Below, one piece after another: positions 1 through 64,000 of a DNA stretch of 64,000 nt (within the stretch, counting starts at the first letter, position 1; every line of letters begins with the position of its first letter). The notes beneath the pieces were generated by a model. That model ran no database searches, had not been told where the DNA came from, and saw nothing but the letters and a program-made list of their open reading frames with translations. The stretch is from the NCBI RefSeq assembly GCF_000292915.1, contig NC_018513.1, forward strand, positions 1,984,001-2,048,000, read 5' to 3'. Both the position numbers and the translations under genes were made by a program. This stretch comes from Burkholderia cepacia GG4. GTDB taxonomy: Bacteria > Pseudomonadota > Gammaproteobacteria > Burkholderiales > Burkholderiaceae.

Positions 1-117
1 ATCCTTGATCTGCTTCGACACGCCCGACTGCGACGTGTACAGCACGTTCGCGACTTCCGTCAGGTTCATGTTCTGACGCACGGCTTCGCGCACGAAACGC
101 AATTGCTGAAAATTCAT
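1..117 (-). CDS. cysB: CysB-type LysR regulator, N-terminal part only
   Basis: This is the first 39 codons of a LysR-family regulator running off the left edge. The protein begins MNFQQLRFVREAVRQN and continues into the winged-helix DNA-binding domain (NLTEVANVLYTSQSGVSKQIKD), which is the characteristic CysB/Cbl start. CysB activates sulfate assimilation genes in response to acetylserine. It lies 80 bp downstream of cysA on the same strand, as in other Burkholderia, so it may be co-transcribed with the sulfate operon it controls. Identity as CysB rather than another CysB-like paralogue rests on the N-terminal signature and context. Confidence 0.85.
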   Translation of the reverse strand, partial: MNFQQLRFVREAVRQNMNLTEVANVLYTSQSGVSKQIKD

Positions 118-197
118 GGGTATGCCTCTTGGGCTGTCGTTGTTTGAATGTCGATTCGGAGCGGTATCCGCCCTCTTCTCTTTACCGGGTACGGCCG

Positions 198-1256
198 TCA
201 GTGTGCGGGAAATACGCGCACCGCGCGCGGCACGGCCGTCGCGCCGTCGCCGACCTGCAGCGCGAGCGCACGCCACGCGTCGCGATCGAGTTCCGCCTCG
301 AGCACGCCGCCCGCGCGCGCCTCGAGTTCGACGCGCACCGAGCCGCCGAGCGGGATCACGCGACGCACGTCCACCGCGATACCGTCGCGATGCGCGTCGC
401 CTGCCGGCCACAGCTGCAGGTCGTGCGGCCGCACGTACGCGTTCGCGGGGCCCGCGAAATCGGCGTCGACCGCGATCGGCGCAGCCGCGCCCGCGGCAAC
501 GAAGCCGCGCTCGGCAACCGTGCCCGGCAGCCGGTTCGCGGCGCCGAGGAATTCGTAGACGAACGCGCTTTGCGGATGATCGTAGACGTCCTGCGGGCTG
601 CCGACCTGCTCCACGTGACCGCGGTTCAGCACGACGATGCGGTCGGCCACTTCGAGCGCTTCCTCCTGGTCGTGCGTGACGAAGATCGTCGAGATGTGCA
701 GGTCGTCGTGCAGGCGCCGCAGCCAGCCACGCAGCTCCTTGCGCACCTTCGCGTCGAGCGCGCCGAACGGCTCGTCGAGTAGCAGCACCTTGGGCTCGAC
801 CGCGAGCGCGCGGGCCAGCGCGATCCGCTGGCGCTGGCCGCCCGACAACTCGGACGGATAGCGCTGCGCGAGCCAGTCGAGCTGCACGAGCTGCAGCAGT
901 TCGTGCACCTTGTCGCGGATCGCGGCTTCCGACGGCCGCTCGCGGCGCGGCTTCACGCGCAGCCCGAACGCGACGTTCTCGAATACCGTCATGTGGCGGA
1001 ACAGCGCGTAATGCTGGAACACGAAGCCGACCTGGCGATCGCGCGCGCCGACCGACGCGACGTCGAGCCCCTGCAGCACGACCTGGCCGGCGTCCGCGTG
1101 CTCGAGGCCCGCGATCACGCGCAGCAGCGTGGTCTTGCCGCAGCCGGACGGCCCGAGCAGTGCGACGAGTTCGCCCGGCGGGAAGTCGAGCGACACGTTG
1201 TCGAGGGCGGTGAAATCGCCGAAGCGCTTCTGAAGGTGACGGACGGTGATACCCAT
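198..1256 (-). CDS. cysA: Sulfate/thiosulfate ABC transporter ATPase CysA
   Basis: This is the ATP-hydrolysing subunit of the sulfate/thiosulfate importer, about 352 aa. Visible motifs are Walker [10 protein letters not shown], the Q-loop, the signature LSGGQRQR, Walker [13 protein letters not shown] and the switch histidine in [12 protein letters not shown]-terminal TOBE-like extension follows from about residue 240. The start at [12 protein letters not shown] is preferred over an upstream in-frame ATG because an AAGAGGC ribosome site precedes it. It begins 13 bp after cysW ends, within the sbp-cysT-cysW-cysA operon. CysB-dependent expression is expected from the family and neighbours. Confidence 0.95.
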
Positions 1257-1269
1257 TCTGGTTGCCTCT

Positions 1270-2214
1270 TTACGATTTCGACGGAACGGCGGCGACGGGG
1301 CCGGCATGAGCGGGAACGTCATCGCGTGCGCCGGCCAGTTCGGCGGCGAGATGACGCTCGGCGAGCAGCTTCAGCGCGAGCGTGACGAGCGCGAGCAGCG
1401 CCAGCACGGACGCCACCGCGAACGCCGCCGCGAAGTTGTATTCGTTGTACAGGATCTCGACGTGCAGCGGCATCGTGTCGGTCACGCCGCGAATGTGGCC
1501 GGATACGACCGACACCGCGCCGAACTCGCCCATCGCGCGCGCGTTGCACAGGATCACGCCGTACAGCAGGCCCCACCGCACGTTCGGCAGCGTCACACGC
1601 CGGAAGATCTGCCAGCCCGACGCGCCCAGCACGCGCGCGGCCTCTTCCTCGTCGGTGCCCTGCGCCTGCATCAACGGGATCAGCTCGCGCGCGACGAACG
1701 GGAACGTGACGAAGATCGTCGCGAGCACGATGCCGGGCACCGCGAAGATGATCTGCACGTCGTGGTCCTGCAGCCACGGCCCGAGCCAGCCCTGTGCGCC
1801 GAACAGCAGCACGTAGACGAGGCCCGAGATCACCGGCGACACGGAAAACGGCAGGTCGATCAGCGTGGTCAGCAACGCCTTGCCGCGGAATTCGAACTTC
1901 GCGATCGCCCACGACGCGCACACGCCGAACACGAGGTTCAGCGGCACCGCGATCACCGCGACGGTCAGCGTCAGCTTGATCGCCGACCACGCGTCGGGAT
2001 CGGCGAGCGATTCGAGATAGAAGCCGACGCCCTTGCGCAGCGCCTCGACGAACACCGCGGCGAGCGGCACGACGAGGAAGAACGCGAGAAACGCCAGCGC
2101 GATGCCCGTGAGCAGCCAGCGCACGACGCGCGACTCGCTGACGGGATCGAGCCGTTTCGTGGCGCGCACGGCCGGCGACGGGGTTTTCAGCACGACGGTG
2201 GCCTCCTGGCTCAT
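1270..2214 (-). CDS. cysW: Sulfate ABC transporter permease CysW
   Basis: This is one of the two inner-membrane permeases of the sulfate importer, about 314 aa with about six hydrophobic segments. The ABC permease EAA loop is visible in [23 protein letters not shown]. The chosen start, [10 protein letters not shown], overlaps the cysT stop in an ATGA arrangement, suggesting translational coupling. A longer in-frame upstream extension is arginine-rich, lies inside cysT and is unlikely to be translated. CysW pairs with CysT to form the transmembrane channel energised by CysA. Confidence 0.95.
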
Positions 2215-3110
2215 TGCTGGCCTCCTGCTGCGACGGCGGTTACGGTGACGGTGGCCGGCGCGGGGCCGCTGGCGCCCTTGCTCGTGCGTCGTTGCAGATA
2301 CCACTGCAGCGTGTTGATCAGCAGCAGCATCAGGAACGACACCACCAGCATCACGACCGCCAGCGCAGTCGCGCCCGCGTAGTCGTACTGCTCGAGCTTC
2401 GTGATGATCAGCAGCGACGTGATCTCGGATTTCATCGGCACGTTGCCGGCGATGAAGATCACCGATCCGTATTCACCGAGCGCGCGCGCGAACGACAGCG
2501 CGAAGCCGGTCAGCAGCGCCGGCAGCACGGCCGGCAGCACGACGCGGCGGAACGTCAGCCAGCGCGATGCGCCGAGGCACGCCGCAGCCTCTTCCTGCTC
2601 GCGCTCGAAATCCTCGAGCACGGGCTGCACGGTGCGCACGACGAACGGCAGCCCGATGAAGGTCAGCGCCACCAGCACGCCGACCGGCGTGAACGCGATC
2701 TTGATGCCGAACGGCGCGAGATACTGGCCGACCCAGCCGTTGGTTGCGTAGACGGCCGCGAGCGAGATGCCCGCGACCGACGTCGGCAGCGCGAACGGCA
2801 GGTCGACGATCGCGTCGACGAGGCGCTTGAACGGGAACGTGTAGCGCACCAGCACCCAGGCGACGAGGAAGCCGAACGCGGCGTTGATCAGCGCGCCGCC
2901 GAGCGCGGCGGAGAACGTCAGCCGGTACGACGCGAGTACGCGCGGCGACGCGACGGCGGTGACGAACTGGTCCCACGACAGCGTCGCGGTCTTCAGGAAC
3001 GTGGCGGCAAGCGGGATCAGCACCACGAGGCTCAAATAGGCCACCGTGATGCCGAGCGTCACGCCGAAACCGGGCAGCGCGCTCGGCTTGCGAAAGGTGT
3101 ACGTCGTCAT
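2211..3110 (-). CDS. cysT: Sulfate ABC transporter permease CysT (CysU)
   Basis: This 299-aa inner-membrane permease is the partner of CysW. It has about six transmembrane segments and an EAA loop in [25 protein letters not shown]. It starts [20 protein letters not shown], about 135 bp after the end of the binding-protein gene, and its last bases overlap the cysW start. It belongs to the CysTW family of molybdate/sulfate permeases. The operon context with sbp and cysA makes sulfate/thiosulfate the likely substrate. Confidence 0.95.
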
Positions 3111-3245
3111 CGGATGCTCTTGCTGGGTCGATGCTGCTCACGGGTCCGACGCCAACGCCGGCATGGAAAATCGCGCCGGCGGCCCGTCGGGGATGCGGCG
3201 CGCTGTCGTGGCGCGCCGCTGTCGTTATGGTGTTGCTGCGCGGCG

Positions 3246-4283
3246 TTACTGCGGCTTGTAGATCGAATCGAACACGCCGCCGTCCGCGAAATGCGTCTTC
3301 TGCGCATTCGTCCAGCCGCCGAACGTGTCGTCGACCGTGTACAGCTTCAGCTTCGGAAACTGCTTCGTCAGGTCCGCCGGCACGTTCTTCGAACGCGGAC
3401 GGTAGTAGTTGCGCGCCGCGATCTCCTGGCCCTGCGGGCTGTACAGGAAATTCAGGTAGGCCTCGGCCAGCTTGCGCGTGCCCTTCTTGTCGACCACCTT
3501 GTCGACGACCGCGACGGGCGGCTCGGCCAGGATGCTCACCGACGGCACGACGATCTCGAACTTGTCGGTACCGAATTCCTTGATCGACAGGAACGCCTCG
3601 TTCTCCCATGCGATCAGCACGTCGCCGATCCCGCGCTGCACGAAGCTCGTCGTCGCGCCGCGCGCGCCCGAATCGAGCACGCCCGCGTTCTTGTAGAGCT
3701 TCGTCACGAATTCCTTCGCGCTCTGCTCGTTGGCGCCCGGCTTGTGCACCGCATAGGCCCACGCGGCCAGGTAGTTCCAGCGCGCGCCGCCCGACGTCTT
3801 CGGGTTCGGCGTGACGATCGAGATGCCCGGCCTGGTCAGGTCGTCCCAGTCCTTGATCCCTTTCGGATTGCCCTTGCGCACGAGGAACACGATCGTCGAC
3901 GTGTACGGCGATGCGTTGTCGGGCAGGCGCTTCTGCCAGTCCTTGTTGACGAGGCCCTTGTTCGCGAGCGCATCGATGTCGTACGCGAGCGCCAGCGTGA
4001 CCACGTCGGCCTGCAGGCCGTCGAGCACCGAGCGCGCCTGCGCGCCCGAGCCGCCGTGCGACTGCTTGAAGTTGACCGTCTCGCCCGTCTTCGCCTTCCA
4101 CGCCTTGCCGAACGCCTGGTTGAAGTCTTGATACAGCTCGCGCGTCGGGTCGTACGACACGTTCAGGAACGTCGTATCGGCCTGGGCATGGCTCGCGACG
4201 CCCAGCGCCGCCGCCGCGCCCAGCGCGAGTGTTGCGATCAGGCGGCCCACTCCGCCCACCAGCCCCGTATTGCGCTTCGCCAT
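3246..4283 (-). CDS. sbp: Periplasmic sulfate-binding protein
   Basis: This 345-aa periplasmic sulfate-binding protein is first in the sulfate operon. Residues 1 to about 35 form a signal peptide ending near ASHAQA. The mature part starts [20 protein letters not shown], the typical Sbp/CysP opening with its phosphate/sulfate-binding loop SYDPTRE. Later family landmarks include SHGGSGAQ and the [16 protein letters not shown] loop. It delivers sulfate or thiosulfate to CysTWA. The sequence cannot separate sulfate from thiosulfate preference. Confidence 0.95.
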
Positions 4284-4324
4284 CCTTGGTTCTCCAGTGT
4301 TGTCGGTATTGCGATGTGGGGCCA

Positions 4325-4400
4325 GTCTAACGAACGGGTTACATGATTAAAAATAATCGTTCTTCATTTTTTAATACTCAAAAGTGCTAACGCAGACGGG
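4325..4400. promoter_or_regulatory. AT-rich promoter region upstream of the sulfate operon
   Basis: This stretch between sbp (minus) and lexA (plus) is markedly AT-rich in a GC-rich chromosome, with runs such as GATTAAAAATAATCG and CATTTTTTAATACTC. CysB sites are long, AT-rich and poorly conserved, so this is the most likely place for the sbp promoter and CysB binding. No exact box can be assigned by eye. Confidence 0.35.
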
Positions 4401-4504
4401 ATGGACGGTTGCGGCAGATGAACCGGCGTCCGGACGTCGCGAAATCGCGCCGGAACCGGCGCGATCGCGTCGAACCTCAAGTAACACTTGAAATTCGCGA
4501 AGTA

Positions 4505-4520
4505 CTGTATAAAAATACAG
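4505..4520 (+). promoter_or_regulatory. LexA operator (SOS box 1) of lexA
   Basis: CTGTATAAAAATACAG matches the CTGT-N8-ACAG LexA consensus and lies 28 bp before the lexA start. A second box begins 20 bp further on, so two LexA dimers probably sit on the same face of the helix for autoregulation. Confidence 0.93.
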
Positions 4521-4524
4521 CTCA

Positions 4525-4540
4525 CTGTCTATCCATACAG
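4525..4540 (+). promoter_or_regulatory. LexA operator (SOS box 2) of lexA
   Basis: CTGTCTATCCATACAG fits CTGT-N8-ACAG and ends 7 bp before the lexA ATG, overlapping the expected ribosome-binding region. Its inner bases fit the AT-alternating consensus less well than box 1. Confidence 0.9.
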
Positions 4541-4547
4541 TTCAGCC

Positions 4548-5195
4548 ATGACCAAACTCACCGCCCGTCAGCAGCAAGTGTTCGAGTTGATCCGCCGCGC
4601 GATCGAGCGCTCCGGATTCCCGCCCACGCGCGCCGAGATCGCGGCCGAACTGGGCTTCAGCTCGCCGAACGCGGCCGAGGAACACCTCCGTGCGCTGGCG
4701 CGCAAGGGCGTGATCGAGCTGGCCGCCGGCGCGTCGCGCGGCATCCGCCTGCTCGGCATCGACGACGCTCCGCACCAGTTCACGCTGCCGCACGCCGGCC
4801 TGATGCAGCTGTCGTTGCCGCTCGTCGGCCGTGTCGCCGCCGGTAGCCCGATCCTCGCGCAGGAACACATCTCGCAGCATTACGCGTGCGATCCCGCACT
4901 GTTCTCCAGCAAGCCCGACTACCTGCTGAAGGTGCGCGGGCTGTCGATGCGCGACGCCGGCATTCTCGACGGCGACCTCCTCGCCGTGCAGAAGCGCACG
5001 GAAGCGAAGGACGGCCAGATCATCGTCGCGCGGCTCGGCGACGACGTCACCGTCAAGCGCCTGATGCGCCGGCCTGGCGGCCTCGAGCTGATCGCTGAGA
5101 ACCCGGATTACGAAAACATCTTCGTCAAGGCCGGCAGCGCGGAATTCGCGCTGGAAGGCATCGCCGTCGGGCTGATCCGCTCGGGCGAACTCTGA
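4548..5195 (+). CDS. lexA: SOS repressor LexA
   Basis: This 215-aa LexA repressor controls the DNA-damage response. The start [15 protein letters not shown] gives the N-terminal winged helix (residues 1-65, with [15 protein letters not shown]). The self-cleavage site is the Ala-Gly in [10 protein letters not shown]. The catalytic serine is in [10 protein letters not shown] and the catalytic lysine in DDVTVKRL. Two LexA boxes upstream show autoregulation. An in-frame ATG 20 codons earlier is rejected because it would start upstream of and read through both operators. Confidence 0.97.
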
Positions 5196-5221
5196 CAATC
5201 GGTCTCGCTGAGGAGAACATC

Positions 5222-5557
5222 ATGGAACGCCTTGCCCGCCTGCTGCCTTTCCGTCAATTCGGTCGCCTGCGTCACCTGCGCGGCCGCACGCCCTGCGCGC
5301 CGCTGTCCGCCGCGGCGCCCGTGAGCCAAGAAGTCGCAGTCGAACGGCAGGCGTCGCTGCTGCCATCCGCGCTTCCCGCATTCGCGCGGGTATCGCTGAA
5401 TGCCGGCCTGAATCACGCGGAACCGGCGCGCCGTGCGCCCGTGCGCGTCTATCACGGCCGGTCGCGCCTGATCATGGTCGGGACGATCGATGCGGTGTGC
5501 CGGATGATCGATCGCTGCATCGACGAGGAACGATCGGCCTCGCAAGGCAGTCTCTGA
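5222..5557 (+). CDS. Unknown 111-aa protein downstream of lexA
   Basis: I do not recognise a family. The start has a good ribosome site (AGGAG, 6 bp spacing) 27 bp after the lexA stop, with no terminator between, so it is probably co-transcribed with lexA and SOS-inducible. The first 40 residues are arginine-rich and basic. The C-terminal 35 residues (VRVYHGRSRLIMVGTIDAVC) look like a short compact domain. In several proteobacteria the gene after lexA is a cell-division inhibitor. Position suggests but does not show such a role here. Confidence 0.7.
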   Translation: MERLARLLPFRQFGRLRHLRGRTPCAPLSAAAPVSQEVAVERQASLLPSALPAFARVSLNAGLNHAEPARRAPVRVYHGRSRLIMVGTIDAVCRMIDRCIDEERSASQGSL

Positions 5558-5586
5558 TTGCGGAACCTGTCCGCACCGGAGGCATC

Positions 5587-6276
5587 GTGACTGGATCTTC
5601 GGGCCGCGCCTGGCGGCTCAAGCCACTGCTGATCGTCGTGCTGGCCGTCGCCGTCCTGGCGGCGATCGGCTACGCATATGCGTCGCCGTACGTCGCGCTC
5701 GGTCGCCTGAAATCGGCGATCGATGCGCGCGATGGGCAAGCGGTCAGTGAGTATGTCGATTTTCCGTCGCTGCGCATCAGCCTGAAGCAGCAGGTCACGG
5801 AAGAGTTGATGCGCCGGATCGACGCAGTGAAGAAGGACAATCCGTTCGCGGTGCTCGGCGCGCTGATCGGATCGGCATTGATCGGCCCGCTCGTCGATGC
5901 GTATGCGACACCGGAGGGCGTCGCCGCGTTGATGAGCGGGATACCGCCGCGCGGCAATCCGGGGGAACGGCCGCCCGAGTGGTCGGGCCCGCCGTCAGGC
6001 AGTGCGCCCGGCAACGCACCGGCTGCGCCGCCGGCTAATTTGGCTAATTCCGCCAGTGTGCCCGTCCCCGGCAGCAACACCGCTGCCTCGGCTGCACCCG
6101 CGCCGGCCAGCGCGAGCGATGCGGGCCATCCGCGGCAAACGAGTGCCGGCTACCGAAATCTCGATGAATTCGTCGTGACCTACCAGCGCAGCGCCGACGG
6201 CACGCGCTATGCGGCGATCTTCCACCGCTTCGGCCTGTTTTCGTGGAAGCTGTCCGCGATCAACCTCCACGCATAG
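5587..6276 (+). CDS. DUF2939-type membrane-anchored protein
   Basis: This protein of about 229 aa has a single N-terminal membrane anchor (LLIVVLAVAVLAAIGYAYAS). It is followed by the pattern SPYVALGRLKSAIDARDGQA-VSEYVDFPSLRISLKQQ, typical of DUF2939 proteins, and then a low-complexity Pro/Ala-rich linker at about residues 115-180. A final segment (FVVTYQRSADGTRYAAIFHR) resembles the DUF2939 C-terminal half. The GTG start at 5587 has GGAGG just upstream. An in-frame ATG at 5497 would overlap the preceding gene and is less likely. Function is unknown. Confidence 0.75.
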   Translation: MTGSSGRAWRLKPLLIVVLAVAVLAAIGYAYASPYVALGRLKSAIDARDGQAVSEYVDFPSLRISLKQQVTEELMRRIDAVKKDNPFAVLGALIGSALIGPLVDAYATPEGVAALMSGIPPRGNPGERPPEWSGPPSGSAPGNAPAAPPANLANSASVPVPGSNTAASAAPAPASASDAGHPRQTSAGYRNLDEFVVTYQRSADGTRYAAIFHRFGLFSWKLSAINLHA

Positions 6277-6371
6277 CCGGTCACGATCGACGCAGATGCC
6301 GCTGACGCGGCATCGCGCGCAACCGCCGGCGTGACCGCCCGGGCCAACCAGCGGGCCACGCCATCACCGCA

Positions 6372-6869
6372 TCACTTGCCGTTCGTGGTGGCGGCTTCGC
6401 GTTCGCGTGCGATCTCGGCCTTTTGCTCTTCCGCCGACGAACACGCGACCAGAATGCTGCAGCTCACGCGATCGAGCAGTTGCGTGTTGCCGGAGCCCAT
6501 CCACCATCTCGACAACCCGCTGCGGCATCGGTGCCCGACGACCACGAGATCGGCCTTCAATTCCGTCGCGAGATTCGCGATTTCGTCGATCGGATAGCCG
6601 AACGCGAAATGGCCTTCCGCCTGGACGCCGCGCTCACGCAGCCAGTCCACGCCTTCCTGCAGGATCTCGCGCGCGGTTTCCTCGAAGCGGCCGCACGCAA
6701 CGTCAGTCAGCAGGCCCGCGCTTTGTGCAATGCTCGAGCGCATGTCGACGACCGACAGCAAATGCGTTTCCGCCTTCAGATCCAGCGCGAGATTCGCGCC
6801 GCAACGCAAGGCCTTGCGCCCTTCGAGCGTGCCGTCGTAGCACAGCAGAATCTTGTTGTAGCTAGCCAT
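6372..6869 (-). CDS. Universal stress protein (UspA family)
   Basis: This 165-aa single-domain USP begins MASYNKILLCYDGTLEGRKA, with the nucleotide-binding motif near the end as VVVGHRCRSGLSRWWMGSGN. This is close to the canonical G-x2-G-x9-G-(S/T) of ATP-binding USPs. A GGGAGG ribosome site precedes the ATG. It stands alone between convergent and divergent neighbours. Such proteins support survival under stress; the specific role is not visible from sequence. Confidence 0.9.
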   Translation of the reverse strand: MASYNKILLCYDGTLEGRKALRCGANLALDLKAETHLLSVVDMRSSIAQSAGLLTDVACGRFEETAREILQEGVDWLRERGVQAEGHFAFGYPIDEIANLATELKADLVVVGHRCRSGLSRWWMGSGNTQLLDRVSCSILVACSSAEEQKAEIAREREAATTNGK

Positions 6870-7196
6870 GAGACCTCCCTATCGCGACTACGTGCTTGAT
6901 GCATTCATCATGGTGCGCCGCAATTCCGGACGCAAGGGATGGAAAACGCTGATTCGCCACGCGGGGCGCGTCGGCGATGATGCGGTGCACGATCAGTGCA
7001 CCCATGCACCGCGCCGCGCGGGCGTGCCCTGAAGAGACGCAGCCGATGCACTAGAATGGCCCGTCCGTGCCATCGGCGCGCGCTCGCTTCGGTCATGCCC
7101 ATGTGACACGCATTCTCCCGATCCGTTCGCATGCCGACAAGCACATCCGGCCGACAGCGAAACGCGTTCGCGCACGCTTACAACGACAACCTGCCC
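6870..7196. other. Intergenic region between the usp gene and the NodI-like gene
   Basis: About 330 bp with divergent genes on either side, so it should contain two promoters. No convincing consensus promoter, terminator or small gene was found. The NodI-like gene has in-frame ATG codons inside this stretch (from 7131), so its true start could be slightly upstream of the one listed. Confidence 0.5.
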
Positions 7197-8111
7197 ATGT
7201 CCGTTGCACCGATCGATTTCCGGAACGTCGAAAAACGCTATGGCGGCAAGCTCGTCGTCAACGACCTGTCCTTCCACGTGCAGGCCGGCGAATGCTACGG
7301 CCTGCTGGGGCCGAACGGCGCCGGCAAGACCACGACGCTGAAGATGCTGCTCGGCCTCGTGTATCCCGACGCCGGCGCCATCTCGCTGTGCGGCGAACCG
7401 GTCCCGTCACGCGCGCGGCATGCACGCCAGCGCGTCGGCGTCGTCCCGCAGTTCGACAATCTCGACCCCGACTTCACGGTTCGTGAAAACCTGCTCGTGT
7501 TCAGCCGCTATTTCGGGATATCGGCACAGGCCGCGCGCGCGCTCGTGCAGCCGCTGCTCGAATTCGCGAAGCTGGAAAACAAGGCCGATGCGAAGGTCGG
7601 CGAATTGTCGGGCGGCATGAAGCGCCGCCTGACGCTCGCGCGCGCGCTCGTCAACGATCCCGACGTGCTGGTGCTCGACGAGCCGACGACGGGCCTCGAT
7701 CCGCAGGCGCGGCACCTGATGTGGGAGCGCTTGCGCTCGCTGCTCGCGCGCGGCAAGACGATCCTGATCACCACGCATTTCATGGAGGAAGCCGAGCGCC
7801 TGTGCGACCGGCTGTGCGTGATCGAGGAAGGCCGCAAGATCGCCGAAGGCGCACCGCACGCGCTGATCGAATCGGAGATCGGCTGCGACGTGATCGAGAT
7901 CTACGGGCCCGATCCCGTCGCGCTGCGCGACGAGCTGTCGCCGTTCGCGAAGCACACCGAGATCAGCGGCGAGACGCTGTTCTGCTACGTGACCGACCCC
8001 GAACCGCTCAGCGCGCGACTCAAGGGTCGCACGGGGTTGCGCTATCTGCATCGTCCGGCCAATCTGGAAGACGTGTTCCTGCGGCTGACGGGCCGCGAAA
8101 TGCAGGATTGA
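7197..8111 (+). CDS. nodI: NodI-like ABC exporter ATPase
   Basis: This ABC-2 type exporter ATPase of about 304 aa has Walker [11 protein letters not shown], signature LSGGMKRR, Walker [13 protein letters not shown] and switch ITTHFMEEA. The ending [19 protein letters not shown] is characteristic of the NodI/DrrA group. The nodJ-like permease follows 6 bp downstream, so the pair form an exporter. In rhizobia NodIJ exports lipochitooligosaccharide. In Burkholderia the homologues are chromosomal, no other nod genes are visible here, and the substrate is unknown. No strong ribosome site distinguishes this start from an ATG 22 codons upstream. Confidence 0.85.
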
Positions 8112-8117
8112 TCGATC

Positions 8118-8951
8118 ATGGACGTACGCAACTATTCCGCCGCCGCGCCGTCCGCACCGCCGCGCGAGTCGCGTTTCGCGATCGCGCTGCCCGCGAACGC
8201 AACCAACTGGATCGCCGTGTGGCGGCGCAACTATCTCGTCTGGCGCAAGCTCGCGCTCGCGTCGATGTTCGGCAATCTCGCCGATCCGATGATCTACCTG
8301 TTCGGGCTGGGGTTCGGGCTCGGTCTGATGCTCGGCCACGTCGACGGCGTGTCGTATATCGCGTTCCTCGCGGCCGGCACGGCCGGTTCGAGCGTGATGA
8401 TGTCGGCAAGCTTCGAGTCGATGTATTCCGGCTTCTCGCGGATGCACGTGCAGCGCACCTGGGAAGCCATCATGCACACGCCGCTCGCGCTGGGCGACAT
8501 CGTGCTCGGCGAGATCGTGTGGGGCGCGAGCAAGGCGCTGCTGTCGGGCGTCGCGATCATGCTCGTCGCGGGCCTGCTCGGCTATGCGGCGTTTCCGTCG
8601 ATGCTCGCGGCGCTGCCCGTGATCGCGCTCGCCGGCCTCGCATTCGCGAGCACCGCGATGATCGTCACGGCGCTCGCGCCGTCCTACGACTTTTTCATGT
8701 TCTATCAGACGCTCGTACTGACGCCGATGCTGCTGCTGTCGGGCGTGTTCTTCCCGATCACGCAGTTGCCGCCGATCGCGCAGCACGCCGCGCAGGCGCT
8801 ACCCCTCGCGAACGCGGTCGAACTGATCCGGCCCGCGATGCTCGGCCGGCCGGCGACGGACGTCGCCCTGCACGTCGCAGTGCTCGCCGGCTACGCAGTC
8901 GGCGGATTCGTGGTTTCCGCGTGGCTGTTCCGGCGGCGAATGATGCGCTGA
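8118..8951 (+). CDS. nodJ: NodJ-like ABC-2 permease
   Basis: This 277-aa inner-membrane protein has six predicted helices, with landmarks [40 protein letters not shown] and [21 protein letters not shown] segments. It matches the NodJ/ABC-2 permease family and is the partner of the preceding ATPase, 6 bp away. Its substrate is unknown; glycolipid or drug export is the family expectation. Confidence 0.85.
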
Positions 8952-8999
8952 CGGCCGGCGAGCATGGCGCCGGCTGGATACGATGACCTGGCGACGACG

Positions 9000-9422
9000 T
9001 TACTCGTCGTCGTCGCTCCACGGGATCTCGACGTCGGTCAGGAACGCGACGGTCGCCAGCGGGCCGCCTTCCTGGCGGCCGAGCTTGCCGTCCGCGCGGT
9101 GCCATTCGATGCGGAACTGCGTGCCCGGATCGTCGGCAACCAGATAGATCGTGCGCAGTTCTTCCGCATCGGCTTCGTCGACCGGGCCATCGAACGACAC
9201 CAACATCTTCTGCGGCCACAGGCCGTTCATCGGATCGTAAATGCGGTCGCCCTGCGGAATCTCGATGCTGGCCTCGACACCGATCGTGGCGGAGGCCTCG
9301 ATGATCATCGCGCCGAGTGCGTTCAGCACGGCCGTCGCCCGCGCGGAATTGGCCTGGCGGATCGCGAGATCGCCGCGCGTCAGCGCCTTTTCGAGTCGAG
9401 GATGAATCTTCGGTTGGGTCAT
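9000..9422 (-). CDS. Conserved hypothetical 140-aa protein
   Basis: I do not recognise the family. It is soluble and acidic, begins MTQPKIHPRLEKALTRGDLA and ends with an acidic tail (WSDDDE). There are no signal peptide or membrane segments. Codon use is typical of the chromosome, and an AGGAAAAC ribosome site precedes the ATG. It stands between the NodJ-like gene (convergent) and the permease gene (same strand, about 170 bp away). Confidence 0.75.
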   Translation of the reverse strand: MTQPKIHPRLEKALTRGDLAIRQANSARATAVLNALGAMIIEASATIGVEASIEIPQGDRIYDPMNGLWPQKMLVSFDGPVDEADAEELRTIYLVADDPGTQFRIEWHRADGKLGRQEGGPLATVAFLTDVEIPWSDDDE

Positions 9423-9594
9423 GCGTTTTCCTGTTTGCTTCTTGTAAAGGGCGTCGCACGCGCGAAGCGGCGACGCCGGATGAATACGACGGTCACGCGT
9501 CGGGATCGATCTGCACGCGCGACGCAGTGGCCATCACGCCGCTCGTTCGAGCGCCGGCCGGTCGCGCCCGATTACCGTCCCGTCTGCGTGCCCG

Positions 9595-10653
9595 TCAGAA
9601 CCCGAACGCGATCGCGAGCAGCCCGCTCGCGATCCCGAATACGACGACGAGGCCCGTGACGATCGCCAGCATGTAAGGCTTGAACGAACGCGCGAGCATC
9701 GCGAGCGACGGCACGCTGATCGGCGGCAGCGTCATCAGCAACGCGGCGGCCGGGCCGACGCCCATGCCGAGCGACAGCATCGCCTGGATGATCGGCACCT
9801 CGCCGGCCGTCGGGATCACGAACAACGTGCCCGCGACCGCGAACGCGATGATCCAGCCGAGATGGTTGCCGATGTCCGGGCCGATATGCGGGAACAGCCA
9901 GGCGCGCGCCGCGCCGAGCAGCAGCACGAGCACGATGTATTCGGGCACGAGCCGCACGGCCATGCGCGCGAGCAGCTTGATCCAGCGCACGAACGGATTG
10001 CCCGCCGCGGCCTGTTCGGCCACCAGCGCGGCGAGTCGCGCGTCGTCGATGCTGCGGTCCTCGGGACGCGCGATCCGGTTCAGCAGATAGCCGATCCCGA
10101 ACACCATCGCGATGCCGAGCACCAGCCGCAGCGCGCTCCAGTGCCAGCCGAGCACGAAGCCCATGAACACCAGCGCGGCCGGATTCAGCACCGTATTGCC
10201 GAGCCAGAACGCGACCGCGCCGCCAGGCGACGCATGCCGCGCGCGCAGGCCCGCGACGACCGGCGCCGCGCAGCACGTGCACATCATCCCGGGCAGCGAC
10301 AGCAGGCCGCCGGCGGCGACGCTGCCGAAGCCGGTGCGGCCGAGCACGCGCGCGACCCAGTGCGCAGGCAGCAGTGCCTGCACGGCCGAACCGAGCAGCA
10401 GGCCGAGCACCATCGCCTGCCAGATTGCCTTGCCGTATGCCCATGCATAGTCGAGCGCCGCCTTCAGCGACGGCTCGGGCGCGGCGGCCGACGTGCCCAT
10501 CAGGATCGACTGGCCGATCGAATGATGTTCGGCGGCGACGAATGCCTTGTTGTAGTACGGAAACCATTTCACGTAGAACAGGCCCGCGACCGCGATCAGC
10601 AGGAAAGTCATCCAGCCGAGCGCCGGACTGGATTGGGTGCGTGTAGTCGTCAT
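9595..10653 (-). CDS. ArsP/DUF318-type permease
   Basis: This inner-membrane permease of 352 aa has about ten hydrophobic segments. It carries the family signature MMCTCCAAPVVAGLRARHAS around residue 110, followed by FWLGNTVLNPAALVFMGFVL. A second half is related in pattern (PTAGEVPIIQAMLSLGM). The family (DUF318, COG0701) includes ArsP, which exports organoarsenicals, and uncharacterised metal or metalloid permeases. Its start codon overlaps the mnmH stop in an ATGA arrangement, so the two are translationally coupled. That link to a selenium-dependent tRNA modification enzyme makes a selenium-related substrate conceivable, but this is inference. Confidence 0.85.
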   Translation of the reverse strand: MTTTRTQSSPALGWMTFLLIAVAGLFYVKWFPYYNKAFVAAEHHSIGQSILMGTSAAAPEPSLKAALDYAWAYGKAIWQAMVLGLLLGSAVQALLPAHWVARVLGRTGFGSVAAGGLLSLPGMMCTCCAAPVVAGLRARHASPGGAVAFWLGNTVLNPAALVFMGFVLGWHWSALRLVLGIAMVFGIGYLLNRIARPEDRSIDDARLAALVAEQAAAGNPFVRWIKLLARMAVRLVPEYIVLVLLLGAARAWLFPHIGPDIGNHLGWIIAFAVAGTLFVIPTAGEVPIIQAMLSLGMGVGPAAALLMTLPPISVPSLAMLARSFKPYMLAIVTGLVVVFGIASGLLAIAFGF

Positions 10654-11777
10654 CGTGTGGTCGTCGATTGGTCTTTATCGGTTGCAGATTCCGCGCCTGC
10701 CACCAGCGCGGCCGACGCAGGCAGCCCCGCTTGCGCGAGCCGGGCCAGCAGCGTACGTGCCTGATCGCGCACGTCGGCCGCGTTCGGCTCGAACGTGAAC
10801 GTCAGCGCCCGGTTCGGCTTGTTGTACGTTGCGCGGTAGGTGCGCGCATAGGCGGGATCGTAATGCTTGTCGATCAGTTCGGTGAACAGGTCGGCCCGCG
10901 CGTTGGCATCGATCAGCGCGTCCCAGTGCGCCACCTGGTCACGGCTGTGCAGGCCGATCAGCCGATGAAGCTGCGCCTTGAACGCGGCCGGCGCGTCGAA
11001 CAGGTGGGCGTAGTCGTCGAGGAGAAACGCGATGCGCGCGTCGTGCGCCGCGTCGACCTGCACCCACGGCCCGGCGTGAAACGCGTCGATCAACGCGATC
11101 GGCAAGTGCACGAGCCCGATCCTGCGGCTTTCCGATTCGACGAACACCGGCCATTCGGGGTCGAATCGCCCGAGTGTCTCGACGAGCCCCGAATCGAACC
11201 CCTTCTGCGACGGTTGCGGTTTGCCCGGCAGCGCGCCGAGCAGCGAACCGCGATGACACGCGAGCGCTTCGAGATCGAGCGTCTGCGCACCGACGTCGCG
11301 CAGCGCGTTCAGCAGCCGCGTCTTGCCGCAGCCCGTATGACCCACGAGCGCGATGTAGCGGAACCGCGTCGGCAGCGTGTCGAGCGTCGCGCACACCGAC
11401 TGGCGGTACGCCTTGTAGCCGCCGTCGAGCTGGCGCGCCTGCCACCCGATCAGGTTGAACCAGTTCGTCATCGAACCCGAGCGCTTGCCGCCGCGCCAGC
11501 AGTAGATCAACGGCCGCCAGTTGCGCGGACGGTCGGCAAACGTGATGTCGAGATGGCGCGCGATGTTGCGTGCGACCATGGCCGCGCCGACGCGCGTCGC
11601 TTCGTACGGCGACACCTGGCGGTACATCGTGCCGACGATCACGCGCTCTTCGTTGCTGAGCACGGGCGCGTTCAGCGCGCCGGGAATATGGTCCTCGGCG
11701 AACTCGAGCGGCGTACGTACGTCGATGATCTCGTCGAACTCGCCGGCGCGATCGAGGGTGACAATCAGATTCTTCAA
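10650..11777 (-). CDS. mnmH: tRNA 2-selenouridine/geranyl-2-thiouridine synthase
   Basis: This 375-aa MnmH (SelU/YbbB) has an N-terminal rhodanese domain with the catalytic cysteine in PLIYCWRGGKRSGSM. It is followed by a P-loop domain with Walker A in ALVGHTGCGKTRLLNAL. It exchanges sulfur for selenium at U34 of certain tRNAs through a geranylated intermediate, using selenophosphate. No selD is visible in this window. The ORF overlaps the following permease gene by four bases. Confidence 0.95.
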   Translation of the reverse strand: MKNLIVTLDRAGEFDEIIDVRTPLEFAEDHIPGALNAPVLSNEERVIVGTMYRQVSPYEATRVGAAMVARNIARHLDITFADRPRNWRPLIYCWRGGKRSGSMTNWFNLIGWQARQLDGGYKAYRQSVCATLDTLPTRFRYIALVGHTGCGKTRLLNALRDVGAQTLDLEALACHRGSLLGALPGKPQPSQKGFDSGLVETLGRFDPEWPVFVESESRRIGLVHLPIALIDAFHAGPWVQVDAAHDARIAFLLDDYAHLFDAPAAFKAQLHRLIGLHSRDQVAHWDALIDANARADLFTELIDKHYDPAYARTYRATYNKPNRALTFTFEPNAADVRDQARTLLARLAQAGLPASAALVAGAESATDKDQSTTTR

Positions 11778-11841
11778 TTTGGCGTCGAACAGGGGCGATG
11801 CGGCTCGGCGAGCCGCACGGGCATGGGAGGCGGATTCGTGA

Positions 11842-12795
11842 TTATCTCACGCTCGGGCGTCTCGGGCCGCGCACGGCAACCGGCGGGGACGATGCGGCGC
11901 TCATCGCTTCGACCAGGTGGTCGCGAAATGCGCGCACCGAGGCCGGCAGATCGCGCCCCGCCATGGTCTGCACCTGGATGCTGCGCTCGCGCAGTTGGGG
12001 GTTCGTGACGGGCACGACGACGAAACCGTCCGCGTCGAAGCGGTCCCGCACCGACAGCAGCCCCGTGAACATCACCGCGCCGGTGCGCTGCGCGTAGCGG
12101 TACATCACCGCGGTGTTGTTGCTGGTCAGTTCCGGCGCGAGCATGAGACCGTCGAGCACGCACGCGATGTCGATCAGCTGGCGCACCGTCGTGCCGGCCT
12201 CGGGCAGCACATGTGGGTGACGAGCAACATCGGCGAGCGACACCGAGTCGCGCGCTGCGAGCGGATGGTCGTGCCGCACGAGCGCGTAGATCGGCGCGCG
12301 TTCGGTGTGTTCGACGCGCACGCCCTGCTCCGGCGCCAGACTGAACGTCAGGCCGATATCGGCATCGCCGTCGCGCACGCGCCGCGTCGCATCCGCCGGC
12401 GACACGACCCACACCGAAAAATCGACGCCCGGGTGGCGCGCCTTGAAGCTCGCGAGCGCGCCCGGCAGGAAATCGATCGCGAACCCTTCCGAGCAGGCGA
12501 CCTTCAGCAGGCTGCCGTGCAGTGCCTCCAGCCCGCCGATTTCCTTCATCACGTGCTCGGCCTCCAGCAGGCTGCGCTGCGCGAAGCCCAGCAGCCGCTC
12601 ACCGGCCTCCGACAGCGCCATTCCGCGCGGCCGGCGCTCGAACAGCGGCGTGCCCAGTTCGCTCTCGAGCTTCGCGATCTGGCGGCTGATCGCCGACACG
12701 GCCACGTGCAGCCGCGCCGATGCGTCGCTGATCGACCCGGTGCGCGCCACTTCGACGAAGTACCGCAGCGCAAGACCATGCAGGAAAGCCGCCAT
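11842..12795 (-). CDS. LysR-family transcriptional regulator
   Basis: This 317-aa LysR protein has an N-terminal helix-turn-helix (ALRYFVEVARTGSISDASAR-LHVAVSAISRQIAKLE) and a type 2 periplasmic-fold effector domain from about residue 90. It is transcribed divergently from the M20 peptidase/MFS pair 165 bp away. The usual LysR arrangement suggests it regulates those two genes. The inducer cannot be deduced. The last residues (SSPPVAVRGPRRPSVR) are a non-conserved tail. Confidence 0.9.
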   Translation of the reverse strand: MAAFLHGLALRYFVEVARTGSISDASARLHVAVSAISRQIAKLESELGTPLFERRPRGMALSEAGERLLGFAQRSLLEAEHVMKEIGGLEALHGSLLKVACSEGFAIDFLPGALASFKARHPGVDFSVWVVSPADATRRVRDGDADIGLTFSLAPEQGVRVEHTERAPIYALVRHDHPLAARDSVSLADVARHPHVLPEAGTTVRQLIDIACVLDGLMLAPELTSNNTAVMYRYAQRTGAVMFTGLLSVRDRFDADGFVVVPVTNPQLRERSIQVQTMAGRDLPASVRAFRDHLVEAMSAASSPPVAVRGPRRPSVR

Positions 12796-12959
12796 CGTTC
12801 TGTCCCCGGGCCCGCCATCCGGGCCGCTCCGCTTTGCCTTTTCGGCAAAGAAATGTTCGAAATTCGATCATTGTGACAAAAAAAACGGCTTTCTAGAATC
12901 AATCGCACTCCCGGCTGCGCGCACCGCGTCCGCCGGAATACCGACAGAGGAGACACGTC

Positions 12960-14420
12960 TTGAGCCGTACCGCCGCCATCCAGCACGCGCTGAACCAGTT
13001 CGAATCGGGCGCGTTCTTCACGACCCTGAGCCGCCGCGTCGGCCTGCGCACCGAAAGCCAGGACAGCGGCGCGGACGCCGCACTGCGCGCCTACCTGACC
13101 GACGAGATCGCGCCGGAGGCCGCGCGCCTCGGTTTCACGTCGCGCATCGTTGACAACCCCGTCGAAGGCGGCGGCCCGTTCCTGCTGGCGTCGCGCCACG
13201 AGAACGACACGCTGCCGACCGTGCTGATCTACGGCCATGGCGACGTCGTGCGTGGCTACGACGCGCAATGGCGCGCGCCGCTGTCGCCGTGGACGCTGAC
13301 CGCCGACGGCGATCGCTGGTACGGCCGCGGCAGCGCCGACAACAAGGGCCAGCACACGATCAACCTGGCCGCGCTGGCGAGCGTGCTCGATGCACGGGGC
13401 GGCCGGCTCGGCTTCAACGCGAAACTGCTGATCGAGATGGGCGAGGAAACGGGTTCGCCCGGCCTCGACGCACTGTGCCGCCAGGAGCGCGAGGCGCTCG
13501 CGGCCGACGTGCTGATCGCATCCGACGGGCCGCGCCTCACCGCCGAACGCCCGACCGTGTTCCTCGGCTCGCGCGGCTCCGTTAACTTCAAGCTGAGCCT
13601 GCGCGCACGCGACGGCGGGCATCATTCCGGCAACTGGGGCGGGCTGCTGCGCAATCCCGCGACCGTGCTCGCGAACGCGCTCGCGAGCCTCGTCGATGCG
13701 CGCGGCGCGATTCGCGTCGCGGGGCTGCGCCCGCCGCCGATTCCGGCGGCCGTGCGCGCGGCGCTCGCCGATCTCTCCGTCGGCGGCGGCCCCGGCGATC
13801 CGGCGCTCGACGCCGACTGGGGCGAGCCCGGCCTCTCCGCTGCCGAGCGCGTGTTCGGCTGGAACACGTTCGAGATCCTCGCGTTCAAGGCCGGCAACCC
13901 CGAACATCCGGTCAATGCGATTCCGCCCGTTGCGTATGCGCACTGCCAGCTGCGCTTCGTGGTCGGCACCGACTGGGCAGCGCTGCACACGCACCTGCGC
14001 ACGCATCTCGATGCGCACGGCTTCGCCGATATCGAGATCGAGGTCGAACGCGGCGCACCGGCGACGCGCCTGCCGCCGGACGATCCGTGGGTGCGCTGGG
14101 CCGTCGCGTCGCTCGCGCGCACGACCGGCAAGAAGCCCGCGATCCTGCCGAATCTCGGCGGCACGCTGCCGAACGAAGTGTTCGCCGACACGCTCGGGCT
14201 GCCGACGCTGTGGGTGCCCCACTCGTATCCGGCGTGCTCGCAGCACGCGCCCGACGAGCACCTGCTCGCAAGCGTCGTGCGCGAGGGACTGCAGATGATG
14301 GCCGGCCTCTTCTGGGATCTCGGCGACGCCGCGCCGCCCGTTCGTCGCGCGGCGCCTGCCGCGGCCGACGCCGCCCTGTCACGCGCTTCGCGCCTTTCCC
14401 GGGAACTGCTCACACGATGA
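12960..14420 (+). CDS. M20-family metallopeptidase/amidohydrolase
   Basis: This 486-aa zinc peptidase of the M20 family has its metal ligands in YGHGDVV (His, about residue 93), GRGSADNKGQ (Asp, about 126), EMGEETGSPG (the catalytic and metal-binding Glu pair, about 160) and a C-terminal CSQHAPDEH. The start is TTG with a strong AGAGGAGA site 6 bp upstream. It overlaps the MFS gene by four bases, so uptake and hydrolysis are coupled. Probable substrates are dipeptides or N-acyl amino acids; the family does not fix which. Confidence 0.9.
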   Translation: MSRTAAIQHALNQFESGAFFTTLSRRVGLRTESQDSGADAALRAYLTDEIAPEAARLGFTSRIVDNPVEGGGPFLLASRHENDTLPTVLIYGHGDVVRGYDAQWRAPLSPWTLTADGDRWYGRGSADNKGQHTINLAALASVLDARGGRLGFNAKLLIEMGEETGSPGLDALCRQEREALAADVLIASDGPRLTAERPTVFLGSRGSVNFKLSLRARDGGHHSGNWGGLLRNPATVLANALASLVDARGAIRVAGLRPPPIPAAVRAALADLSVGGGPGDPALDADWGEPGLSAAERVFGWNTFEILAFKAGNPEHPVNAIPPVAYAHCQLRFVVGTDWAALHTHLRTHLDAHGFADIEIEVERGAPATRLPPDDPWVRWAVASLARTTGKKPAILPNLGGTLPNEVFADTLGLPTLWVPHSYPACSQHAPDEHLLASVVREGLQMMAGLFWDLGDAAPPVRRAAPAAADAALSRASRLSRELLTR

Positions 14421-15703
14421 ATACGACCACCCTGACCTCGCAGGACGCCGCTCGCCCCAGCGCCGCGAAGATCCGGAGCATCATCTTCGCGGCGTCGATC
14501 GGCAACGCACTCGAATGGTTCGACCTGATCGTCTACGGCTTTTTCGCGGTGACGATCGCCAAGCTGTTCTTCCCCGCGACGAGCGAGGCGACGTCGCTGC
14601 TGCTCACGCTCGGCACGTTCGGGCTGTCCTACCTGATCCGGCCGATCGGCGGCTTCGTGCTCGGCGCCTATGCGGACCGCGCGGGCCGCAAGGCGTCGCT
14701 GCTGCTGTCGATCGGGATGATGATGACCGGCACGCTGCTGATCGCGCTGATGCCGACCTACGCGTCGATCGGCATCCTCGCGCCGCTCGGGATCATGCTG
14801 TCGCGGCTGATTCAGGGCTTTTCCGCCGGCGGCGAATTCGCGAGTTCGACCGCGTTCCTCGTCGAGCATGCGCCGCAGCGGCGCGGCTTCATGTCGAGCT
14901 GGCAGTTCGCGAGCCAGGGGCTCGCGACGTTGCTCGCATCGGGCTTCGGTGCGCTGCTGACGTCGACGCTGACGTCAGCGCAACTCGAAAGCTGGGGGTG
15001 GCGCGTGCCGTTCCTGTTCGGCCTCGCGATCGGTCCGGTCGGGCTCTACATCCGCCGCTACGTCGACGAGGGCATCGAGTTCCAGACGCAGGCGCGCTCC
15101 GAAGCACCCGTGCGCGAGTTGTTCGCGGACCAGAAGATGCGCGTGCTGCTGTCGATCGGCGTGCTCGTGATCTCGACCGCGATCAACTACATGGTGCTGT
15201 ACATGCCGACATACGCGATCAAGCAGCTCGGGCTGCCCGCCTCGACGGGCTTCGCGGCGACGCTCGCGACCGGCTTCGTGCTGACGCTCGTCACGCCGCT
15301 CGTCGGTCACCTGTCCGATCGAACCGGACGCATCCGCGTGATGGCGGCAGCAGCCGTACTGATGCTCGTCACGGTATGGCCGACGTTCGCATGGCTGACG
15401 CATCACGCATCGTTCGCGACGATGCTCGCCGCGCTGATCTGGATCGGCCTGCTGAAGGCGTCGTACTGCGGCGCGCTGCCGGCGCTGATGGCCGAGCTGT
15501 TCCCGGCGCAGACCCGCGCGACCGGTCTCGCGGTCAGCTACAACACGGGCGTCACGCTGTTCGGCGGCTTCGCGCCATTCGTGATCACATGGCTGATCAG
15601 CGCGACCGGCAACCGGCTATCACCGGCGCTGTACCTGATGGGCTGTGCGGTGTTGAGTCTTGCCGCACTGTTGGTCGCACGCGCGCGGCTCAGGATCCGG
15701 TAA
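14417..15703 (+). CDS. MFS transporter (metabolite:H+ symporter type)
   Basis: This 428-aa twelve-helix major facilitator protein opens with ASIGNALEWFDLIVYGFFA, the hallmark of the ProP/KgtP/citrate metabolite:proton symporter branch. The inter-helix motif YADRAGRKASLLLSI and the mid-protein HLSDRTGRIRVM are both present. Its ATG overlaps the peptidase stop (ATGA). It probably imports the compound cleaved by the M20 enzyme. The divergent LysR gene is the likely regulator. Confidence 0.92.
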   Translation: MNTTTLTSQDAARPSAAKIRSIIFAASIGNALEWFDLIVYGFFAVTIAKLFFPATSEATSLLLTLGTFGLSYLIRPIGGFVLGAYADRAGRKASLLLSIGMMMTGTLLIALMPTYASIGILAPLGIMLSRLIQGFSAGGEFASSTAFLVEHAPQRRGFMSSWQFASQGLATLLASGFGALLTSTLTSAQLESWGWRVPFLFGLAIGPVGLYIRRYVDEGIEFQTQARSEAPVRELFADQKMRVLLSIGVLVISTAINYMVLYMPTYAIKQLGLPASTGFAATLATGFVLTLVTPLVGHLSDRTGRIRVMAAAAVLMLVTVWPTFAWLTHHASFATMLAALIWIGLLKASYCGALPALMAELFPAQTRATGLAVSYNTGVTLFGGFAPFVITWLISATGNRLSPALYLMGCAVLSLAALLVARARLRIR

Positions 15704-15790
15704 CCGCGGTAACGGCACAATCGACGACGCAGCAGTGCCGCGTCGGATGCGGCCCGTCGCGGCATTCCTGCCGCGCGGGCCGCTCGCCGT

Positions 15791-16843
15791 TTACGGCGCC
15801 GGGTTCGGCTGCAGTTCGTGCAGCGCGTCGATCTCCGCGAGGATCTCGTCGGACAGCTTCACGTCGATGCTGCCGATGTTCTCCTTCAGTTGCTCGAGCG
15901 ACGTCGCGCCGACCAGGTTGCTGCGCACGAACGGCCGGCTGTTGACGAACGCGAGCGCGAGCTGCGCGGGCGACAGCCCGTGGCGCTTCGCGAGCGCGAC
16001 GTAGCGCGACGTCGCTGCAACGGCCTGCGGCTTGCTGTAGCGCTGGAAACGCTCGAACAGCGTGATGCGCGCACCGGCGGGCCGCGCACCGTTCTCGTAT
16101 TTACCGGACAACCAGCCGAACGCGAGCGGCGAATACGCGAGCAGGCCGACGCCGTCGCGATGCGCGAACTCGGACAGGCCGTTTTCGAACGTGCGGTTCA
16201 GCAGGCTGTACGGGTTCTGGATGCTCGCGATGCGCGGCAAGCCGAGCTTCTCGGCCGCGCGCAGGAACTGCGCGACGCCCCACGGCGTTTCGTTCGACAC
16301 GCCGATCGCGCGAACCTTGCCGGCCTTCACGAATTCCGCGAGCACGCCCAGCGTTTCCTCGATCGGCACCGTATAGGCGTCGTCGACCCACGGATACGCG
16401 GGACGGCCGAACGTCGTCGTGCTGCGATCGGGCCAGTGCAGCTGGTACAGGTCGACATAGTCGGTCTGCAGGCGCTCGAGACTGCCGTCGAGCGCCTCGG
16501 TCAGGTTCTTGCGGTCGAACTGGTTGCCTTCGCCGCGAATATGGCGAGGATTGTGCGGCTGCCGCGCCGGGCCTGCGATTTTCGTCGCGAGCACGATCCG
16601 GTCGCGCTGCGCGCGATGCTGCGCGAGCCAGGTGCCGATGTACTGCTCCGTGCGCCCCTGGGTATCGGGCTTCGGCGGCACCGGATACATTTCCGCGGCG
16701 TCGATCAGCGTGACGCCCTGCCCGAGTGCGTAATCGATCTGCTCGTGCGCGTCGCGCTCCGAATTCTGCTCGCCCCACGTCATCGTGCCGAGACCGATCA
16801 GGCTGACTTCGATGCCTGAATCGCCGAGTGTGCGGTATTCCAT
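15791..16843 (-). CDS. Aldo/keto reductase, Tas-like
   Basis: This 350-aa NADP(H)-dependent aldo/keto reductase begins MEYRTLGDSGIEVSLIGLGT. The catalytic Asp is in LIDAAEMYPVPP, the Tyr in the same loop (AEMY), the Lys in IVLATKIAGPA, and the YVDLYQLHWPDRS segment holds the catalytic His. It matches the Tas subfamily in length and in the loop PVPPKPDTQGRTEQYIG. The start at 16843 is preferred over one 35 codons upstream, whose extension is low-quality and arginine-rich. Physiological substrate is unknown. Confidence 0.92.
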   Translation of the reverse strand: MEYRTLGDSGIEVSLIGLGTMTWGEQNSERDAHEQIDYALGQGVTLIDAAEMYPVPPKPDTQGRTEQYIGTWLAQHRAQRDRIVLATKIAGPARQPHNPRHIRGEGNQFDRKNLTEALDGSLERLQTDYVDLYQLHWPDRSTTTFGRPAYPWVDDAYTVPIEETLGVLAEFVKAGKVRAIGVSNETPWGVAQFLRAAEKLGLPRIASIQNPYSLLNRTFENGLSEFAHRDGVGLLAYSPLAFGWLSGKYENGARPAGARITLFERFQRYSKPQAVAATSRYVALAKRHGLSPAQLALAFVNSRPFVRSNLVGATSLEQLKENIGSIDVKLSDEILAEIDALHELQPNPAP

Positions 16844-17039
16844 GCTGTTCCTGTCGCGTCGGTGGAAAGCAGAAACGCTATCACATTGAAACGCCCGCTT
16901 CAGGTGTTCGACCGGAACGCTTACAGGTGCCCTTCGGCATATGCGCACGATCGCCCGCGACGACCGCGGCCGCTTCCACGCAGGTCGTTCGGTTTGCGTC
17001 GGCCTGCTGCTTCGGAAGCAACGCCGACCGCCCCTTCCA

Positions 17040-17477
17040 TCACTGCGGCCGCTGAATGAAGCAAGTCGCCGACGCGTGCGCGACGATCTTGTCGTCAGGC
17101 GTCTTCAGCGTGCCTTCCGCGACGCCGAGCGAACGCGACAGGTGAATCACGCGCCCTTCCGCGATCAGGTCGACGTCGCGCGGCACCGCCCGCAGCATCT
17201 TCACATGCAGGTCGACCGTGCCATAGCCGACGCCCGCGTCGAGCATCGAATGCACCGCGCAACCCGTGACCGAATCGAGCACCGTCGCGGCGAACCCGCC
17301 GTGCACGCCACCGAGCGGATTCAGGTGGCGGCCGTCCGCACGCGCGGACATCTTCACGTAACCGAGCTCGACGCCCAGCGGCTGCATCGGGATCGTCTCC
17401 GAAATCGACGCGAGCGGCACATCGCCCGCCACCGCCGCGCGCAGCAGTTCGAGACCGGACAGGGAAAGCGGATTCAT
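17040..17477 (-). CDS. PaaI-family acyl-CoA thioesterase
   Basis: This 145-aa hotdog-fold thioesterase has the family motif LNPLGGVHGGFAATVLDSVTG, where the His-Gly-Gly loop and the downstream Asp form the active site. It ends with HASATCFIQRP, typical of PaaI/YdiI. It probably hydrolyses aryl- or acyl-CoA thioesters. It is divergent from an HxlR regulator, with candidate operators in the shared promoter region. Confidence 0.9.
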   Translation of the reverse strand: MNPLSLSGLELLRAAVAGDVPLASISETIPMQPLGVELGYVKMSARADGRHLNPLGGVHGGFAATVLDSVTGCAVHSMLDAGVGYGTVDLHVKMLRAVPRDVDLIAEGRVIHLSRSLGVAEGTLKTPDDKIVAHASATCFIQRPQ

Positions 17478-17517
17478 CGGGTTGTCTCCTGATTGAACGC
17501 GCGTCGCCGCGCGAGTA

Positions 17518-17534
17518 AGTTCTAAATTGGAACT
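17518..17534. promoter_or_regulatory. Candidate HxlR operator 1 (thioesterase side)
   Basis: A perfect inverted repeat, AGTTC-TAAATTG-GAACT, lies in the promoter region of the thioesterase gene. It shares the core GTTC-N7-GAAC with a second repeat 74 bp away, in front of the HxlR gene. This is the arrangement expected of a regulator acting on both divergent promoters. Confidence 0.6.
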
Positions 17535-17591
17535 CATTATTGACAAGCCCGCCGTGCTTGTCAACGCAACGCGCCCCAGTCGATACCGAAG

Positions 17592-17614
17592 GCGGGTTCT
17601 ATAATCGAACCCGC
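17592..17614. promoter_or_regulatory. Candidate HxlR operator 2 overlapping a -10 box
   Basis: A perfect palindrome with 8-bp arms, GCGGGTTC-TATAATC-GAACCCGC. The 7-bp spacer contains TATAAT, a consensus -10 hexamer, so a bound regulator would directly block polymerase on its own gene, whose ATG is 33 bp downstream. Confidence 0.65.
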
Positions 17615-17646
17615 TTCTTCGCCGAACCGCCGCACGAGACTCGATC

Positions 17647-18129
17647 ATGAAATGGGATGACATCGGCACGCTGAACTGTTCGGTCGCGCGCACGCTCGCC
17701 GTGCTGGGCGACCGCTGGACCATGCTGATCCTGCGCAACGCCTTCCTCGGCTGCCGCCGCTTCGATGCGTTCCAGACGCAGCTGGGCCTCACGCGCCACG
17801 TGCTGGCCGAGCGGCTCGCACGCCTCGTCGACGAAGGCGTGCTGGCCAAACGCGCGTATCAGGAACGCCCGCCGCGCTTCGAATACCGGTTGACTGAAAA
17901 AGGCCTCGACCTCTACCCGGCCCTGCTCGCACTGATGACCTGGGGCGACCGCTGGAAGGACGACGGCGGCGGGCCGCCGGTGCAATTGCGCCACCGGACC
18001 TGCGGCCAGCTGATGCGTGCGGTCGCGGTGTGCTCGGCCTGTGGCGAACCGCTGGATGCGCACGACGTGCAGCCGGAACCCGGGCCCGGTTGGATCGCGC
18101 GCGATGCCGCCGGACCGCTCGATGCGTAA
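17647..18129 (+). CDS. HxlR-family transcriptional regulator
   Basis: This 160-aa winged-helix regulator has the HxlR opening CSVARTLAVLGDRWTMLILR, the recognition region FDAFQTQLGLTRHVLAERLA and the wing YQERPPRFEYRLTEKGLDL. A C-terminal extension of about 50 residues contains Cys pairs (RTCGQLM, CSACGEPL) that could bind a metal. HxlR proteins respond to small electrophiles or metabolites. It probably controls itself and the divergent thioesterase. Confidence 0.92.
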   Translation: MKWDDIGTLNCSVARTLAVLGDRWTMLILRNAFLGCRRFDAFQTQLGLTRHVLAERLARLVDEGVLAKRAYQERPPRFEYRLTEKGLDLYPALLALMTWGDRWKDDGGGPPVQLRHRTCGQLMRAVAVCSACGEPLDAHDVQPEPGPGWIARDAAGPLDA

Positions 18130-18508
18130 CGCGTGACGCACGGAATCGGTTGCACACGCATCGAAACGCTCGGCACGCGCAGACTCCGGCATGCCGAACA
18201 TGGGTGGGTATTACCGCGCTTCTGCTGCTCCATTCGCACGGCACGCTGAAAACGACCCGATCGCGTGCGCGCATTTCGTCACGCCGATGGCATGCCGATC
18301 CAGATGAGCCCGCACGCGCGCATCACCGACAACAGACGATCGGTGCGATCATCCAGCCCGCGGAGATACCGGGCGGCATGACGAACATCGCTGCATCGGC
18401 CGTTGCCGGCCGCCACGCCATACAGTCCATTCGTGTCCGCACGTGACCGCGCCGCCGGGTCTGCGTTACACTCACGGCCCGCTGTCTCAAAATCATTCGC
18501 TGTCCAAG
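18130..18508. other. Intergenic region, nothing recognised
   Basis: About 380 bp between the HxlR gene and the phospholipase D-like gene. I see no convincing gene, terminator or RNA. Small frames here have poor codon bias. A promoter for the downstream gene is expected, and TTACACTCACGG near 18465 is a weak candidate. Confidence 0.4.
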
Positions 18509-19132
18509 ATGTTGTCGCGCAATCGCCTCGCCGCCGCCTGCCTCGCCGCTTCCCTGCTCGCCACACCGTTCGCTGCCTTCGGCAAGACGCACAACGAATC
18601 GCTGCTGCAGCAGGCGATCGACTTCATCACGAAACTGCTGCCGGCTCCAACCCATGAAGCGCCGGCCACGCAGGCCGTCGAATCGGCGTTCTCGCCCGAT
18701 GGCGGCGCCGAGGCGCTCGTGCTGAAGGCGATCGGCGCTGCGCGCAGCTCGATACGCGTGGCCGCCTATTCGTTCACGTCGCCGCCCGTCACGCGTGCGC
18801 TGCTCGCCGCCAAGCGGCGCGGCGTGAATGTCGCGGTCGTCGTGGATGACAAGGGCAATCGCGCGAAGAGCAGCAAGCAGGCGCTCAACCTGCTCGTCAA
18901 CGCAGGCATTCCGACGCGCACCATCGACGCCTATGCGATCCACCACGACAAGTATCTCGTGATCGATGCGGAACATGTCGAGACCGGCTCGTTCAACTAC
19001 AGCGCTTCGGCCGCAAGCCGCAATTCCGAAAACGTCGTCGTGGTGTGGAACAACCCGCAGCTCGCGTCGCGCTACCTCACCCACTGGCAAAGCCGCTTCG
19101 ATCAGGGCACGCCGTACCGCTCGTCCTACTGA
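18509..19132 (+). CDS. Secreted phospholipase D-family nuclease-like protein
   Basis: This protein of about 207 aa has a signal peptide (LAAACLAASLLATPFAAFG). It carries a single PLD active-site motif, HHDKYLVIDAEHVETGSFNYS, that is HxKx4D followed by GSxN. One motif per chain and the short length match the Nuc/EDTA-resistant nuclease subgroup, which works as a dimer. The start MLSRNRLAAACLA is chosen because it directly begins the signal peptide. It probably acts in the periplasm on nucleic acid or phosphodiesters. Confidence 0.88.
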   Translation: MLSRNRLAAACLAASLLATPFAAFGKTHNESLLQQAIDFITKLLPAPTHEAPATQAVESAFSPDGGAEALVLKAIGAARSSIRVAAYSFTSPPVTRALLAAKRRGVNVAVVVDDKGNRAKSSKQALNLLVNAGIPTRTIDAYAIHHDKYLVIDAEHVETGSFNYSASAASRNSENVVVVWNNPQLASRYLTHWQSRFDQGTPYRSSY

Positions 19133-19267
19133 TGCAATTTGCGCATGCGGCATGCGGACGCTCTCCGCCGTGCGCAGCCGCTGCGTGATGTCGTCGATGC
19201 TCGCCCCTTATCGCGCGCCGATCAACCTGGCCGAATGGCCGGCATACCCGACGTCACGCCATCGCGG

Positions 19268-19486
19268 TCAGTGGATCTGCGGCGACCGCTCCGCGACCAG
19301 CGCGCTCAGCACGCAACTGTTCCCCGGTGCGTGCGCATCGCTCGCCGAAGGCTTCGGCATGTCGTGCGTGCCACCCGGCAGCGCGCTGCGCACGCAGTCC
19401 GTGCTGAAGGTCAGCGTGTTCTGAACCATCGGGTAAAGGAAGTACAGCGCAAACGCGAGATACCCCGCGTACAGGATTCGAACCAT
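19268..19486 (-). CDS. Small membrane protein of unknown function
   Basis: This is a 72-aa protein with one N-terminal transmembrane segment (MVRILYAGYLAFALYFLYPM) and a soluble tail with two cysteines. The codon third positions are strongly GC-biased over the full frame, which supports real coding. I know of no family. The ribosome site is weak. Confidence 0.55.
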   Translation of the reverse strand: MVRILYAGYLAFALYFLYPMVQNTLTFSTDCVRSALPGGTHDMPKPSASDAHAPGNSCVLSALVAERSPQIH

Positions 19487-19679
19487 GGTGCAATGGGATG
19501 AGCGATTGATCTCGCCCTGTTTACGGCATCGCGCCGGGCAGCTTGAGGCATCGGCGCTCGAATCCGGTGCCCGGACGCGCTGCCGCGCCTCATGAAGCAC
19601 GCACTTCGCGTCGACCCGCCGGCACCGCACGCCCCCGGCGTGGCAGCGCAACGAAGAATGCGCGACATTGCGCGGTATG

Positions 19680-19811
19680 CGCCGGCCGGCCGTGGCGGTA
19701 TCGACAAGAACGCACGTCCCGGCGCGGCATCAGGCGCTGGCCGACCTGCTCGAATCGGCCGATCGCCGGATGTACGAGGACAAGCAGCGCGGCAGGGCCG
19801 CCAGCGCCTGA
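19680..19811 (+). pseudogene. C-terminal remnant of a GGDEF (diguanylate cyclase) gene
   Basis: One plus-strand frame reads VAVSTRTHVPARHQALADLL followed by ESADRRMYEDKQRGRAASA and a stop. This is the typical end of a GGDEF domain (bADxALYxAKxxGR). No start or GGDEF active-site motif is present upstream, so only the last 40 or so residues remain. The surrounding 390 bp otherwise hold no gene. Confidence 0.55.
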
Positions 19812-19881
19812 GCGCGGACGAACCGCGCGCCGCCCATGCCGCCGCGACTGCGTGCCGTTCAGCCGGCTTCGCCGGCCCTGC

Positions 19882-20355
19882 TCAGCTTCCACACGGCGGC
19901 GCGCTCGCCATCGCTTCCGCGATCTGTTCGGGCGTCAGGTCGCGCTGGTGAGTCGCGATCGACCAGCGATGCCCGAACGGATCCTCGACCTGTCCATAGC
20001 GGTCTCCCCAGAACATGTCAGCAGCCGGCATCGTCACGGTTGCGCCGGCCGCGACGGCCTGTGCGATCGCCGCATCGGTATCCGGCACGAACAGGTGCAG
20101 ACAGACCGGGGTACCTTTCAGCGCCTTCGGCCCGAGCGCGCCGTGCTCGGGCATTTCATCGACGAGCATCAAGGTCGAATCGCCGATCGCGAGGCACGCG
20201 TGCGCGAGCCTGCCGTCGGGCGTCGGCAGGCGAAACCGTTCGGTCGCATTGAACGCGCGCTTGTAGAAGTCGATGGCTGCTGCCGCGCCGGCGCAGATCA
20301 GGTGCGGCGTCAGCGTGCGCATCCCTTCCGGGATCGGTTTGACGGACGTGGCCAT
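19882..20355 (-). CDS. VOC/PhnB-like glyoxalase-fold protein
   Basis: This 157-aa protein is of the PhnB/YkgJ-like vicinal oxygen chelate group. It starts MATSVKPIPEGMRTLTPHLI, with the landmarks AAAIDFYKRAFNATERFRLP, FVPDTDAAIAQAVAAGAT and the closing DPFGHRWSIATHQRDLTPEQ. It is a stand-alone single-domain protein. The substrate is unknown; many homologues are annotated as glyoxalase or bleomycin-resistance type without evidence. Confidence 0.88.
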   Translation of the reverse strand: MATSVKPIPEGMRTLTPHLICAGAAAAIDFYKRAFNATERFRLPTPDGRLAHACLAIGDSTLMLVDEMPEHGALGPKALKGTPVCLHLFVPDTDAAIAQAVAAGATVTMPAADMFWGDRYGQVEDPFGHRWSIATHQRDLTPEQIAEAMASAPPCGS

Positions 20356-20521
20356 GGGTATCGCTCCTTCAGTCGGTTGTCGTGTCGAACAGCGGGACGG
20401 ACGCACGATGCGCACGCCTCCGATGCTACGACGGACGGATCCGACGGAAATCGACACGCCTGCCGAGATTTTTTTGTTTCCCTTGGCGACAGGCCGGTCA
20501 CGCGGCAAACCGCGCGCGCAA

Positions 20522-21061
20522 TCACTCCGTTCGGCCGACCCGATCGTCCGGCTGGCCGAACTGCCGGCGACAGGACTCCAGCAACCCGGCAACCGCATCG
20601 AGCGGAAGGTCGGCAAACCGGTTGATCGGCAGCATCACGCCGCCCGGCACCTTGGTGCGCGGCGAGTGTGACGAGAACTGATAGCCGATGTAGCGGTTTC
20701 CTGCGACGCTGATGATGCTGAATTCGGTCACGTCGCGCCATGGCGTGACGGGCTTTTCGCGCACCGAGCCGACCAGTTTGAAGCCGGTTTCGTCGATATG
20801 CAGCGCCATCCTGCGGCGCGACGCGAAGAAGAAGGCGACACTGGCGAGCGCCAGCAACGTGGCCAGCGCCGCCACCGGCCAGAGCGTCCGGTCGGCCGCG
20901 TACCCGCATGCGACCAGTATGGTCAGCACCGCGCAGACGATCGCCTTGCGCCTGAAGCTGCGGCTGTCGACCGGCAGCACCAACGGCAACGCACCGGTCA
21001 CCGTCCCCGCGACGGGATCGACATGCCAGATGGATTCGTTCGTTTCGCTTGCGTCGTTCAT
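20522..21061 (-). CDS. Membrane protein with PH-like domain
   Basis: This 179-aa protein has two adjacent transmembrane helices (about residues 37-80, including AIVCAVLTILVACGYAAD and LATLLALASVAFFFASRRRM). They are followed by a beta-rich domain (LHIDETGFKLVGSVREKPVT-PWRDVTEFSII) that resembles bacterial PH-like or photosystem-assembly-type domains. The family assignment is tentative. Start MNDASETNESIW was chosen because the longer upstream extension overlaps the neighbouring lipoprotein gene. Confidence 0.7.
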   Translation of the reverse strand: MNDASETNESIWHVDPVAGTVTGALPLVLPVDSRSFRRKAIVCAVLTILVACGYAADRTLWPVAALATLLALASVAFFFASRRRMALHIDETGFKLVGSVREKPVTPWRDVTEFSIISVAGNRYIGYQFSSHSPRTKVPGGVMLPINRFADLPLDAVAGLLESCRRQFGQPDDRVGRTE

Positions 21062-21078
21062 CGTTTCGGCGGCTCCCG

Positions 21079-21306
21079 TCAATTGCATACCTTGACGCTG
21101 CCGTTGGACGTGCATTGGCCGACCGCCCAGTGACTCTGCCCGGCCAGGTGCGGCGCGAAGCCGAGCCCGCGAATCGGCGTCGCCGGCGACGCTGCCGGAA
21201 CCGCGGCCGACGCGGTTTCCGGCGAAGGCTGCACGGACTCGCTCTGACAAGCCGGAAGCACCAGACAGAGTGCGATGGCCAACGGGGCGGTGGTGTGTCC
21301 GGGCAT
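21079..21306 (-). CDS. Small lipoprotein
   Basis: This 75-aa protein has a lipoprotein signal (PLAIALCLVLPACQSE, lipobox LPAC) and a short Pro/Ala-rich mature part ending VGQCTSNGSVKVCN. It is likely anchored in the outer membrane through the lipidated cysteine. It is 17 bp upstream of the PH-like membrane protein on the same strand, so the two are probably co-transcribed. Function is unknown. Confidence 0.65.
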   Translation of the reverse strand: MPGHTTAPLAIALCLVLPACQSESVQPSPETASAAVPAASPATPIRGLGFAPHLAGQSHWAVGQCTSNGSVKVCN

Positions 21307-21370
21307 GGCTTCGTGCGCGGTAGCGTGGTTCGTTTGTCGTCGGCTCGCGGGTACGCGTGCCGCTCGACGC

Positions 21371-21679
21371 TCAGATCTGCGGAAGGTCCCGCAACGTACG
21401 CGACTCGCTCGTCGCATCGATGTCGAGTTCGATCCCTTCCGACGCGTCGCGATACCGCACGCGCTTCAGCCTGGGCCCCACCGCGGTTCCGTCCGCTGCG
21501 TCAAACACGGCGCGAACGTCGTTGCCGGAGGCCAGCGCGTGCGCCACCTCTGCCACCGGCGCTTCACTCGGCGTCGCCGCCCACGAGCGGTCCGCCGGAT
21601 TGACGGCCGCCCAGCGCACGTGCGTCACACGCGCACTGAGCAAATCGATTCGGACACCATTCACCGCGAACATCGACAT
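21371..21679 (-). CDS. Unknown 102-aa protein (DUF3892-like pattern)
   Basis: This small soluble protein begins MSMFAVNGVRIDLLSARVTH, with a strong AAGGAGATT ribosome site. The pattern V..VRWAAVNPADRSW..TPSEAPVAEVAHALASGNDVRAVFD loosely resembles small beta-rich DUF3892-like proteins. That resemblance is from memory and not decisive. It is about 65 bp upstream of the small lipoprotein gene on the same strand. Confidence 0.65.
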   Translation of the reverse strand: MSMFAVNGVRIDLLSARVTHVRWAAVNPADRSWAATPSEAPVAEVAHALASGNDVRAVFDAADGTAVGPRLKRVRYRDASEGIELDIDATSESRTLRDLPQI

Positions 21680-21878
21680 CGGAATCTCCTTCGAAATGGT
21701 TGCGGCCGGGCGAACGCCTGACGATAGAAAGCGACGAAGGCGCGACAGCGCGCGGATTCGACCGCCACAGGGCCAGCCAGACTCGCGATCATCTGCGCGA
21801 CCTCGGCCACCGCGATTTTCGATGATACATTGGGGCGCTTTGCAACCGTCAACAGACAATCGTGCACGGGAGAAACAC

Positions 21879-22622
21879 ATGACCGACGCCTGGGGAACCT
21901 TCCCGGCCCGCATGGGCGACCATCAGGCCTTCATCAGCTTCAATAACGGTTTTGCGGAAATCGCCGAAAGCGATCCGCGCACGTCGCTGCTCAGCGTGCG
22001 CGTCGCGCTCGCGCATCCGACGCCCGACGGCCTGCCGAGCGGCGACGAGTTCGCCGATCTCACGAAGATCGAGGATCTGCTGGATGCCGCGGTGATCGCG
22101 AAAAACGGCGTACAGGTCGGCCGCATCACCGTCGACGGCAACCAGGATTTCCTGTTCTACGTGCCGTTCGACGAAGCGGCCGCCGCAGAGATCGTTGATT
22201 CGCTGGCCGAGCAGACGAGCTACGCGCTTCAGTATGCCTACCAGGACGATCCGGACAAGGAAACGTACTGGCGCACGCTCTACCCGACCGACGATGATTG
22301 GCAACTGATGCGCGACATGCGCCTGCTCGACGCGCTGCGGCAGAAAGGCGACGTGAGCGACGTGAGCCGGCGCGTGATGCATTGGGCCTACTTCCCGGAT
22401 CCGAGCGACGCGCACCAGTTCGCCGACTGGGCCGAGTCGAAAGGCTATCTGGTGGAATCGGTCGCGCCGACCGAGGACGGCAAATCGGCCGTGCGGTTCG
22501 CGCACGAAGGCACGATGGCGCTGGCCGACCTCACGCGCCATACGCTCGAGATCAATCGCGAGGTGCGCGCGCTCGGCGGCGAATACGACGGGTGGGAAAC
22601 CAGCGTCGAGCAGGCGGGCTGA
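21879..22622 (+). CDS. DUF695/RraB-type two-domain protein
   Basis: This 247-aa protein appears to have two domains. The N-terminal half (WGTFPARMGDHQAFISFNNG) resembles DUF695. The C-terminal half from about residue 145 (DWQLMRDMRLLDALRQKGDV followed by HWAYFPDPSDAHQFADWAES) resembles the RraB-type regulator of ribonuclease E fold. Fusions of these two are known. The GGGAGAAAC site fits the chosen ATG. RraB homologues inhibit RNase E, but this protein's role is not established. Confidence 0.75.
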   Translation: MTDAWGTFPARMGDHQAFISFNNGFAEIAESDPRTSLLSVRVALAHPTPDGLPSGDEFADLTKIEDLLDAAVIAKNGVQVGRITVDGNQDFLFYVPFDEAAAAEIVDSLAEQTSYALQYAYQDDPDKETYWRTLYPTDDDWQLMRDMRLLDALRQKGDVSDVSRRVMHWAYFPDPSDAHQFADWAESKGYLVESVAPTEDGKSAVRFAHEGTMALADLTRHTLEINREVRALGGEYDGWETSVEQAG

Positions 22623-22844
22623 GCGGGCCGAACGCGCCCGGTACAAAAAGGCATCCCGGCAGAGCGACCGCGCGCTGCCGGGACCAAGGCATCGCCGGCC
22701 GCAACCGGCGATGGGCCCGAGCGATCGCTCAGGCACGAGGAAAGCGATTCATGCGGATCAGGCGAACGGATGCCGTGGCGCGAAACGCAGCCTGCCGAAC
22801 GCCTGTCCGGTTCCGCCGACGCGGGCTGTGTGCGTCGGACGGGC

Positions 22845-22878
22845 AAAAAGCCCCCGCTCCTGCGCGAGCGAGCGGGGC
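22845..22878 (-). terminator. Rho-independent terminator after the minus-strand lipoprotein gene
   Basis: Read on the minus strand, a GC-rich hairpin with arms CCCCGCTC/GAGCGGGG is followed by TTTTT. It lies 120 bp beyond the stop of the 22999-23625 gene. Confidence 0.7.
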
Positions 22879-22998
22879 AACGGTTGACCGGGCCGGGGTA
22901 GAACGGTCAACCGGTCAGATTGTGGTCGTCGCCCGCGCGACCGTCTGTGCGCCAACTCACCCTTTCAACTGGAACACCGGCGTGCCGCGCGAATCGCG

Positions 22999-23625
22999 TC
23001 ACGGCCCGAGTGCGAGGCCGGCGGCCGGCGCGAGCATCACGACGATCACCGGGAACAGCACCACCGCCCCGATCATCATCACGCCGTCGGCCGCGAGCGT
23101 GACCGGTGTCGCGAGCACGCGAACGGCCTTGTCGCCCGTCGTGAGGCGGTCGTCGACCTGAATCGTGTATGCACGGGAAAACGACGACCACGTCTTGCCC
23201 TGCGCAAACCCGTCGGCCAGATAGCGCGAACCGTTCAGCGTGCCGTCCATGCTCGATTCGCCGACGTGGTACTTCGTGAAGCCGTCGGTCTGCGCGCGTG
23301 CCCAGTCGTCGTCGGTCACGCCGGCGCGGGCAAGCACGAGCCGGTATTCGCCGGAGATCTTGCTGCCCTGCGCGACGAATCCGTAAAGCGCCGCCTGGAT
23401 CGACTTCCGGTAGGACGATGCCAGTACGGCGCCGAGATGCTCGGGCATGTCGAAGATGTAGTGATATTTCTTGCCGAGCACCACGAATTTCTTGCCATCC
23501 TCGCTGACGAGGAATCGCTCGACGGTCTCTTCGTATCTGCCGTCTTCGAACAGCATCGCGGTACATCCTGCCAGACTGGCGGCAGCGACGATCGCGCCGG
23601 CAGTCAGCAGCGTTCTTCTTTTCAT
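22999..23625 (-). CDS. Lipoprotein of unknown function
   Basis: This 208-aa lipoprotein has the signal MKRRTLLTAGAIVAAASLAG before the lipobox cysteine (LAGC). The central part contains YHYIFDMPEHLGAVLASSYR and LVLARAGVTDDDWARAQTDG. A hydrophobic segment closes the protein (VMMIGAVVLFPVIVVMLAPA), unusual for a periplasmic lipoprotein and suggesting a second membrane contact. I do not recognise the family. Confidence 0.8.
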   Translation of the reverse strand: MKRRTLLTAGAIVAAASLAGCTAMLFEDGRYEETVERFLVSEDGKKFVVLGKKYHYIFDMPEHLGAVLASSYRKSIQAALYGFVAQGSKISGEYRLVLARAGVTDDDWARAQTDGFTKYHVGESSMDGTLNGSRYLADGFAQGKTWSSFSRAYTIQVDDRLTTGDKAVRVLATPVTLAADGVMMIGAVVLFPVIVVMLAPAAGLALGP

Positions 23626-23715
23626 GTTTCCAGTCCGGATTTCTTTGATTTATACGGCCGACTCTTTTAATCGCCCGCCAGTCTCCGGCACGTCGTGCGT
23701 ATGGTCGAAGCGGCG

Positions 23716-23738
23716 TTATTCCATTGTTCATGGAATAA
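23716..23738. repeat. Perfect inverted repeat, AT-rich
   Basis: TTATTCCAT-TGTTC-ATGGAATAA: 9-bp arms and a 5-bp loop, in the gap between two minus-strand genes. There is no T-tract on either side, so a protein-binding site is more likely than a terminator. Confidence 0.6.
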
Positions 23739-23768
23739 GCGATTTCAGCGTCGTGTCGTTTTCGACTT

Positions 23769-23789
23769 TCATGAAACATCGTTTCATGA
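23769..23789. repeat. Second perfect inverted repeat 30 bp away
   Basis: TCATGAAAC-ATC-GTTTCATGA: 9-bp arms and a 3-bp loop. Together with the repeat at 23716 it forms a pair of unrelated perfect palindromes within 75 bp, upstream of the lipoprotein gene at 22999-23625 and downstream of the gene at 23827-24231. Confidence 0.6.
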
Positions 23790-23826
23790 TCGCCATCATC
23801 GTCTTCTGGACGAAGCGGGTCCGACG

Positions 23827-24231
23827 CTACACCGGGCCGTCCGTGAACCACCCGGCAATCACGTCGATCCAGTCCATATCGCTGGCGATTTCAACGACGA
23901 CCTCACTGACGAATTCGGCGGCAGACGAATCGCTGGCAACCGCGCCGACAGCACCGACCGCAGCCGCGTTCGTCGCAGTGATTTCGACGAGCGGCACGGA
24001 TTGCGGGCTGACCAACTGCTCGAGCCAGTCGACGATATTTGCGCGTGCGTCGTCCTCGTCGGCGAAGTCGTTCTGTTTCAGGAAACGGTCGAACACCGCC
24101 CATGCGAACGTCTTGCTTCGCGAAATGGAGTCCAGTTGCCAGTCGATCACGCCGACCCGACCGGTTTCCCCGGTTTCGAGTGTCGCGGTGAAGCGATAAT
24201 CGAGATATTCGATCTCAAGCTCCGGCGCCAT
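23827..24231 (-). CDS. Unknown acidic 134-aa protein
   Basis: The protein begins MAPELEIEYLDYRFTATLET with a GGAGAAAA ribosome site. It is acidic, with a beta-rich N-terminal half and a C-terminal half containing an Ala/Val-rich stretch (TNAAAVGAVGAVASDSSAA). No motif is recognised. It ends 200 bp upstream of the lipoprotein gene start, with two palindromes between. Confidence 0.65.
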   Translation of the reverse strand: MAPELEIEYLDYRFTATLETGETGRVGVIDWQLDSISRSKTFAWAVFDRFLKQNDFADEDDARANIVDWLEQLVSPQSVPLVEITATNAAAVGAVGAVASDSSAAEFVSEVVVEIASDMDWIDVIAGWFTDGPV

Positions 24232-24547
24232 GATTTTCTCCGGCCAATCCGGCCTCTCGGTTCTTATGATGCGCCGCGCCCGTCCGGCTTCACACATTGT
24301 GTGAATCTTGTGTGAATTCCGTACCGCGCGTCATTCCGACCGGCAGTATCGCGATATTCTCACACCCTGTCGACATCAACTAAAACGCCCGCCCGATCCG
24401 CCCTGCACCGCTTCCGTGACCGATTCCGCGCCGTGTTGCTTTGCGCATGACTTCGCCCTTCCAATTGCGGGTATCTGCGTGCTCCGCGGCCGCGGTCGCG
24501 CTGCTACACTCTCGCCACAAAAATCGCCAGCGCCACCAGAGGAAACC

Positions 24548-25018
24548 ATGACACTCGCTCGGGCACGACATGACGGCGTTGATGTCTGGGTCATCCAGCT
24601 TCCGGGGCATGCCGCCTATGGCTATACGCACCTCAAGCGGGTATTCGCATCCGACGATTCGCGGCATCGGGTCGTCATGGTCGACCTGAGGAAACTGCTG
24701 GCGTGCGCCGACCGCGACACGACCGATTATGTGCTGCCGTCGGTACAGTATTGGGCACCCGGCAAGGCCGCCGGCATCCGCGAGTTCCTCGACCCGGCCG
24801 AGGCCAGGATTCCCGACATGCCGTTCATCACGTTTCGCGAGACGAGACCGCGGACACTGCTCGGCATCCCGAGCCTGTCGAAGATCGGCGTCGCATCGTT
24901 CCGGAACGGTCAGCATCGCGCGCGCTATCTCGAGTATGCGGGGGCGACGAGCCTGCCGGTCGAGGTGCATGAAACGGAAGCGGATCTGCTCGTGCGTTAT
25001 TGCGGCGAAGTCGCGTAG
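24548..25018 (+). CDS. Unknown protein with ParB/FiwA-like NGQHRARYL motif
   Basis: This 156-aa soluble protein has a clear ribosome site (AGAGGAAACC-ATG). The segment ASFRNGQHRARYLEYAGATS near the C-terminus resembles the G-x-HR-x-x-A motif of ParB-type nuclease folds. From memory it also resembles small plasmid fertility-inhibition (FiwA-type) proteins. That link is tentative. It is monocistronic and convergent with the GNAT gene. Confidence 0.7.
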   Translation: MTLARARHDGVDVWVIQLPGHAAYGYTHLKRVFASDDSRHRVVMVDLRKLLACADRDTTDYVLPSVQYWAPGKAAGIREFLDPAEARIPDMPFITFRETRPRTLLGIPSLSKIGVASFRNGQHRARYLEYAGATSLPVEVHETEADLLVRYCGEVA

Positions 25019-25051
25019 CGTGCGGCCGTTCAGCTCGATGTCGGGAGGCCT

Positions 25052-25570
25052 CTAGGCCTCGATCACGTAGATCCGGTCAGTGACCTCCGTGTTGCCGATA
25101 CGGCTGGTTTCGACGCCTGCAAATTGCCAGCCGTTGTGCTCGTAGAAGCCGATCGCGCGGACGTTGCCTGCCAGCACCGACAGGTGAACCTTGTCCGCAC
25201 CGATATTTCGGGCCCATGCGCGAACCGCTTCGATCATGCGTTTGCCGGTACCGCTTCCGTGATGCGACGGATGGACGTGAAGACAATCGAGCAGGACGCC
25301 GCGCGCAGGATCGACCGGTCGTTCGGCACTGACGAAGCCCACGAGTACACCGCCCGACTCCGCGATCAGCACGAGGCCCCACTCCGCTTCGTTACGGTCG
25401 AGATAGGTGCGCCACCGCGTCGCGTGTACCGTCGGCACCTCATCCGACAGATAGGCCGCAGGCAGAATATGGCTGTATGCGCTCTGCCAGCTCAGCGTGT
25501 GCAAGCGAGCGATGTGATCGGCGTCTTGCGGTGTCGCGCGACGCAGAGTCACGGCTTGGTTTTCCGGCAT
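25052..25570 (-). CDS. GNAT-family N-acetyltransferase
   Basis: This 172-aa GNAT protein has the acetyl-CoA motif CLHVHPSHHGSGTGKRMIEA (motif A, Q/RxxGxG/A type) and a C-terminal motif B region (LSVLAGNVRAIGFYEHNGWQ). It starts MPENQAVTLRRATPQDADHI. The substrate is unknown. It marks the last clearly chromosomal gene before the island. Confidence 0.9.
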   Translation of the reverse strand: MPENQAVTLRRATPQDADHIARLHTLSWQSAYSHILPAAYLSDEVPTVHATRWRTYLDRNEAEWGLVLIAESGGVLVGFVSAERPVDPARGVLLDCLHVHPSHHGSGTGKRMIEAVRAWARNIGADKVHLSVLAGNVRAIGFYEHNGWQFAGVETSRIGNTEVTDRIYVIEA

Positions 25571-25749
25571 GCGTGGGCCACTCCCGTTATGTGATGGCGG
25601 CCCGGAGAGTGTAGCAATCGCGGCATTTCAACGGCGAGTTGAATGGGGAATTGCGTGCGATGACGCGCGGCATGCCGTGGTCAATGCGTCGTCGGTTTTG
25701 ACTCCGATGCCGCCCGCTGCTTCTCGGATTCCTCGGCAATACCGCCGGC

Positions 25750-25785
25750 AAAAAAATGTCCCGACGCCTTCCGGGGTGTCGGGAC
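25750..25785 (-). terminator. Rho-independent terminator, minus strand
   Basis: A hairpin with 8-bp perfect arms GTCCCGAC/GTCGGGAC plus inner pairing is followed on the minus strand by seven T residues. No minus-strand gene ends nearby on the right. It could be the original terminator of tRNA-His, displaced by the island inserted between them; this is inference. Confidence 0.7.
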
Positions 25786-26097
25786 CGAACGGCCCTGCAA
25801 AGCTGAGGGCACGAGGAAGTCATTACATTACACCAATGTAAGCATGTTAAGCATTGGCGGTTCGCGCCAAGTCATTGGTTTATTCCGCCAATTTGTGAGG
25901 CAGCGACCGCGCCATGACTGCCGTTTTGCTTTGCGAACAGCGCAAAGTGCGTCGGATGGCAACGCTCGAATGAAGCGACGGCATCCGCCCGCGGTATCGA
26001 GACGCTCCGGGCGAGTTACGCGAAATGAATGGATGATGAGCAGAACGCTCCGGGGAATGGCGCGGCTTGAATCGGTGTGATTGTTTCGAGTTTTCCG
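25786..26097. other. Non-coding stretch at the island's left side
   Basis: About 310 bp with no gene I can support. The frames present are arginine-rich and lack ribosome sites. It contains a short palindrome at 25824-25842. The boundary between chromosome and island probably falls in or near this stretch, but I could not find a copy of the tRNA-His 3' end here. Confidence 0.4.
25824..25842. repeat. Perfect inverted repeat TTACATT-N5-AATGTAA
   Basis: 7-bp arms, AT-rich, close to the presumed island boundary and without a T-tract. It could be an operator. Nothing adjacent identifies a regulator. Confidence 0.45.
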
Positions 26098-26126
26098 CGT
26101 AAAACAAAACAGGCGCCAAAGCGCCT
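26098..26126 (-). terminator. Probable terminator at the island's left edge
   Basis: AGGCGC-CAAA-GCGCCT hairpin, followed on the minus strand by a T-rich run (TGTTTTGTTTT). It abuts a truncated phage gene at 26130. Confidence 0.55.
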
Positions 26127-26129
26127 GAA

Positions 26130-26387
26130 TTGTTTGAGCATTCTGATCAGGATGACCGCTACCAAGACGGCTCGCTCGCCGCCGCCGCTGGTTGCTACGC
26201 ACTCCATTCCGGAGGCTACCGGATGGATAGCGCTGGGCATGCGCCGGCATGGTGGCCGAAGACGTGGGAGCCATCCTGGTCGAAGCCGACCACGCCACGC
26301 CGTAACCTCGTGAAGGCCGGTGCGCTGATCCTCGCCGAGCTCGAACGCCTCGACCGCGTCGCCGTCAGCACAGGAGCGGTCCGATGA
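26130..26387 (+). pseudogene. N-terminally truncated phage early protein
   Basis: The readable product contains DDRYQDGSLAAAAGCYALHS, then PTTPRRNLVKAGALILAELE. These are typical of a small protein family found in Burkholderia and other phage early regions, usually preceded by an ERxRQ-type N-terminus. Here the frame opens with a poor TTG and the N-terminal part is missing, cut off at the terminator next to it. It marks the left end of recognisable prophage material. Confidence 0.55.
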
Positions 26388-26404
26388 AGCCGATTTTCAC
26401 TACG

Positions 26405-26650
26405 TCAGCCGTTGCCCACTTCGTACCCTTCGAGGCCGACGCACACAATATTGAGAACGTATTCCAAAGCCTGAGCCTCAGAAAGACCACCCTTAAGAAG
26501 AGTCTCGATGCTCACATGCCGCGGCGGATAAAGACCTCCTTGTTTCCCGGCCGGAGGTTGGATGGTGATCGACGCTTCAGCTTTATCCGCGAACAGAGTC
26601 ACGGCAATAAGATGACCACGCACAACGCTCTGCCTATTTGGGGCGACCAT
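26405..26650 (-). CDS. Small island protein of unknown function
   Basis: This 81-aa protein has a good AGGAGA site 6 bp before the ATG. It begins MVAPNRQSVVRGHLIAVTLF and ends SEAQALEYVLNIVCVGLEGY-EVGNG. Third positions are far less GC-biased than in flanking chromosome genes, in keeping with acquired DNA. A plus-strand frame over the same bases (from 26384) was judged a shadow because it lacks a ribosome site. Confidence 0.55.
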   Translation of the reverse strand: MVAPNRQSVVRGHLIAVTLFADKAEASITIQPPAGKQGGLYPPRHVSIETLLKGGLSEAQALEYVLNIVCVGLEGYEVGNG

Positions 26651-26685
26651 GCTTGTCTCCTGGCGGGGCTCCCGAGGCTCGTATC

Positions 26686-27186
26686 ATGAGCGCCATCATC
26701 AGCCGCTGCTGCCGCTATCGCTACCGCCTCGAGCGCGAGATCGCGCCCGCCGGCTTCGTCGTCGCCTTCTTTGGCGTGAATCCTTCTCGCGCGGACGCGA
26801 GCGTACGCGACCAATCCGACCTGAAATGGACTGGCTTCGCGGCCCGCTGGGGCGCGCGCAAGTACATCGCCGGCAACTCTTTCGCCTTGCGCTCGCCGAA
26901 CGTCCGCGACCTGGCCGCCGTCGTAGATCCGATTGGCCCAGAGAACGACAAGCATCTCGCACAGATCATCGCAGATGCCGATTTGTTGGTCCCGTGCTGG
27001 GGTGATCGAGGCAAGTTACCGAAGCCCCTGCGCCCGCGACTCGACGCCGTTGCCGCGATGCTTTTCGCGTCCGGCAAACCCGTGAAGGTGTTCGGCCTGA
27101 CGAGCAAAGGCGATCCGAAGCACCCGTTGATGCTCGGATATGACACGCCACTCATCGAGTGGAACTGCGCCGGAGGTAACGCATGA
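26686..27186 (+). CDS. DUF1643 domain protein
   Basis: This 166-aa protein matches the DUF1643 pattern: YRYRLEREIAPAGFVVAFFG-VNPSRADA, then GNSFALRSPNVRDL and ending with GYDTPLIEW. DUF1643 proteins are widespread in phages and islands and have no known reaction. It is one of the few island genes that look intact. The next potential ATG overlaps its stop codon, but that frame is antisense to another gene and was not annotated. Confidence 0.85.
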   Translation: MSAIISRCCRYRYRLEREIAPAGFVVAFFGVNPSRADASVRDQSDLKWTGFAARWGARKYIAGNSFALRSPNVRDLAAVVDPIGPENDKHLAQIIADADLLVPCWGDRGKLPKPLRPRLDAVAAMLFASGKPVKVFGLTSKGDPKHPLMLGYDTPLIEWNCAGGNA

Positions 27187-27197
27187 CGCTGCCGATC

Positions 27198-27437
27198 CTA
27201 CTCGCCGCGAGCCCACGCCTCGACATCCGGATCGAATCGTTCGCCCGCCTCCATCTGCTCACGGAACCACGCTCGGTCAGATTCCTCCTCTTGCTCAAGC
27301 GCCGGGTGCCCGTTGGTCTTGCGGACAGCATGCATGCGATCGATATCGGCCAGTAGGTCTGAAGCCATACCGGCAACTGCAATCGCCATCCCATAGCCGA
27401 TCTCGTCGGCGAGTGCTTTATCGAAAAATTTGGTCAT
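27198..27437 (-). CDS. Unknown acidic island protein
   Basis: This 79-aa acidic protein begins MTKFFDKALADEIGYGMAIA and ends with RAWFREQMEAGERFDPDVEA-WARGE. It has no recognised motif. The codon use is coding-like, with AACGGGG as a weak ribosome site. It is convergent with the DUF1643 gene. Confidence 0.55.
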   Translation of the reverse strand: MTKFFDKALADEIGYGMAIAVAGMASDLLADIDRMHAVRKTNGHPALEQEEESDRAWFREQMEAGERFDPDVEAWARGE

Positions 27438-27528
27438 GCCCCGTTATCGGCAGCAAAGAGGATGACTTGAGAGTGCAAGAAGCCACACAACGAATATTGG
27501 AAGTGACGCGGAACGATTGGCGGTTGAG

Positions 27529-27768
27529 ATGAGTAAATACCTGACCGTCAGCGAGCTCGCCGGGCTCATTGGATGCAGGCCGCGCAGCTTCGCTTGCATG
27601 AAGCGGTAGCTCGAGCGCAATGGCTGGCCGTATGCCGTCAACATCGCTGGTGTGCCGCTTGTGACGCGCGAGTATCTCGACGCCCGCATGGACGGAACTG
27701 CGCCGCTCGCGCGCCCGCATCGCGCCGAGCCCGATGACGAGCCTGAATTCGCAGCCCTCGCAGCATGA
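27529..27768 (+). pseudogene. DUF4224 (integrase-associated) gene with an amber stop
   Basis: The frame reads MSKYLTVSELAGLIGCRPRS, then FACMKR, a TAG at codon 27 (27607-27609), then LERNGWPYAVNIAGVPLVTR and so on to a TGA at 27766. DUF4224 proteins normally carry Trp at the interrupted position (xxRWLxxNGWP), so a single TGG to TAG change explains the break. DUF4224 genes usually sit directly before a phage integrase and act like excisionase or directionality factors. Here the stop overlaps an integrase-like start (ATGA). Confidence 0.7.
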
Positions 27769-27818
27769 TCGGGCGACGCAAACGGCCGGACGGATTGTCG
27801 TTCCGGTTCTACGCCTCA
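27765..27818 (+). pseudogene. Probable N-terminal stub of a tyrosine integrase
   Basis: The ATG overlaps the DUF4224 stop and reads MIGRRKRPDGLSFRFYA before the frame departs into unrelated sequence and stops. Phage integrases coupled to DUF4224 often open with (M)xGRRRKxxxxLPxRVY, so this looks like the first 17 codons. The catalytic part of what may be the same gene starts at about 36337. Assignment rests on a short segment and on gene order. Confidence 0.5.
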
Positions 27819-28095
27819 CCGCCGAGCCTGATGTCGCCCAGCTGAAGGCCGAAACGTGGCGTGCGAACGCCGCGACGCTCGAGGCACGCATCGACGAGCT
27901 GACGCTCGGCCCGGTCGGCGCCCGCACCCCTCTGTTCGTAACCGTCGGCGGCAACTGCAAGCCGCAGCGCCACGAATCGCTCGAGAACGCGCAGCGCCGC
28001 GGCCGCGCCCTGGTCCGCAGCGAAAAGGAATCCGAGGTGCTCGTGCTCGAACCGGTCGCCGGATCGTGCGCGGTACCGAGTGGATGCCCCGATGA
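27813..28095 (+). pseudogene. C-terminal part of a phage protein, frameshifted
   Basis: One frame encodes LTAEPDVAQLKAETWRANAA, then LFVTVGGNCKPQRHESLENA and SEKESEVLVLEPVA. Adding one C in the CC run near 28050 joins it to a second frame ending RIVRGTEWMPR plus TGA. That TGA overlaps the ATG of the next small ORF (ATGA), as is usual in phage operons. The N-terminus is missing, replaced by the integrase stub. The product family is unknown. Confidence 0.5.
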
Positions 28096-28289
28096 CCCAA
28101 GAAAAAAATGCCCCGACGATAGCCGTGAAACTCGTCGAGGCGAACGAGCCATGCGAAGTGCATGGGACGAGGAAATGTCGAATCCATAGTAGTCCAAGGA
28201 AGATCGTGAAGTACCGCCGATTTCCGCCGAAACCACATTGGATTCGGCCAACGCCATATGCAAGGAATAGGCATGACCACCACCGATAA
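28092..28289 (+). CDS. Small phage ORF, uncertain
   Basis: This 65-codon frame begins MTQEKNAPTIAVKLVEANEP. Its start overlaps the stop of the preceding remnant in ATGA fashion, and its end overlaps the next start at 28273. The second half is Arg/His/Pro-rich and may be out of frame. I report it for the overlap pattern only. Confidence 0.3.
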   Translation: MTQEKNAPTIAVKLVEANEPCEVHGTRKCRIHSSPRKIVKYRRFPPKPHWIRPTPYARNRHDHHR

Positions 28290-28597
28290 GAGCCGCGCTG
28301 ATGCGCTAACGGATGCGCAAGCGCTCAAACTTTGACGAGATGCGCACGATGCGCTCGCCGGGCAAGGACCGTTCTGCTCTCACGGGGAGTGGGAGACGGC
28401 GTTCGTGCTCAACAGACTCGCCGCATCCCCTGTCGAGCAGCCCGCAGCAGCGCCGATCCTGCTGGTCGACGACAACGGCATGATCGCGCGTCCGGATCTC
28501 GAATGCGCGCGCGAAAACGACGCCATCACCTTCAGCGGCGAACTGCTCACGCTCTCCGGCAGCGCAGCTGCTCGAGGCGCTCGACTTCATGGCTCTG
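28273..28597 (+). pseudogene. Phage hypothetical gene with internal TGA, cut by an IS element
   Basis: The frame reads [23 protein letters not shown] (28333-28335), then continues in the same frame as [40 protein letters not shown] and so on. Near 28560 a second shift is suggested, because the alternative frame gives QLLEALDFM. The gene ends at the inverted repeat of an IS3-family element. The opening ([16 protein letters not shown]) is common in Burkholderia phages. Confidence 0.5.
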
Positions 28598-28602
28598 GGT
28601 AA

Positions 28603-29436
28603 TCCCCCGTTTTCCACGGGGTTCAGAAGTAGAAACCAAGCGGCCATGGCCAAACGCTGCTTTGGCGTAAATCCGCCCAAGGCCATGTTCGGGCGGTCGT
28701 GATGGTAAGTCCACATCCAATCTGTCGCGAAGCGCTGCACGTGGTCCAAGTCTTCCCAGTGGTACGGCGACAGCCATTCGTACCGGACGGTCCGGTTGAG
28801 TCGTTCGACATACGCGTTCTGCCGGGGCTTGCCCGGCTGAATGTAGTCGAGCCTGATGCCGTACTGTCGGGCCCATTCGATGATCGCTGCGCTCAGGTAC
28901 TCGGGCCCGTTATCGCACCGAATCGCTTTGGGTCTGCCGCGCGAACCGATGATCTGCCGCAGTGCACGGATCACGCGTTCCGATGGCAATGAGCAGTCGA
29001 TCTCGATGCCGAGTGCCTCGCGGTTGAAGTCGTCGATCACGTTGAACAGCCGGATGCTGCGTCCGTCGGCCAGTTAGTCGTGCATGAAGTCCATCGACCA
29101 GACTTGGTTGACGGTGCACGGCACCGCCAGCGGCTCCGGTACTTGCCTGACCAGTCGTTTGCGCGGCTTGATCCGCAGGTTCAGTTCCAGTTCGCGATAG
29201 ATCCGGCACACGCGCTTGTGATTCCAGCCGAAGCCCTTCACGTTGCGCAGGTACAGGTAGCACCGCCCGAAGCCCCAGTTCCGAGGGTTGTCCGTCAGGC
29301 GCAGCAGCCAGTTCGCAATCTCGTCGTTCTCGGCGCTGCGCCGGCCGACGTACTGATAACAGGCCTGACTGATCCCAAATGCTTCACATGCCAGCCGGAT
29401 CGATATGCCTCGGCTGGACACCGCATGCGTGGCCAT
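28603..29436 (-). pseudogene. IS3-family orfB (DDE transposase) with an ochre stop
   Basis: The N-terminal portion (RGISIRLACEAFGISQACYQ) and the integrase core are present. The catalytic Asp is in QVWSMDFMHD, the second in [12 protein letters not shown], and the Glu in [17 protein letters not shown] at 29074-29076 separates FMHD from [19 protein letters not shown]. Related transposases have Gln there, so CAA to TAA is the likely change. The catalytic acidic residues are therefore no longer on one chain. Confidence 0.85.
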
Positions 29437-29456
29437 CTCACGCCGGCAAGATGGCC

Positions 29457-29721
29457 TCAGTCTTTTTTTGCGAGCGCCTCCGCTACGATCTCAGCCGTGA
29501 TCTTCTCCTCGACGTACATCTTGCGCAGCCGGGGGGTCTCGGCCCCCAACTCCTTCATCCCCGCGATCAGCGAGACGTCCATGCCGCCGTTTCGAACGCC
29601 ATTTGTAGAACGTCGCCGTGCTGATGCCCAGCTCCCGGCACAGGTCTGGCACCGACAGCCCCGATTCCACGCGCTTGAGCGCGTCCATGATCTGGCTGTC
29701 CGTGAATCTCGATTTCTTCAT
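29457..29721 (-). pseudogene. IS3-family orfA, frameshifted
   Basis: It starts MKKSRFTDSQIMDALKRVES-GLSVPDLCRELGISTATFYKWR, the orfA helix-turn-helix. Just after FYKWRSK the frame shifts: the expected GGMDVSLIAGMKEL continues in another frame down to AEIVAEALAKKD and TGA. The A7G run (29463-29469) near the end is the usual site for programmed -1 frameshifting into orfB. Confidence 0.8.
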
Positions 29722-29791
29722 GCCGTAGAACTCCCTCAACGAGAAAATTCTACTTCCGATCACACCGGCTTTTTGGGGGGATTACCGCAGG

Positions 29792-29932
29792 TCACTCGAG
29801 AACATTCAGAAATGGTTCGACTACGTCGACAAGAACGTTGCCGACAAAGGAGCTCTCAGCGGCGGCCAGGGCGAGTTTCAGCGCTTGCGCAATCTCCTGC
29901 GCGCCGAGAAGCAGCGCGCAGGGATGATCTGA
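29792..29932 (+). pseudogene. C-terminal fragment of an unknown phage gene
   Basis: Immediately beyond the IS right end, an open frame without a start reads SLENIQKWFDYVDKNVADKG, then QGEFQRLRNLLRAEKQRAGM-I and stop. Codon choice looks coding. The N-terminal part was lost, probably through the IS or a rearrangement. It is not continuous with the phage gene on the other side of the IS. Confidence 0.45.
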
Positions 29933-29945
29933 AACACTGGCGTCA

Positions 29946-30641
29946 TTACTCCTTGGCGGCCGGCTTCACCGACATGAAAACCATGTGCCCAGCGTTCATC
30001 AGGATCTTGTAATTCTTGGCTTTGTCGTTGAGCGAGTCGTCGGCGATGATCGACTTGTTCAGCGGTGAACACTCCCACAGGTCGGACGGCATCTGGTACC
30101 CGAGGCTGCGTCCAATCAAACCGAGCGAGTCGATACTGCCGGCCAGCATCGTTGGCATGAGGCCGTTCTCGACGTTGATCGTGTACCAGCCGTACGGCGT
30201 GAAGTTGAAAATGCTGTATGAGTGCAGCGGCTCGAGATATGAGACGCTGCCGATGAATAGACCGCCGGGTTTGAGCGAGCGCACGATCTCGCGAAGCACG
30301 CGCTCTGGATACCGCACATGCTCGAACACCTGGTGCGAAAAGACGACGTCGAATGATTCGTCAGGGAACGGGATGTGCACACCATCGTACGAGTGAAACT
30401 CGCCATCCGTCCGAATCCGCGTGCGCACTTCCGGACTATCTTCGATGTCGAGCCCCTTCCACTCGGCGGCAATCCCGCTACCGGCGAACCAGTCGATCGA
30501 CTTGCCGTCGCCGCAACCGAAGTCGAGAACCTTGATCTTCCTGCCGGCAAACTGGTCGCGCAGCGAATGCAAAAGCTCAGCGGATGAATATTGTTGTGGC
30601 CGCCCGCTCGGGACCAAGTCCCATATCTCCTTCAAATACAT
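29946..30641 (-). CDS. Class I SAM-dependent methyltransferase
   Basis: This 231-aa Rossmann methyltransferase has motif I VLDFGCGDGKS (residues 38-48), an acidic end of strand 2 in LDIEDSPEV, and FDVVFSHQVFEHVRYPERVL (motifs post-I/II). This is the Methyltransf_11 pattern seen in glycan and lipid biosynthesis clusters. GGAGG lies 6 bp before the ATG at 30641. It is related over its full length, at roughly three quarters of residues by eye, to the N-terminal domain of the next gene upstream (30820-33429). The two are in the same direction, 178 bp apart. The likely substrate is a surface-glycan or nucleotide-sugar intermediate; not proven. Confidence 0.85.
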   Translation of the reverse strand: MYLKEIWDLVPSGRPQQYSSAELLHSLRDQFAGRKIKVLDFGCGDGKSIDWFAGSGIAAEWKGLDIEDSPEVRTRIRTDGEFHSYDGVHIPFPDESFDVVFSHQVFEHVRYPERVLREIVRSLKPGGLFIGSVSYLEPLHSYSIFNFTPYGWYTINVENGLMPTMLAGSIDSLGLIGRSLGYQMPSDLWECSPLNKSIIADDSLNDKAKNYKILMNAGHMVFMSVKPAAKE

Positions 30642-30819
30642 GCCCTGCCTCCGGGGAATAATACAGATGCAGTCAAGAACCAATATCACTCAGCCGCGTG
30701 CGTCGCACACCTTTACAATGGCACTTCGCGAAACACGAGCACTGCATCTTATCGCAAGCCGGATCGGGCGGGGCCTGTACACAGACGATTACCGGTTGAC
30801 AGTCGTCAGCGCGTCAGAG

Positions 30820-33429
30820 TCACGCGTCCGACAGCGTATTCAACCGGTTAGGCAGGGCTTCGGTCTCGTCCGACACCGACTTTTCAACGGCACCCTCGCA
30901 CTCGGAGAACGTGAACGTTGTAGTCACATCGGCGACCGCACCCTTCTTGAACGAAAGCCTGATCATCTTCACCGGCTCAAGTTCACCATACCGCGGAGAC
31001 TTCCAACAAAACGTCGACCCGGGCTGCGGCCTCATCTCCTCGATTGCCACCAGAGAATCGCTTGCAATGTATATCCGCAACATGGTAGATCGGCGTGTCG
31101 ACTTCACCGTGATGATGCCGCCGGCTATTTCAAGTTCCTTGTCAGCAGGGATTTGCCAAAATTGCTCATACTCAACATCAGAAGCGGCCGATGTCTTACG
31201 AATGCTATCTGAGACAACGAATTCGCCTACGCCATCGTAACGAAGAGCGCGATCCCATTCAAATCCCTCAAACATCGACGTAAACCCAGAAACATTCGCC
31301 ACGCGTCCATTTGACGCGCAGGATGTTATTCTTGGCACCGGCTCTGGGCAATGAGTGCGTTGCGCGCGCGCCCCAACCGGGGCGATTACACTGTGCGCGA
31401 AATGCGATCTCATGTGCTCGCGTTGCGGATCGCCGTGGTCATGCTTGTAAAGACCTCCATCAGTGAGCCATTCCTCTCCATAGGCATACACAAGGATATG
31501 GTTATCATCGTCTTGACGATGGTAGTGGCTGAGGAATCCACATTTGAAAATCAGGTGAGGCCGATCAGCGTATGAAAACCTGTCAAGCGCTCCACGCAGC
31601 ACGGCATATCCACTTTCCGGGAAGAATTTATGGCATGCACTATCAGCCTTCCCATCAGCTCCGCAGTTGATTGCATGCTTGTACTGATCGAAGCCTGGAA
31701 ACCCAGAAAGCCAATCGAACTTAAATCGCGACGGCTTAACCTCGGTGTCACCGAGCGGCGGCAGAAGCCCATCCGGTCTAATGATCGCAGACAGATAGTT
31801 TAGAGCACCTCGAACGAACTCTTTCGTGTCTCCGAGCAAGCTCCGCCCCTCCATAGATTCAACAACGGAGTTGATCTGCAGGGTGCTATTCATGATGACG
31901 CAATGGTACTCAGGACTGTTCTCAATGTGCACGTGTTCTGAACTGAACGATTTATTCAGTTCGTACTCGAGTCGCGACAATGAAACGGAATGTGCTTCAG
32001 AAGAACAAATCAAGAATGAAAAAATCCGGCTCGCTTGATAGAGGGCATATGCCTGATCAAGTCCGTGATTCGTTCCTCTCTCATAGAAATTATCACATAA
32101 CAAAACCCTCATGTGGCGCTCTGCAATCAGCGACAATAACTCCAACACGCTTCGATCCAGAGGCTTCGACTTCAGCAAGAATGCAAAATAGTACGCGAGG
32201 CTATTCAACCTGAAGGCTGTCGAGTGGTCATTCCATGAAAAGACTGATGGAAACGGAGCCTGTGTATTCCCGTCCAGCCAATCATTGACGATTGAATTCG
32301 CACAATCTATGTATCGATGTTCACCAGTTTCGGAAAACGCACACGCTAAATCGCGAAGGAACGGTAGAGAATGCAACTGCCAGCTCAAATTATGGCGCCC
32401 CGGATCGCCAAGAGACCAATTGATTGGCATAGAGACTTCAAGATGACCATAGCTAGAAAATGGGTACGTCTCGCTATCGAGCAACCCTATCGCCTTCTCG
32501 AGACTGCCACCCTTAACCCACGCTTCCGTTAGAGTGGATAGCTGCTTGCCAAGCTCCACCAGTGAAAAGTCGAACTCCACTGTACCAACGACGCTTTGAA
32601 AGTCTGGAGCGTAGCTCGAAATCGCAAAGTACTTGTGGGCGGCATTGTCTGGAGCATCTCCCGATTCTTGTCCTGGCGACCCGGAGCCAAGCTCATCAAC
32701 GGAGCCCTTCACTGCGTCAGTCGCATTATTCGTTGTTTGTGCGTACGACGCCTTCCTTGATACGAACACCATATGACCGGCGTTCATCAAAATCTTGTAG
32801 TTTTTGGCTTTGTCGCTAAGCGAGCTATCCGCGATGATGGCCTTGTTCAGCGGTGAGCACCGCCATAGATCGGTCGGCATTTCGCGACCGAGGCTGCGCT
32901 CAATGAGTCCCAGCGAATCAATGCCGCCGGCCAACATTGTGGGCACAAGACCGTTCTCGATGCTAACCGTGTACCAGCCGTACGGCGTAAAGTTGAAGAT
33001 GCTATATGAGTGCAACGGCTCAAGGTACGAGACACTGCCGACAAACAGACCCTCGGGCTTAAGCACACGCACGATTTCGCGGAGAACTCGCTCTGGATGC
33101 CGCAAGCGCCCAAATACCTGATGCGAAAAGACGACATCGAACGCCTCGTCCGCAAACGGGACGTGCACACCGTCGTATGTGTGGAACTCGCCATCCGTTC
33201 GGACTCGCGCGCGAACCTCCGGACTATCCTCTATGTCGAGCCCTTTCCACTCGCAGTCGATACCGCTGTTCATGAACCAGTCGATCGACTTTCCGTTTCC
33301 GCACCCGAGGTCGAGAACCTTGATTCTCCGGCCTACAAATCTGTCCCGCAGCGCATACAAAAGACCGCTTGATGAATATTGTTGCGGCTTATTATCAGGA
33401 ACTAAGTCCCAGATCTCCTTCAGATACAT
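30820..33429 (-). CDS. Methyltransferase-heparinase II/III-like fusion protein
   Basis: This 869-aa protein has two parts. Residues 1-225 are a SAM methyltransferase (motif I VLDLGCGNGKS), a diverged paralogue of the 29946-30641 gene. A Gly/Ser/Asp-rich linker (about 232-265) joins it to a lyase-like part. That part has an alpha/alpha toroid around 290-520 (LSWQLHSLPFLRD, FSWNDHSTAFRLNSLAYYFA, RGTNHGLDQAYALYQAS) and a beta-sandwich with HYHRQDDDNHILVYAYGEEW, the heparinase II/III pattern. There is no signal peptide. Codon use in the lyase part is much poorer in GC than the chromosome. It starts 140 bp beyond the Rz copy A stop, in the same direction. It could cleave or trim an acidic polysaccharide, capsule or exopolysaccharide. 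Confidence 0.8.
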   Translation of the reverse strand: MYLKEIWDLVPDNKPQQYSSSGLLYALRDRFVGRRIKVLDLGCGNGKSIDWFMNSGIDCEWKGLDIEDSPEVRARVRTDGEFHTYDGVHVPFADEAFDVVFSHQVFGRLRHPERVLREIVRVLKPEGLFVGSVSYLEPLHSYSIFNFTPYGWYTVSIENGLVPTMLAGGIDSLGLIERSLGREMPTDLWRCSPLNKAIIADSSLSDKAKNYKILMNAGHMVFVSRKASYAQTTNNATDAVKGSVDELGSGSPGQESGDAPDNAAHKYFAISSYAPDFQSVVGTVEFDFSLVELGKQLSTLTEAWVKGGSLEKAIGLLDSETYPFSSYGHLEVSMPINWSLGDPGRHNLSWQLHSLPFLRDLACAFSETGEHRYIDCANSIVNDWLDGNTQAPFPSVFSWNDHSTAFRLNSLAYYFAFLLKSKPLDRSVLELLSLIAERHMRVLLCDNFYERGTNHGLDQAYALYQASRIFSFLICSSEAHSVSLSRLEYELNKSFSSEHVHIENSPEYHCVIMNSTLQINSVVESMEGRSLLGDTKEFVRGALNYLSAIIRPDGLLPPLGDTEVKPSRFKFDWLSGFPGFDQYKHAINCGADGKADSACHKFFPESGYAVLRGALDRFSYADRPHLIFKCGFLSHYHRQDDDNHILVYAYGEEWLTDGGLYKHDHGDPQREHMRSHFAHSVIAPVGARAQRTHCPEPVPRITSCASNGRVANVSGFTSMFEGFEWDRALRYDGVGEFVVSDSIRKTSAASDVEYEQFWQIPADKELEIAGGIITVKSTRRSTMLRIYIASDSLVAIEEMRPQPGSTFCWKSPRYGELEPVKMIRLSFKKGAVADVTTTFTFSECEGAVEKSVSDETEALPNRLNTLSDA

Positions 33430-33567
33430 GCCCCATCCCCGGTGAAAATTGCGGCTGCCTTAGAGATAAACGCACATTACTCGCGCATTTCCTCATACTT
33501 TCTTGCAGCATTCATGTTTTAGCGATGGTAACGCATTTTGAAAGGAACGGCATGTATCAGAGCTTGA

Positions 33568-34033
33568 CTACCGGCTTGAGACGCTCAGCGAGTGATAGTC
33601 ACGCTCGCATTGTTGGCCGGCGATACGGGCTCGGTCAGCGTATTCCGCCAACGCTCCCGCGCGATCATCAATGCTGCCGAGCACGTCGGCGAGCATGCCG
33701 ATGCGGTCTCCGGCTGGCGCGCCTCCGGCGGTAGCGGCGGTATGGCTGGTGGTTGCGACGAACACGGCGAGTTGCTTGCACAGGCCGTCCAGCGGCAACG
33801 GCATCAGCGCGCGCCTGGTCACGATCTTTCGATGCATTTTCAGCAACCTCCTGTTGAGCCGCGGTGCTGCGTTGTTCCTCGGTTCGAGCGGCCTCGACCG
33901 CTTTCGTTTCTGCTGTCTCCGCATCGGACTGGATGACGGCGATCCGGCGCGCGCTGATCATGTGTTCAACGTCGAAGCCGGCAGCCGCACCGAGCAGCGC
34001 GGCCAGCAGGTACGGAATCGCGATTCGCAACAT
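33568..34033 (-). pseudogene. Phage Rz spanin, copy A (11-bp deletion)
   Basis: It starts MLRIAIPYLLAALLGAAAGF (inner-membrane anchor), with the Rz coiled-coil AVIQSDAETAETKAVEAART and so on. Compared with copy B, 11 bp (AGCAGCAGAAG on the plus strand) are missing near 33790, which throws Rz out of frame after QARADAVAA. The C-terminal Rz sequence (IGMLADVLGSIDDRAGALAE) is now joined in frame to the start of the embedded Rz1 frame instead. Neither spanin subunit should be functional from this copy. Confidence 0.75.
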
Positions 34034-34106
34034 CACAGCCCCCTCTCGCAAAGCGCGCGCTCTTTGGCCCGCCGCTTCACCAAGCCGGGAAGCACGCGGC
34101 CGCCCC
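33592..34106 (-). repeat. Direct repeat copy A: lysozyme end plus Rz/Rz1 module
   Basis: About 0.5 kb closely matching 35677-36195 in the same orientation. It includes the last residues of a phage lysozyme (GGRVLPGLVKRRAKERALCE), the TGATG overlap with Rz, and Rz. The similarity ends abruptly near 34106, where the LexA-box segment begins. The two copies flank a 1.5-kb plus-strand cassette. Confidence 0.75.
34032..34106 (-). pseudogene. C-terminal stub of phage lysozyme, copy A
   Basis: The frame GGRVLPGLVKRRAKERALCE-RGL ends at a TGA that overlaps the Rz ATG (TGATG), the normal lysozyme-Rz coupling. Only about 23 codons remain; upstream sequence is unrelated. Confidence 0.6.
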
Positions 34107-34147
34107 CTATTTTCGTTCTTGACGGGGCCATCTTACCGCGCGTTAAA

Positions 34148-34163
34148 CTGTATATTCATACAG
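34148..34163 (+). promoter_or_regulatory. LexA box in the island
   Basis: CTGTATATTCATACAG is a near-perfect LexA operator (CTGT-N8-ACAG with the alternating AT core), better than either box of lexA in this window. It lies 15 bp before a short ORF and 279 bp before the hydrolase start, with coupled frames between them. Prophage genes induced by DNA damage commonly carry such a box. Confidence 0.8.
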
Positions 34164-34177
34164 TACTTTTTGGCATC

Positions 34178-34243
34178 ATGATCAGGGCCGGCTACGGCCT
34201 TTTCATCGAAACGATCAACCGCCCGCCCGTGCTGGACGTGTGA
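34178..34243 (+). CDS. 21-aa ORF directly after the island LexA box
   Basis: It encodes MIRAGYGLFIETINRPPVLD-V. It is too short to judge from composition, and there is no clear ribosome site (the preceding bases are TTTTTGGCATC). It is listed because it is the first frame after a strong LexA box. It may be a leader, a small SOS peptide, or the start of a decayed gene. Confidence 0.35.
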   Translation: MIRAGYGLFIETINRPPVLDV

Positions 34244-34256
34244 ACACTGGTCCGGC

Positions 34257-34445
34257 GTGGCGCTCTGCGGTGGCGTACATGCGATCTGCATGCACCCCGG
34301 CAACGTCATCGGCGTTGTGACGCGATCGCGCTTAGGGTGCGCTTTTGGGGAATTGGCGATCGGCCTGGACGGGCTCGATGAGGAAACGTGCGATCGGCTC
34401 GCACATCAATTCGCACAACCGATGCGGTACACAACTGAGAAATGA
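34257..34445 (+). CDS. 62-aa ORF coupled to the hydrolase gene
   Basis: With a GTG start the product is VALCGGVHAICMHPGNVIGV and so on, ending LDGLDEETCDRLAHQFAQPM-RYTTEK. Its TGA overlaps the hydrolase ATG (ATGA), which suggests translational coupling and a shared transcript from the LexA-controlled promoter. No family is recognised; it could be the remnant of a phage gene. Confidence 0.45.
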   Translation: MALCGGVHAICMHPGNVIGVVTRSRLGCAFGELAIGLDGLDEETCDRLAHQFAQPMRYTTEK

Positions 34446-35620
34446 CAAGGCTACAGCAATGGGGATTCGCCCCAAGCTGGAATCCAGAGCCAACCGGAAA
34501 TACAATAGAAAGCTATTTGCACAACAACGTAGGCTTCCGGGGCGGCATGAACATCAACAAAATCGAGGCGACACATAATTCTGGCGCCGTGCGGTTCGAG
34601 ACATTTTGCGATCAACCAGCAGACGGTGCGCCCGAATACGCATACTACGTGTACCGGAACGGCGAGAAAATCCACGTCGAGTGGTACAAAGAGAGCCCGG
34701 TATTCGAGTACAACCACAACGGTGTGGACGGCTTTTACCATGCAGCCGGTTTCGTCAAAGACAGTGCTGGCTCGATCATCCAGAAAAGCTCGAATCCGCT
34801 TTTTCTAAACCCACGTGTTTTGACCGGCGGAATTTCTCAAGAACCTGCGTCGAGCCAGGCGTTGCTGTTCCAAAGCGACGAATGGGAAGTGCCGGCGCTG
34901 TACTATCCGCACGCCGAGAACCGTCTGTTTGTGCTCACGCCGTCAGCCGTCAATCGCGCTTCATACACACTGCCATCATTCCATCGATTCTCATGGGCCG
35001 CGCGCGGGCTGTTCCCCGGCAAGGTGTTGTGTTTCTCGGATCCAATGCTTGACCTGCACAGCAAGCTCGAAATCGGCTGGTGCGTCGGTACGCACGAGTC
35101 GGATCTCGCCGACGTGCTGGCAAAGTTGATTCTCGACACCGCACAATCGCTCGGCGTCCCGCAAGAACACATCGTGACATGGGGGTCGTCGGCTGGCGGC
35201 TTCGCGGCGCTCGCCTTGTCCTCTCGGATTGAAGGATCTACCGCCGTCGCGATCAACCCGCAGATTGATGCACTGAAATACCTCAACACGGCACAGGTCG
35301 AGCTTTTTAAAACCGTGGCATTCGCCGGGATTTCGGAAGACGAGATTCGAAGCGAGCACATCGACCGAATCGACATGCTCGAACGAAAGCGGAACAGCAA
35401 GCCGTTTCGCAGCGTCCTGATCCAGAATATTCATGACGAGCATCACTTCGAAATTCACGCGAAACCGTTCTGGAATGCACTCGGGGGCAATGTAATGGAT
35501 GGCTGGTCAGAATGCGGGAACGACCTCGCATACTTCTATCGCGATTCAGGTGGACATGTTCCGGAAACCGAGGAAATGCTTGCCGACATCGTCGGCAAGT
35601 GCTTCCCCGTTACGGCCTGA
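34442..35620 (+). CDS. Asp2/XcbB-like alpha/beta hydrolase
   Basis: This 392-aa protein has an N-terminal beta-rich region (about 50-115, EYAYYVYRNGEKIHVEWYKE) and a C-terminal alpha/beta hydrolase domain. The nucleophile motif is VTWGSSAGGFAALAL (GxSxG, Ser250), with a candidate acid in NIHDEHHFE (Asp332) and His372 in SGGHVPE. This layout recalls Asp2 of accessory Sec systems and XcbB/CpsF capsule proteins, which act on glycans as acetyltransferases or esterases. There is no signal peptide. It starts within a frame overlap downstream of a LexA box and is flanked by repeated Rz modules. Glycan O-acetyl modification is the working guess. Confidence 0.75.
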   Translation: MTRLQQWGFAPSWNPEPTGNTIESYLHNNVGFRGGMNINKIEATHNSGAVRFETFCDQPADGAPEYAYYVYRNGEKIHVEWYKESPVFEYNHNGVDGFYHAAGFVKDSAGSIIQKSSNPLFLNPRVLTGGISQEPASSQALLFQSDEWEVPALYYPHAENRLFVLTPSAVNRASYTLPSFHRFSWAARGLFPGKVLCFSDPMLDLHSKLEIGWCVGTHESDLADVLAKLILDTAQSLGVPQEHIVTWGSSAGGFAALALSSRIEGSTAVAINPQIDALKYLNTAQVELFKTVAFAGISEDEIRSEHIDRIDMLERKRNSKPFRSVLIQNIHDEHHFEIHAKPFWNALGGNVMDGWSECGNDLAYFYRDSGGHVPETEEMLADIVGKCFPVTA

Positions 35621-35662
35621 CAACGGCGAAACCGAACTGAAAGAACGGGCCTGCTGCGCTTC

Positions 35663-36139
35663 TCATCGGCCCGGCGTTGTCAGCGCGTCGTAATCCCGTT
35701 CGCACTGCTGGCCGGCGATGCGGGCGCGGTCAGCGTATTCCGCCAGCTCTCCCGCGCGGTCGTCAATGCTGCCGAGCACGTCGGCAAGCATGCCGATGGG
35801 GTCGCCGGCTGGCGAGCTTCCGGCGGAAGCGGCGGGATGGCGGGCGCCTGCGACGAACACGGCAAGTTGCTTGCGCAGGCCGTCAGCAGCAGAAGCAGCG
35901 GCAACGGCATCAGCGCGCGCCTGGTCACGATCTTTCGATGCATTTTCAGCAACCTCCTGTTGAGCCGCGGTGCTGCGTTGTTCCTCGGTTCGAGCGGCCT
36001 CGACCGCTTTCGTTTCTGCTGTCTCCGCATCGGACTGGATGACGGCGATCCGGCGCGCGCTGATCAGGTGCTCGACCTCGAATCCGGCCGCCGCCCCGAC
36101 GAGTGCCGCGACCAAGTACGGAATCGCAATCTTCAGCAT
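35663..36139 (-). CDS. Phage Rz (i-spanin), copy B
   Basis: This 158-aa protein has an N-terminal membrane anchor (MLKIAIPYLVAALVGAAAGF) and a long coiled-coil periplasmic region (SDAETAETKAVEAARTEEQR), typical of Rz i-spanins that disrupt the outer membrane in host lysis with Rz1. The frame is intact to its stop, unlike copy A. The upstream lysozyme remnant reads into it without a stop because of an extra G in a G run. It is probably not expressed in lysis context now. Confidence 0.8.
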   Translation of the reverse strand: MLKIAIPYLVAALVGAAAGFEVEHLISARRIAVIQSDAETAETKAVEAARTEEQRSTAAQQEVAENASKDRDQARADAVAAASAADGLRKQLAVFVAGARHPAASAGSSPAGDPIGMLADVLGSIDDRAGELAEYADRARIAGQQCERDYDALTTPGR

Positions 36140-36195
36140 CACAGCCCCCCTATCGCAAAGCGCGCGTTCCTCTGCGCGTCGTTTCAGAAGGCCGG
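35677..36195 (-). repeat. Direct repeat copy B: lysozyme end plus Rz/Rz1 module
   Basis: The partner of 33592-34106, same orientation, about 1.6 kb apart. Differences visible by eye are the 11-bp segment absent from copy A, six versus five C residues at 36145-36150, and scattered substitutions, so the copies have diverged and are not a recent assembly artefact. Confidence 0.75.
35680..35943 (-). CDS. Embedded Rz1 o-spanin lipoprotein, copy B
   Basis: A second frame inside Rz encodes MHRKIVTRRALMPLPLLLLL-TACASN and so on, 87 aa. It has a lipobox (LTAC), and the mature part is rich in proline (APAIPPLPPEARQPATP). Nested, out-of-frame Rz1 lipoproteins of this type are the outer-membrane partner of Rz. 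The overlap of nearly the whole gene with Rz is normal for lambdoid-type spanins. An alternative start is the Met in MPLPLLLLL. Confidence 0.7.
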   Translation of the reverse strand: MHRKIVTRRALMPLPLLLLLTACASNLPCSSQAPAIPPLPPEARQPATPSACLPTCSAALTTARESWRNTLTAPASPASSANGITTR

Positions 36196-36340
36196 GCAGC
36201 ACGCGGCCGCCAGCCGTCACCCACTGCGGCCGCCCGCTGTCCGACTCGTTCATCGCGCGGCACGCGCCCCGCCAGTCGCCAGCGTTGAATCGCCGGGCGG
36301 TCGTGCTCGAGCAGTACGCTGCCGTCCCAACGTTGTAGGC
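36138..36340 (-). pseudogene. C-terminal remnant of phage lysozyme, copy B
   Basis: The minus-strand frame reads FEGFAYNVGTAAYCSSTTAR and RVLPGLLKRRAEERALCDRG, the C-terminal third of a phage GH24-type lysozyme (RrrD/R type). The expected GL-stop is lost: six G residues (complement of 36145-36150), compared with five in copy A, shift the frame and fuse it to Rz. The catalytic N-terminal part is absent; the sequence meets the integrase end near 36340. Confidence 0.65.
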
Positions 36341-37228
36341 GAAGCCTTCGAATGGCAGGAGGCGTTGCCGCACACCGACGAGCGACGCAAGGCGCAGATC
36401 ACGCTCGATGAGAACCGCGTCGAGTCGACGCACCTCATCAAGGTGTTCGGGAAAATGCAGCCGAAGGCTATCAAGCCGAAGCACGTGTATGGCTACCTCG
36501 ACAAGCGCGCGCAGCTCGGCGCGCCCGCGAAGGCGAACAAGGAAGTCGCCCTATTGTCCGCTATCCTCGAGTACGGCCGCCGCCGCGGCGATGTCGAGAC
36601 TAATCCGTGCCGCGGCATCGAATACAACCCGACGCGGCCACGCCAGTGGTACGTGCGGCAGGACGAGATCGAGCTCGCCGTCGAGGTCGCGCGATCGCGC
36701 CGTAGCGTCGGCGACCAACACCCCAGCTCCGCATACCTGATCCTCGCGCTGTGCGTGCAGGCGGCCTATCTCACCGTCAGCCGGCCGACCGAAATGCGCG
36801 AGTTACACCGCCAGAGCCATCGGCCCGAAGGCGTCGAGGTCCCGATCGGCAAGCGCAAGGCTGGCGAGCAGCAACGCGTGAAGCTCGTGCTGTGGTCACC
36901 CGAGCTGAGGGCTGTGATCGACGAAGCCATGGCGCTGCAGCGCACCTCGAGCGTGCACGTGTTCGGCAATACCGCCGGCCAGGTGGATACGCGTAGCGGC
37001 TGGAACACGAATTGGTCGCGCCTGATGGGTTATTGCGAGAAGGAAGCACAGAGGCGCGGTGTCGAGTTCGAGCGGCTCGCCCTGCGCGACATGCGCCCGG
37101 CTGCCGTTACAGATCGGCAGGAAGAAGGCGACGACCGAATCATCGACGCAACCGGGCATGCCGACGAGCGTATGGTGCGGAAGACCTACGATCGACGACG
37201 CCAACGAAAGGTGCGCGCCACGCGTTAG
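36337..37228 (+). pseudogene. Tyrosine integrase lacking its N-terminus
   Basis: An open frame of about 296 codons without a start encodes GEAFEWQEALPHTDERRKAQ (core-binding domain). The catalytic domain has the first Arg in TVSRPTEMREL, the second conserved region LALRDMRPAAVTDRQEEG, then ATGHADERMVRKTYDRRR, where the Tyr is the expected nucleophile. The missing arm-binding N-terminus may be the stub at 27765. The reading direction, toward tRNA-His 1 kb away, is that of an integrase next to its attachment site. Confidence 0.8.
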
Positions 37229-37261
37229 CTCAATCCGACTCCCGAAACTCGCGCATTCTAA

Positions 37262-38095
37262 TCACATTTCGATGATGCGACAGAATTTACCAGCGTCAGA
37301 GGCACCTAGAACAATCGCGCCCAGAGGTCCGGTAGCATCGGGCAGCGGTATCCATGCGATGCGAACCTCCCTTTGTTGAGCGAACGCGTGCCCCTTCATA
37401 AAAACTGGGTGGCGCCCATAGTTGGCGCCATTCCATGGCTCCACCAACTCACCATACTGAACCGACATCGGTCCCATCACAACGAACTGGCCATGCCCTG
37501 ACATCGCTTCGGTCAGCGCTGCGTAGAACTTCGGCACATTGAAGATCTCGACGCAGGCATCCGACCCGCCGATTCCAGCCATCGCATCTTCTGACCTCTG
37601 CGAGGAGCAGCACCACACATATGCATCCGTGTGATCTATGTGAACCTGAATATTCACGCTGCCGATCGTGCCCGTCGAATTGTCGCTCGGGCCAAGGTCT
37701 ATCAACCTCATCGCCTTTAACGCGTCTGCATGCTCGGAACCTGCAACGATAGGTCCATCATTGATCTTGACGTGAACCGTCTTCTTTCCCTCGTCCGCAT
37801 CTCCGATACCAGGGCCAAACGCCTCGATATTTCTAAAGCCATGAAGCGTCCCAATGCGGACGCCGCCACTCGTAACAAGTGTGTCGGCGTACCTGCGCTT
37901 CATGTATTTGTACAACCGATCGGGCATAGGTATCTGCAGCGGCGGGATCAGCCGGCCGGATTCAGCAATGATCTCGCTCAGCGGCCGCGCGCTCTTCACA
38001 TACGGCCAACTAGGCGCGGCCCGAATACGAAATCGCTCTATCAAGGCCTCAACCGCGACTGCCGTCTCGGCATTTTTCTTTTTGGGCGCACTCAT
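37262..38095 (-). CDS. Unknown 277-aa protein in the integrase/tRNA cargo position
   Basis: I do not recognise the family. It begins MSAPKKKNAETAVAVEALIE (a basic, lysine-rich start) and continues SAPSW-type soluble sequence with PDRLYKYMKRRYADTLVTSG, RIGTLHGFRNIEAFGPG, VDIHVD-like beta strands (NIQVHIDHTDAYVWCCSSQR) and FVVMGPMSVQYGELVEPW. There is no signal peptide or membrane segment. Codon bias is weaker than in the chromosome. It lies between the integrase end and the tRNA-His terminator, a common position for phage-defence or other accessory cargo; role unknown. Confidence 0.75.
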   Translation of the reverse strand: MSAPKKKNAETAVAVEALIERFRIRAAPSWPYVKSARPLSEIIAESGRLIPPLQIPMPDRLYKYMKRRYADTLVTSGGVRIGTLHGFRNIEAFGPGIGDADEGKKTVHVKINDGPIVAGSEHADALKAMRLIDLGPSDNSTGTIGSVNIQVHIDHTDAYVWCCSSQRSEDAMAGIGGSDACVEIFNVPKFYAALTEAMSGHGQFVVMGPMSVQYGELVEPWNGANYGRHPVFMKGHAFAQQREVRIAWIPLPDATGPLGAIVLGASDAGKFCRIIEM

Positions 38096-38121
38096 CCAGA
38101 TCCCCGCCAGATCGAAAACGC

Positions 38122-38148
38122 AAAAAGGCCCGCTCAATGGCGGGCCTT
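38122..38148 (-). terminator. Terminator of tRNA-His
   Basis: AAGGCCCGC-TCAATG-GCGGGCCTT hairpin followed on the minus strand by TTTTT. It is 87 bp beyond the tRNA 3' end and 27 bp before the start of the 37262-38095 gene. Confidence 0.85.
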
Positions 38149-38234
38149 GCTTATCAATCTTCCAAATTCTGGAATCTCATCTTCCAAAACCTGTAACACG
38201 TCAGCTTGATTCTGCTGCAAGTGCTTGAATTTGT

Positions 38235-38310
38235 TGGGGTGGCTGATGGGACTCGAACCCACGACGACAGGAATCACAATCCTGGACTCTACCAACTGAG
38301 CTACAGCCAC
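38235..38310 (-). tRNA. tRNA-His (GTG)
   Basis: The minus strand folds as a cloverleaf: acceptor GTGGCTG/CAGCCAC, D-arm GTAGCTCAGTTGGTAGAG, anticodon loop GATTGTGATT with GTG, T-arm GTCGTGGGTTCGAGTCCCAT and encoded CCA. The base before the acceptor stem reads G on the tRNA strand, as required for G-1 of tRNA-His. The decayed island lies on its 3' side. Confidence 0.97.
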
Positions 38311-38373
38311 CACTGATACTGCTTTGTTTCTTCGCTGCTTCGTTCGTTTCCGTGTTCAGCAGCGAAGAACAAG

Positions 38374-38401
38374 ATTATACGAACACTTTTGAATCTTGCA
38401 A
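38374..38401 (-). promoter_or_regulatory. Promoter of tRNA-His overlapping the end of dusA
   Basis: On the minus strand TTGCAA (38401-38396), a 16-bp spacer and TATAAT (38379-38374), about 65 bp before the mature tRNA. The -10 box covers the dusA stop codon. Confidence 0.75.
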
Positions 38402-39409
38402 AGCATTTTTTTCAAAAATTTCTTCGGCGTTGTTCAGATGCGTGCGCGCCTCGTCGAACACGGCCAGATCGCCGCGTGCGAGCTTCTTGTTGTCCGACAG
38501 CACACGACGCCAGCCGCGTGCGCCGGGCGCACCGCGATACAGCCCGAGCGCGTGCCGAACGATCGCGCCGAGATACGTACCGCGCTTCAGTTCCGCCGCG
38601 CAGTATTCGATCAGTTGCGCCTCGGCTTCTTCACGCGTCGGCGCCTCGGCGGTCGCCCCATAGAAGCGCGCATCGACGCCCGCGAGCACATACGGGTTGT
38701 GATAAGCCTCGCGGCCGAGCATCACGCCGTCGACATGCTCGAGATGCTGCGCGACCTCGTCGAGCGTCTTAATGCCGCCGTTGATCACGATCTCCAGCGA
38801 CGGGAAATCGCGCTTCAGCTGATACGCATAGTCGTACTTGAGCGGCGGGATCTCGCGGTTCTCCTTCGGCGACAGCCCCTTCAGGATCGCATTGCGCGCG
38901 TGCACCACGAACGTCTCGCAGCCCGCTTCGGCGACCGTGCCGACGAAGTCCCGCACGAACGCATAATCCTCGACCGCGTCGACCCCGATCCGGTGCTTGA
39001 CCGTAACCGGCACCGACACCGCATCGCGCATCGCCTTCACGCAGTCGGCGACGAGTTGCGGCTCGTTCATCAGGCACGCGCCGAACGCACCGCGCTGCAC
39101 GCGCTCGGACGGGCATCCGCAGTTCAGGTTGATCTCGTCATAGCCCCACTGCTCGCCGAGCTTCGCGGCGCGCGCGAGATCGTCCGGCTCGCTGCCGCCA
39201 AGCTGCAGCGCGACCGGCGATTCGTTCGGCGTGAACGCGAGATGCCGCTGGGCGTCGCCGAACAACAGCGCGCCCGTCGTGATCATTTCCGTATACAGCC
39301 ACGTGTCGCGCGTCAGCGTGCGATGAAACGACCGGCAATGACGGTCGGTCCAGTCGAGCATGGGCGCCACGGAGACGCGGCGGGGAGGAAGCGAGGACGG
39401 TGCGGACAT
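38375..39409 (-). CDS. dusA: tRNA-dihydrouridine synthase A
   Basis: This 344-aa FMN enzyme reduces U20/U20a in the tRNA D-loop. It opens VSVAPMLDWTDRHCRSFHRT. The catalytic Cys is in INLNCGCPSERVQRGAFGAC (NCGCPS motif), with FMN-binding VINGGIKTLDE and VMLGREAYHNPYVL. The start MSAPSSLPPRRVSVAP is chosen over an ATG 11 codons earlier. It is followed directly by tRNA-His. dusA is itself a frequent island insertion site, but here the gene is intact at both ends. Confidence 0.96.
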   Translation of the reverse strand: MSAPSSLPPRRVSVAPMLDWTDRHCRSFHRTLTRDTWLYTEMITTGALLFGDAQRHLAFTPNESPVALQLGGSEPDDLARAAKLGEQWGYDEINLNCGCPSERVQRGAFGACLMNEPQLVADCVKAMRDAVSVPVTVKHRIGVDAVEDYAFVRDFVGTVAEAGCETFVVHARNAILKGLSPKENREIPPLKYDYAYQLKRDFPSLEIVINGGIKTLDEVAQHLEHVDGVMLGREAYHNPYVLAGVDARFYGATAEAPTREEAEAQLIEYCAAELKRGTYLGAIVRHALGLYRGAPGARGWRRVLSDNKKLARGDLAVFDEARTHLNNAEEIFEKNALQDSKVFV

Positions 39410-39487
39410 GGAATTCGGGGCAGCAAGCGGCACGGGAAACAACCCGCTATTTTACCGCAACGCGACCAGGCCAGCCCGGCAGCCTGA

Positions 39488-39742
39488 CTAGACCGGCCCG
39501 CCGTCGCCCAGTTCGGCATCGACGGCCCGCCGCGCCTCATCGAGCACGCGCTCGATTACGCGCCGCTCGGTCAGCAGTACCCCGTCGACCTTCACGAGCC
39601 GCCAGTCGATCCGCACGGCCCCGTCCTGCAGCACGCGGTAGTGCGCGTGTTCGCCGTCCCAGACCTGCTCGGTCTTCACCTCGATCTCGAAGCCGCGGTA
39701 CGGCTCGCTGAAATCCCCGAGGTCGCTGCCTCTCGGTTCCAT
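39488..39742 (-). CDS. Conserved hypothetical 84-aa protein
   Basis: This small soluble protein begins MEPRGSDLGDFSEPYRGFEI. A compact beta region (EVKTEQVWDGEHAHYRVLQD, VRIDWRLVKVDGVLLTERRV) is followed by a C-terminal helix. No function is known. It has high third-position GC and is flanked by genes on the same strand. Confidence 0.7.
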   Translation of the reverse strand: MEPRGSDLGDFSEPYRGFEIEVKTEQVWDGEHAHYRVLQDGAVRIDWRLVKVDGVLLTERRVIERVLDEARRAVDAELGDGGPV

Positions 39743-39797
39743 CGCTCGCTCCGTGGCGACGCAGCGCCGTGCCGCCTCCGCGGCCGGCGCCGGGCGC

Positions 39798-39995
39798 TCA
39801 ATCGTATTCGTTGGACAAAATGGATTTGCCGTCGGCGGTCAGGTCGACGCGGTCGGCAGCCGCCTGGTAGATCAACCCTTCGTTCAGCAACGCGTAGACG
39901 ACGTCGTCGAACGCGGCAGGAACCGGCCGGCTATCGCCGAACTGGTCGATCCACTTCAGCGCCTCGATGGCTTCAGGAGAAAGGATGGGGGTCAT
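39798..39995 (-). CDS. Conserved hypothetical 65-aa protein
   Basis: It encodes MTPILSPEAIEALKWIDQFG and so on, with an all-helical pattern ending LTADGKSILSNEYD that could be a small winged-helix-like fold. AGGAGAAAGG precedes the ATG. No function is assigned. Confidence 0.65.
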   Translation of the reverse strand: MTPILSPEAIEALKWIDQFGDSRPVPAAFDDVVYALLNEGLIYQAAADRVDLTADGKSILSNEYD

Positions 39996-40134
39996 GCGTT
40001 GGCCTCCGGCGTCGGTGTCGTTCCATCCTAGCACTTCGTCCGGACGTCGAATACCGCGGCAAACGCGCGATGAAAAAGCCGGCCGCCGCGGACGGGTACG
40101 CCGTCCACGCCGCACCGGCACGGGAAACGCACGC

Positions 40135-40350
40135 TCAGAGGCGCGCGATCGACACTTCGGTCGACTTCACGAGCGCGACGACTTCCGCGCCGACCTTCAG
40201 TTCGAGTTCGTCGACCGACCGGGTGGTGATCACCGATGTGACGATGCCGAACGGCGTCTCGACGTCGACCTCGGACACCACGGGCCCGCGAATGATCTCC
40301 TTCACCTTGCCTTTGAACTGGTTGCGTACGTTGATTGCAGTGATGCTCAT
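40135..40350 (-). CDS. Molybdopterin/molybdate-binding Mop (TOBE) protein
   Basis: This 71-aa single TOBE domain begins MSITAINVRNQFKGKVKEII, with GPVVSEVDVETPFGIVTSVI and GAEVVALVKSTEVSIARL, the Mop pattern. Such proteins oligomerise and bind molybdate or tungstate. It follows ssuB by about 57 bp on the same strand. A free-standing Mop at the end of an ssu operon is known in beta-proteobacteria. Confidence 0.9.
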   Translation of the reverse strand: MSITAINVRNQFKGKVKEIIRGPVVSEVDVETPFGIVTSVITTRSVDELELKVGAEVVALVKSTEVSIARL

Positions 40351-40407
40351 CGGGTTGATCGCTCCGAAGAAATGAGTCTGAGAACGGGCGGCCAACGCCG
40401 CCCGGAT

Positions 40408-41367
40408 TTAAACGGCCCAGCGAACCTGCCCGACCGGTCGTACGTTATCCACTTCAGGTGCCGCGCCCTGGTCGGCTCCGCCAGGTCCGCCGGCGAGCAC
40501 GCGTTGCAGCACACGATCTTCCAGCGCCGCAAACGCAGTCGATACGCGCGCACGCGGCCGATCGAGCGGTACGGGCTGATCGAGCGCGACACGCCCCTGC
40601 TCGATGAGCAGGATCCGGTCGCCGAGCGCGACGGCCTCCTGCACGTCGTGCGTGACGAGCAGCGCGGTGAACCGATGCTCGCGCCACAACCGCTCGATCA
40701 GCGCATGCATCTCGATGCGCGTGAGCGCGTCGAGCGCACCGAGCGGCTCGTCGAGCAGCAGCAGTTGCGGCCGGTGCACGAGTGCCCGAGCCAGCGCGAC
40801 GCGCTGCCGCTGACCGCCCGACAGTTGCGCGGGCCAGTCGTTCGCCCGCTCCAGCAGGCCGACTTCGTCGAGCACCGCGCGCGCCTGATCGCGCGCGCCG
40901 CGCCCGAGGCCCAGCATCACGTTCTGCAGCACGGTCTTCCACGGCAGCAGCCGCGCATCCTGGTACATGATCCGCGTGTCGAGCGCGCCGCCGCCCTCGC
41001 CGCGCGTGACGAGCGCACCGCTGCTCGGCGCTTCGAGTCCCGCGACGAGACGCAGCAGCGTCGACTTCCCGCAGCCGCTGCGCCCGACGATCGCGACGAA
41101 GCTGCCGCGCGCGATGCCGAGCTCGACGTTGTCAAGCACGGTGCGCGTGCCGAAGCGTTTGCTGACGCCCGACAGCGTCACCGCGTCGTCTTGCGCCGGG
41201 TTGCCGGTGCGCCGCCGCGCGAGCGGTACGACGGATCCGCCGCCATCCCGATCGACGATCGCCACGTCTCGCGCGTCGTCGTCCGTCACGCGCGCCTGCG
41301 CCAGTTCGGCCTCGAGGTCTGCGCCGGCGAGCGGGCCGTAGGCGGCCGCCGAAGTCGTCGCATTCAT
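40408..41367 (-). CDS. ssuB: Aliphatic sulfonate ABC transporter ATPase SsuB
   Basis: This 319-aa ABC ATPase has Walker [14 protein letters not shown], signature LSGGQRQR, Walker [13 protein letters not shown] and [10 protein letters not shown]. It has an N-terminal extension of about 60 residues before the ATPase core, common in Burkholderia SsuB. Its start overlaps the ssuC stop (ATGA type). It energises SsuC for sulfonate uptake when sulfate is scarce. Confidence 0.93.
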
Positions 41368-42176
41368 GCCTTTGCTCCTGATTGATAAGCGGGGTGCCAG
41401 CGCAGCGTCACGCGCTCGATCCATTTCGCCAGCACGTCGGCCAGCTTGCCGAGCACCGCGTACAGCAGGATGCCGACCACCACCACATCGGTTTGCAGGA
41501 ATTCACGCGCGTTCATCGTCATGTAGCCGATGCCCGACTGCGCGGAGATCGTTTCCGCGACGATCAGCATCACCCACATCAGCCCGAGCGCGAAGCGCAC
41601 GCCGACCAGAATCGACGGCAACGCCCCGGGAAGAACCACGTCGCGGTACAGCGCGAAGCCGCGCACGCCGTAGCTCTTCGCCATCTCGATCAGGTTCGCG
41701 TCGACCGAGCGGATGCCGTGATACGTGTTGATGTACACGGGGAAGAACACGCCGAGCGCGACGAGGAACAGCTTCGCCTTCTCGTCGATGCCGAACCACA
41801 GGATCACGAGCGGAATCATCGCGAGCGCGGGGATGTTGCGGATCATCTGGATCGTCGAATCGAGCGCGACCTCCGCTGCTTTCGACAAGCCGGTCGCGAG
41901 CCCCAGCGCAAGGCCGACGCCGCTGCCGATCGCGAAACCGAACAGCGCGCGCCACGTACTGACCTTCACGTTGGCCCACATCTCGCCCGACGCCACGAGC
42001 GACCACGTGGCACGCACGACTGCCACGGGCTCGGGCAGCACGCGCGTCGACAGCCAGCCGACGCGCGCGCCGACTTCCCAGGCGACCAGCAGTGCGAGCG
42101 GCACGAGCCACGGCGCGATGCCGCGCCACGCGCGGGCGGCCACGGCGGCGCCCGTCGTCGACGTTTTCGTTGTCAT
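41364..42176 (-). CDS. ssuC: Aliphatic sulfonate ABC permease SsuC
   Basis: This 270-aa membrane protein has about six helices. The EAA-type loop is in [36 protein letters not shown], and the SsuC/TauC landmark [20 protein letters not shown] is present. Gene order ssuD-ssuC-ssuB, with 16 bp to ssuD and a 4-bp overlap to ssuB, supports sulfonate rather than nitrate transport. Confidence 0.93.
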
Positions 42177-42192
42177 CGCAGGCCTCCTTCGA

Positions 42193-43350
42193 TCAGCTCT
42201 GGCTCGCCTTCGGCAGATAGTTGTTGCCGACGATCTCGCCGAATGGGCCCGACAACGGACCGGCCGCCTTTTCCGCGCCCTTGCCCTTGATCAGCGGGAA
42301 CACCAGCTCGGCGAAACGGTACGACTCCTCGAGATGCGGATAGCCGGACAGGATGAACGTCTCGATGCCGAGATCCGCGTATTCGCGCATGCGTGCCGCG
42401 ACCTGCTCCGGATTGCCGACGAGCGCGGTACCCGCGCCGCCGCGTACCAGACCAACGCCGGCCCACAGGTTCGGATACACCTCGAGCGCCTCGCGGCCGC
42501 CGCGCTTGCCGCCGTGCAGCGCGGCCATCCGGCGCTGGCCTTCCGAATCCATGTTCGCGAACGCCTGCTGCGCGCGGGCGATCGTGTCGTCGTCGAGACG
42601 GCTGATCAGGCGCTCGGCATCACGCCATGCTTCGTCCTCGGTTTCGCGCACGATCACGTGCAAGCGGATCCCGAATTTGATCTTGCGGCCGCGCGATTCG
42701 GCACGCGCGCGAATGTCGGCGATCTTCTTCGCGACGGCCTCGGGCGGCTCGCCCCAGGTCAGATAGGTATCGATATGATCAGCTGCGATCGCGTGCGCGG
42801 CCGGAGACGAGCCGCCGAACCACAACGGCGGATGCGGGCGCTGCACGGGCGGATAAAGCGCCTTGCCGCCCTTCGACTGCAGGTGTTTGCCGACGTAGTC
42901 GAAGCCGCCGTTGTCGTGCGACGCGGCGAGCAGTCCGCGCCAGATGTGCAGGAAATCGTCGGTGATCTCGTAGCGCGTATCGTGATCGGCGAACAGTCCG
43001 TCACCTTCGAGCTCGGCGGCATCGCCACCCGTCACGACGTTGATCAGCAGGCGGCCGCCCGACAGACGGTCGAAGGTCGCGGCCATCCGCGCCGACAGCC
43101 CGGGCGACGCAATGCCGGGCCGCACGGCGACCAGGAACTTCAGGCGCTGCGTCGCCGGAATCAGGCTCGACGCGACGACCCACGCATCCTCGCAGGAGCG
43201 GCCGGTCGGCAGCAGCACGCCGTCATAGCCGAGCGTGTCGGCCGCCACCGCGACCTGCTTGAAATAATCGTAATCAGCGGCGCGCGCGCCTTCGGCGGTA
43301 CCGAGGTAACGGCTATCGCCGTGCGTGGGGATAAACCAGAAAACATTCAT
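42193..43350 (-). CDS. ssuD: FMNH2-dependent alkanesulfonate monooxygenase SsuD
   Basis: This 385-aa luciferase-like monooxygenase begins [20 protein letters not shown]. Family landmarks are [20 protein letters not shown] (the conserved Cys near residue 54), [11 protein letters not shown], the catalytic region with [13 protein letters not shown], and [20 protein letters not shown]. It releases sulfite from C1 and longer alkanesulfonates, using FMNH2 from a reductase (SsuE). No ssuE or ssuA lies next to it. Expression is presumably sulfur-starvation controlled. Confidence 0.95.
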
Positions 43351-43679
43351 CTGCTGCTCCTGCTTGACTGTCCTTGCCGGAATTTGGCTAAAACGGGCCC
43401 CTGCTCGCGTCGCGGATGAGCGGCGCATGCATGGTGTGCGTTCGAATCGGGATGGCTCGCCGGTCAGGCCGTGCAGCGGGCGAGTACGCGATTGCACGGC
43501 TGTTTCTGGGAAATCAGTCTATGGATCGGTGCAGGGCTTTGGAACGATTTTTTTGAGCTTAGGTTTTCCGCTTTCGTGATTAGCACGACGCTCAAGCGAA
43601 TATCGCGTCGGCCGGGCCCTATAATGACGCACCTATCCGAATAACTTGGCGCGCACAGCCCCGGCCGTACGCGCCTGCA
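43351..43679. other. Intergenic region upstream of ssuD
   Basis: About 330 bp without a gene. It should hold the ssuDCB promoter and the divergent promoter of the membrane protein gene. AT-rich patches (GGAACGATTTTTTTGAGCTTAG near 43540) are candidate regulator-binding sites, but no box is clear. The usual ssuE and ssuA genes are missing from this spot. Confidence 0.5.
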
Positions 43680-44120
43680 ATGCACTCACCGATGCAGAAA
43701 GTCATCCTGCCGTTCCTGTCCGGCTTCCTGGCCGCCCTCTTCTTTCGCGAAGCCACGCTCGCGCTGCTGCACACGGCCGACCTGATCGCCGCAGCCGGAT
43801 TCTCCACGCAACCGTTCGCGCCGCTCGGCATTCCTGAATTTGTCGCGAACGCGCTGATCAGCGCGTGCTGCGCGATTCCGATGGCGTGGCTGTTGCGCGT
43901 GTCGCCGGAACGCGAGGCGCCGTGGATCGGCGCGCTCGTGTTCGGCGGCATCGTGCTGACGGTGGCCCGCGTGTTCGCGATCGATCCGCTGCGCGGAATC
44001 TGGCCGTCGGGCAACATGATGCCCGTGCTTGCCGCCGGTTTCGCGGCGAACGCGATCTGGGGTTTCGGCGCGCTCGTGTTCATGCGCGCCTTCATGCTGG
44101 ATGACGCCGGCGACGCGTAA
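43680..44120 (+). CDS. Small integral membrane protein
   Basis: This 146-aa protein has four predicted transmembrane helices (VILPFLSGFLAALFFREATL, ANALISACCAIPMAWLLRV, PWIGALVFGGIVLTVARVFA, MMPVLAAGFAANAIWGFGAL). The start could also be the Met four codons later. Function is unknown; similar small proteins are annotated only as membrane proteins. Confidence 0.75.
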   Translation: MHSPMQKVILPFLSGFLAALFFREATLALLHTADLIAAAGFSTQPFAPLGIPEFVANALISACCAIPMAWLLRVSPEREAPWIGALVFGGIVLTVARVFAIDPLRGIWPSGNMMPVLAAGFAANAIWGFGALVFMRAFMLDDAGDA

Positions 44121-44185
44121 CGCGCACGTTCGCGGCGCGGCCCGTGCCCGCCGCTGCCACCAGCGAGCCGGATCGGCATCCGCAA

Positions 44186-44222
44186 ACGAAAAGGCCGCCT
44201 GCACCTGCAGGCGGCCTTTTCG
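44186..44222. terminator. Bidirectional terminator
   Basis: GAAAAGGCCGCCTGC-ACCT-GCAGGCGGCCTTTTC: a long perfect hairpin with A and T tracts on both sides, placed between convergent genes. Confidence 0.85.
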
Positions 44223-44247
44223 CTTGTCGTCTCGATACCGCGGCGCG

Positions 44248-45405
44248 TCAGTCCTTCAGGTTGCGCAGCGGATGCGTGTCGGGCGTCCACGGGCTGTCGA
44301 ACATCGCGAGCACGTCGGCCCGCTCGATATCGGCAGTCGACCTGAAGCGCCAGACCGGCTGGTGATCCTTGTCGACGATCAGCGCGCGCACGCCTTCGAT
44401 CACGTCGCCCTGCGCGAACGTCGAGCGCGTGAGGTCGAGATCGCGTCGCAGGCAATCGGCCATCGTCGCGCCGCGCGCGCGCTCGACGACCTCGAGCGAC
44501 ACGGCCATCGACAGCGGCGACAGCTGGCTGCGCATCGCGTGGGTCGCCTTCTCGACCCATCCGTCGACGGCCGCGCAATCCTGCTCGGCGTCGAGCGATG
44601 CCAGGATCGCGCCGATATCCGGTTGCGCAAAATGCCGATCGATCCCGGCACGCGCATCGGCCAGCGCCGACGTGTCGGGCGTCGGCACGACCTTGTGCGC
44701 AGCGGCCGCGTCGGCCACGCATGCGACGGCCTGCGCGCCGCTGTCGATACGTGCGCTGCGCAGCGTATCGAGCAGCGCCGGCAGCGCGGCATCGGGCAAG
44801 TAGACGTCGGCAAGCTCCGCATACAGTGCGCCGGCCGCGTCGAGTGGCGTGCCGGTCACCGCGAGATAGCGGCCGATCGCGCCGGGCGTGCGCGCGAGAA
44901 ACCAGCTCATCCCGACGTCGGGGAACAGGCCGATCCGCGTTTCGGGCATCGCCATTTTCGTCGAGTCGGTCACGACGCGCAGGCCGCCGGTATGCCGCGC
45001 CGCCTGCGAAATACCCATGCCGCCGCCCATCACGACACCGTGCATCAGCGCGATGTACGGTTTCGGATAGGCGAAGATCGTATGGTTGAGCGTGTATTCC
45101 TCGATGAAGAACGTGTCGACCGCATCGCGGTCGCCGCGCTGCCACGCGTCGTGGAAGAAGCGTACGTCGCCGCCCGCGCAGAACGCACGCGGATGCGGGC
45201 TGTGCACGACGACGGCGAGCACCTCGGGATCGTCGCGCCACGCATCGAGCGCCTGCTGCATCAGGCGAATCATCCCGACCGACAACGCGTTCAGCGCCTT
45301 CGGCCGGTTCAGTTCGAGAAAGCCGATACGGTTCGCGACATACGTGCGCACGTCGGGCTGGGCGGTTTCTGCGGCAGCGGTGGTGGAATCGGTCATGTCA
45401 GGCAT
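44248..45405 (-). CDS. Enoyl-CoA hydratase/isomerase family protein (3-hydroxyisobutyryl-CoA hydrolase-like)
   Basis: This 385-aa crotonase-fold protein has RAFCAGGDVRFFHDAWQRGD and MHGVVMGGGMGISQAARHTG (oxyanion-hole glycines), with MPETRIGLFPDVGMSWFLAR. The acidic residues and length (about 100 residues longer than plain hydratases) match the 3-hydroxyisobutyryl-CoA hydrolase group of valine catabolism. A start three codons later (MTDSTT) is possible. Substrate specificity is not proven by sequence. Confidence 0.85.
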   Translation of the reverse strand: MPDMTDSTTAAAETAQPDVRTYVANRIGFLELNRPKALNALSVGMIRLMQQALDAWRDDPEVLAVVVHSPHPRAFCAGGDVRFFHDAWQRGDRDAVDTFFIEEYTLNHTIFAYPKPYIALMHGVVMGGGMGISQAARHTGGLRVVTDSTKMAMPETRIGLFPDVGMSWFLARTPGAIGRYLAVTGTPLDAAGALYAELADVYLPDAALPALLDTLRSARIDSGAQAVACVADAAAAHKVVPTPDTSALADARAGIDRHFAQPDIGAILASLDAEQDCAAVDGWVEKATHAMRSQLSPLSMAVSLEVVERARGATMADCLRRDLDLTRSTFAQGDVIEGVRALIVDKDHQPVWRFRSTADIERADVLAMFDSPWTPDTHPLRNLKD

Positions 45406-45427
45406 CCGGCATATCGCGGGCGCACGC

Positions 45428-45766
45428 TCAGTGCGCCTGCATCTTCGAGAACAGGTTCAGCACCACGACGCCCGAGACGATCAGCCCGAGGCCGATCACG
45501 GCTGGCAGGTCCGGCACCTGGCGATAGAGCAGCATCGCGACGAGCGTGATCAGTACGATGCCGGCGCCCGACCACACCGCATAGATGATGCCGACGGGCA
45601 TCGTGCGCAGCGTGAGCGACAGACAGTAGAACGCGATGCCGTAACCGGCCACGACGAGCGCCGACGGCCAGAAGCGCGTGAAGCCGTCCGCCGCGCGCAG
45701 CGCGGACGTGCCGACCACTTCCGCGACGATCGCGATCGCGAGCCATGCATAGCCTGGAAGCTGCAT
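45428..45766 (-). CDS. Small multidrug resistance (SMR) family transporter
   Basis: This 112-aa protein has four transmembrane helices: MQLPGYAWLAIAIVAEVVGT (the membrane-embedded Glu of EmrE-type proteins is in AEVVGT), then GYGIAFYCLSLTLRTMPVGI, YAVWSGAGIVLITLVAMLLY and VIGLGLIVSGVVVLNLFS. These are SMR hallmarks. It could export cationic compounds or polyamines/guanidinium. It lies between the hydratase and UPF0303 genes on the same strand. Confidence 0.92.
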   Translation of the reverse strand: MQLPGYAWLAIAIVAEVVGTSALRAADGFTRFWPSALVVAGYGIAFYCLSLTLRTMPVGIIYAVWSGAGIVLITLVAMLLYRQVPDLPAVIGLGLIVSGVVVLNLFSKMQAH

Positions 45767-45769
45767 CGG

Positions 45770-46267
45770 TCAGCTCCTCGCGAGCGCCAGCACGGCGTAG
45801 TCCTGCCCGAGCTCGGCGCACAGCGCTTCGACGACGAACTCGTGATCCGCGCGCTGCGGCAGCCCCGACGCGGTGATCGAGCCGATCACGCCGGCCCCCG
45901 CGACGGTCAGCGGAAACGAGCCTCCGTAAGGCGAATATTCGGAGGTCGGCAGCCCGTGCTTGTCGGCCAGCGTGGCGCCGGCCTGCTGCATGCGCAGGCC
46001 GATCGAATACGAGCTGCGACGGAAATGCGCGACGACGTTGCGCTTGCGGCGCACCCAGTCGGCGTTGTCGGGCGTCGCGCCGGCGAGCGCCGCATAGAAC
46101 AGCGGCTGGCCGAACGTGACGATGTCGATCGCGACCGTGTAACCGCGCGACGTCGCGAGCGCGTGCATCCGGCTGCCGAGCGCCCAGGCGCGAGCCGGGT
46201 CGAAATGGGGAAACACGAGCGCCTGTTCCTGCGCGCCGATCGATTGCAGATCGTGAGCGATGTCCAT
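45770..46267 (-). CDS. UPF0303 / heme-degrading-domain protein
   Basis: This 165-aa protein matches the UPF0303 (GlcG/HbpS-like) family: [20 protein letters not shown], then [20 protein letters not shown] and [20 protein letters not shown], with the family's closing [15 protein letters not shown]. Its biochemical activity is not established. It is immediately upstream (3 bp gap) of the SMR gene on the same strand. Confidence 0.88.
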
Positions 46268-46424
46268 GAATCCGTCGATGCAGTAGTGAGTGTTGCAACG
46301 GCGCCGACGCAATCGCGCCCGACTCCGCTGCGGGAATGACGACACAAGCAAACCGCTCGATTCTAGCGCACGCGCCTGCCGTACCGGCCCCACGGGCAAC
46401 TGCAATGCGATTGTCAGAAAATGC

Positions 46425-46453
46425 TTGCAAGCATTTAGGTTAGTCCATATAAT
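46425..46453 (+). promoter_or_regulatory. Promoter of tRNA-fMet
   Basis: TTGCAA, 17-bp spacer, TATAAT, ending 16 bp before the tRNA 5' end. This is near-consensus for a sigma-70 stable RNA promoter. Confidence 0.8.
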
Positions 46454-46469
46454 TCAATTCTTCGACGGA

Positions 46470-46546
<77 letters not shown>

Positions 46547-46562
46547 ACGTCCCGAATCATGC

Positions 46563-46591
46563 AAAAAGCCCGGCTCAACGCCGGGCTTTTT
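46563..46591 (+). terminator. Terminator of tRNA-fMet
   Basis: AAAAAGCCCGGC-TCAAC-GCCGGGCTTTTTGTTTTT hairpin with a T-tract, 20 bp after the tRNA. The A-tract on the other side would make it bidirectional. Confidence 0.9.
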
Positions 46592-46718
46592 GTTTTTCCG
46601 TGCACGTTTTTGCGCATTGCACGTTGCGCTTCGCGCGGCACGCCGCGCACATGCGCTCGCGTTCGAGAATGCCCCGCCCCGGTGATACACTCGCATCACC
46701 TCGTCCCTTCCACTCGAC

Positions 46719-47264
46719 ATGAAATTCTGCTCCGTCTGCGGTCACGAAGTCATCGCGCGCATTCCCCCGGGCGACAACCGCGAGCGCTTCGTTTGCGATC
46801 ACTGCGGCACGATCCATTACCAGAATCCGCGTAACGTGGTCGGCACGGTGCCGGTCTGGGGCGATCAGGTCCTGCTGTGCCGCCGCGCGATCGAACCGCG
46901 CTACGGGTTCTGGACGCTGCCGGCGGGCTTCATGGAAATGGGCGAGACGACGGCCGAGGCCGCCGCGCGCGAAACGCTCGAGGAAGCCGGCGCACGCGTC
47001 GAGGTGCAGAACCTGTTCACGCTGCTCAACGTGCCGCACGTGCACCAGGTCCATCTGTTCTACCTGGCACGGCTCGTCGACCCGGGTTACGAGGCCGGCG
47101 AGGAAAGCCTCGAGGTCAAGCTGTTCGACGAAGCCGACATCCCGTGGGACGAAATCGCGTTCCCGACCGTCAGCCAGACCCTGCGCTTCTTCTTCGCCGA
47201 TCGCGCCGCTGGCGACTACGGCGTCCATACCGGCGATATCTTCCGCTCGCTGCGCAACGGCTGA
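46719..47264 (+). CDS. NUDIX hydrolase with zinc ribbon
   Basis: This 181-aa protein has an N-terminal zinc ribbon ([10 protein letters not shown] and [15 protein letters not shown], two Cys pairs). The NUDIX box is [26 protein letters not shown] (GX5EX7REUXEEXGU satisfied). It resembles NudC-like or COG1051 pyrophosphatases. It starts the plus-strand run with aat 11 bp downstream. Substrate (NADH, nucleoside diphosphate sugars or others) cannot be set from sequence. Confidence 0.92.
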
Positions 47265-47275
47265 GCCCGCGCCCC

Positions 47276-48040
47276 ATGGTCCCCTGGCTCGGCCCGGACG
47301 ATCCGTTCCCGCCCATCGAACGCGCACTCGGTCCCGCGACCGGCGCGCCGGGGCTGCTCGCCGCGAGCGCCGACCTGCTGCCGTCGCGCCTGACCGACGC
47401 GTATCTGCGCGGCATCTTTCCGTGGTATTCGGACGGCCAGCCAGTGCTGTGGTGGAGCCCCGACCCGCGGATGATCCTCGTGCCGGCCGAATTCAAGGTA
47501 TCCCCGTCGCTGCGCAAGACGCTCAGGCGCGTGTTGCGCGAGCCCGCGTGGGAAGTGCGCGTCGACCACGATTTTCCGGGCGTGATGCGCGCGTGTGCGC
47601 AGGCGCCGCGCCGCGGGCAGCGCGGCACCTGGATCACGGCCGAGATCGTCGACGCGTACACATCGCTCTACCGCTCCGGCAACGCGCACAGCGTCGAGAC
47701 CTGGCACGACGGGCGCCGCGTCGGCGGCCTCTACGGCGTCGCGTTCGGGCGGATGTTTTTCGGCGAATCGATGTATGCGGATGCCACCGATGCGTCGAAG
47801 ATCGCGCTGGCGACGCTCGTCGCCCACCTTCGCGAGCAGGGGCTGGAGATGATAGACTGCCAGCAGAATACGTCGCATCTAGCGTCGCTCGGCGGCCGCG
47901 AGATCGCACGCAAGGCCTTTGTCGCTCACGTGCGCCGCGCGGTAACCGAACCGCCGATTCCGTGGCAGTTCGACAAGCGCGTGCTCGCCGTGCTGACGAG
48001 CCCCGCCGAACCGACCGCCCGTTCCGGGACCGAGCGCTAG
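47276..48040 (+). CDS. aat: Leucyl/phenylalanyl-tRNA-protein transferase
   Basis: This 254-aa Aat adds Leu or Phe to N-terminal Arg or Lys, marking proteins for ClpAP (N-end rule). Motifs are [26 protein letters not shown] (LLA.GGdLs..rLl.AY..GiFPW), [37 protein letters not shown] and [19 protein letters not shown]. It is followed by bpt, the second N-end rule transferase, as is common in this group. Confidence 0.96.
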
Positions 48041-48073
48041 CGCGGCACTCCTTCCCTGCATCGAGAGCTGCCC

Positions 48074-48904
48074 ATGACTCACCCGACTGAGCTGCCGCTT
48101 TCACCGCTTTCGGCGCTGCAATTCTATGCAACGGCGCCCTATCCGTGCAGCTATCTGGACGGCCGCATCGCGCGCTCGCAAGTCGCGACGCCGAGCCACC
48201 TGATCAACTCCGACATCTACACCGAGCTCGTGAAGGCCGGCTTCCGGCGCTCGGGCGTGTTCACCTATCGTCCGTACTGCGACGGCTGCCGTGCGTGCGT
48301 GCCGGTGCGCGTGCCGGTCGGCGCGTTCACCCCGTCGCGCACGCAGCGCCGGATGTGGAAGCGGCACCGCGCGCTCGTCGCGACGGTCTCGCCGCTGCAC
48401 TACGACGAGGAGCACTACGCGCTGTACATGCGCTACCAGTCCGCGCGCCACGCGGGCGGCGGCATGGATCGCGACAGCCGCGACCAGTACGAGCAGTTCC
48501 TGCTGCAGAGCCGGATCAATTCACGCCTCGTCGAATTCCGCGACCTCGACGCGCCAGGCGGCGAGCCCGGCACCCTGCGCATGGTCAGCATGATCGACAT
48601 CCTCGGCGACGGACTGTCGTCGGTCTACACGTTCTTCGAGCCCGACGACCAGCACACGAGCTACGGCACGTACAACATCCTGTGGCAGATCGAGCAGGCG
48701 AAGAGCCTCGGCCTGCCGTACGTGTATCTCGGCTACTGGATCCGCGAGAGCCCGAAGATGGCCTACAAGGCGAACTTCCATCCGCTCGAAGGCTTGCTCG
48801 ACGGCCGCTGGAAAATACTCGATCCGGATCACGTCGACCTGCCGCCGGTCGACGCGGCACTCGCTCGCGCGCCGCTGCCGGGCGGGCATTCCGGGTCGGG
48901 CTGA
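48074..48904 (+). CDS. bpt: Aspartate/glutamate leucyltransferase Bpt
   Basis: This 276-aa Ate1-fold transferase adds Leu to N-terminal Asp or Glu. The Cys motif [20 protein letters not shown] is at the N-terminus, [18 protein letters not shown] provides the further Cys residues, and [20 protein letters not shown] and [18 protein letters not shown] are family landmarks. It is paired with aat 33 bp upstream. Confidence 0.95.
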
Positions 48905-49071
48905 CCGGCCAGTCCACGGCGCGGCTCCGCTCCAGCAATGTGCACCGCGCCGGAGCGCGCACCGCAAGAGAAGCGCGACCGCCGGCGCCTGCGAAGCGAA
49001 CCCCGCCCTTGCCGCGCAACTCCCGGTAAAATACCGGGTTGTCATTCATTCCGGCCGTCCGCCCAATTCCC

Positions 49072-50109
49072 GTGTTCAGTTCCCTCTATCCGCTGGCCCG
49101 CGCATCCCTGTTCAAGATGGATGCGGAAGACGCTCACCACCTCACGCTGCGCGCGCTCGGCGCGGCCGGCCGCACGGGCCTCGCCTGCGCGCTGTCGGCG
49201 CGCGTGCCCGACGCGCCACGCACCGTGATGGGACTCACGTTCCGCAACCCGGTCGGCCTCGCCGCCGGTCTCGACAAGGACGGCGCGGCCATCGACGGCC
49301 TCGCGTCGCTCGGCTTCGGCTTCATCGAGGTCGGCACGGTCACGCCGCGCCCGCAGCCGGGCAACCCGCGCCCGCGGATGTTCCGCCTGCCGCAGGCCGA
49401 AGCGCTGATCAACCGGATGGGCTTCAACAACCACGGTGTCGACCAGTTCGTGAAGAACGTCCAGGCCGCCCGCTATCGCGGCATCCTCGGCCTGAACATC
49501 GGCAAGAACGCCGACACGCCGATCGAGCGCGCCGCGGAAGACTACCTGTACTGCCTCGAGCGCGTGTACCCGTTCGCGAGCTACGTGACGATCAACATTT
49601 CGTCGCCGAACACGAAGAACCTGCGCCAGTTGCAAGGCGCCGGCGAGCTGGACGCGCTGCTCGCGGCGCTGAAGGACAAGCAGCAACGCCTCGCCGACCT
49701 GCACGGCAAGCTCGTGCCGCTCGCGCTGAAGATTGCGCCCGATCTCGACGACGAACAGGTCAAGGAAATCGGCGACACGCTGCTGCGCCACAAGATCGAA
49801 GCGGTCATCGCGACCAACACGACGCTGTCGCGCGCAGCCGTGCAGGGCCTGCCGCATGCGGACGAAGCCGGCGGCCTGTCGGGCCGCCCGGTATTCGATG
49901 CGTCCAACGAAGTGATCCGCAAGCTGCATGCCGAAGTCGGCAGCGCGGTGCCGATCATCGGCGTCGGCGGCATTTTCTCGGGCGAGGACGCACGCGCGAA
50001 GCTCGCGGCCGGCGCATCGCTCGTCCAGCTGTACACGGGCTTCATCTATCGTGGCCCGGCACTCGTCGCCGAATGCGTGAAGGCCATCGCGCGCGAACGC
50101 GCCGCGTAA
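49072..50109 (+). CDS. pyrD: Dihydroorotate dehydrogenase (quinone), class 2
   Basis: This 345-aa membrane-associated flavoenzyme oxidises dihydroorotate to orotate in pyrimidine synthesis, passing electrons to quinone. Landmarks are [49 protein letters not shown], the catalytic serine in [15 protein letters not shown], and [12 protein letters not shown]. The GTG start ([14 protein letters not shown]) gives the usual amphipathic membrane helix; an ATG 11 codons earlier is possible. Confidence 0.96.
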
Positions 50110-50211
50110 TATAGTCATAAACAAACGATATTTTGTGGTCGATTGTGTTTTTGCTATGATCGGCCTCACAGTCAGAATCAAGCGCCCCGCTGGGGCAAGG
50201 AAGCTCACACA

Positions 50212-51006
50212 ATGAAAATTTCGCTGCTGAAGAAGCTGCTGGTGGCCGGCCTGATCGGCACGTCGTTCGCCGCCGCCACCGCGCATGCGGCCGACCTCCT
50301 CGACCAGGTGAAGGAACGCGGCACGCTGCGCGTCGGCCTCGAAGGCACGTTCCCGCCGTTCAACTCGAAGAACCCGCAAGGCGAACTCGTCGGCTTCGAC
50401 GTCGACATCGCGAAGGCCGTCGCGGCGAAGCTCGGCGTGAAGGCCGAGTTCGTCACGACCGAATGGAGCGGCATCATCGCGGGCCTGCAGGCCGGCAAGT
50501 TCGACGTGATCGCCAACCAGGTCGGCATCACCGACAAGCGCAAGGAAACGCTCGACTTCTCGCCCGCGTACACGTATTCGTCCGCGCAGCTGATCCAGCG
50601 CAAGGACGACACGCGCCAGTTCAAGTCGCTGGATGACCTGAAGGGCAAGAAGCTCGGCGTCGCGCTCGGCACGAACTACATGGACATGGCGAAGTCGGTG
50701 CCCGGCATCGACGTGAAGACGTACCCGGGCGCCCCCGAGTACCTGCGCGACCTCGCGGCCGGCCGTCTCGACGCGGCACTCAACGACCGCCTGATGCTCG
50801 CGTACCTGACGAAGAACTCGCAGCTGCCGCTGCGTCCGGGTTCGAACGTCGGCTCGGCGAACCCGTCGGGCATCCCGTTCAAGAAGGGCAACCCGAAGTT
50901 CCAGAAGGCAATCGACGACGCGATGGCGCAGCTCGAGGCCGACGGCACCTTCACCAAGATCTCGGACAAGTGGTTCGGCATCGACGTGACGAAGCCGATC
51001 AAGTAA
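50212..51006 (+). CDS. Periplasmic amino-acid-binding protein (ABC importer)
   Basis: This 264-aa family 3 solute-binding protein has a signal peptide (LLKKLLVAGLIGTSFAAATA-HAA). The mature start is LLDQVKERGTLRVGLEGTFP-PFN, with VGFDVDIAKAVAAKLGVKAE and GGKFDVIANQ-like elements. A terminator and the permease gene follow, so it probably feeds that permease. Ligand is likely a polar amino acid (Cys/Glu/Gln/His class); not resolved. Confidence 0.9.
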   Translation: MKISLLKKLLVAGLIGTSFAAATAHAADLLDQVKERGTLRVGLEGTFPPFNSKNPQGELVGFDVDIAKAVAAKLGVKAEFVTTEWSGIIAGLQAGKFDVIANQVGITDKRKETLDFSPAYTYSSAQLIQRKDDTRQFKSLDDLKGKKLGVALGTNYMDMAKSVPGIDVKTYPGAPEYLRDLAAGRLDAALNDRLMLAYLTKNSQLPLRPGSNVGSANPSGIPFKKGNPKFQKAIDDAMAQLEADGTFTKISDKWFGIDVTKPIK

Positions 51007-51040
51007 GTACGCCTCTGTTTCCCGCCTGACGGCGGGCCGG

Positions 51041-51076
51041 AAAGGGCGGCATCCGTAACGATGCCGCCCTTTGTTT
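51041..51076 (+). terminator. Terminator/attenuator between binding protein and permease
   Basis: AAAGGGCGGCATC-CGTAAC-GATGCCGCCCTTT hairpin followed by TGTTTTATT. It sits between two genes of one transporter, which would lower permease expression relative to the abundant binding protein. Confidence 0.85.
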
Positions 51077-51128
51077 TATTCGTCCGGTTTATGATTGCGC
51101 TTTCGCGCACGCATTCGATTCGTATTCC

Positions 51129-51821
51129 ATGTCGACAACGTCCCTGCTCGTCCAATCGCTGCCGGTGCTCGCCGAGGGCGCCGTCCTGACCGTCAAGTTC
51201 GCCGTTCTGTCGATGGTGTTCGGCCTGCTCGGCGCCGTCGTGCTCGCGATGATGGGCATCCGTCAAAGCGAACCGCTCGACGGCTTCGAACGCATCTGGG
51301 TCAACGCGCTCGCGGGGCTCGCGCGCGCGTACGTGAGTCTGATGCGCGGCACGCCGCTGCTGGTGCAGATCTTCGTGATCTATTACGGCCTGCCGAGCCT
51401 CGGCATCTCGCTCGATCCGACGCCGGCCGGTGTCATCGCGCTGTCCGCGAACGTCGCGGCTTACATGTCCGAAAGCATGCGCGGTGCGATCAACGGGATC
51501 GCCCGCGGCCAATGGCTGGCCGCGTACAGCCTCGGGCTGTCGTGGGGGCAGACGCTGCGCTACGTGATCGGCCCGCAAGCGCTGCGCATCGCCGTGCCGA
51601 GTCTGTCGAACAGCCTGATCAGCCTGATCAAGGATACGTCGCTCGTGTCCGTGATCACCGTGACCGAGCTGCTGCGCAGCGCGCAGGAAGTGATCGCGGC
51701 GACCTACCAGCCGTTGCCGCTGTACCTGGCCGCGGCCGCCGTGTACTGGGTGCTGTGCCAGATCCTCGAATGGGTCCAGCGCTGGTACGAAAAGCGCCTG
51801 TCGCTGCCGGCACGTCACTGA
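51129..51821 (+). CDS. Polar amino-acid ABC permease
   Basis: This 230-aa HisMQ-family permease has about five helices. The conserved RGTPLLVQIFVIYYGLPSLG and the EAA-like loop AYMSESMRGAINGIARGQWL-AAYSLGLSWGQTLRYVIGPQA are clear. It pairs with the upstream binding protein. The ATPase gene is not in this window's neighbourhood and must be encoded elsewhere. Confidence 0.93.
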   Translation: MSTTSLLVQSLPVLAEGAVLTVKFAVLSMVFGLLGAVVLAMMGIRQSEPLDGFERIWVNALAGLARAYVSLMRGTPLLVQIFVIYYGLPSLGISLDPTPAGVIALSANVAAYMSESMRGAINGIARGQWLAAYSLGLSWGQTLRYVIGPQALRIAVPSLSNSLISLIKDTSLVSVITVTELLRSAQEVIAATYQPLPLYLAAAAVYWVLCQILEWVQRWYEKRLSLPARH

Positions 51822-51883
51822 GCCCGCAGCGCTGTCCGCCGGGCCGCCGATGCACGCCCGGCGCCTGACTTCCGCCGCCCCGC

Positions 51884-52870
51884 CTACTCGCCCGAATAGC
51901 GCACGCCGAGCGTCGCGCGCGCCGCGTCGGTCATCGCGATCATCTGTCGCGAATGCTCGTGCGTCATGATCGGGCTCTCGAGTTCGCCCGCGCGCAGCAG
52001 GTCGCAGAAATGCGCGGTCTCGTAGTTCAGGCCGCCGCCGTCGACCGGCGCATCGAGCTCGACGGTACGCCCGTCGGCATAGCGGATCGTCGCACGCGAC
52101 GGGTTCCACCACTTCTCGTGGATCGTCACGTGCCCGCCCGCCGCGGCAATCAGCGCGTCACCGCGCCCCATCACGTCGAGCCCGCAAAAGAGCTGCGCGA
52201 TGCCGCCGTTCGCGTGGCGGCTGTTCAGGCTCGCGAACACGTCGACGCCCGTCGCACCGACGCGGCCGAGCGTCTGCACGTCGAGTGCCGCGCCGAGCCA
52301 GTCGACCGCGAGAAACGCTTCGTAGATCCCGATGTCGAGCAGCGCACCGCCGGCGCGATCGAGACGATAGACGGAATGATCGTCCGGCATCGACGACGAT
52401 GCGCAGCCCGCGCGTACGAGCCGGATTGCGCCGATCGGATCGTCATTCAGGTGCGCACGCAACTGACGGTACAGCGGGAAGAACGGCGGCTTCATCGCTT
52501 CCATGAAAAGCCGTCCGGCCGCGCGTGCCGCAGCCAGCACGGTGTCGAGTTGGGCCGCATTCAGCGTCGCGGGTTTTTCGCACAGCACGGCCTTGCCGGC
52601 GGCGAGCGCCGCCAGTGCGTACTGCGCATGGCTGTCGTGGAGGGTCGCGATGTAGATCGCGTCGATATCGCTCGCGAGGAGTGCGTCGAGGCTGGCGGCA
52701 GGCGTGCCACCGCAGCTGTCGCAGAAGGCGGCTGCGGCGTCGGTGCGGCGTGCCCACACGCCGGCGAGCACGGCACCCGGCACGTGAGCGAGGCTTTGCG
52801 CGAAACGGCGTGCAATGCTGCCTGCGCCGACGATGCCGAAGCGCACCGGGCGGTTGTCGAGGTCGTTCAT
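51884..52870 (-). CDS. Gfo/Idh/MocA-family oxidoreductase
   Basis: This 328-aa NAD(P)-dependent dehydrogenase has the nucleotide-binding start RPVRFGIVGAGSIARRFAQS, then AIYIATLHDSHAQYALAALA-AGKAVLCEKPATLN (EKP motif) and DIGIYEAFLAVDWLGA with the GGALLDIGIY region. The best start is MNDLDNRPVRFG. It probably oxidises a sugar, inositol or related polyol. It lies 100 bp downstream of a GntR regulator on the same strand, which may control it. Confidence 0.9.
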   Translation of the reverse strand: MNDLDNRPVRFGIVGAGSIARRFAQSLAHVPGAVLAGVWARRTDAAAAFCDSCGGTPAASLDALLASDIDAIYIATLHDSHAQYALAALAAGKAVLCEKPATLNAAQLDTVLAAARAAGRLFMEAMKPPFFPLYRQLRAHLNDDPIGAIRLVRAGCASSSMPDDHSVYRLDRAGGALLDIGIYEAFLAVDWLGAALDVQTLGRVGATGVDVFASLNSRHANGGIAQLFCGLDVMGRGDALIAAAGGHVTIHEKWWNPSRATIRYADGRTVELDAPVDGGGLNYETAHFCDLLRAGELESPIMTHEHSRQMIAMTDAARATLGVRYSGE

Positions 52871-52971
52871 CCGGATCTTCCGTAGCGGTCGTAGGACGGT
52901 GGCCGGCACGGTGCCGGCCGGCCGTCATGATAAACGGCTCGCCGGCTCACGGATAAGCGACGCGTGCAGAC

Positions 52972-53688
52972 TCACGCGCGCACGGGCACGTCGACGGAGA
53001 AATCGCGCGAGATTTCGTCGGCGCTGAAATCGATCAGCGCGAGCGACGCCGCTTCGGCTTCGCGCGGATCGCGGCGTTCGATCGCGTCGACGACGCGCGC
53101 ATGCGCCTTGACCGCGATGTCGTGCGCACCGTCCTTCTGCGCCACGCGCGGATTCACGAGACGCACCGCGCCGCGCACGATCGCCGCCATCTGCTGGAAA
53201 AACTGGTTGCCGCTCGCCTGGACGATCCGCGTGTGCAGCAACTCGTCCGCCGTGTCGTAGCCGGGTTCGCCGGGCTGCAGCACCTTGAACGCTTCGAACG
53301 CCTCGCGGATGCCAGCGATGTCGACGGCCGTCGCACGGACCGCCGCCTGCGCGGTCGCGCGCGGTTCGATCAGCATCCGGAATTCGATGACGTCGCGCAT
53401 GAACTGCGGATCCGGCTTCGCACGAAACCGCCAGCTCACCACGTCTTCATCGATCATGCGCCAGTCGCGCATCGGTCGAACGCGCGTACCGACTTTCGGA
53501 CGCACGTCGAGCATGTCGCGCGCAAGCAACATCGACAATGCTTCCCGCATCACCGTCCGACTCACGTCGAACTCTTTCGACAGCACATCCTGCGGCGGCA
53601 GAATGCCGCCGTACTTGTCCTCGACGATACCCGAGACAAGCCCATCCATCACTTTGGCGACCAGTGACCGGTCTTTGCCCTGCTCCAT
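52972..53688 (-). CDS. GntR/FadR-family regulator with FCD domain
   Basis: This 238-aa regulator has an N-terminal winged helix (GILPPQDVLSKEFDVSRTVM-REALSMLLARDMLDVRPKVG) and a C-terminal FCD domain (WRMIDEDVVSWRFRAKPDPQ and FRMLIEPRATAQAAVRATAV). The DEDVVSW signature is seen in DgoR-like regulators of sugar-acid use. Potential target: itself and the downstream oxidoreductase. Effector unknown. Confidence 0.9.
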   Translation of the reverse strand: MEQGKDRSLVAKVMDGLVSGIVEDKYGGILPPQDVLSKEFDVSRTVMREALSMLLARDMLDVRPKVGTRVRPMRDWRMIDEDVVSWRFRAKPDPQFMRDVIEFRMLIEPRATAQAAVRATAVDIAGIREAFEAFKVLQPGEPGYDTADELLHTRIVQASGNQFFQQMAAIVRGAVRLVNPRVAQKDGAHDIAVKAHARVVDAIERRDPREAEAASLALIDFSADEISRDFSVDVPVRA

Positions 53689-53855
53689 GACACCTCCCCG
53701 TGCGTCGATTTGCGAACACCTGCTCCGCAGTTCCGCCGGCCCTGGTTACGACTGTTCTTATGATCTATAAGTTGATGAGTTCGGGGATATTTCGCTATCT
53801 GGTAAACACCTGACAGGGTTATCCCTCTTTTTGACGGGGTGATTTATACGGCTTC

Positions 53856-53891
53856 AAAAAAAGCCCGGGAAGCGCGCTGCGCTTGCCGGGC
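53856..53891 (-). terminator. Terminator of rpiA
   Basis: On the minus strand a hairpin with outer arms GCCCGG/CCGGGC and inner AAGCGC/GCGCTT is followed by seven T residues, 80 bp beyond the rpiA stop. Confidence 0.85.
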
Positions 53892-53971
53892 CGGGATTTC
53901 CACACAATTTAAGCATGCAATCCATTACGGCATTCTGACGCCATTACGGACTGCTTCTCATTCAGTTTTGA

Positions 53972-54664
53972 TTAACCGGTATAAACGATCGTTTCCACAC
54001 CGGTGGCCGTGCCGAGCAGGCACAGATTCGCGCCGCGCTCGGCGAACAGGCCGACCGTCACGACGCCCGGCCATGCGTTCACCTGCGCTTCGAAGCCGCG
54101 CGGATCGGCGATCTGCAGCCCCTTCACGTCGATGATTTCATTGCCGTTGTCGGTGATGTACGGCGCGCCGTCCTTCGTCACGCGCAGCACCGGCACGCCG
54201 CCGAGTGCGGTCACGCGCCGGCCGATCGCCGTGCGCGCCATCGGCACGACCTCGATCGGCAACGGGAACGCGCCGAGCACCGGCACGCGCTTGCTGGCAT
54301 CCGCGATGCAGACGAACGTATCGGCCACCGACGCGACGATTTTCTCGCGCGTCAGCGCGCCGCCGCCGCCCTTGATCATCGCGCCGCTTGCGTCGATCTC
54401 GTCGGCGCCGTCGACATACACCTGCAGCGATTCGACCTCGTTCAGGTCGAACACCTTGATGCCGTGCGACTTCAGGCGTTCGGTCGTCGCGATGGAGCTG
54501 GACACGGCGCCGCGATAGCGCGACTTGACCGCGGCGAGCGCGTCGATGAAGCAGTTCGCGGTCGAGCCGGTGCCGACCCCGATCACCGCGCCTTCCGGCA
54601 CGTTCTGGATAACATAATCGGCGGCCGCCTGGCCGACCAGGCGTTTGAGTTCGTCTTGAGTCAT
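53972..54664 (-). CDS. rpiA: Ribose-5-phosphate isomerase A
   Basis: This 230-aa RpiA interconverts ribose 5-phosphate and ribulose 5-phosphate. Phosphate-binding [15 protein letters not shown], the active-site [29 protein letters not shown] and [16 protein letters not shown] are all present. The start [17 protein letters not shown] has family-typical position and length. Ends before its own terminator. Confidence 0.97.
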
Positions 54665-54767
54665 GGGGTGGGAATGCAGCGGGATTGCGGAAAACCGCCA
54701 GTTTACCGGACTCGGCAGACGACCCGCGCTTTTTCGGCGCCTGCGTCGACGCCGGGCGTGCCGACGC

Positions 54768-55640
54768 TCACTGCGCGCCGGCAGCGGACGCGGTGCCGGC
54801 CGGCGGCGCACCCGGGAAATACTTGTCGAGCAGCGCCTGCGCGATCGCGTCGGTCCCGGCATCCGGATTGCCCGCGTAGTCGGACGGCCGGAAATGCATC
54901 TGGAACGCCGCGAATACGCGTTGCGCGCGTGCGTCGAACACGCCGTCGGTCGGCACGTCGTAGCCGTAGCGCGCGAGCTTCAGCTGCAATTCGCGCACAT
55001 CGACGAGCGCATGCGGATCGCGGCCGCCGAGCCGCGCGGCAACCGTCGTGTCATCCGGCCACGCGCCGACGCCGGCCAGCGCGAGCGCATGCCACGGGAA
55101 CAGCGGACCCGGGTCGATCTTGCGTTGCGGCGCGATATCGCTGTGCCCGACCACGCGCGTCGGCGGAATTCCGTAGCGCGCGACGATGTCCTTCGACAGG
55201 CGGATCAGCGCATCGACCTGTTCAGGCGGATACGGCTGCCACGTGCGGTTTTGTGGATCGAGCGGGCCGCGGTTCACGTTCTCGATGCCGATCGACGCCG
55301 CGTTGAGTTCGGTCGTGCCCTGCCACTCGCTGACGCCCGCATGCCATGCGCGTTGCGACTCCGGAACCAGCTGGTAGACGACCGGCATCCCGTGTTCGAT
55401 GCGCGGTTGCGGCGGCACAACGTAGTGCACGCTGACCGAATCGCCCATCAGCGTGTGCAGCGATTTCGCTTCGTCGCTTTCGGTGTAATGCATCACGAGA
55501 AAGCGGATCCGCGAATCGGAGCCGCGCGCGTGCAGGCTCGTATCGGCGTAGTAGGTGCCACGTTCGACGAGCGACGGCGACGTGCAGGCGGCCAGCAGGC
55601 ACAGGACGGCGCATGATGCGCCCAGGCGAAACAGGGTCAT
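54768..55640 (-). CDS. AmpD-like N-acetylmuramoyl-L-alanine amidase, lipoprotein
   Basis: This 290-aa protein has a lipoprotein signal ([14 protein letters not shown], lipobox LAAC). The amidase_2 domain has its zinc His in [18 protein letters not shown] and [22 protein letters not shown]-terminal peptidoglycan-binding-type domain starts near residue 205 ([24 protein letters not shown]). It resembles AmiD, the outer-membrane anhydromuramyl-peptide amidase. It acts in periplasmic wall turnover. Confidence 0.93.
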
Positions 55641-55731
55641 GGTTCGCGAGTTCCGGGAGCCGCGTGCCGCGCGCAATCGCGGCACACGTCGTTCGGGTTC
55701 GCGGCCCGCGCAGCGCGCGGGACCGCCTGCG

Positions 55732-56475
55732 TCAGCCCTTCACGCGGCGCTGCCGCACCGCTTCGTACAGGCACACGCCGCTCGCGACCGACACGTTCAG
55801 GCTTTCCACGCTGCCGGCCATCGGGATGCTCATCACTTCGTCGCAGGTATCGCGGGTGAGCCGTCGCATGCCTTCGCCTTCCGCGCCCATCACGAGCGCG
55901 ACGGGGCCGTCGAGCTTCGTTTCGTACAGCGTCGACGACGCTTCGTCCGACGTGCCGATGATCCACACGCCCGCTTCCTTCAGTTCGCGCAGTGCACGGG
56001 CGAGGTTCGTCACCGTGATGTACGGTACCGTGTCGGCCGCGCCGCTCGCGACCTTCGCCGCGGTCGCGTTCAGGCCGACCGCGCGGTCACGCGGCGCGAT
56101 CACCGCATGCGCACCGGCCGAATCGGCGACACGCAGGCAGGCGCCGAGGTTGTGCGGATCGGTAACACCGTCGAGCACCAGCAGCAGCGCCGGGCCCTGG
56201 ATGCCGTCGAGCAGTTCGGACAGGTTCTGCGCGAGCGGGACGTCCTCGACGCGCGCGACGACCCCTTGGTGACGCTCGGTGTGCGCGAGGCCCCACAGGC
56301 GGGTTTCGTCGGCCGCGATCAGCCGCACGCCCGCTTCCTTCGCGGCGTGCAGGAAGTCCTGCATGCGGCGGTCACGGCGCGTCTGGTCGTACAGCACCTC
56401 CGCAACCGTCGACGCGTCGTGCCGCAAACGTGCGGTCACCGCATGAAAACCGTAAAGAACCTTCAGACGTGACAT
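55732..56475 (-). CDS. rlmB: 23S rRNA 2'-O-methyltransferase RlmB
   Basis: This 247-aa SPOUT methyltransferase begins [20 protein letters not shown], has an N-terminal substrate-binding domain, then [20 protein letters not shown] (motif 1), [20 protein letters not shown] and [20 protein letters not shown] (motif 3, knot). It modifies G2251 of 23S rRNA in E. coli. It follows rnr in the same direction, 150 bp apart, the classic rnr-rlmB order. Confidence 0.96.
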
Positions 56476-56626
56476 GACTGGAACAACCTTCGATCAAACG
56501 TGCAGCCGCGCAACGCGCGCAGCCGCGATCCATGGAAAAGGAAAGCGCCGCGTTGCCGGCCGGTGACCGGTAGAACGCGGCGTCTCTCGATACTGCAAGG
56601 GCGTGCGCATGCGCCGCCCCGAACGC

Positions 56627-59083
56627 TCAATACTTCTTGCGGGCGTGTGTCTTCTTCGCGGCAGTTTTCACCGCCACGCCGCCCTTCTTCTTCGCAGCAC
56701 GTGCGGCACGCGCTTCCTTCACCGCAACGGTCGGCGCGCCGGGCGCCTTCTTGCGACGCGGTGCGGATTCCTCTGCCGGCGGCAACGCGCGCACGCGCGG
56801 GCCGCCACGATCGTTACCGGCGGCAGCCGGCGCCGGTGCCGGACGCGGCGCCTTCACCGGCGTGTCGCGCACGAGGCGGAAGTCGATCTTGCGCGCGTCG
56901 AGATCGACGCGGCTCACCTGCACGCGCACGCGATCCGACAGGCGATAACGGATGCCCGTGCGCTCGCCGCGCAGCTCGTTCTTGATCTCGTCGTACTGGA
57001 AATAGTCCGAGCCGAGTTCCGTGACGTGCACGAGCCCTTCGATGAACAGCGTATCGAGCTGCACGAAGATGCCGAACGACGTGACGCCGTTCACCATCCC
57101 GCCATACTCCTCGCCGAGCTTGTCGCGCATGAAGTAGCACTTGAGCCAGGCCTCGACGTCGCGCGACGCTTCATCGGCACGCCGCTCGTTCGCCGAGCAG
57201 TGCAGGCCGAGCTCTTCCCAGATCGCCGTGTTCGAGCGCGAACGGCCGCGCGCTTCGTCGTCGGCCTGCTGCATCGCGCGGGCGCGCGGCGACAGCGCGG
57301 TGTTCAGCTCGAAGCCGTCCGGGGCCTTCGGCGCGTACTTCTTGCCCGACAGGATCGCGTAGATCGCGCGGTGCGTAAGCAGGTCGGGATAGCGGCGGAT
57401 CGGGCTCGTGAAGTGCGCGTATGCCTCGTAGGCAAGACCGAAGTGGCCGATGTTGTCCGGGCTGTAGACCGCCTGCTGCATCGAACGCAGCAGCATCGGC
57501 TGCAGCATCTGCGCGTCGGGCCGGTCGCGGATCTGCGCCATCAGCGCCGCATAGTCGCTCGCGTGCGGCTTGTCGCCGCCGCCGAGCGACAGGCCCATGC
57601 CGCGCAGGAACGCGCGCAGGTTCTCGAGCTTCTCTGGCGTCGGGCCGGCATGCACGCGGTACAGGCCAGGATGCTTGTTGCGCTTCAGGAAGTCGGCCGC
57701 GCACACGTTCGCGGCCAGCATGCATTCCTCGATCAGCTTGTGCGCATCGTTACGCTGACGCGGCACGATCTGTTCGATCTTGCCCTGCGAGTTGCAGACG
57801 ATGTATGTCTCGGTCGTATCGAAGTCGATCGCGCCGCGCTTCTGCCGTGCGGCGAACAGCGCCTTGTAGACGCCGTACAGGTCCTGCAGGTGCGGCAGCA
57901 GATCCGCGCGGCGCGCGGCCTCCGGCCCCTTCGTATTCGACAGCACGGCCGCGACTTCGGTGTACGTCAGACGGGCGGCCGAATGGATGACCGCCGGATA
58001 GAACTGGTACGCCTTGATCTCGCCGCGCGCGGTAATCACCATGTCGCATGCGAGCACGCAGCGGTCGACCTGCGGATTCAGCGAGCACAGGCCGTTCGAC
58101 AGCTTCTCCGGCAGCATCGGGATCACGCGCCGCGGAAAATAGACCGACGTGCTGCGCTCGAGCGCGTCGGCGTCGAGGCCGTTGCCCGGCTGCACGTAGT
58201 GCGAAACGTCGGCGATCGCGACGATCAGGCGGAAGCCGTCGCCGCGGCCGACCTTGGTCGGCTCGCAGTACACCGCATCGTCGAAGTCGCGGGCGTCCTC
58301 GCCGTCGATCGTCACGAGCGGCACGTCGCGCAGATCGACGCGGAAGCGCAGGTCGGCCGGCCGCACCTTGTCCGGCAGCGCGGCGGCTTCGTCGAGCGCC
58401 GGCTGGCTGAATTCATGCGGCACGCCGTACTTGCGCACCGCGATCTCGATTTCCATGCCCGGATCGTCGATGTCGCCGAGCACTTCGACGACGCGGCCGA
58501 GCGGTTGCGAATGACGGCTCGGGAAGTCGGTCAGTTCGACGACGACGACTTGCCCGACCTTCGCCTTCTTCACGTTCTGCGTGATCAGGATGTCGTGGCC
58601 GATGCGCTTGTCTTCGGGGGCGACGATCAGTGCGCCGTTCTCGTTGAGCAGGCGACCGATCACGCGCTTGTTCGCGCGCTCGGTGACCTCGACGACGTGC
58701 CCTTCCGGGCGGCCGCGGCGATCGTAGCCGACGATCCGCGCGAGCACGCGATCGTTGTGCATCACCTTCTGCATTTCGCCGTTCGGCAAAAACAGGTCGT
58801 CCTGGCCGTCATCGCGGATCACGAACCCGTAGCCGTCGCGATGCCCTTGCACGCGACCGGCAACGAAATTCGAGGGATGGGTGAGCTGGTAGTGGCCACG
58901 CTTGTCGAGGCGGATCTGGCCGTCGCGTTCCATCGCGGCGACACGCCGGAAGAACCCCTCGCGCTCCTGACGCTTGATCGACAGCGCCTCGGCGATGTCG
59001 TTGGCGGCCAGCGGCGCGTCGCTCGTACGCAGCACGCCGAGAATTTCTTCACGGCTCGGAATGGGGTACGGATATTTGCTCAA
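56627..59083 (-). CDS. rnr: Ribonuclease R
   Basis: This 818-aa 3'-5' exoribonuclease has an N-terminal winged helix (about 1-75), cold-shock domains (about 80-240), the RNB catalytic domain with the metal-binding Asp cluster in VTIDGEDARDFDDAVYCEPT (about 270-290), and an S1 domain near residues 640-720 (GMVNGVTSFGIFVQLDTLFI). A very basic Lys/Ala-rich tail (RAARAAKKKGGVAVKTAAKK) closes it. It degrades structured RNA, including rRNA and tmRNA-tagged mRNA. Confidence 0.97.
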   Translation of the reverse strand: MSKYPYPIPSREEILGVLRTSDAPLAANDIAEALSIKRQEREGFFRRVAAMERDGQIRLDKRGHYQLTHPSNFVAGRVQGHRDGYGFVIRDDGQDDLFLPNGEMQKVMHNDRVLARIVGYDRRGRPEGHVVEVTERANKRVIGRLLNENGALIVAPEDKRIGHDILITQNVKKAKVGQVVVVELTDFPSRHSQPLGRVVEVLGDIDDPGMEIEIAVRKYGVPHEFSQPALDEAAALPDKVRPADLRFRVDLRDVPLVTIDGEDARDFDDAVYCEPTKVGRGDGFRLIVAIADVSHYVQPGNGLDADALERSTSVYFPRRVIPMLPEKLSNGLCSLNPQVDRCVLACDMVITARGEIKAYQFYPAVIHSAARLTYTEVAAVLSNTKGPEAARRADLLPHLQDLYGVYKALFAARQKRGAIDFDTTETYIVCNSQGKIEQIVPRQRNDAHKLIEECMLAANVCAADFLKRNKHPGLYRVHAGPTPEKLENLRAFLRGMGLSLGGGDKPHASDYAALMAQIRDRPDAQMLQPMLLRSMQQAVYSPDNIGHFGLAYEAYAHFTSPIRRYPDLLTHRAIYAILSGKKYAPKAPDGFELNTALSPRARAMQQADDEARGRSRSNTAIWEELGLHCSANERRADEASRDVEAWLKCYFMRDKLGEEYGGMVNGVTSFGIFVQLDTLFIEGLVHVTELGSDYFQYDEIKNELRGERTGIRYRLSDRVRVQVSRVDLDARKIDFRLVRDTPVKAPRPAPAPAAAGNDRGGPRVRALPPAEESAPRRKKAPGAPTVAVKEARAARAAKKKGGVAVKTAAKKTHARKKY

Positions 59084-59268
59084 GGGTTTGTCGATGATTG
59101 TTCTCGTTGCGTTGACTGATGGTGCACGGCATCAACATAGAAGTGTCCGTCAGACAGTTCTATAGTGACGGCGGCGGACCATTCTATCACCCGCCTGTGT
59201 TGCCAAATGACGCGAATGCCGCGTGCAGCCGCCGCAGCGGCCGGTTTGCAGTGCATCGAAAAAAAGTG

Positions 59269-59296
59269 TTGACACGGATAATTGGGGCGCTATAAT
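59269..59296 (+). promoter_or_regulatory. Promoter of tRNA-Leu copy 1
   Basis: TTGACA, 16-bp spacer, TATAAT; both boxes match the consensus exactly. It ends 36 bp before the tRNA. Confidence 0.88.
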
Positions 59297-59332
59297 TTCG
59301 CTTCTTTGCAGCAAGCAGCTACTGCAAAACGT

Positions 59333-59419
59333 GCCCAGGTGGCGGAATTGGTAGACGCACTAGGTTCAGGTCCTAGCGGTGGCAACATCGTGGAGGTTCG
59401 AGTCCTCTCCTGGGCACCA
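59333..59419 (+). tRNA. tRNA-Leu (CAG), copy 1
   Basis: 87 bp, class II tRNA with the long variable arm. Acceptor GCCCAGG/CCTGGGC, anticodon stem-loop CTAGG-TTCAGGT-CCTAG with CAG, T-arm GAGGTTCGAGTCCTC and encoded CCA. It is identical to copies 2 and 3 by eye. Confidence 0.97.
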
Positions 59420-59429
59420 TCTGTTTTTT

Positions 59430-59459
59430 AAAAAGGTCGGCTTCTAGCCGGCCTTTTTT
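59430..59459 (+). terminator. Terminator of tRNA-Leu copy 1
   Basis: AAAAAGGTCGGC-TTCTA-GCCGGCCTTTTTT hairpin plus T-tract, 10 bp after the tRNA. The same module follows copies 2 and 3. Confidence 0.9.
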
Positions 59460-59553
59460 CATTTCAAGCCCAGGAAGCAAAGCGCCTGCGCGCTTTGCGT
59501 GGGGACTCGAAGGGCTGCGCTTGCAAGCGCAGCCGGGGTCGCACATGTGTGAC

Positions 59554-59625
59554 CGAGTCCTCTCCTGGGCACCATCTGTTTTATAAAAAGGTCGGCTTCT
59601 AGCCGGCCTTTTTTCATTTCAAGCC
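59554..59625 (+). repeat. Ghost tRNA-Leu 3' end with a second terminator
   Basis: CGAGTCCTCTCCTGGGCACC and the following terminator repeat 59399-59470 almost base for base, but the rest of the tRNA is absent. It looks like the remnant of an extra tandem tRNA-Leu unit lost by deletion. Confidence 0.8.
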
Positions 59626-59759
59626 TCGCATCTCGAGCATCGGCCGCGCCTTTATGCCGGCCACACCGATCGATAGCAGAATTAATCGGTTATCGATCGC
59701 CCTCCCCGTTGATACGTTAGCCGCCTTGATTTCAACGAACCCAACGAGGAGCACGATCC

Positions 59760-60749
59760 ATGACGTCGATGAACCGCCGCGCATTTGCGCACGCGATGCT
59801 GGCCGCCGGCCTGAGCGCCGCCGGCATCCGCGCGCATGCCGAGAGCGCACCTTCCGTGCTGCGCATCGGATACCAGAAATCGTCGACGCTCATCACACTG
59901 CTCAAGACGCGCGGCACCCTGGAGCAGGCACTGGCGCCGCTCGGCCTGCGCGTATCGTGGCATGAATTCGCGAGCGGTTTGCCGCTGACCGAAGCGCTCA
60001 ACGTCGGCGCGGTCGATTTCAGCGCCGACGTCGCCGACACGGTTCCGGTGTTCGCGCAAGCCGCGCATGCGCGTTTCGTGTACGTCGCGCAGGAAGCGCC
60101 GTCGCCGAAGGCGCAGGCCATTATCGTCAAGAAGGACAGCGCACTGCGCACGCTCGCCGATCTCAAGGGCAAGCGCATCGCCGTTACGAAGGCCGCCGGC
60201 AGCCACTACCTGCTGCTCGCCGCGCTCGCGCGCGCGAAGCTTGCCCCCGCCGACACGGCGATCCACTACCTGACGCCCGCGGACGGCCGCGCGGCGTTCG
60301 AGCGCGACAGCGTGGACGCATGGATCACGTGGGATCCGTATGTCGCGTCGGTCGACTCGAATCCCGACGTGCGGATTCTGGTGGACGGTAACGGGCTCGC
60401 GTCATACCAGCGCTATTACCTCGCATCGACCAGCTTTGCCGCAGCACGCCCCGACGTCATCCAGATCGTGTTCGACCGGTTGTCACAGGCCGGCGCGTGG
60501 CTGCGCGAGCATCCGCAGGAGGCAGCCAGTACGCTCGCGCCGATCTGGGGGCTCGACGCAACGACGATCGAGCGCGCGAATGCACGACGCAGCTATCTCT
60601 TGCGCGCCGTGCTCGCGCAGAATTTCGGGGAGCAGCAAAAGATCGCCGATATGTTCCTCGCGGCGGGGTTGCTGCCGGCCCGCGTCGACACGAGTCAAGC
60701 GCTCCACTGGAATTTCGCGGCAAAGCGCGCGGATCCGGTCGGCGCCTGA
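59760..60749 (+). CDS. SsuA-like aliphatic sulfonate-binding protein
   Basis: This 329-aa periplasmic binding protein has a twin-arginine-like or Sec signal (MNRRAFAHAMLAAGLSAAGI). The NMT1/SsuA pattern is RIGYQKSSTLITLLKTRGTL, FASGLPLTEALNVGAVDFSA and DVADTVPVFAQAA. Sulfonate, nitrate and taurine binding proteins share this fold. It stands alone between tRNA-Leu copies 1 and 2, with no permease or ATPase beside it. It may serve the SsuCB transporter at 40-42 kb. Confidence 0.88.
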   Translation: MTSMNRRAFAHAMLAAGLSAAGIRAHAESAPSVLRIGYQKSSTLITLLKTRGTLEQALAPLGLRVSWHEFASGLPLTEALNVGAVDFSADVADTVPVFAQAAHARFVYVAQEAPSPKAQAIIVKKDSALRTLADLKGKRIAVTKAAGSHYLLLAALARAKLAPADTAIHYLTPADGRAAFERDSVDAWITWDPYVASVDSNPDVRILVDGNGLASYQRYYLASTSFAAARPDVIQIVFDRLSQAGAWLREHPQEAASTLAPIWGLDATTIERANARRSYLLRAVLAQNFGEQQKIADMFLAAGLLPARVDTSQALHWNFAAKRADPVGA

Positions 60750-60799
60750 TGTCCGAATCCGCAACGCGAAATATTTTTATCGCTATCGATCAAATTGTG

Positions 60800-60827
60800 T
60801 TGACAGCTTCTTCAGACACGCTACAAT
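60800..60827 (+). promoter_or_regulatory. Promoter of tRNA-Leu copy 2
   Basis: TTGACA, 16-bp spacer, TACAAT. The region from here to the tRNA matches the copy 3 upstream region nearly base for base. Confidence 0.85.
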
Positions 60828-60858
60828 AGCGGTCTTCGCATCGCAGTAAGCGAAACGT

Positions 60859-60945
60859 GCCCAGGTGGCGGAATTGGTAGACGCACTAGGTTCAGGTCCT
60901 AGCGGTGGCAACATCGTGGAGGTTCGAGTCCTCTCCTGGGCACCA
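60859..60945 (+). tRNA. tRNA-Leu (CAG), copy 2
   Basis: 87 bp with encoded CCA, the same sequence as copy 1 by eye. Confidence 0.97.
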
Positions 60946-60953
60946 TCTGTTTT

Positions 60954-60985
60954 TAAAAAGGTCGGCTTCTAGCCGGCCTTTTTTC
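60954..60985 (+). terminator. Terminator of tRNA-Leu copy 2
   Basis: The same GGTCGGC-TTCTA-GCCGGCC hairpin and T-tract as after copy 1. Confidence 0.9.
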
Positions 60986-61074
60986 ATTTCAAGCCCCGGA
61001 ATCAAAGCGCCCACTCGCTTTGCGAGAAGACTCGAAGGGCTGCGCTTGCAAGGATGGTGTCACGCCTGTGTGAC

Positions 61075-61134
61075 CGGATCTCCCCCCGCGCACCATCTGC
61101 CTCACAAGAAGGTCGGCTTCTGCCGGCCTTTTTC
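61075..61134 (+). repeat. Decayed ghost tRNA-Leu 3' end after copy 2
   Basis: TCCCCCCGCGCACCATCTGC followed by GGTCGGCTTCTGCCGGCCTT is a more diverged counterpart of the ghost at 59554. The bases before it (ACTCGAAGGGCTGCGCTTGC) also match the spacer that precedes the first ghost. Confidence 0.65.
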
Positions 61135-61288
61135 ATTGCGACGCCGGAACCAGGCGCACCCGTGACCGTCCTTGTGCGCGCGCCCGGAATCGTCACGCAT
61201 TGACGATGCGCTTCAGTCGCCGTGGCACACCCTCTCCGGCTCAACGGACCAGCCGCCAAATTATTTTCGTTCGCAACCTCAAATTCTA

Positions 61289-61316
61289 TTGACAGATCTT
61301 TCGAATACGCTAGAAT
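61289..61316 (+). promoter_or_regulatory. Promoter of tRNA-Leu copy 3
   Basis: TTGACA, 16-bp spacer, TAGAAT, followed by the same leader as copy 2 (AGCGGTCTTCGCATCGCAGT). Confidence 0.85.
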
Positions 61317-61347
61317 AGCGGTCTTCGCATCGCAGTAAGCGAAACGT

Positions 61348-61434
61348 GCCCAGGTGGCGGAATTGGTAGACGCACTAGGTTCAGGTCCTAGCGGTGGCAA
61401 CATCGTGGAGGTTCGAGTCCTCTCCTGGGCACCA
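61348..61434 (+). tRNA. tRNA-Leu (CAG), copy 3
   Basis: 87 bp with encoded CCA, identical by eye to copies 1 and 2. A terminator hairpin follows at about 61444-61472. Confidence 0.97.
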
Positions 61435-61443
61435 TCTGTTTTT

Positions 61444-61472
61444 AAAAAGGTCGGCTTCTAGCCGGCCTTTTT
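61444..61472 (+). terminator. Terminator of tRNA-Leu copy 3
   Basis: AAAAAGGTCGGC-TTCTA-GCCGGCCTTTTT, the same module as the other copies. Confidence 0.9.
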
Positions 61473-61528
61473 CATTTCCGCATCCGGAAACGCGATACCG
61501 CAACCGCATCGCAGCTCACGGCGCCCCG

Positions 61529-62014
61529 TCACACGCAGCGCGTGCCGAATCCCCCCCTCGCCATCTTCGCGTACGGACAGATCGCCTCGGTCTCCGCAAT
61601 GAGTTCGCGCGCACCACCGGCGTCGACACCCGGCATGTCGACCTCGAGGTCGAGCGCAATCGCAAACAAACCATCGACAGGATCGCGGTGAAACGTCGCG
61701 CTGGCCGAAATCGAAAGATCGGCCGGCAGCCGAGTCCGGCGCTGCGCGCAACCAGCGTCAACGCGCCATGAAAACACGCAGCGAAGCCGGCCGCGAATAG
61801 CTGCTCGGGATTCGTGCCGCCACCCGCGCCACCCAGTTCAACGGGCAGACGCAACGACACATCGAGTACGCCGCCTGCCGAGCGCACGTCCGGACGATTG
61901 TCCGTGAGCCGATTCGCCGCCGGTGACAGTCACCGTCGCCGTGTAAGGCGGCAACGGTTCGCTGCCGGCGCAGGGATCGAGCAGCGATATCGAAGGCCGC
62001 GTCGGACGATGCAT
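61529..62014 (-). pseudogene. OsmC/Ohr-family peroxidase gene with two frameshifts
   Basis: Three minus-strand frames together give an Ohr-like protein. First comes MHRPTRPSISLLDPCAGSEP and TATVTVTGG. Then [40 protein letters not shown] and ACFHGAL (the first redox Cys region) follow. Last is [20 protein letters not shown], ending [20 protein letters not shown] (the second Cys). The frame changes fall near 61905 and 61730. Ohr proteins detoxify organic hydroperoxides; this copy should be inactive unless the shifts are sequencing errors. Confidence 0.8.
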
Positions 62015-62315
62015 GGACTTTCTCCCAAAAGCAGACGCGGGACGGCTTCTAACGCACCACATCGAATGAACCAGCGACGCAGCCGGCGGCACATCACCAG
62101 GCCCCGCAGACATCGCCCTCTTCGAGCCGTCATGTCGCAAGGAGCCCGACGGGCAATCCTGGCGCGCAGGGGACGGAAAATCCATCAGATGAATTCGAAA
62201 TATCCGGTTTCGCAGCGCACCACGCACACCCTGCTGTGCCCGCAAACCCACGCCCCTCTTCGCCCGCTGGCCAAAACCGGGATTTCCCTAGGCTGACATG
62301 CCGCCGCTCACGCGG

Positions 62316-62342
62316 TTAAATAAATCAACGTGATTTATTTAA
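62316..62342. promoter_or_regulatory. Perfect palindromic operator of the ROK regulon
   Basis: TTAAATAAATCA-ACG-TGATTTATTTAA: 12-bp perfect arms with a 3-bp centre, 37 bp before the ROK start and AT-rich in a GC-rich region. It is probably the binding site of the regulator encoded next to it, covering the promoter of the regulator and ABC operon. Confidence 0.8.
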
Positions 62343-62378
62343 TGCGTCGACACCCGGCGCGACATGGAAGGAGACGCC

Positions 62379-63626
62379 ATGAGAAGCCCGCACATCGGCC
62401 AGGGAAGCAACTCGGCCAACGTGCGCCGTTACAACGAGCGCCTGCTGCTGAAGACGCTGCGCCGCGCCGGCAGCGCGTCGAAGGCCGACCTCGCCCGGCT
62501 CGCGAACATGACGGGCACGGCGGTCGGCAGCATCATCGCGTCGCTTGCCGACGCAAAGCTGATCGAATTCGCCGGTCGTACCGAAGGTCAGCGCGGCCAG
62601 CCGGCGTCGCTGATCCGCCTCGATCCGCGCGGTGCGTTCGGCATCGGCGTCCATCTCGACCGGATGCGCATCGAGACGGCGCTCGTCAATTTCGCGGGCG
62701 ACGTGCTCGGCCGCCGCTCGCACGACACGCTGCTCCCGCCGCCCGCCGACGTGCTCGAGATCGTGCGGCGCGACATCGACGCGATGCAGGACCTCCTCCC
62801 CGAGCATGAGCGCGCGCGCCTGACGGGCGTCGGCGTCGCCCAGCCATACAACCTCGGTGCCTGGATGCGCGAACTCGGCCTCGCGCCCGACACGTTCCGC
62901 GCCTGGGAAGAGGTGGACTTCGCGAGCGACCTCGGGCGCACGCTGTCGCTGCCCGTGTTCGGCGAAAACGACGGCAATGCGGCCGCCATCGCCGAATTGT
63001 TCTACGGGTACGGCCGGCAGTGCGACGACTTCGTCTACCTGTTCATCGGGCCCGCGATCGGCGGCGGCATCGCGATCGACGGCGACTGCCTGCGCGGCGT
63101 GACCGGCAACGCCGGCGACGTCGCCGTGATTCCCGTGCCACCGAGCCGGCTGGCGTCCGCGCCGCCGCCGCGCGGCCCGTGGGACATCCTGCTCGCCCGC
63201 GCGTCGCTGCATGCGCTCGTGCGCCACCTGCGCCATCACGGCGAGATCGTCGAGAACCGCGCCGACCTCGAGGCCTGCATCGCGCGCGGCCTGCCGGCGG
63301 TCGACGAATGGATCGACGACTGCGTCGACGCGCTCGCGCCGGCATTGCGCGCGGTGCTGTGCGTGGTCGATGCGCCGGTGGTCGTGCTCGACGCCGATAC
63401 CGACGCCGGCCTGCTCGACGCGGTGACGACCCGCCTGCGAGCGGCACTGGTCGCCACCGCGCCGGAAGCGCGCGGCACGCCGACACTCGTGCGCGGCACG
63501 TTCGGCGCCGACGCCGGCGCGATCGGCGCCGCGACGCTGCCGATGTACTTCAACTTCTCTCCGCGGGCCGGCATCCTCAAGGGCGCCCGCACCGAATCGC
63601 AGGAGGTGAACCATGTCGCAATCTGA
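62379..63626 (+). CDS. ROK-family transcriptional regulator
   Basis: This 415-aa NagC/XylR-type protein has an N-terminal winged helix ([40 protein letters not shown]) and a C-terminal ROK sugar-kinase-like fold ([54 protein letters not shown]). The strong GGAAGGAG site supports ATG 62379 over an ATG five codons earlier. Its coding end overlaps the sugar ABC ATPase start, so it probably represses that operon in the absence of sugar. Confidence 0.93.
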
Positions 63627-64000
63627 GTCGCCCCGGCCGCTGCTCGAGATGCGCCGGATCAGCAAGACGTTCCCGGCCGTGCGCGCGCTCGACAACGTCA
63701 GCCTGACCGTCTATCCGGGCGAGATTCATTCGCTGATGGGCGAGAACGGCGCAGGCAAATCGACGCTGATGAAGATCCTGTCGGGTGCCTACCGCGCCGA
63801 CGCCGGCGGCGAGATCCTGATCGACGGCGAGCGCATCGACGTCGACGGTCCGCTCGCCGCGCGCGATGCGGGGGTCGCGGTGATCTACCAGGAGCTGTGC
63901 CTCGCGCCGAACCTGACCGTCGCGGAAAACATCTACGTCGGTCGCGAACTGCGGCGCGGCAACCGCCGCTGGGGCACCATCGACCGCGCGGCAATGGCGC
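63613..64000 (+). CDS. Sugar ABC transporter ATPase, N-terminal part
   Basis: This is the first 129 codons of a monosaccharide-type (RbsA/XylG/MglA) double ATPase running off the right edge. Residues 10-30 ([20 protein letters not shown]), Walker [15 protein letters not shown], and [23 protein letters not shown] are diagnostic. A perfect AGGAGGTGA ribosome site inside the ROK gene precedes the ATG, which overlaps the ROK stop by 14 bp. The sugar is unknown. Confidence 0.95.

What the first reader, a model, noticed from the sequence alone, without database searches (positions are those of the whole stretch)
30820..33429. Methyltransferase fused to a heparinase II/III-like lyase
A single 869-codon frame joins a complete SAM methyltransferase (1-225) to a lyase-like toroid and sandwich (about 290-869) through a flexible Gly/Ser/Asp linker. 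I know of neither as a common fusion. It lies in the same direction as, and just after, a phage Rz gene in a decayed prophage, and has no secretion signal. A coupled enzyme that both methylates and trims a surface glycan is plausible.
Basis: partly seen in the sequence, partly recalled or inferred. Interest (0 to 1): 0.75.

Follow-up and report, generated by a model that had tools for sequence, protein, structure and literature searches.

The report
Methyltransferase fused to a heparinase-like enzyme
A single bacterial gene joins a sugar-polymer enzyme that looks intact to a methyl-transferring domain that has lost two key residues, and related genes sit among those that build the cell's outer sugar coat, so it probably helps shape that coat rather than digest sugars.

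Summary
The frame is real: 869 codons, ATG, no stop, minus strand 33429-30820. Residues 1-229 are a class I methyltransferase (MT), about 263-848 a Hepar_II_III domain. The same fusion was not found elsewhere (both domains in 1 of 36 hits, the window's own; 1 of 65 genus genomes). One metagenomic protein, P0161, joins Hepar to a different MT in the opposite order.

In 6 of 6 other Hepar loci examined, Hepar sits with glycosyltransferase or capsule genes. In the genus, Hepar and the capsule-cluster marker DUF6270 occur in the same 4 of 65 genomes, the hydrolase in these plus one broken copy. Here that cluster lies about 1 Mb away.

Best reading: a cytosolic capsule-tailoring enzyme (uronate C5 epimerase or lyase) with a probably non-catalytic MT module. 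"Methylates and trims" is only partly supported.

The parts
30820..33429 (-). fusion gene, 869 aa: class I methyltransferase + heparinase II/III-like domain
32743..33429 (-). methyltransferase domain, residues 1-229
33103..33111 (-). residues 107-109, Gly-Arg-Leu where aligned relatives have Glu-His-Val (E and H 122 of 122, V 120 of 122)
   Evidence: codons
32644..32742 (-). linker, about residues 230-262
   Evidence: alignment A1
30820..32643 (-). Hepar_II_III domain (alpha/alpha toroid + beta sandwich), about residues 263-869, the last 22 or so poorly modelled
32068..32070 (-). Asn454, aligned with Asn240 of heparinase III
31906..31908 (-). Tyr508, aligned with Tyr294 of heparinase III
31519..31521 (-). 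His637, aligned with His424 of heparinase III
31447..31449 (-). Tyr661, candidate second active-site Tyr (43 of 44); placed by its spacing from His637, as Tyr470 from His444 in PL33, not by an alignment
29946..30689 (-). stand-alone methyltransferase paralogue, 79% identical, with Glu-His kept; likely start 30641
34442..35620 (+). alpha/beta-hydrolase gene, distantly XcbB/CpsF-like; homologous to the part fused to Hepar in P0031
33585..34104 (-). DUF2514/Rz region copy A, with an 11-nt gap relative to copy B
35680..36211 (-). DUF2514/Rz region copy B, in one frame with an endolysin remnant
28306..29763 (-). IS3-type transposase genes downstream of the paralogue
36335..37210 (+). phage integrase, C-terminal part only
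38235..38310 (-). tRNA-His beside the integrase remnant

Best explanation
A cytosolic capsule-tailoring enzyme. The Hepar domain acts on C5 of a uronic acid in a capsule polymer, as an epimerase or, less likely, a lyase, through Tyr508/His637 with Asn454 neutralising the carboxylate. The fused methyltransferase copy has lost its conserved Glu-His and probably only binds the glycan chain (or SAM), holding the Hepar domain on its substrate, while the paralogue next door does the methylation. The target would be the capsule-type polymer encoded about 1 Mb away, whose locus in related species carries Hepar and hydrolase genes in place. Shown: fusion, residues, predicted fold, gene associations. 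Inferred: cytosolic site, substrate, epimerase versus lyase, scaffold role, action in trans.
Against: No activity or substrate is known. The capsule cluster and the fusion are 1 Mb apart, so the link rests on co-occurrence in 4 genomes, three of which carry the same related cluster. The Hepar domains of G044/G045/G047 are distant from this one (E about 1e-20 to 1e-23). The window's MT family was not found in the capsule loci fetched; L023 does hold an FkbM-type methyltransferase domain fused to a glycosyltransferase. Residue loss does not prove loss of methylation: four of the five solved methyltransferases shown aligned lack Glu-His at this place (one has His-His). The full-length model failed (pLDDT 53), so domain contacts are unknown. 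The setting is a decayed, IS-rich region. dN/dS between copies includes time before the fusion.
Confidence: 0.5

Rival explanations
1. A working bifunctional enzyme: the MT domain methylates a glycan and the Hepar domain cleaves it as a lyase.
For: Hepar residues intact; MT keeps the SAM-binding motif and every column conserved at 80% or more except 107-109; dN/dS 0.10; an independent Hepar-MT fusion, P0161, in the opposite order and with a different MT links the two activities.
Against: Glu107-His108 lost, 122 of 122 in aligned relatives; paralogue with both residues beside it; no signal-like N-terminus; relatives sit in capsule-type clusters, where a cytosolic depolymerase would be wasteful (inference).
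Confidence: 0.2
2. A relic: a scrap of a second surface-polysaccharide cluster stranded in a decayed prophage, in which the MT-Hepar fusion arose by loss of the MT stop codon; not used by the cell.
For: Flanks hold a gapped Rz copy, a truncated integrase, an endolysin remnant and IS3 genes; the nearest hydrolase relative in the genus search, 72% identical in G057, is a broken gene; lower G+C than the flanks; no promoter-like match on its strand in 29400-36500 (a crude scan).
Against: All three cargo genes are full length and open; Hepar catalytic residues intact; hydrolase Ser250, Asp332 and His372 invariant in 7 aligned (their catalytic role is inferred); MT copies show purifying selection overall, although that includes time before the fusion.
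Confidence: 0.2
3. Phage-borne lysogenic-conversion cargo: the genes were brought by a lambda-like phage, next to its Rz gene, to alter the surface receptor.
For: Position just after Rz and in the same direction; tRNA-His beside an integrase remnant; Burkholderia phage Bcep176 holds related Rz and endolysin genes.
Against: No relative of fusion, Hepar domain, paralogue or hydrolase confirmed in viral contigs (4 pattern scans); only one distant 22% match among 50,697 phage records for the fusion.
Confidence: 0.1

Closest known systems
Heparinase III / HepC (PL12), PDB 4mmh, 5jmd
   Different: 16-17% identity; far below the HepC model cut-off (56.9 vs 700 bits); no signal-like N-terminus; relatives sit with capsule genes; fused to a methyltransferase
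Human dermatan sulfate epimerase 1, PDB 6hzn
   Different: 13% identity; human enzyme of the secretory pathway (recalled)
Vibrio vulnificus VV0358, heparinase II/III-like protein
   Same: Hepar_II_III domain; disruption gave capsule-deficient phenotypes (PMC6037467 passages)
   Different: Its sequence was not compared here; no methyltransferase is mentioned in the passages seen
P0161, metagenomic 822-aa Hepar + methyltransferase protein
   Same: Joins the same two kinds of domain
   Different: Opposite order; its methyltransferase aligns with the paralogue over 34 residues only (E 8e-4); Hepar 32% identical
XcbB/CpsF family capsular polysaccharide protein (for the neighbour 34442-35620)
   Same: Partial match over residues 221-293
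   Different: 32.9 bits against a cut-off of 125, so not filed as a member

Membership tests
Pfam Hepar_II_III (PF16889 + PF07940) | Both models above the curated cut-off | tested here: met
   75.3 vs 22 and 42.4 vs 24 bits
PL12 heparinase III / HepC | Toroid plus beta-sandwich fold of heparinase III | tested here: met
PL12 heparinase III / HepC | Catalytic Asn, Tyr, His | tested here: met
   N454, Y508, H637 align with 4mmi chain residues offset by 24 from N240, Y294, H424 (counted by hand); 44 of 44. Y294 from PMC11848413 passages; N240 and H424 recalled
PL12 heparinase III / HepC | NCBIfam HepC cut-off | tested here: not met
   56.9 vs 700 and 26.3 vs 600 bits
PL12 heparinase III / HepC | Export to act on external glycan | tested here: inconclusive
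   no hydrophobic N-terminus (0.51 mean), but the test is crude and missed P0163
PL12 heparinase III / HepC | Heparan sulfate lyase activity | not testable with these tools
   needs an assay
Class I SAM methyltransferase (Methyltransf_11) | Pfam cut-off and SAM-binding glycine motif | tested here: met
   66.7 vs 21.2 bits; D40, G42, G44, G46, D65 kept
Subfamily of the paralogue | Glu-His pair at 107-108 | tested here: not met
   G107 R108 in the fusion; E and H in 122 of 122 (best 120 of 619 relatives, the paralogue and P0030)
Dermatan sulfate epimerase-like C5 epimerase | C5 epimerisation without chain cleavage | not testable with these tools
XcbB/CpsF (neighbour gene) | NCBIfam NF033892 cut-off | tested here: not met
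   32.9 vs 125 bits

The most novel reading that the evidence does not exclude
A clade of cytosolic heparinase-fold enzymes that build rather than degrade: bacterial counterparts of dermatan sulfate epimerase that invert uronic acids in capsule polymers before export, repeatedly fused to methyl-, acyl- or glycosyl-transferase or hydrolase modules. In this member the methyltransferase has become a non-catalytic glycan-binding module, with the working copy kept beside it.
Probability: 0.3. Interest if true: 0.75.

Novelty: new variant of a known kind. Interest (0 to 1): 0.5.

Why it matters
Heparinase II/III-like proteins are named and usually read as degradative lyases. A group with intact catalytic residues, set in capsule-type clusters and fused to several glycan-modifying enzymes, makes a concrete, testable case that some of them tailor the polymer (uronate C5 epimerisation or controlled cleavage) during synthesis. 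The methyltransferase pair, one with and one without the conserved Glu-His, would be a clear example of a sugar methyltransferase reused as a module.

Tried and rejected
Lost stop codon in this strain as the whole story: rejected as too narrow, because 9 of 53 other hits of the profile search carry an extra part beside Hepar (P0012, P0025, P0031, P0032, P0161, P0163, P0170, P0171, P0173); still possible for this junction.

Recent tandem duplication of the methyltransferase: rejected; dS 1.2. In the tree the paralogue groups with the Burkholderia diffusa protein P0039 (support 95, but an internal branch of only 0.012) and the fused copy falls outside (the drawing showed the three unresolved). 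Either an older duplication or two arrivals. Hepar remnants after the paralogue: none convincing in a six-frame scan of the window (best other E 0.67).

Phage moron: not favoured. Plasmids: 18 of 72,556 records matched in part, none over 80% of the query.

Wider distribution: the Hepar profile at E <= 1e-60 found 1 of 399 genomes of the order (this cut would miss the distant Hepar proteins of G044/G045/G047); 3 loci in genome contigs. Literature: searches gave no paper that I saw describing this fusion (listings only); two returned nothing. Passages, not whole texts, were seen of PMC11848413, PMC6037467 and PMC12797221 (not relevant). Searches gave listings. A source for a catalytic His in RebM-type methyltransferases was sought and not found; that role is recalled, supported here only by the alignment to 6uv6.

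Alignments A4 and A8 mixed the two domains and were dropped. The full-length model (A6, 11 sequences) was poor and not used. The hydrophobicity test flagged 4 of 55 sequences (P0011, P0033, P0035, P0165) and missed P0163, which looks like a signal peptide by eye.

Full report
What is there. The frame at 30820-33429 runs on the minus strand from an ATG and encodes 869 residues. Residues 39-130 match Methyltransf_11, 318-566 Hepar_II_III_N and 598-754 Hepar_II_III_C, all above Pfam cut-offs. A second methyltransferase gene, 79% identical to residues 1-229, follows at 29946-30689. An alpha/beta-hydrolase gene (34442-35620, plus strand) lies on the other side, between two copies of a phage DUF2514/Rz region. 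IS3-type transposase genes, a truncated integrase and a tRNA-His complete a decayed-prophage setting. The genome has 6.47 Mb in 2 contigs; the genus is inferred as Burkholderia from phage matches and from the nearest named methyltransferase relative (P0039), not established.

How rare. Of 36 proteins found with the whole fusion, only the window's own has both domains (only the 7,997 candidates sharing most words were scored). In 65 genomes of the genus only the window's genome matches at 1e-20. A profile of the Hepar domain found 54 proteins at 1e-10 (7,996 candidates scored). One, P0161, has Hepar first and a methyltransferase second; that methyltransferase aligns with the window's paralogue over only 34 residues (E 8e-4), so the two kinds of domain were joined independently. 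Among the 53 proteins other than the window's, nine carry an extra part: hydrolase (P0012, P0031, P0032, P0170), PF11316 glycosyltransferase (P0025), hexapeptide transferase (P0171), DUF6270 (P0173), methyltransferase (P0161), and a C-terminal part without a Pfam match in P0163, which I take for a deacetylase by eye only.

The methyltransferase half. Aligned with the paralogue, P0030 and the best 120 of 619 relatives (122 sequences), the fused copy departs from columns conserved at 80% or more at three places only, residues 107-109: Gly-Arg-Leu for Glu-His-Val (E 122, H 122, V 120 of 122). The paralogue keeps all three. The paralogue's His aligns with the second His of an HH pair in a glucose O-methyltransferase (6uv6); four of the five solved methyltransferases shown lack Glu-His here, so the pair is not universal. 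A catalytic role of that His in RebM-type enzymes is recalled, not sourced (one search found nothing). The copies differ by dS 1.2 and dN 0.12. In the tree the paralogue groups with P0039 (support 95, very short branch) and the fused copy lies just outside; terminal branches are alike, 0.18 and 0.14, so the fused copy has not decayed freely. I infer a non-catalytic or changed role.

Context. In L005 the order is export protein, UDP-sugar enzymes, two glycosyltransferases, hydrolase, Hepar, hexapeptide transferase (one UDP-sugar enzyme named by eye). L006 (Shinella) has a UDP-sugar dehydrogenase, a glycosyltransferase, three genes over the Hepar_II_III_C cut-off and a hexapeptide-like gene below the cut-off; my profile matched two of the three. 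L007 (Acinetobacter rudis) has hydrolase and Hepar in one protein, glycosyltransferases and a PF05159 capsule gene. L021-L023 hold two, two and one Hepar-containing proteins beside hydrolase, DUF6270 and glycosyltransferase genes; a glycosyltransferase of L023 bears an FkbM methyltransferase domain. In the genus, PF16889 occurs in G000, G044, G045, G047, DUF6270 in the same four, and the hydrolase in the same four plus a broken gene in G057, an 82% complete genome. Coincidence of two sets of four among 65 has chance 1.5e-6 if genomes were independent, but three of the four carry the same related cluster, so this is supportive and no more. In G000 the corresponding cluster (C1:2992000-3011900) has two PF05159 proteins, glycosyltransferases, DUF6270, UDP-sugar dehydrogenase and export genes, with 69-81% identity to L022 for three of them over the parts present; PF16889 and the hydrolase match only in the window. 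The window genes may supply those functions from a distance; this is inference. The window's methyltransferase family was not found in the capsule loci (one weak match in L029), which weakens that part.

Function. Disruption of a heparinase II/III-like gene of V. vulnificus gave phenotypes of capsule deficiency; its authors noted that lyases can degrade polymer released in the periplasm and proposed a heparosan- or alginate-like capsule (PMC6037467, passages). With no signal-like N-terminus here and repeated fusion to glycan-modifying enzymes, I favour C5 chemistry on the polymer inside the cell, epimerisation more than cleavage, at 0.5 for the whole reading.

Noticed in passing
L028 12623-14954 and L029 6578-9350 (G000 C1:2992000-3011900 and C1:2372000-2390000): A 2.8-kb stretch of the host capsule cluster with glycosyltransferase sequence is duplicated at 98-99.9% identity about 0.6 Mb away, pointing to recent copying of capsule genes.
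   Followed up: partly
window 33585-34104 and 35680-36211: Two diverged copies (82-93% in three pieces) of a phage DUF2514/Rz region flank the hydrolase gene; copy A has an 11-nt gap.
   Followed up: partly
L022 5385-8852 and 10285-13668; L021 3299-6691 and 8123-11722; L023 8014-11430: Proteins of 1127-1199 aa join a long N-terminal part without a Pfam match (four of the five scanned) to a distant Hepar domain, beside hydrolase and DUF6270 genes.
   Followed up: partly
P0170 residues 840-924; L007 protein 6615-9515: The N-terminal part of the window's hydrolase (about residues 29-121) matches a separate stretch at the C-terminus of P0170 and after the hydrolase part of the L007 protein, so it is a movable module.
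   Followed up: no
P0030 (502 aa): The same methyltransferase family as the window's, fused to a second, different methyltransferase (Methyltransf_24).
   Followed up: no
window 59333-61434: Three tRNA-Leu (CAG) genes in one 2.1-kb stretch.
   Followed up: no
L024 (G057 C127:1-9000): A hydrolase gene 72% identical to the window's, broken by stops; no capsule gene was recognised by eye in this 9-kb stretch.
   Followed up: no
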